Assembly: GCA_026387965.1 (NCBI GenBank) | Contig: JAPLKR010000090.1 | Span: 1 to 8,848 of the forward strand | Length of the DNA stretch: 8,848 bases | Source of the DNA: Fusobacteriota bacterium | GTDB taxonomy: Bacteria > Fusobacteriota > Fusobacteriia > JAPLKR01 | Direction: 5' to 3' | In this document: positions 1 to 8,848 of the stretch, piece by piece | How positions within the stretch are numbered: the stretch's first letter is position 1 | Layout: each line of letters starts with the position of its first letter | Notes under the pieces: generated by a model | Databases searched by the model: none | What the model saw: only the letters and a program-made list of their open reading frames with translations | What the model was told of the DNA's origin: nothing | Program-made: the position numbers and the translations under genes

Positions 1-236
1 AGCTTATCCTCATCAGAAAGAGGATTATGTTTTGAAGATTTTTTTGGTAGTTCACAGCATTGATGAAACTTCAAAACACATTGATAACCGCCGTCTACAT
101 ACAATTTTAACGTTATATTGATCGGCAGCATAGAAGCTTTAAATAAATCAAAATCATGATTTTTTCCTTTGCAAACATTAGTACATAAAATTTGCTTTTC
201 TGAACTAATTTCTATTTAAGCTTTTTGGCTCTTTCA
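1..236 (-). pseudogene. IS5-family transposase fragment (IS remnant), runs off left edge
   Basis: Read on the minus strand, positions 215 down to 3 give 71 uninterrupted codons. They contain 'KGKNHDFDLFK', then 'LYVDGGYQ', then 'LPKKSSKHNPLSDEDK'. This is the order seen in IS5-like DDE transposases (DDE_Tnp_4 type), where the Asp of the 'D-x-GYQG' block is a catalytic carboxylate. A TAA at 218-216 and a TGA at 236-234 interrupt the same frame upstream, and no N-terminal half with the first catalytic Asp can be found beyond them. The copy is therefore a 5'-truncated, inactivated remnant. Its 3' part lies outside the window, so I cannot say whether a terminal repeat survives there. Family assignment is from recognised motifs; the exact IS group is not determined. 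Confidence 0.75.
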
Positions 237-389
237 TATCGTTTGTTCATGACATGTTTTATCATTTTTAGGGTTTTAAAGGAAGTCTATTATCCTTTGG
301 TATTAATATTTCAATTGTAAAAGAAATGTTTAATGAACTAAATAGAAAAAGTTTACTTCCTAAACAAATACCACTGGCTAATTTCAAAG
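237..389. other. Non-coding stretch with no recognisable gene
   Basis: Between the transposase remnant and the antiporter remnant I see no start with a ribosome binding site and no recognisable protein. A plus-strand frame is open from about 275 to 477 and contains 'FGINISIVKEMFNELNRK' and 'ANFKDAAPKHAETVSF'. It has no credible start and matches nothing I know. It may be debris from another inserted or deleted gene. Because it lies between two broken genes, it probably contains the rearrangement junction that removed the front of the antiporter gene. Confidence 0.4.
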
Positions 390-1015
390 ATGCAGCACCA
401 AAACATGCTGAAACTGTCTCGTTCACTACTTGCTTTATTTCTTATTCTTCGTCCGTTTGTGGTATTTTCACTGCTTAAACTTTTTGGGAAAAAATACCAC
501 TTTAAAGATAAGTTATTTTTAGCAAGGGAGGACTTAAAGGGGCAGTTCCAAATGTGTTTGCTGCTTTAATTTGTTAAGCTTCAATCGGGTCTAATACCCC
601 TCCGCTTGCGATGGGGATAGGGAATTTTAGGGTTGCCATATATATTTCCTATATCGTTGTATTCTCAGTGCTTGTTCAAGGTTCTACACTGTCGTGGCTT
701 GGAAGGAAATTTTGGGTTATTGTAGAAAATACGAGAAATATTAAAGAGAGCATCTCCATTGATGAGATAGAGTATTTTGAAGATCAACTTATTGAAGTTT
801 CAATTATGCCAAACTCTTGGCTTCAATCGAAATTGATACGGGATATTCGTCTACCTCTAAGTGCCTTAATAGTATCGGTTATACGTGAGAGAGAATATAT
901 CTATCCAAAAGCGAGTTTGCCATTAGAAGTGGGAGATAGACTTTTTATCTCAGTTGAAAATAGGGAAGCTCTTCTTAAATTCATAGAAGAACAGCACCAT
1001 ATTTTGGATAAATAG
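390..1015 (+). pseudogene. NhaP2-type K+(Na+)/H+ antiporter, C-terminal remnant with TrkA_C domain
   Basis: The frame from about 426 to 530 reads 'LLALFLILRPFVVFSLLKLF' and then 'KDKLFLARE'. After a one-base frame change near 525-533 it continues 'GLKGAVPNVFAALIC', a TAA at 575-577, then 'ASIGSNTPPLAMGIGNF' and 'VLVQGSTLSWLGRKFWV'. The 'GL(R/K)GAVP' and 'VLVQGSTLSWLG' blocks mark the last membrane helices of CPA1-type NhaP2 antiporters. The remainder (about 770-1010) is a TrkA_C (RCK_C) ligand-sensing domain with 'LPLSALIVSVIRE' and 'LEVGDRLFISVEN'. Family members run to about 500 residues, so roughly the first 300 are missing. An ATG at 611 opens 134 codons, but it lies inside the last membrane region and has no ribosome binding site. 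It is not a real start. The gene is truncated, frameshifted and stop-containing, so no working transporter is expected. Confidence 0.75.
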
Positions 1016-1056
1016 TGTTGTTATTGGAACAATTTAAAATAATAGCAGTAAAAAAA

Positions 1057-1085
1057 TTGACAAAATATCAGTATTTTGATATTAT
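1057..1085 (+). promoter_or_regulatory. Near-consensus sigma-70 promoter for the ABC-F leader/gene unit
   Basis: A perfect -35 box TTGACA (1057-1062) is followed after exactly 17 bases by TATTAT (1080-1085). The expected start of transcription is near 1092. This leaves a leader of about 220 nucleotides before the ABC-F start codon. A strong promoter before a resistance-type gene fits control at a later step, here the downstream terminator. Confidence 0.8.
1064..1083. repeat. Perfect 7-bp inverted repeat inside the promoter (candidate operator)
   Basis: AATATCA (1064-1070) and TGATATT (1077-1083) are exact reverse complements separated by six bases. The repeat fills the -35/-10 spacer and runs into the -10 box, where a bound repressor would block RNA polymerase. 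The same TATCA/TGATA half-sites occur near the two divergent promoters around 4900-5012. In DNA this rich in A and T such repeats also arise by chance, so the operator role is only a suggestion. Confidence 0.35.
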
Positions 1086-1118
1086 AAATCAAAGTTAGAT
1101 TTATAAGGAGGGTATAAA

Positions 1119-1163
1119 ATGATGAAAATGATTTTAAAAAATAAGCAATTGAATATTTTTTAA
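1119..1163 (+). CDS. 14-residue leader peptide MMKMILKNKQLNIF
   Basis: The ORF starts with two consecutive ATG codons (1119 and 1122) and ends at TAA 1161-1163. The site AAGGAGGG at 1105-1112 is nearly perfectly complementary to the 16S rRNA tail. It sits about seven bases before the first ATG and looks stronger than the site of the large gene downstream. A strong site in front of such a short reading frame is hard to explain unless translation of the frame is itself the signal. The peptide matches no leader I can name. I infer that it senses ribosome-targeting drugs by stalling and so controls the terminator at 1213-1240. A lysine-, methionine- and isoleucine-rich start is visible but proves nothing about the inducer. 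Confidence 0.65.
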   Translation: MMKMILKNKQLNIF

Positions 1164-1171
1164 CTTCATTT

Positions 1172-1216
1172 ATGGAAAATCATTATATATTCTGTGGTAT
1201 ACAGTTTGTATGGTAG
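1172..1216 (+). CDS. Possible second mini-ORF MENHYIFCGIQFVW, stop inside terminator stem
   Basis: An ATG eight bases after the first leader's stop opens a second 14-codon frame that ends in TAG at 1214-1216. This stop lies in the left arm of the terminator hairpin, so a ribosome finishing here would physically cover the stem. There is no Shine-Dalgarno sequence, so translation would have to come from re-initiation after the first leader. The frame may be accidental, but stop position and spacing suit coupling between translation and termination. Confidence 0.25.
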   Translation: MENHYIFCGIQFVW

Positions 1217-1240
1217 CCTATAATGTAGGCTACTTTTTTT
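1213..1240 (+). terminator. Intrinsic terminator in the ABC-F leader
   Basis: GTAGCCTA (1213-1220) and TAGGCTAC (1226-1233) form a perfect 8-bp stem with a five-base loop, followed at once by seven T residues (1234-1240). A smaller hairpin sits directly before it: TATACA 1198-1203 with TGTATG 1207-1212. The terminator lies about 120 bases after the promoter and before the ABC-F gene, so it would stop most transcripts unless something overrides it. Confidence 0.85.
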
Positions 1241-1264
1241 ATTGTAAAAATTTGGAGGTGTGAG

Positions 1265-1288
1265 ATGAAGCAAATATGGAAATCGTGA
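1265..1288 (+). CDS. Possible 7-residue mini-ORF MKQIWKS between terminator and ABC-F gene
   Basis: GGAGG at 1254-1258 sits six bases before ATG 1265, and the frame ends at TGA 1286-1288. The ABC-F ribosome binding site follows 13 bases later. A good ribosome binding site on a seven-codon frame is unusual. It could be a second, translational control layer, or the surviving start of a gene lost when the ABC-F gene arrived. I find no hairpin in which the ABC-F ribosome binding site would be masked, so I do not claim translational attenuation. Confidence 0.3.
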   Translation: MKQIWKS

Positions 1289-1311
1289 AAAAACAGAAAT
1301 AGAGGAGACAT

Positions 1312-2901
1312 ATGTTAAGTATTAAAAGATTGAGTTTTGAATATGAGAAAATTGAGGTCTTTAATGAGTTAGATTTTTCTATAGAAAAGGGAGAGCGAGT
1401 TGTCCTGTTAGGTGAAAATGGTCGAGGAAAATCCACGCTCTTAAAACTTATAGCAGGTAAGTTGAGTTATAAAAATGGAAAAATCCATGTAAGCGGTAGA
1501 GTGAATATAGGGTATATGCCGCAAGAGATAAATCCGTTTAATCACCTAACAGGAAGTGAATTTTTAGAGAGTGTATCAGGAGTAAAAGAGTGCTTAATCA
1601 GAGTAGAAAAAGCACTTGAAAATTATATTGGGAATCCTAAAGAGTATGAAGTTGCTTTAGAACAAGCAGTGAGTATGGAGGCATTTACCTTTGAACTTAG
1701 GGTGGATGAAGCTATAAAAAACATGAAGCTTGAAAAAGAAATACTTACTAGAAAGATCGCCACTTATTCAGGGGGAGAAAAAACGAGGCTATGTTTGATG
1801 GGGATATTGATTTCAAAATATGACCTTTATTTGCTCGATGAACCTACAAATAACTTAGATTTTTATGGATTGGAGTTATTAGAAGAGTTTATTAAAAATT
1901 CAAGTAGTAGTTTTATTATTGTCTCACATGATAAACGTTTTATTATAAATACCAGAAGTAGAATTGTAGAACTGTGTTCAAGCAGCGAAGTAAAATCTTA
2001 TAATTTAGGATTTGATGAGTACTTAGAGTGTAAGTTGAATGAGAGAAAATCTGTTGAAGAAAAATATCAAGAGTATGTGGAGAATATACAAAAAATTAGA
2101 ACAATCATTCATAAGAAAAGACGTGCGATTGAATCGACGGAGCGGAGTAAGTGTGTAAAAGACGGAAATAAGATAGCGTTCAATAACCATAAGGAAAAAG
2201 TTATAAGAAATTATGGAAATTCTCTAAATGCCTATAGTAAAAAACTTGATCGTCTTGAAGTGGTTGAACAACCAGATAGAATACGCGATATGAGTTTTAA
2301 GTTTTCATTGGATAATAGTAAAAGATCAAAACGATTGTTCAATATAGAAAGAGTTTTTGTACAGTATGAAGATCGAGAGTTAGGACCCTATAATTTTGAA
2401 TTAGAGAGCCAAGAAAGAGTCATCATTACTGGAGAAAATGGAAGTGGAAAAAGTACACTTTTGAAGCTATTGACGAAAGAGATTATGCCTTATATGGGAA
2501 GTATAAAGGTAGCGCCATATGCTAAAATTGGCTATATAAATCAAGAATACAAATTTAAATTTGAAGAGAAAAGCGTTATAGAAAATATTACAATTGAGTG
2601 TCAGATAAGTGTTGCGGAGGGGTATAATCTTTTAGCTAGGTTTAATATAAAAAAAGATAAAGCAGATGGGTTACCTCATGAGCTCACTCCAGGTCAAAGA
2701 GCTCGGGCACTACTAGCTTCAATGGCTATTAAACGAGTGAATGTTCTTATTTTAGATGAACCTACCAATCATTTAGATATGATGACTAGCTATGAACTTC
2801 AAAAAGCTATAAAAAGTTTTCAAGGTGCATTGATCGTTGTAACTCATGATCGTGATCTGATTGAGGCTATTGAAAATAAAAGGGTGTTTGAGATAAAATA
2901 A
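1312..2901 (+). CDS. ABC-F ATPase, probable antibiotic-resistance ribosomal protection protein
   Basis: The 529-residue protein has two ABC ATPase domains and no membrane segments, which defines the ABC-F class. Domain 1 shows Walker A GENGRGKS (34-41), Q-loop Gln71, signature SGGEK (153-157), Walker B with Asp176/Glu177 and switch His205. Domain 2 shows GENGSGKS (374-381), Gln411, an altered signature TPGQR (459-463), Asp482/Glu483 and His512. Both catalytic glutamates are present. A charged helical linker (about 240-330) joins the domains. In this family the linker reaches from the ribosomal E site toward the peptidyl-transferase centre and dislodges drugs such as lincosamides, streptogramins, pleuromutilins or macrolides. 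The ATG at 1312 follows AGAGGAG (1301-1307). The attenuator leader supports a drug-inducible resistance role over a housekeeping role of the EttA type. The drug class cannot be read from sequence. The gene sits beside IS debris and a broken gene, so acquisition by transfer is plausible. Confidence 0.85.
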   Translation: MLSIKRLSFEYEKIEVFNELDFSIEKGERVVLLGENGRGKSTLLKLIAGKLSYKNGKIHVSGRVNIGYMPQEINPFNHLTGSEFLESVSGVKECLIRVEKALENYIGNPKEYEVALEQAVSMEAFTFELRVDEAIKNMKLEKEILTRKIATYSGGEKTRLCLMGILISKYDLYLLDEPTNNLDFYGLELLEEFIKNSSSSFIIVSHDKRFIINTRSRIVELCSSSEVKSYNLGFDEYLECKLNERKSVEEKYQEYVENIQKIRTIIHKKRRAIESTERSKCVKDGNKIAFNNHKEKVIRNYGNSLNAYSKKLDRLEVVEQPDRIRDMSFKFSLDNSKRSKRLFNIERVFVQYEDRELGPYNFELESQERVIITGENGSGKSTLLKLLTKEIMPYMGSIKVAPYAKIGYINQEYKFKFEEKSVIENITIECQISVAEGYNLLARFNIKKDKADGLPHELTPGQRARALLASMAIKRVNVLILDEPTNHLDMMTSYELQKAIKSFQGALIVVTHDRDLIEAIENKRVFEIK

Positions 2902-2934
2902 AAAATTGGATAAAATAGGTGACGTGGGTTTTGA

Positions 2935-2978
2935 AACAACCCCTCTGTATATCCTTTCGGACATACAGGGGGGTTGTT
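2935..2978. terminator. Bidirectional hairpin terminator between ABC-F and glycosyltransferase genes
   Basis: Two 16-base arms (2935-2950 and 2963-2978) pair throughout with a single T-G wobble. In the 12-base loop, TCC (2952-2954) can also pair with GGA (2959-2961). The stem lies between two convergent genes and its right arm includes part of the glycosyltransferase stop codon (2977-2979), so it can serve both directions. The T-tract after it on the plus strand is imperfect (TTATCTTT); the stem makes up for this by its length and its G+C-rich centre. Confidence 0.8.
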
Positions 2979-4833
2979 ATCTTTCATTATTTCGTTCAAC
3001 CATTTTACGTCTATATGCATAGGTATAAAAAAAGGGTTTGTTAAGTTTTTCAAATAAGAATACTGCCAAGATAATATTAAATAAAAATAAAGCACTTGGA
3101 AACATAAATATCAAGTAAAGCCAAAAGTGTGGCAAGTACGCATGATATACCACTGCATCTAAAAACACAATAAGTCCAATAGTACAGAAGATAAATTTTC
3201 CATAGTTTTTGTACATGATATAGAGAATGCTATCTTTGTTTTTAAAAAATTCCCCTTTGCCAGTAGGTTTCCAACCGCCTTGCTTCTTTAGATAGTATTT
3301 TGTTTCAGACTTAAAACATCCCCATGTGATGTAACTTGTTAGGACAAAAAAGGCAAGATATGTATCTAATATCGCCATAAAACTAAATTTCTTATATAGT
3401 CCACTCTGATTGACTGTAAAGCGAACCATTATGATAAAAGAAAAGAGCATAGTGCAGACAATAATGGCTGAGAGTGCAAGTGAACTTTGGGGTAGTAAAA
3501 AACAGATCAGGAAAAATACAGGTAACATGATAACAGATTTAAAGTATGAAGAAAAAATATCCAATTTCTCTTTCAGACTGATTTTATCATGAAATAAAAT
3601 TGTTAACCAATACTTGTGCATAACTTGAAGTGCTCCGTAGTGCCAACGTTTCCACATAGATTCAGTATCTTCAAGAGTATTTGGTGCCCACTCTCCTGAT
3701 TTTACCCAAGCGGTTTTGCTATGAAATCCATTGATATAGCACCGTACACTAGAAGCAATATCTTCAGTTAAAATAACTTCGTCACGATAGTGCTCAAGCC
3801 AAGAACCATTCTTATCAAGTGCTTTCTTAGACCAAATAGCATTGTGCCCTTGAAAGTTTCCAAAACCATTTTCTGCATTAAGCTCATTTTTAAAACGAAG
3901 AAAATTTAGGTTAATTCCATTGATCCTAGAGCTAATCGTTGAGCCCATATTGGTAGCTTGGATAAGGAGTGAAAGAAAAGCGAGTGTTAGATCATTAAAT
4001 TCTGGCATACATTTAAGTAGTGTGTCCCTTTCAAGGGTAGAATCAGCATCTAAAAACAGTACATACTCAGTGCTGACATTTTCCATGGCAATATCAAGAT
4101 TTCTGGGCTTAAAACCCTCTGTTCCATCTCTATGAATAAATTTATATGTACTCCCATTGTTTTGTTTTGCAAAACTCTCTACATACTCTTTCCATTCAAA
4201 ATACTCAACATGGTGTTTCTTAAAAGGTTTATTTGGGTCAATAAGTTCATTATCACGCCCTAATCGATCATAATCGACATCACTGTTATCTACAATGATA
4301 ATTTCTTTCTTGTGTGCCGGATAACGTAGGTTATTGGCTGAATCAAACGTCATTTTACATACATCAAAGGGTTCATTTCGTGTTGCCATAATGATTGAAA
4401 CAGCAGGCAAATCGTTACTTAGTTCTGCTGTAATACGTTCTCGTGGTTTGTACATTGCAAAATGAATGAGAGAGCAAAGGGAATAAAATGAATTAAAAAG
4501 AAACGGCATAAATATAAGCCCTAATGCTTTACCAATCTGAAAAGAGAGCAAGTTTCCATATTTCATATCATTATGAAAACCAATATTTAAAAAAACATAA
4601 CAAAGGAGTGAACAGAAGATAACGGTACCAATAAGATAAATAATCAAAACATTACTGTTTTCATTTCTTTCTTTTCGGCTGATACTCCATAGTGAAAATA
4701 TACCAAAAATCAATATAAGGATAAGCAATATTAAGGAACGCCAAAGATCGAAATTGACAAAAATCCCATAAATGTAATACAAAGAGAATAGTATGGTTAA
4801 AACAAGAAATACTAATGTTTTAATTTTTTTCAT
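2977..4833 (-). CDS. Membrane-embedded family 2 glycosyltransferase, processive (cellulose-synthase-like) type
   Basis: The 618-residue protein has hydrophobic segments at about 5-25, 31-51, 62-83 and 98-125, a cytoplasmic GT-A domain at about 140-410, and more membrane helices at about 430-447, 452-470, 485-503, 547-566 and 572-594. GT2 motifs are VSIIMATRNE (145-154), VDNSD with Asp182, the metal-binding DAD (262-264), TED (356-358) and MWKRW (393-397). The last corresponds to the QxxRW motif of processive synthases but lacks the Gln. A 'GWKPTGK' stretch (520-526) resembles the conserved W-x-x-T-x-K block of cellulose-synthase-like enzymes. This arrangement is that of enzymes that polymerise a sugar from a nucleotide sugar and move the chain through the membrane; the sugar cannot be told. 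No PilZ domain or partner gene is seen. I chose the ATG at 4833 because GGGAG lies seven bases before it. A GTG at 4890 would lie upstream of the predicted transcript start, and the ATG at 4875 has no binding site. Confidence 0.8.
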   Translation of the reverse strand: MKKIKTLVFLVLTILFSLYYIYGIFVNFDLWRSLILLILILIFGIFSLWSISRKERNENSNVLIIYLIGTVIFCSLLCYVFLNIGFHNDMKYGNLLSFQIGKALGLIFMPFLFNSFYSLCSLIHFAMYKPRERITAELSNDLPAVSIIMATRNEPFDVCKMTFDSANNLRYPAHKKEIIIVDNSDVDYDRLGRDNELIDPNKPFKKHHVEYFEWKEYVESFAKQNNGSTYKFIHRDGTEGFKPRNLDIAMENVSTEYVLFLDADSTLERDTLLKCMPEFNDLTLAFLSLLIQATNMGSTISSRINGINLNFLRFKNELNAENGFGNFQGHNAIWSKKALDKNGSWLEHYRDEVILTEDIASSVRCYINGFHSKTAWVKSGEWAPNTLEDTESMWKRWHYGALQVMHKYWLTILFHDKISLKEKLDIFSSYFKSVIMLPVFFLICFLLPQSSLALSAIIVCTMLFSFIIMVRFTVNQSGLYKKFSFMAILDTYLAFFVLTSYITWGCFKSETKYYLKKQGGWKPTGKGEFFKNKDSILYIMYKNYGKFIFCTIGLIVFLDAVVYHAYLPHFWLYLIFMFPSALFLFNIILAVFLFEKLNKPFFYTYAYRRKMVERNNER

Positions 4834-4891
4834 TATAAAGCTCCCAAACTTAACAGTTTTCTTGAATTTTTTCATTAATCTATCACACACT

Positions 4892-4919
4892 ATTATAACA
4901 TAAACACTGATATTATCAA
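4892..4919 (-). promoter_or_regulatory. Promoter of the glycosyltransferase gene
   Basis: On the minus strand TTGATA (4919-4914) and a perfect TATAAT (4897-4892) are 16 bases apart. The transcript should begin near 4885, giving a leader of about 50 bases to the ATG at 4833. The -35 box overlaps an inverted repeat TGATA-T-TATCA at 4908-4918. Confidence 0.7.
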
Positions 4920-4970
4920 GCGGTAATAGATGATGAGATGATTAATTTATAATAATATAAAAATTGCGTA

Positions 4971-5012
4971 TAAAGTGTGATAAAGTGTTGAAATTCAGAG
5001 TATCAAGTGATA
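4971..5012. promoter_or_regulatory. Direct and inverted repeats in the divergent promoter region
   Basis: TAAAGTGT occurs at 4971-4978 and again at 4981-4988, ten bases apart (about one DNA turn), touching the -35 box of the rightward promoter. TATCA-AG-TGATA (5001-5012) overlaps the spacer and the start of its -10 box. These are plausible regulator binding sites for the operon starting at 5052, but no regulator gene is in the window and chance is not excluded. Confidence 0.3.
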
Positions 5013-5016
5013 GAAT
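4988..5016 (+). promoter_or_regulatory. Promoter of the three-gene operon at 5052-7547
   Basis: TTGAAA (4988-4993) and TAGAAT (5011-5016) are exactly 17 bases apart. Transcription should start near 5023, about 29 bases before the ATG at 5052. No other promoter or terminator is evident before the next two genes, so this one probably serves all three. Confidence 0.7.
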
Positions 5017-5051
5017 GTATGTATTAAATAATTTTTTTGGTAGGAGAAGAT

Positions 5052-5852
5052 ATGGAGAAAGATGTATTAACAAGTAAATATTTAAGAGCAAAAGAAAAAT
5101 TCATACAACTTTTTTTACAACATGAGCTCTTTTCAACGCTACTTAATCAATTTGTTGAGAGTGAATATTATATAACAGTTGGTGAGAGAGAATTAGAACT
5201 GCTTGGGTTAGGAGTTGAGTTAAAATTTTTAGAAAAGAAAATTGAAATTGTAAATTCTCTTATAACCGTTGAGACAGATATTGATGAGGATCAAATTGAT
5301 CATGTCATTACTGAGCATATGTTAGAAGATGAACAGGTAGTAGAAGAGTATGAAAAACAGTTAGAAGAGTGTGAAGAATTTTTAGAAGACCGTGAAAAAG
5401 TGGCAAAGTCGATTAAAGAAGCCGTAAAACTTTATAAGGAAATAATAAAATTTGTGCATCCTGTTATCAATAAAATTACAGAAAAAGAGAAAAAAATTTT
5501 TAAAGTTTCTCAAAATGCTTTCTATGAACTTAGGCTAGATACACTTGAAAATATTGCCCTATTTTTAGAAGAAAAAATTAGTGTGAAAGAACTCACAGAT
5601 GAAGAACTTGCTCTAAATCTTTCAAATATTAATGTTGAAAATGCCGTGATGGAGTCTGAAATTAGGGAGATCAAAGGGAAGTTTCCCTTCACTGAGGCAA
5701 GAAATATTAACGATCCACTGTGGATTGCTGAAAAATTTAATGAATATGATTTAAAAATTGAAGCGATGAGCATCAAAAAAGAGTTTTTAGAGGAAACAAT
5801 AGAAGAAATATTTTCTGAACTTGAAAACCCAGATGTAGAGCCAGCAAATTAG
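5052..5852 (+). CDS. Acidic, Glu-rich helical protein of unknown function
   Basis: I do not recognise this 266-residue protein. It has no signal peptide or membrane segment and looks almost entirely helical. It carries runs of Glu and Lys with heptad-like hydrophobic spacing, strongest at about 88-125 ('LEDEQVVEEYEKQLEECEEF' and onward) and 141-170. Proline and glycine are rare in the helical parts. A less charged segment around 201-216 contains FPFTEARNINDPLW, followed by an acidic tail. It could be a coiled-coil scaffold or binding partner. I start it at ATG 5052 because AGGAGA (5042-5047) lies five bases before it; the TTG five codons upstream overlaps that site. It is first in an operon with a ProC-like oxidoreductase 20 bases downstream and a metal exporter, which suggests but does not prove a shared task. 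Confidence 0.8.
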   Translation: MEKDVLTSKYLRAKEKFIQLFLQHELFSTLLNQFVESEYYITVGERELELLGLGVELKFLEKKIEIVNSLITVETDIDEDQIDHVITEHMLEDEQVVEEYEKQLEECEEFLEDREKVAKSIKEAVKLYKEIIKFVHPVINKITEKEKKIFKVSQNAFYELRLDTLENIALFLEEKISVKELTDEELALNLSNINVENAVMESEIREIKGKFPFTEARNINDPLWIAEKFNEYDLKIEAMSIKKEFLEETIEEIFSELENPDVEPAN

Positions 5853-5872
5853 TGAAAAAGTGAGGAATTATT

Positions 5873-6673
5873 ATGAAATATACCTTTATAGGACTAGGAA
5901 ATATGGCGCAAAGTATGCTTCATTCTCTTCTTAGAATTCAAGCTATTTTACCAGAGGAAGTAATAGTTTATTCTAGGACAGAGGCAAGTATAGAAAATAT
6001 AAGAAAAGTGTATCCGAATATTATAGAAGCAAAGAGTGTTCAAGAGGCAGCATACCAAGGGGATATGATATTCGTTTGCGTATACACACACTTTGTTATT
6101 GAGACACTTGAAAAATTCTATCATGAAAATTTTGAAAAACCGATTGTATATATTTCTCCTAGTATTCCTCTAGAAGCAATAGAAGAAAAATTCCCTAGAA
6201 TTAAAGCAACCATGCTTATCCCGTCTGTTTCGAGTCAAGGAGGCAATGGGGTCACACTTTATAGCTCTACAAAAAATGTGCTATCTGAGCATAAAGAAGT
6301 GTTTCGAAGTATTTTTGGAAGAGTGGGACTTGTAAAAGAGTATTATGGAAAAGAGATGTTTTTAGCCACCATACTTTCGAGTTGTATGCCTGCATTCATA
6401 GCTAGAATAATTGAAACTTTTGAGAAAGTTGGAGATGATTTGAAAATACTAGAGCCAGAAGAGATCCGAGAAATTGTATCTTCAACTTCGGTAGGTGTTT
6501 CAAATTTACTACTTAGCAGAGAGAGAACACCCCGTGAAATTCAGGAGATGGTTGCAACAAAAGGTGGGATTACTGAAAAAGGCCTTCTAGCAATGGAGCG
6601 ACCAGTTAGTGAAATGGTTGATGCAATTTACAGAGCGACACTAGAAAAACTAGGAGTATTTAATGTCAAGTAA
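5873..6673 (+). CDS. Divergent pyrroline-5-carboxylate reductase family protein (ProC/ComER-like)
   Basis: The 266-residue protein has an N-terminal Rossmann fold with the dinucleotide motif GLGNMA (7-12) and a C-terminal all-helical dimerisation domain. Its VATKGGITEKGL (227-238) matches the family block V-x-x-P-G-G-x-T-x-x-G-L, with Lys in place of the usual Pro. True ProC enzymes reduce pyrroline-5-carboxylate to proline with NAD(P)H. Several of their conserved blocks are changed here: the usual MPNTPA region reads IPSVSSQGG (116-124) and the usual SGSGPA reads SSCMPA (169-174). The protein is about as long as ordinary ProC. Proline synthesis is therefore doubtful and a related reductase or binding role (compare ComER of Bacillus) is possible. 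A GAGGA site precedes the ATG. The reading frame overlaps the next gene by 11 bases, which indicates translational coupling. Confidence 0.75.
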   Translation: MKYTFIGLGNMAQSMLHSLLRIQAILPEEVIVYSRTEASIENIRKVYPNIIEAKSVQEAAYQGDMIFVCVYTHFVIETLEKFYHENFEKPIVYISPSIPLEAIEEKFPRIKATMLIPSVSSQGGNGVTLYSSTKNVLSEHKEVFRSIFGRVGLVKEYYGKEMFLATILSSCMPAFIARIIETFEKVGDDLKILEPEEIREIVSSTSVGVSNLLLSRERTPREIQEMVATKGGITEKGLLAMERPVSEMVDAIYRATLEKLGVFNVK

Positions 6674-7547
6674 AGAGTTAGGTGAAAAACAAAAGTGGGG
6701 GTATTTTGAATCGATACTTTCGTTTGTTTTAAATATTATATTATTTTTTTTAAAGCTGTGGGCAGGAATTGCTACGGGTTCTATCGCAATGATTGCTGAT
6801 GCTTGGCATACACTATCTGATTGTTTATCTTCTTTTGTAGTGTTTTTTGGTGTATGGATGGGAGCTAAACCTGCGGATGAAGGTCACCCTTATGGTCATG
6901 GGCGTGCTGAACTAATAGGGGCAGTAGTGATCTCATTTATACTATTTATTGTGGGATTAGAATTTTTTATAGATTCACTTAAAAAGTTTAAACTTCATGA
7001 GCATGCACATTATACGTGGTTTGCGATATCTATTTTTATTATTTCAATTATTGTAAAAGAAGTGATGGCGCAGTTCTCAATTTGGGCAGGAAAACATGTG
7101 GAGTCGCAAGCTCTTATTGCAGATGGGTGGCATCATAGGAGTGATGCTGTGACAACAATTATTGTGGTGATCGGGGCATTTATTGCACCATTTGCATGGT
7201 GGATGGATTCGGCAATGGGTGTTGTGGTCTCTCTCGTCATTATATATACAGCAATAGAGGTGTTCAGAGACTGTGTAAAGCCAATACTTGGTGAAGAACC
7301 TTCAAAAGAAGTTGTCGATAAAATAGAACGTATTTCTTTTGAGATTTCTCCCTTGTTTTCAAGATTACATCACATTCATTATCACCGTTATGGGGATCAC
7401 AAGGAGATGACATTTCATATTGATTTACCCGGTAATATGAGTTTAGACGAGTCGCATAAGTTACTGGATATTTTGGAAAAAAGAATATTTTCAGAGTTGG
7501 AAATTCATTCAACCGGACATATGGAGCCAAATAAAAAACTCCCATAG
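6663..7547 (+). CDS. Cation diffusion facilitator family transporter, zinc type
   Basis: The 294-residue protein has six hydrophobic segments (first about 15-35, last about 181-200) and a cytoplasmic C-terminal domain of about 85 residues, the usual CDF plan. CDF proteins exchange divalent metal ions for protons, usually exporting them. Metal-site residues are visible as HxxxD in helix 2 (His49, Asp53, in DAWHTLSD) and HxxxD in helix 5 (His157, Asp161, in DGWHHRSD). The family block HPYGHGRAE (75-83) is intact. HxxxD in both helices is the pattern of zinc-preferring CDFs, while iron and manganese types tend to have DxxxD; related metals such as cobalt or cadmium remain possible. The C-terminal part has His clusters (LHHIHYHRYGDH, 235-246) suited to metal sensing. 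AGGAG lies seven bases before the ATG, within the end of the preceding gene. Confidence 0.9.
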   Translation: MSSKELGEKQKWGYFESILSFVLNIILFFLKLWAGIATGSIAMIADAWHTLSDCLSSFVVFFGVWMGAKPADEGHPYGHGRAELIGAVVISFILFIVGLEFFIDSLKKFKLHEHAHYTWFAISIFIISIIVKEVMAQFSIWAGKHVESQALIADGWHHRSDAVTTIIVVIGAFIAPFAWWMDSAMGVVVSLVIIYTAIEVFRDCVKPILGEEPSKEVVDKIERISFEISPLFSRLHHIHYHRYGDHKEMTFHIDLPGNMSLDESHKLLDILEKRIFSELEIHSTGHMEPNKKLP

Positions 7548-7555
7548 GGGAGTTT
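7533..7555. terminator. Hairpin terminator shared by the CDF operon and the convergent exonuclease gene
   Basis: AAACTCCC (7536-7543) and GGGAGTTT (7548-7555) form a perfect 8-bp stem with the loop ATAG, which contains the CDF stop codon (7545-7547). Read on the minus strand the stem is followed by a T-run (complement of 7533-7538), so it is a good terminator for the exonuclease gene that stops at 7558. On the plus strand only TTTAATTA follows and termination is probably weaker. Confidence 0.75.
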
Positions 7556-7557
7556 AA

Positions 7558-8250
7558 TTATTCACTTTGAATGAAACCGTTTTGTTTTAAAGTGTGTAGA
7601 ATTGAGAATTTCAAATCATCATCAAGTTGAGTTGCATTATTAAGAATCCAAGACAAATAATCACTATCAATTTTTTCTATTAATATACCTTTATGTTTAC
7701 CAAAAGGCATTTTTTTAACAAAACTTCTTTGATTGCAAAGAGTATTCATATGAGAAGCATCAATTTTATAAGTAGTTTGAAGATAATAATACAATTTTTC
7801 TAAAACAAGAATGTCGCTAAGAGCATCATGAGGTTGAATAAACTCGGTCTCTTGTTTGTAGAGTCCTAACGCATAGCGTAAATACTGCAATTTATACCAT
7901 TTTGTATCAAGCATTGCTTTTGAAATTTTTACTGTGTCAATTACTTGCATTTTATTTACAAACCCATGATTTGCGAGTGCTTGTAAATCAAAATTAGCAT
8001 TATGAGCTACGATGAAATTATCAGGAGTATTGATTTCTAGGAGTTTTGCAAAAACGCTCGTTTGTTCAAGTGGAAGCGCTGATTCTACCATCTCATTTGT
8101 AATGTGGTGGACAGCCATAGCTTCAAAAGTAATACTCGCAACGTTTTTTGCATAAGTAACAAAATTCACCCCATCCACTCTAAAAGCAAGTTGGCAAATT
8201 TTGCAGCTTTGTGTTCCATCTGTTGTTTCAGTATCTAAAAATATAATCAT
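7558..8250 (-). CDS. DEDDh-family 3'-5' exonuclease with C-terminal PFGKHKG domain
   Basis: The 230-residue protein begins directly with the exonuclease I motif DTET (Asp6, Glu8). Motif II is HNANFD (Asp88), and motif III is HDALSD with His141 and Asp146, five residues apart, the DEDDh pattern of the DnaQ/RNase T superfamily. All catalytic carboxylates and the His are present. Residues about 180-228 form a second small domain starting MPFGKHKG and containing DYLSWILNN. This resembles the DUF3820-type domain fused to such exonucleases in other bacteria. The substrate, DNA or RNA 3' ends, cannot be told; repair or RNA trimming is likelier than replicative proofreading because no polymerase-binding part is seen. 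On the minus strand AAGGAG (8262-8257) lies about six bases before the ATG at 8250. It is convergent with the CDF operon and divergent from the MFS gene. Confidence 0.85.
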   Translation of the reverse strand: MIIFLDTETTDGTQSCKICQLAFRVDGVNFVTYAKNVASITFEAMAVHHITNEMVESALPLEQTSVFAKLLEINTPDNFIVAHNANFDLQALANHGFVNKMQVIDTVKISKAMLDTKWYKLQYLRYALGLYKQETEFIQPHDALSDILVLEKLYYYLQTTYKIDASHMNTLCNQRSFVKKMPFGKHKGILIEKIDSDYLSWILNNATQLDDDLKFSILHTLKQNGFIQSE

Positions 8251-8271
8251 GTAAAACTCCTTTCACTTTAG

Positions 8272-8277
8272 ATTGTA
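8272..8277 (-). promoter_or_regulatory. Possible -10 box for the exonuclease gene
   Basis: TACAAT on the minus strand (8277-8272) would place the transcript start near 8265, just before the ribosome binding site. No good -35 box lies at the right distance, only a T-rich stretch, so this promoter is tentative. I found no convincing promoter for the divergent MFS gene in the 70 bases between the two start codons. Confidence 0.35.
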
Positions 8278-8320
8278 ACAAATATTGCGAAAAAATAAAA
8301 GCATTAAATTGGAGAACACA

Positions 8321-8848
8321 ATGAAATACGCAAATCGGTTAAAGAATTTTACGATTTTTTTAATGTTCATAGTAATATTAATTGACATTATGAGCTATAG
8401 TATTGTTTTTCCTATAATGCCTGGGCTCTTTTATTCAAGTGCTGGGCTCATGCCACCAGGGAGTTCGCTTTTTTTAAGAAATATATTTTATGGGATTACT
8501 TTGGCAATTGGCCCCTTAGGAATATTCATTGGGCCACCCATATTAGGGAAACTTTCTGATATTATAGGGAGAAAAAAGGTAATTATTTATTGCCTAGCCA
8601 TTAATATTATTCTATATTTCATATCAGGATTTCTAATAATGTTTCATATGCTGATTTTATTTATTATTGTGAGATTTTTTATTGGACTTTTCGCTGGTAA
8701 CTTTGCTGCAGCACAAACGGTTATACTGGATTTTTGTGATAATGAAAAAGAAAAGATGAAAAACTTGGGATGGATCAGTTTAGCTGCTTACATTGCCTTA
8801 ATACTTGGACCTGCTGTTTCTGGAATCACAGTGGAGATTTTTTCTGAT
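8321..8848 (+). CDS. MFS drug:H+ antiporter-like transporter, N-terminal part (cut by window edge)
   Basis: The reading frame opens at ATG 8321, six bases after GGAG (8311-8314), and stays open for 176 codons to the end of the window, so the stop and the C-terminal half lie outside. Four to five hydrophobic helices are visible (about 11-32, 51-72, 87-105, 107-128, 151-170). The loop after helix 2 carries MFS motif A, GKLSDIIGRKK (76-86), with its Asp80 and Arg84. Helix 5 contains LGPAVSG (162-168), resembling antiporter motif C of the 12-helix drug:proton antiporters. An expanded loop after helix 1 (about 38-52, YSSAGLMPPGSS) is typical of a subgroup I associate with Legionellales. Function is probably efflux of a drug or small metabolite; the substrate is unknown. 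Confidence 0.85.
   Translation, partial: MKYANRLKNFTIFLMFIVILIDIMSYSIVFPIMPGLFYSSAGLMPPGSSLFLRNIFYGITLAIGPLGIFIGPPILGKLSDIIGRKKVIIYCLAINIILYFISGFLIMFHMLILFIIVRFFIGLFAGNFAAAQTVILDFCDNEKEKMKNLGWISLAAYIALILGPAVSGITVEIFSD

Follow-up and report, generated by a model that had tools for sequence, protein, structure and literature searches.

The region preceding a divergent ABC-F gene in the window, by which we mean the whole 8,848-nucleotide stretch of Fusobacteriota DNA analysed here, reads most readily as a 5' control region in which an intrinsic terminator throttles the gene. We give this reading a probability of about 0.4, relief of the terminator by ribosomes or drugs being its weaker part. Control of the ABC-F gene by the terminator is likely, and relief of the terminator most likely either follows an unrecognised route or has been lost to decay. 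The genome, 1.79 Mb in 141 contigs of which the window is one (C14), is the sole member of its genus, family and order. The elements are the following:

1057-1085, + strand: promoter (-35 TTGACA at 1057-1062, spacer of 17 nt, -10 TATTAT at 1080-1085)
1107-1112, + strand: Shine-Dalgarno (SD) site GGAGGG of leader ORF 1, hybrid energy -11.6 kcal/mol
1109-1193, + strand: long imperfect hairpin enclosing leader ORF 1 with its SD, -20.0 kcal/mol
1119-1163, + strand: leader ORF 1, SD-led, 14 codons, MMKMILKNKQLNIF, stop codon at 1161-1163
1172-1216, + strand: second reading frame, MENHYIFCGIQFVW and stop, no SD (SD energy +3.0)
1182-1214, + strand: alternative hairpin, apex 1192-1204, -9.5 kcal/mol
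1212-1240, + strand: intrinsic terminator, stem 1212-1234, T tract 1234-1240
1254-1260, + strand: SD site GGAGGTG of leader ORF 2, hybrid energy -13.1 kcal/mol
1265-1288, + strand: leader ORF 2, SD-led, MKQIWKS and stop, between terminator and ABC-F gene
1312-2901, + strand: ABC-F gene, 529 aa, two ABC_tran domains, SD at 1302-1307

Promoter, leader ORFs and terminator

The promoter agrees with the consensus at 11 of 12 positions and carries a TG ahead of the -10 hexamer. No other 11/12 site was found on the + strand of the window, although promoter-like sites as a whole are no more numerous in the window than expected by chance (43, versus 40.1 in shuffles). Transcription would start at about 1092. 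The leader peptide MMKMILKNKQLNIF shows no single-residue codon run of the kind that marks an amino-acid attenuator (trp/his type). The terminator stem is formed by 10 pairs (-13.3 kcal/mol) followed by seven T. Since the interval from the terminator to the ABC-F start holds no promoter-like site on the + strand, transcription of the gene from the promoter at 1057-1085 needs readthrough. The preliminary description had announced a near-consensus promoter, a 14-codon leader ORF with an almost perfect SD and an intrinsic terminator, in this order ahead of the ABC-F start codon; the three elements were borne out, and their order proved both real and unusual (see below). None of the 4227 covariance models of Rfam gave a match. 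Elsewhere in the same genome, a purine riboswitch was found (83 bits, L025 1751-1852, - strand).

The rarity of this layout was evaluated against a background of 296 kb of the same genome; for the gene survey the window and one further contig were included, which brought it to about 312 kb with 273 genes. Short ORFs of the form GGAGG-N4-9-ATG occur 5 times per 296 kb in non-coding DNA, counting both strands, and the window carries two SD-led short ORFs within 170 nt. A terminator lies at most 250 nt upstream of 20 of the 273 genes; 13 of these terminators stand just 3' of the preceding gene and 7 at least 120 nt away from it. An SD-led short ORF ahead of the terminator was found for a single gene out of 273, the ABC-F gene of the window, so the arrangement is not a habit of this genome.

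Leader ORF 2, absent from the preliminary description, has the strongest SD of the region. An extension of ORF 2 into the ABC-F start through TGA read as a sense codon was ruled out, TGA stopping 29 of 239 long ORFs. At two other loci of the phylum, seven-codon SD-led ORFs (VKIKLMA in L091, MKLKSIT in L094) lie about 20 nt 5' of an ABC-F start, in a position much like that of MKQIWKS but without a terminator. The second reading frame (1172-1216) begins with an AUG 8 nt past the stop of ORF 1 and ends with a stop codon inside the 5' arm of the terminator. A ribosome with its P site at or beyond 1202 was computed to abolish the terminator; the frame itself is probably due to chance.

RNA folding and the stall-switch test

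The long hairpin at 1109-1193, likewise missing from the preliminary description, spans 85 nt and buries the SD and the start of leader ORF 1. At -20.0 kcal/mol it is stronger than expected from 1000 dinucleotide shuffles of 1092-1196, which average -11.9 kcal/mol (p 0.011). Once this hairpin is opened, the alternative hairpin at 1182-1214 becomes available, with a small hairpin at its tip and an overlap of 3 nt with the terminator. Pairing of the terminator 5' arm with upstream RNA was no better than in shuffles (p 0.43). Downstream of the terminator the fold amounts to only -3.6 kcal/mol and the ABC-F start is not sequestered. Folding of the leader region, suggested earlier as a check on the proposed attenuator, returned the long hairpin and the terminator but no antiterminator competing with the latter.

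The capacity of a leader to switch was measured as the free-energy cost of forbidding every terminator-internal pair, computed once for the free RNA and once with a ribosome footprint placed on the leader start. The test penalises terminator pairs of either arm and its outcome was compared with spacer shuffles. Positive controls were three vga-type leaders (L063, L065 and the vga-like L064) and six ABC-F leaders from the phylum of the window, hereafter called fusobacterial. Listeria phage records considered as lmo0919 controls were dropped; among those compared with solved structures, L058 proved EttA-like and L061 something other than lmo0919. For the vga-type controls, stalling lowered the cost from 12.2 to 1.1, from 12.8 to 1.9 and from 7.5 to 2.6 kcal/mol, with shuffle p values of 0.007, 0/150 and 0.03, respectively. 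For the fusobacterial controls it fell from 14.3 to 0.7, 12.1 to 0.3, 11.9 to 0.3, 12.1 to 0.0, 10.8 to 0.0 and 6.5 to 0.0 kcal/mol, and the five of these six that were shuffled gave p values of at most 0.007.

In the window the cost of losing the terminator moved from 7.7 to 7.2 kcal/mol on stalling (shuffle p 0.48; 0.32 on including the T tract). When the footprint was scanned across all 15 codons the cost stayed between 5.3 and 9.5 kcal/mol, no stall position being of help, and calculations at 25 C and with the Turner 1999 energies gave the same negative outcome. Another leader, MKIDAKN followed by a terminator (L093), likewise fails the test. An antiterminator favoured by a stalled ribosome is thus predicted, at equilibrium, to be absent from the window leader, a prediction that leaves room for kinetic or protein-dependent control. 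The preliminary description had taken the region for a drug-sensing attenuator. The corresponding layout is present but the stall-responsive antiterminator is not; as the window RNA lacks the alternative fold of the known switches, drug control is possible only.

Conserved leaders elsewhere in the phylum

The phylum was represented by 98 genomes of one class. With NCBIfam NF000355 as the query model, at least 31 of the 98 genomes gave ABC-F genes above the cut-off, the gene of the window not being among the matches listed. At four loci (L069-L072), a leader MKKISC is followed by a terminator ending 19 nt 5' of the ABC-F gene; leaders MYNFSC (L066) and VNNISC (L074) precede other ABC-F genes, and L078 carries a variant. 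The conserved leader ORF ends on the consensus (I/F)SC-stop and lies in a long hairpin, after which comes the terminator. At these loci, a helix can form between two 3' strands, that of the leader hairpin (GCAGGAAAGUUA) and that of the terminator (UAACUUUCUUGC), and by inspection one pair of this helix is G-U, A-U or G-C according to the species. Folding of L066, L069-L072 and L074 predicts a clean stall-dependent switch. No paper describing such leaders was found in the literature searched, and from these predictions they look like an undescribed attenuator family.

Comparison with known systems

Antibiotic resistance (ARE) ABC-F genes are usually under leader/terminator control (PMC9226507, PMC10201436, PMC10314930, PMC12421871). 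With Bacillus subtilis vmlR (uORF MIN) and Clostridioides difficile cplR (uORF MRI), the window shares a leader ORF in the first hairpin, a terminator and the ABC-F gene (PMC9226507, PMC10201436). Its hairpin at 1109-1193 sits where vmlR has the anti-antiterminator, and the small middle hairpin of vmlR can likewise be drawn in the window (PMC9226507). The window differs from both by a leader of 14 codons instead of 3, by the lack of an antiterminator able to compete with the terminator, by an ABC-F start that is not sequestered and by the extra ORF 2. The staphylococcal vga(A) leaders (L063 and L065, with the vga-like L064) have in common with it a long hairpin around a mini-ORF, the kind of terminator tail (TTTTATTGT) and the ABC-F gene, but they pass the stall-switch test (from 7.5-12.8 down to 1.1-2.6 kcal/mol), which the window fails.

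The msrD leader (MYLIFM) has the same type of SD (GGAGGGATATTTATG against GGAGGGTATAAAATG) and the same order of leader, terminator and ABC-F gene (PMC10314930). In msrD, the leader stop adjoins the terminator and the stalled ribosome blocks the latter directly (PMC10314930), whereas in the window 48 nt separate the leader stop (1161-1163) from the terminator (1212). With such a gap, and a P site that must reach about 1202, the leader lies too far away for direct blockage of the msrD type. The fusobacterial leaders (MKKISC, MYNFSC and VNNISC) share with the window the phylum, the order of the elements and the long hairpin around the leader ORF; they differ from it by a strong antiterminator pairing with the terminator 3' arm, and their ABC-F proteins belong to another clade. 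By its defining features the window leader fits neither the vga/vmlR type nor the msrD type, yet it may work like one of them.

The ABC-F protein and its homologues

The ABC-F protein scores 382.4 bits against NF000355 (ribosomal protection-like ABC-F), which it passes by 2.4 bits over the cut-off of 380, and stays far under the cut-offs of the Sal, Vga, Msr, Lsa, CplR, OptrA and producer families. Judged from these profile scores it just passes as a divergent ABC-F of the ribosomal-protection type, outside any named subfamily. Its nearest homologue (40% identity) comes from an uncultured genome of 0.6 Mb and the next two (34% each) from the same phylum as that genome. In the tree, the protein and these three homologues form a fully supported clade that excludes Vga, MsrD and the fusobacterial ABC-F proteins; the deeper placement of the clade is unsure because its branches are long. 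The predicted structure is a poor model (pLDDT 52, from an alignment of two sequences).

No ABC-F homologue was found in viral contigs, and matches on plasmids and phages are at most 33% identical. In 391 and 392 genomes sampled around Clostridium and Treponema centres, respectively, none was detected at an E value of 1e-85, in a weak search where three candidates were scored per genome. The search for the leader upstream of homologous ABC-F genes went against the earlier proposal: none was seen before the three nearest homologues, and the leader had no match above AT-rich noise in the 97 other genomes of the phylum. As no close homologue was found, this non-conservation is weak evidence. The suggestion of an undescribed inducible resistance unit accordingly keeps, on the one side, an ABC-F protein that just passes NF000355 and loses, on the other, the antiterminator and the conservation of the leader, which makes such a unit "possible" only.

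A second copy of the promoter-leader region

Positions 415-1157 of the window are repeated with 86% identity on another contig (C54, L057 3030-3748). The repeat comprises the 3' end of a Na+/H+ antiporter gene and the promoter-leader DNA, and a different half is intact in each copy: the antiporter gene is complete in C54 and a broken remnant in the window. The coding part (641-1015) is 95.7% identical between the copies, with 10 non-synonymous versus 5 synonymous codon changes, and the 103 bases from the antiporter stop codon to the leader are about 82% identical. The C54 copy keeps the -35 and the SD block; its -10 reads TTTTTT, the leader start codons are lost and the frame is shifted, and neither a terminator nor an ABC-F gene was found downstream. 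From the alignment, this state would fit a loss of the unit where the ABC-F gene is absent.

C54 ends with the same 141 bases with which C14 begins (window 1-141), an exact overlap that lies within a fragment of a DDE_Tnp_4 transposase. Neighbouring contigs of an assembly graph share such end overlaps, and this one is probably an assembly-graph edge, so that a few kilobases, including an IS fragment, may separate the two copies. The antiporter remnant also carries an inserted repeat of about 85 bases (window 570-653), which recurs with 86% identity elsewhere in the genome (L023 1733-1819). At the other end of the window (8321-8848) begins an MFS efflux gene, a weak relative of tetracycline exporters, which the contig end truncates.

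Alternative explanations

In the preferred reading, most transcripts starting at about 1092 would stop at about 1240, and the ABC-F protein, made from readthrough RNA only, would be kept low by the terminator. Ribosomes on the leader may modulate readthrough and, by analogy with known systems, translation-inhibiting drugs might then raise ABC-F, which is the weaker step. Such a response would not go through an antiterminator of the vga, vmlR or fusobacterial SC-stop type, none being encoded; it would need a route that does not rely on pairing, for instance pausing of RNA polymerase or re-initiation at the AUG at 1172 by ribosomes that then run into the terminator stem. The strength and order of the elements argue for such a throttle, with the sole promoter on this strand before the gene and the terminator in between, as do the uniqueness of the combination among 273 genes, the leader hairpin exceeding shuffles (p 0.011), the decay of -10, start codons and frame in the copy devoid of ABC-F, and the same layout with a predicted working switch before other ABC-F genes of the phylum. 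Against this reading stand the lack of a stall-responsive antiterminator, the non-conservation of the leader in homologues and the single locus. Another possibility, which we find doubtful but worth retaining, is that the switch was lost or never existed and that a leaky terminator simply holds ABC-F at a low level without induction. The leader RNA encodes no switch, the leader is not conserved elsewhere and the neighbourhood is decaying (antiporter remnant with the codon changes given above, IS fragment); yet the window has kept its promoter, SD, leader frame and terminator intact, while the copy that lacks ABC-F has lost both its -10 and its start codons.

A classical attenuator, in which a ribosome stalled by a drug on MMKMILKNKQLNIF opens 1109-1193 and the hairpin at 1182-1214 antiterminates and lets the polymerase read through, appears unlikely. 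An anti-antiterminator, an antiterminator with a small apical hairpin and a terminator can be drawn as in vmlR (PMC9226507), and, while the terminator is still incomplete, stalling draws 1208-1214 into the alternative hairpin. However, this hairpin overlaps the terminator by 3 nt only and the equilibrium favours the terminator in every stall state, pairs from 1213 inward keeping probabilities of 0.98-1.0 and only 1212 dropping, and where the nine positive controls fall to 0-3 kcal/mol the window stays at 5-9.5. An elaborate two-step form without an antiterminator, where ribosomes that have completed leader ORF 1 re-initiate at the AUG at 1172, a drug-arrested ribosome close to the stop of this second frame, inside the terminator stem, holds the terminator open and ORF 2 couples translation into ABC-F, seems very improbable. 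Scarcely better placed is an ordinary terminator of the upstream unit accompanied by a chance mini-ORF, the ABC-F gene being transcribed from an unseen promoter. It would agree with promoter-like sites no commoner in the window than in shuffles and with the 13 of 20 terminators standing just behind the preceding gene; but in the window about 195 nt separate the terminator from the preceding gene, a promoter and an SD-led ORF of its own stand in front of it, and SD-led mini-ORFs are rare in this genome.

Significance

A response to drugs, if it exists, would make the region an attenuator that lacks any recognisable antiterminator and controls an ABC-F lineage with no named relative. Without such a response, the layout of leader ORF, terminator and ABC-F gene would be insufficient to call a drug switch. 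The calibrated stall-switch test tells these two cases apart, and its use within the same phylum brought to light a conserved family of SC-stop leaders whose RNA passes it.
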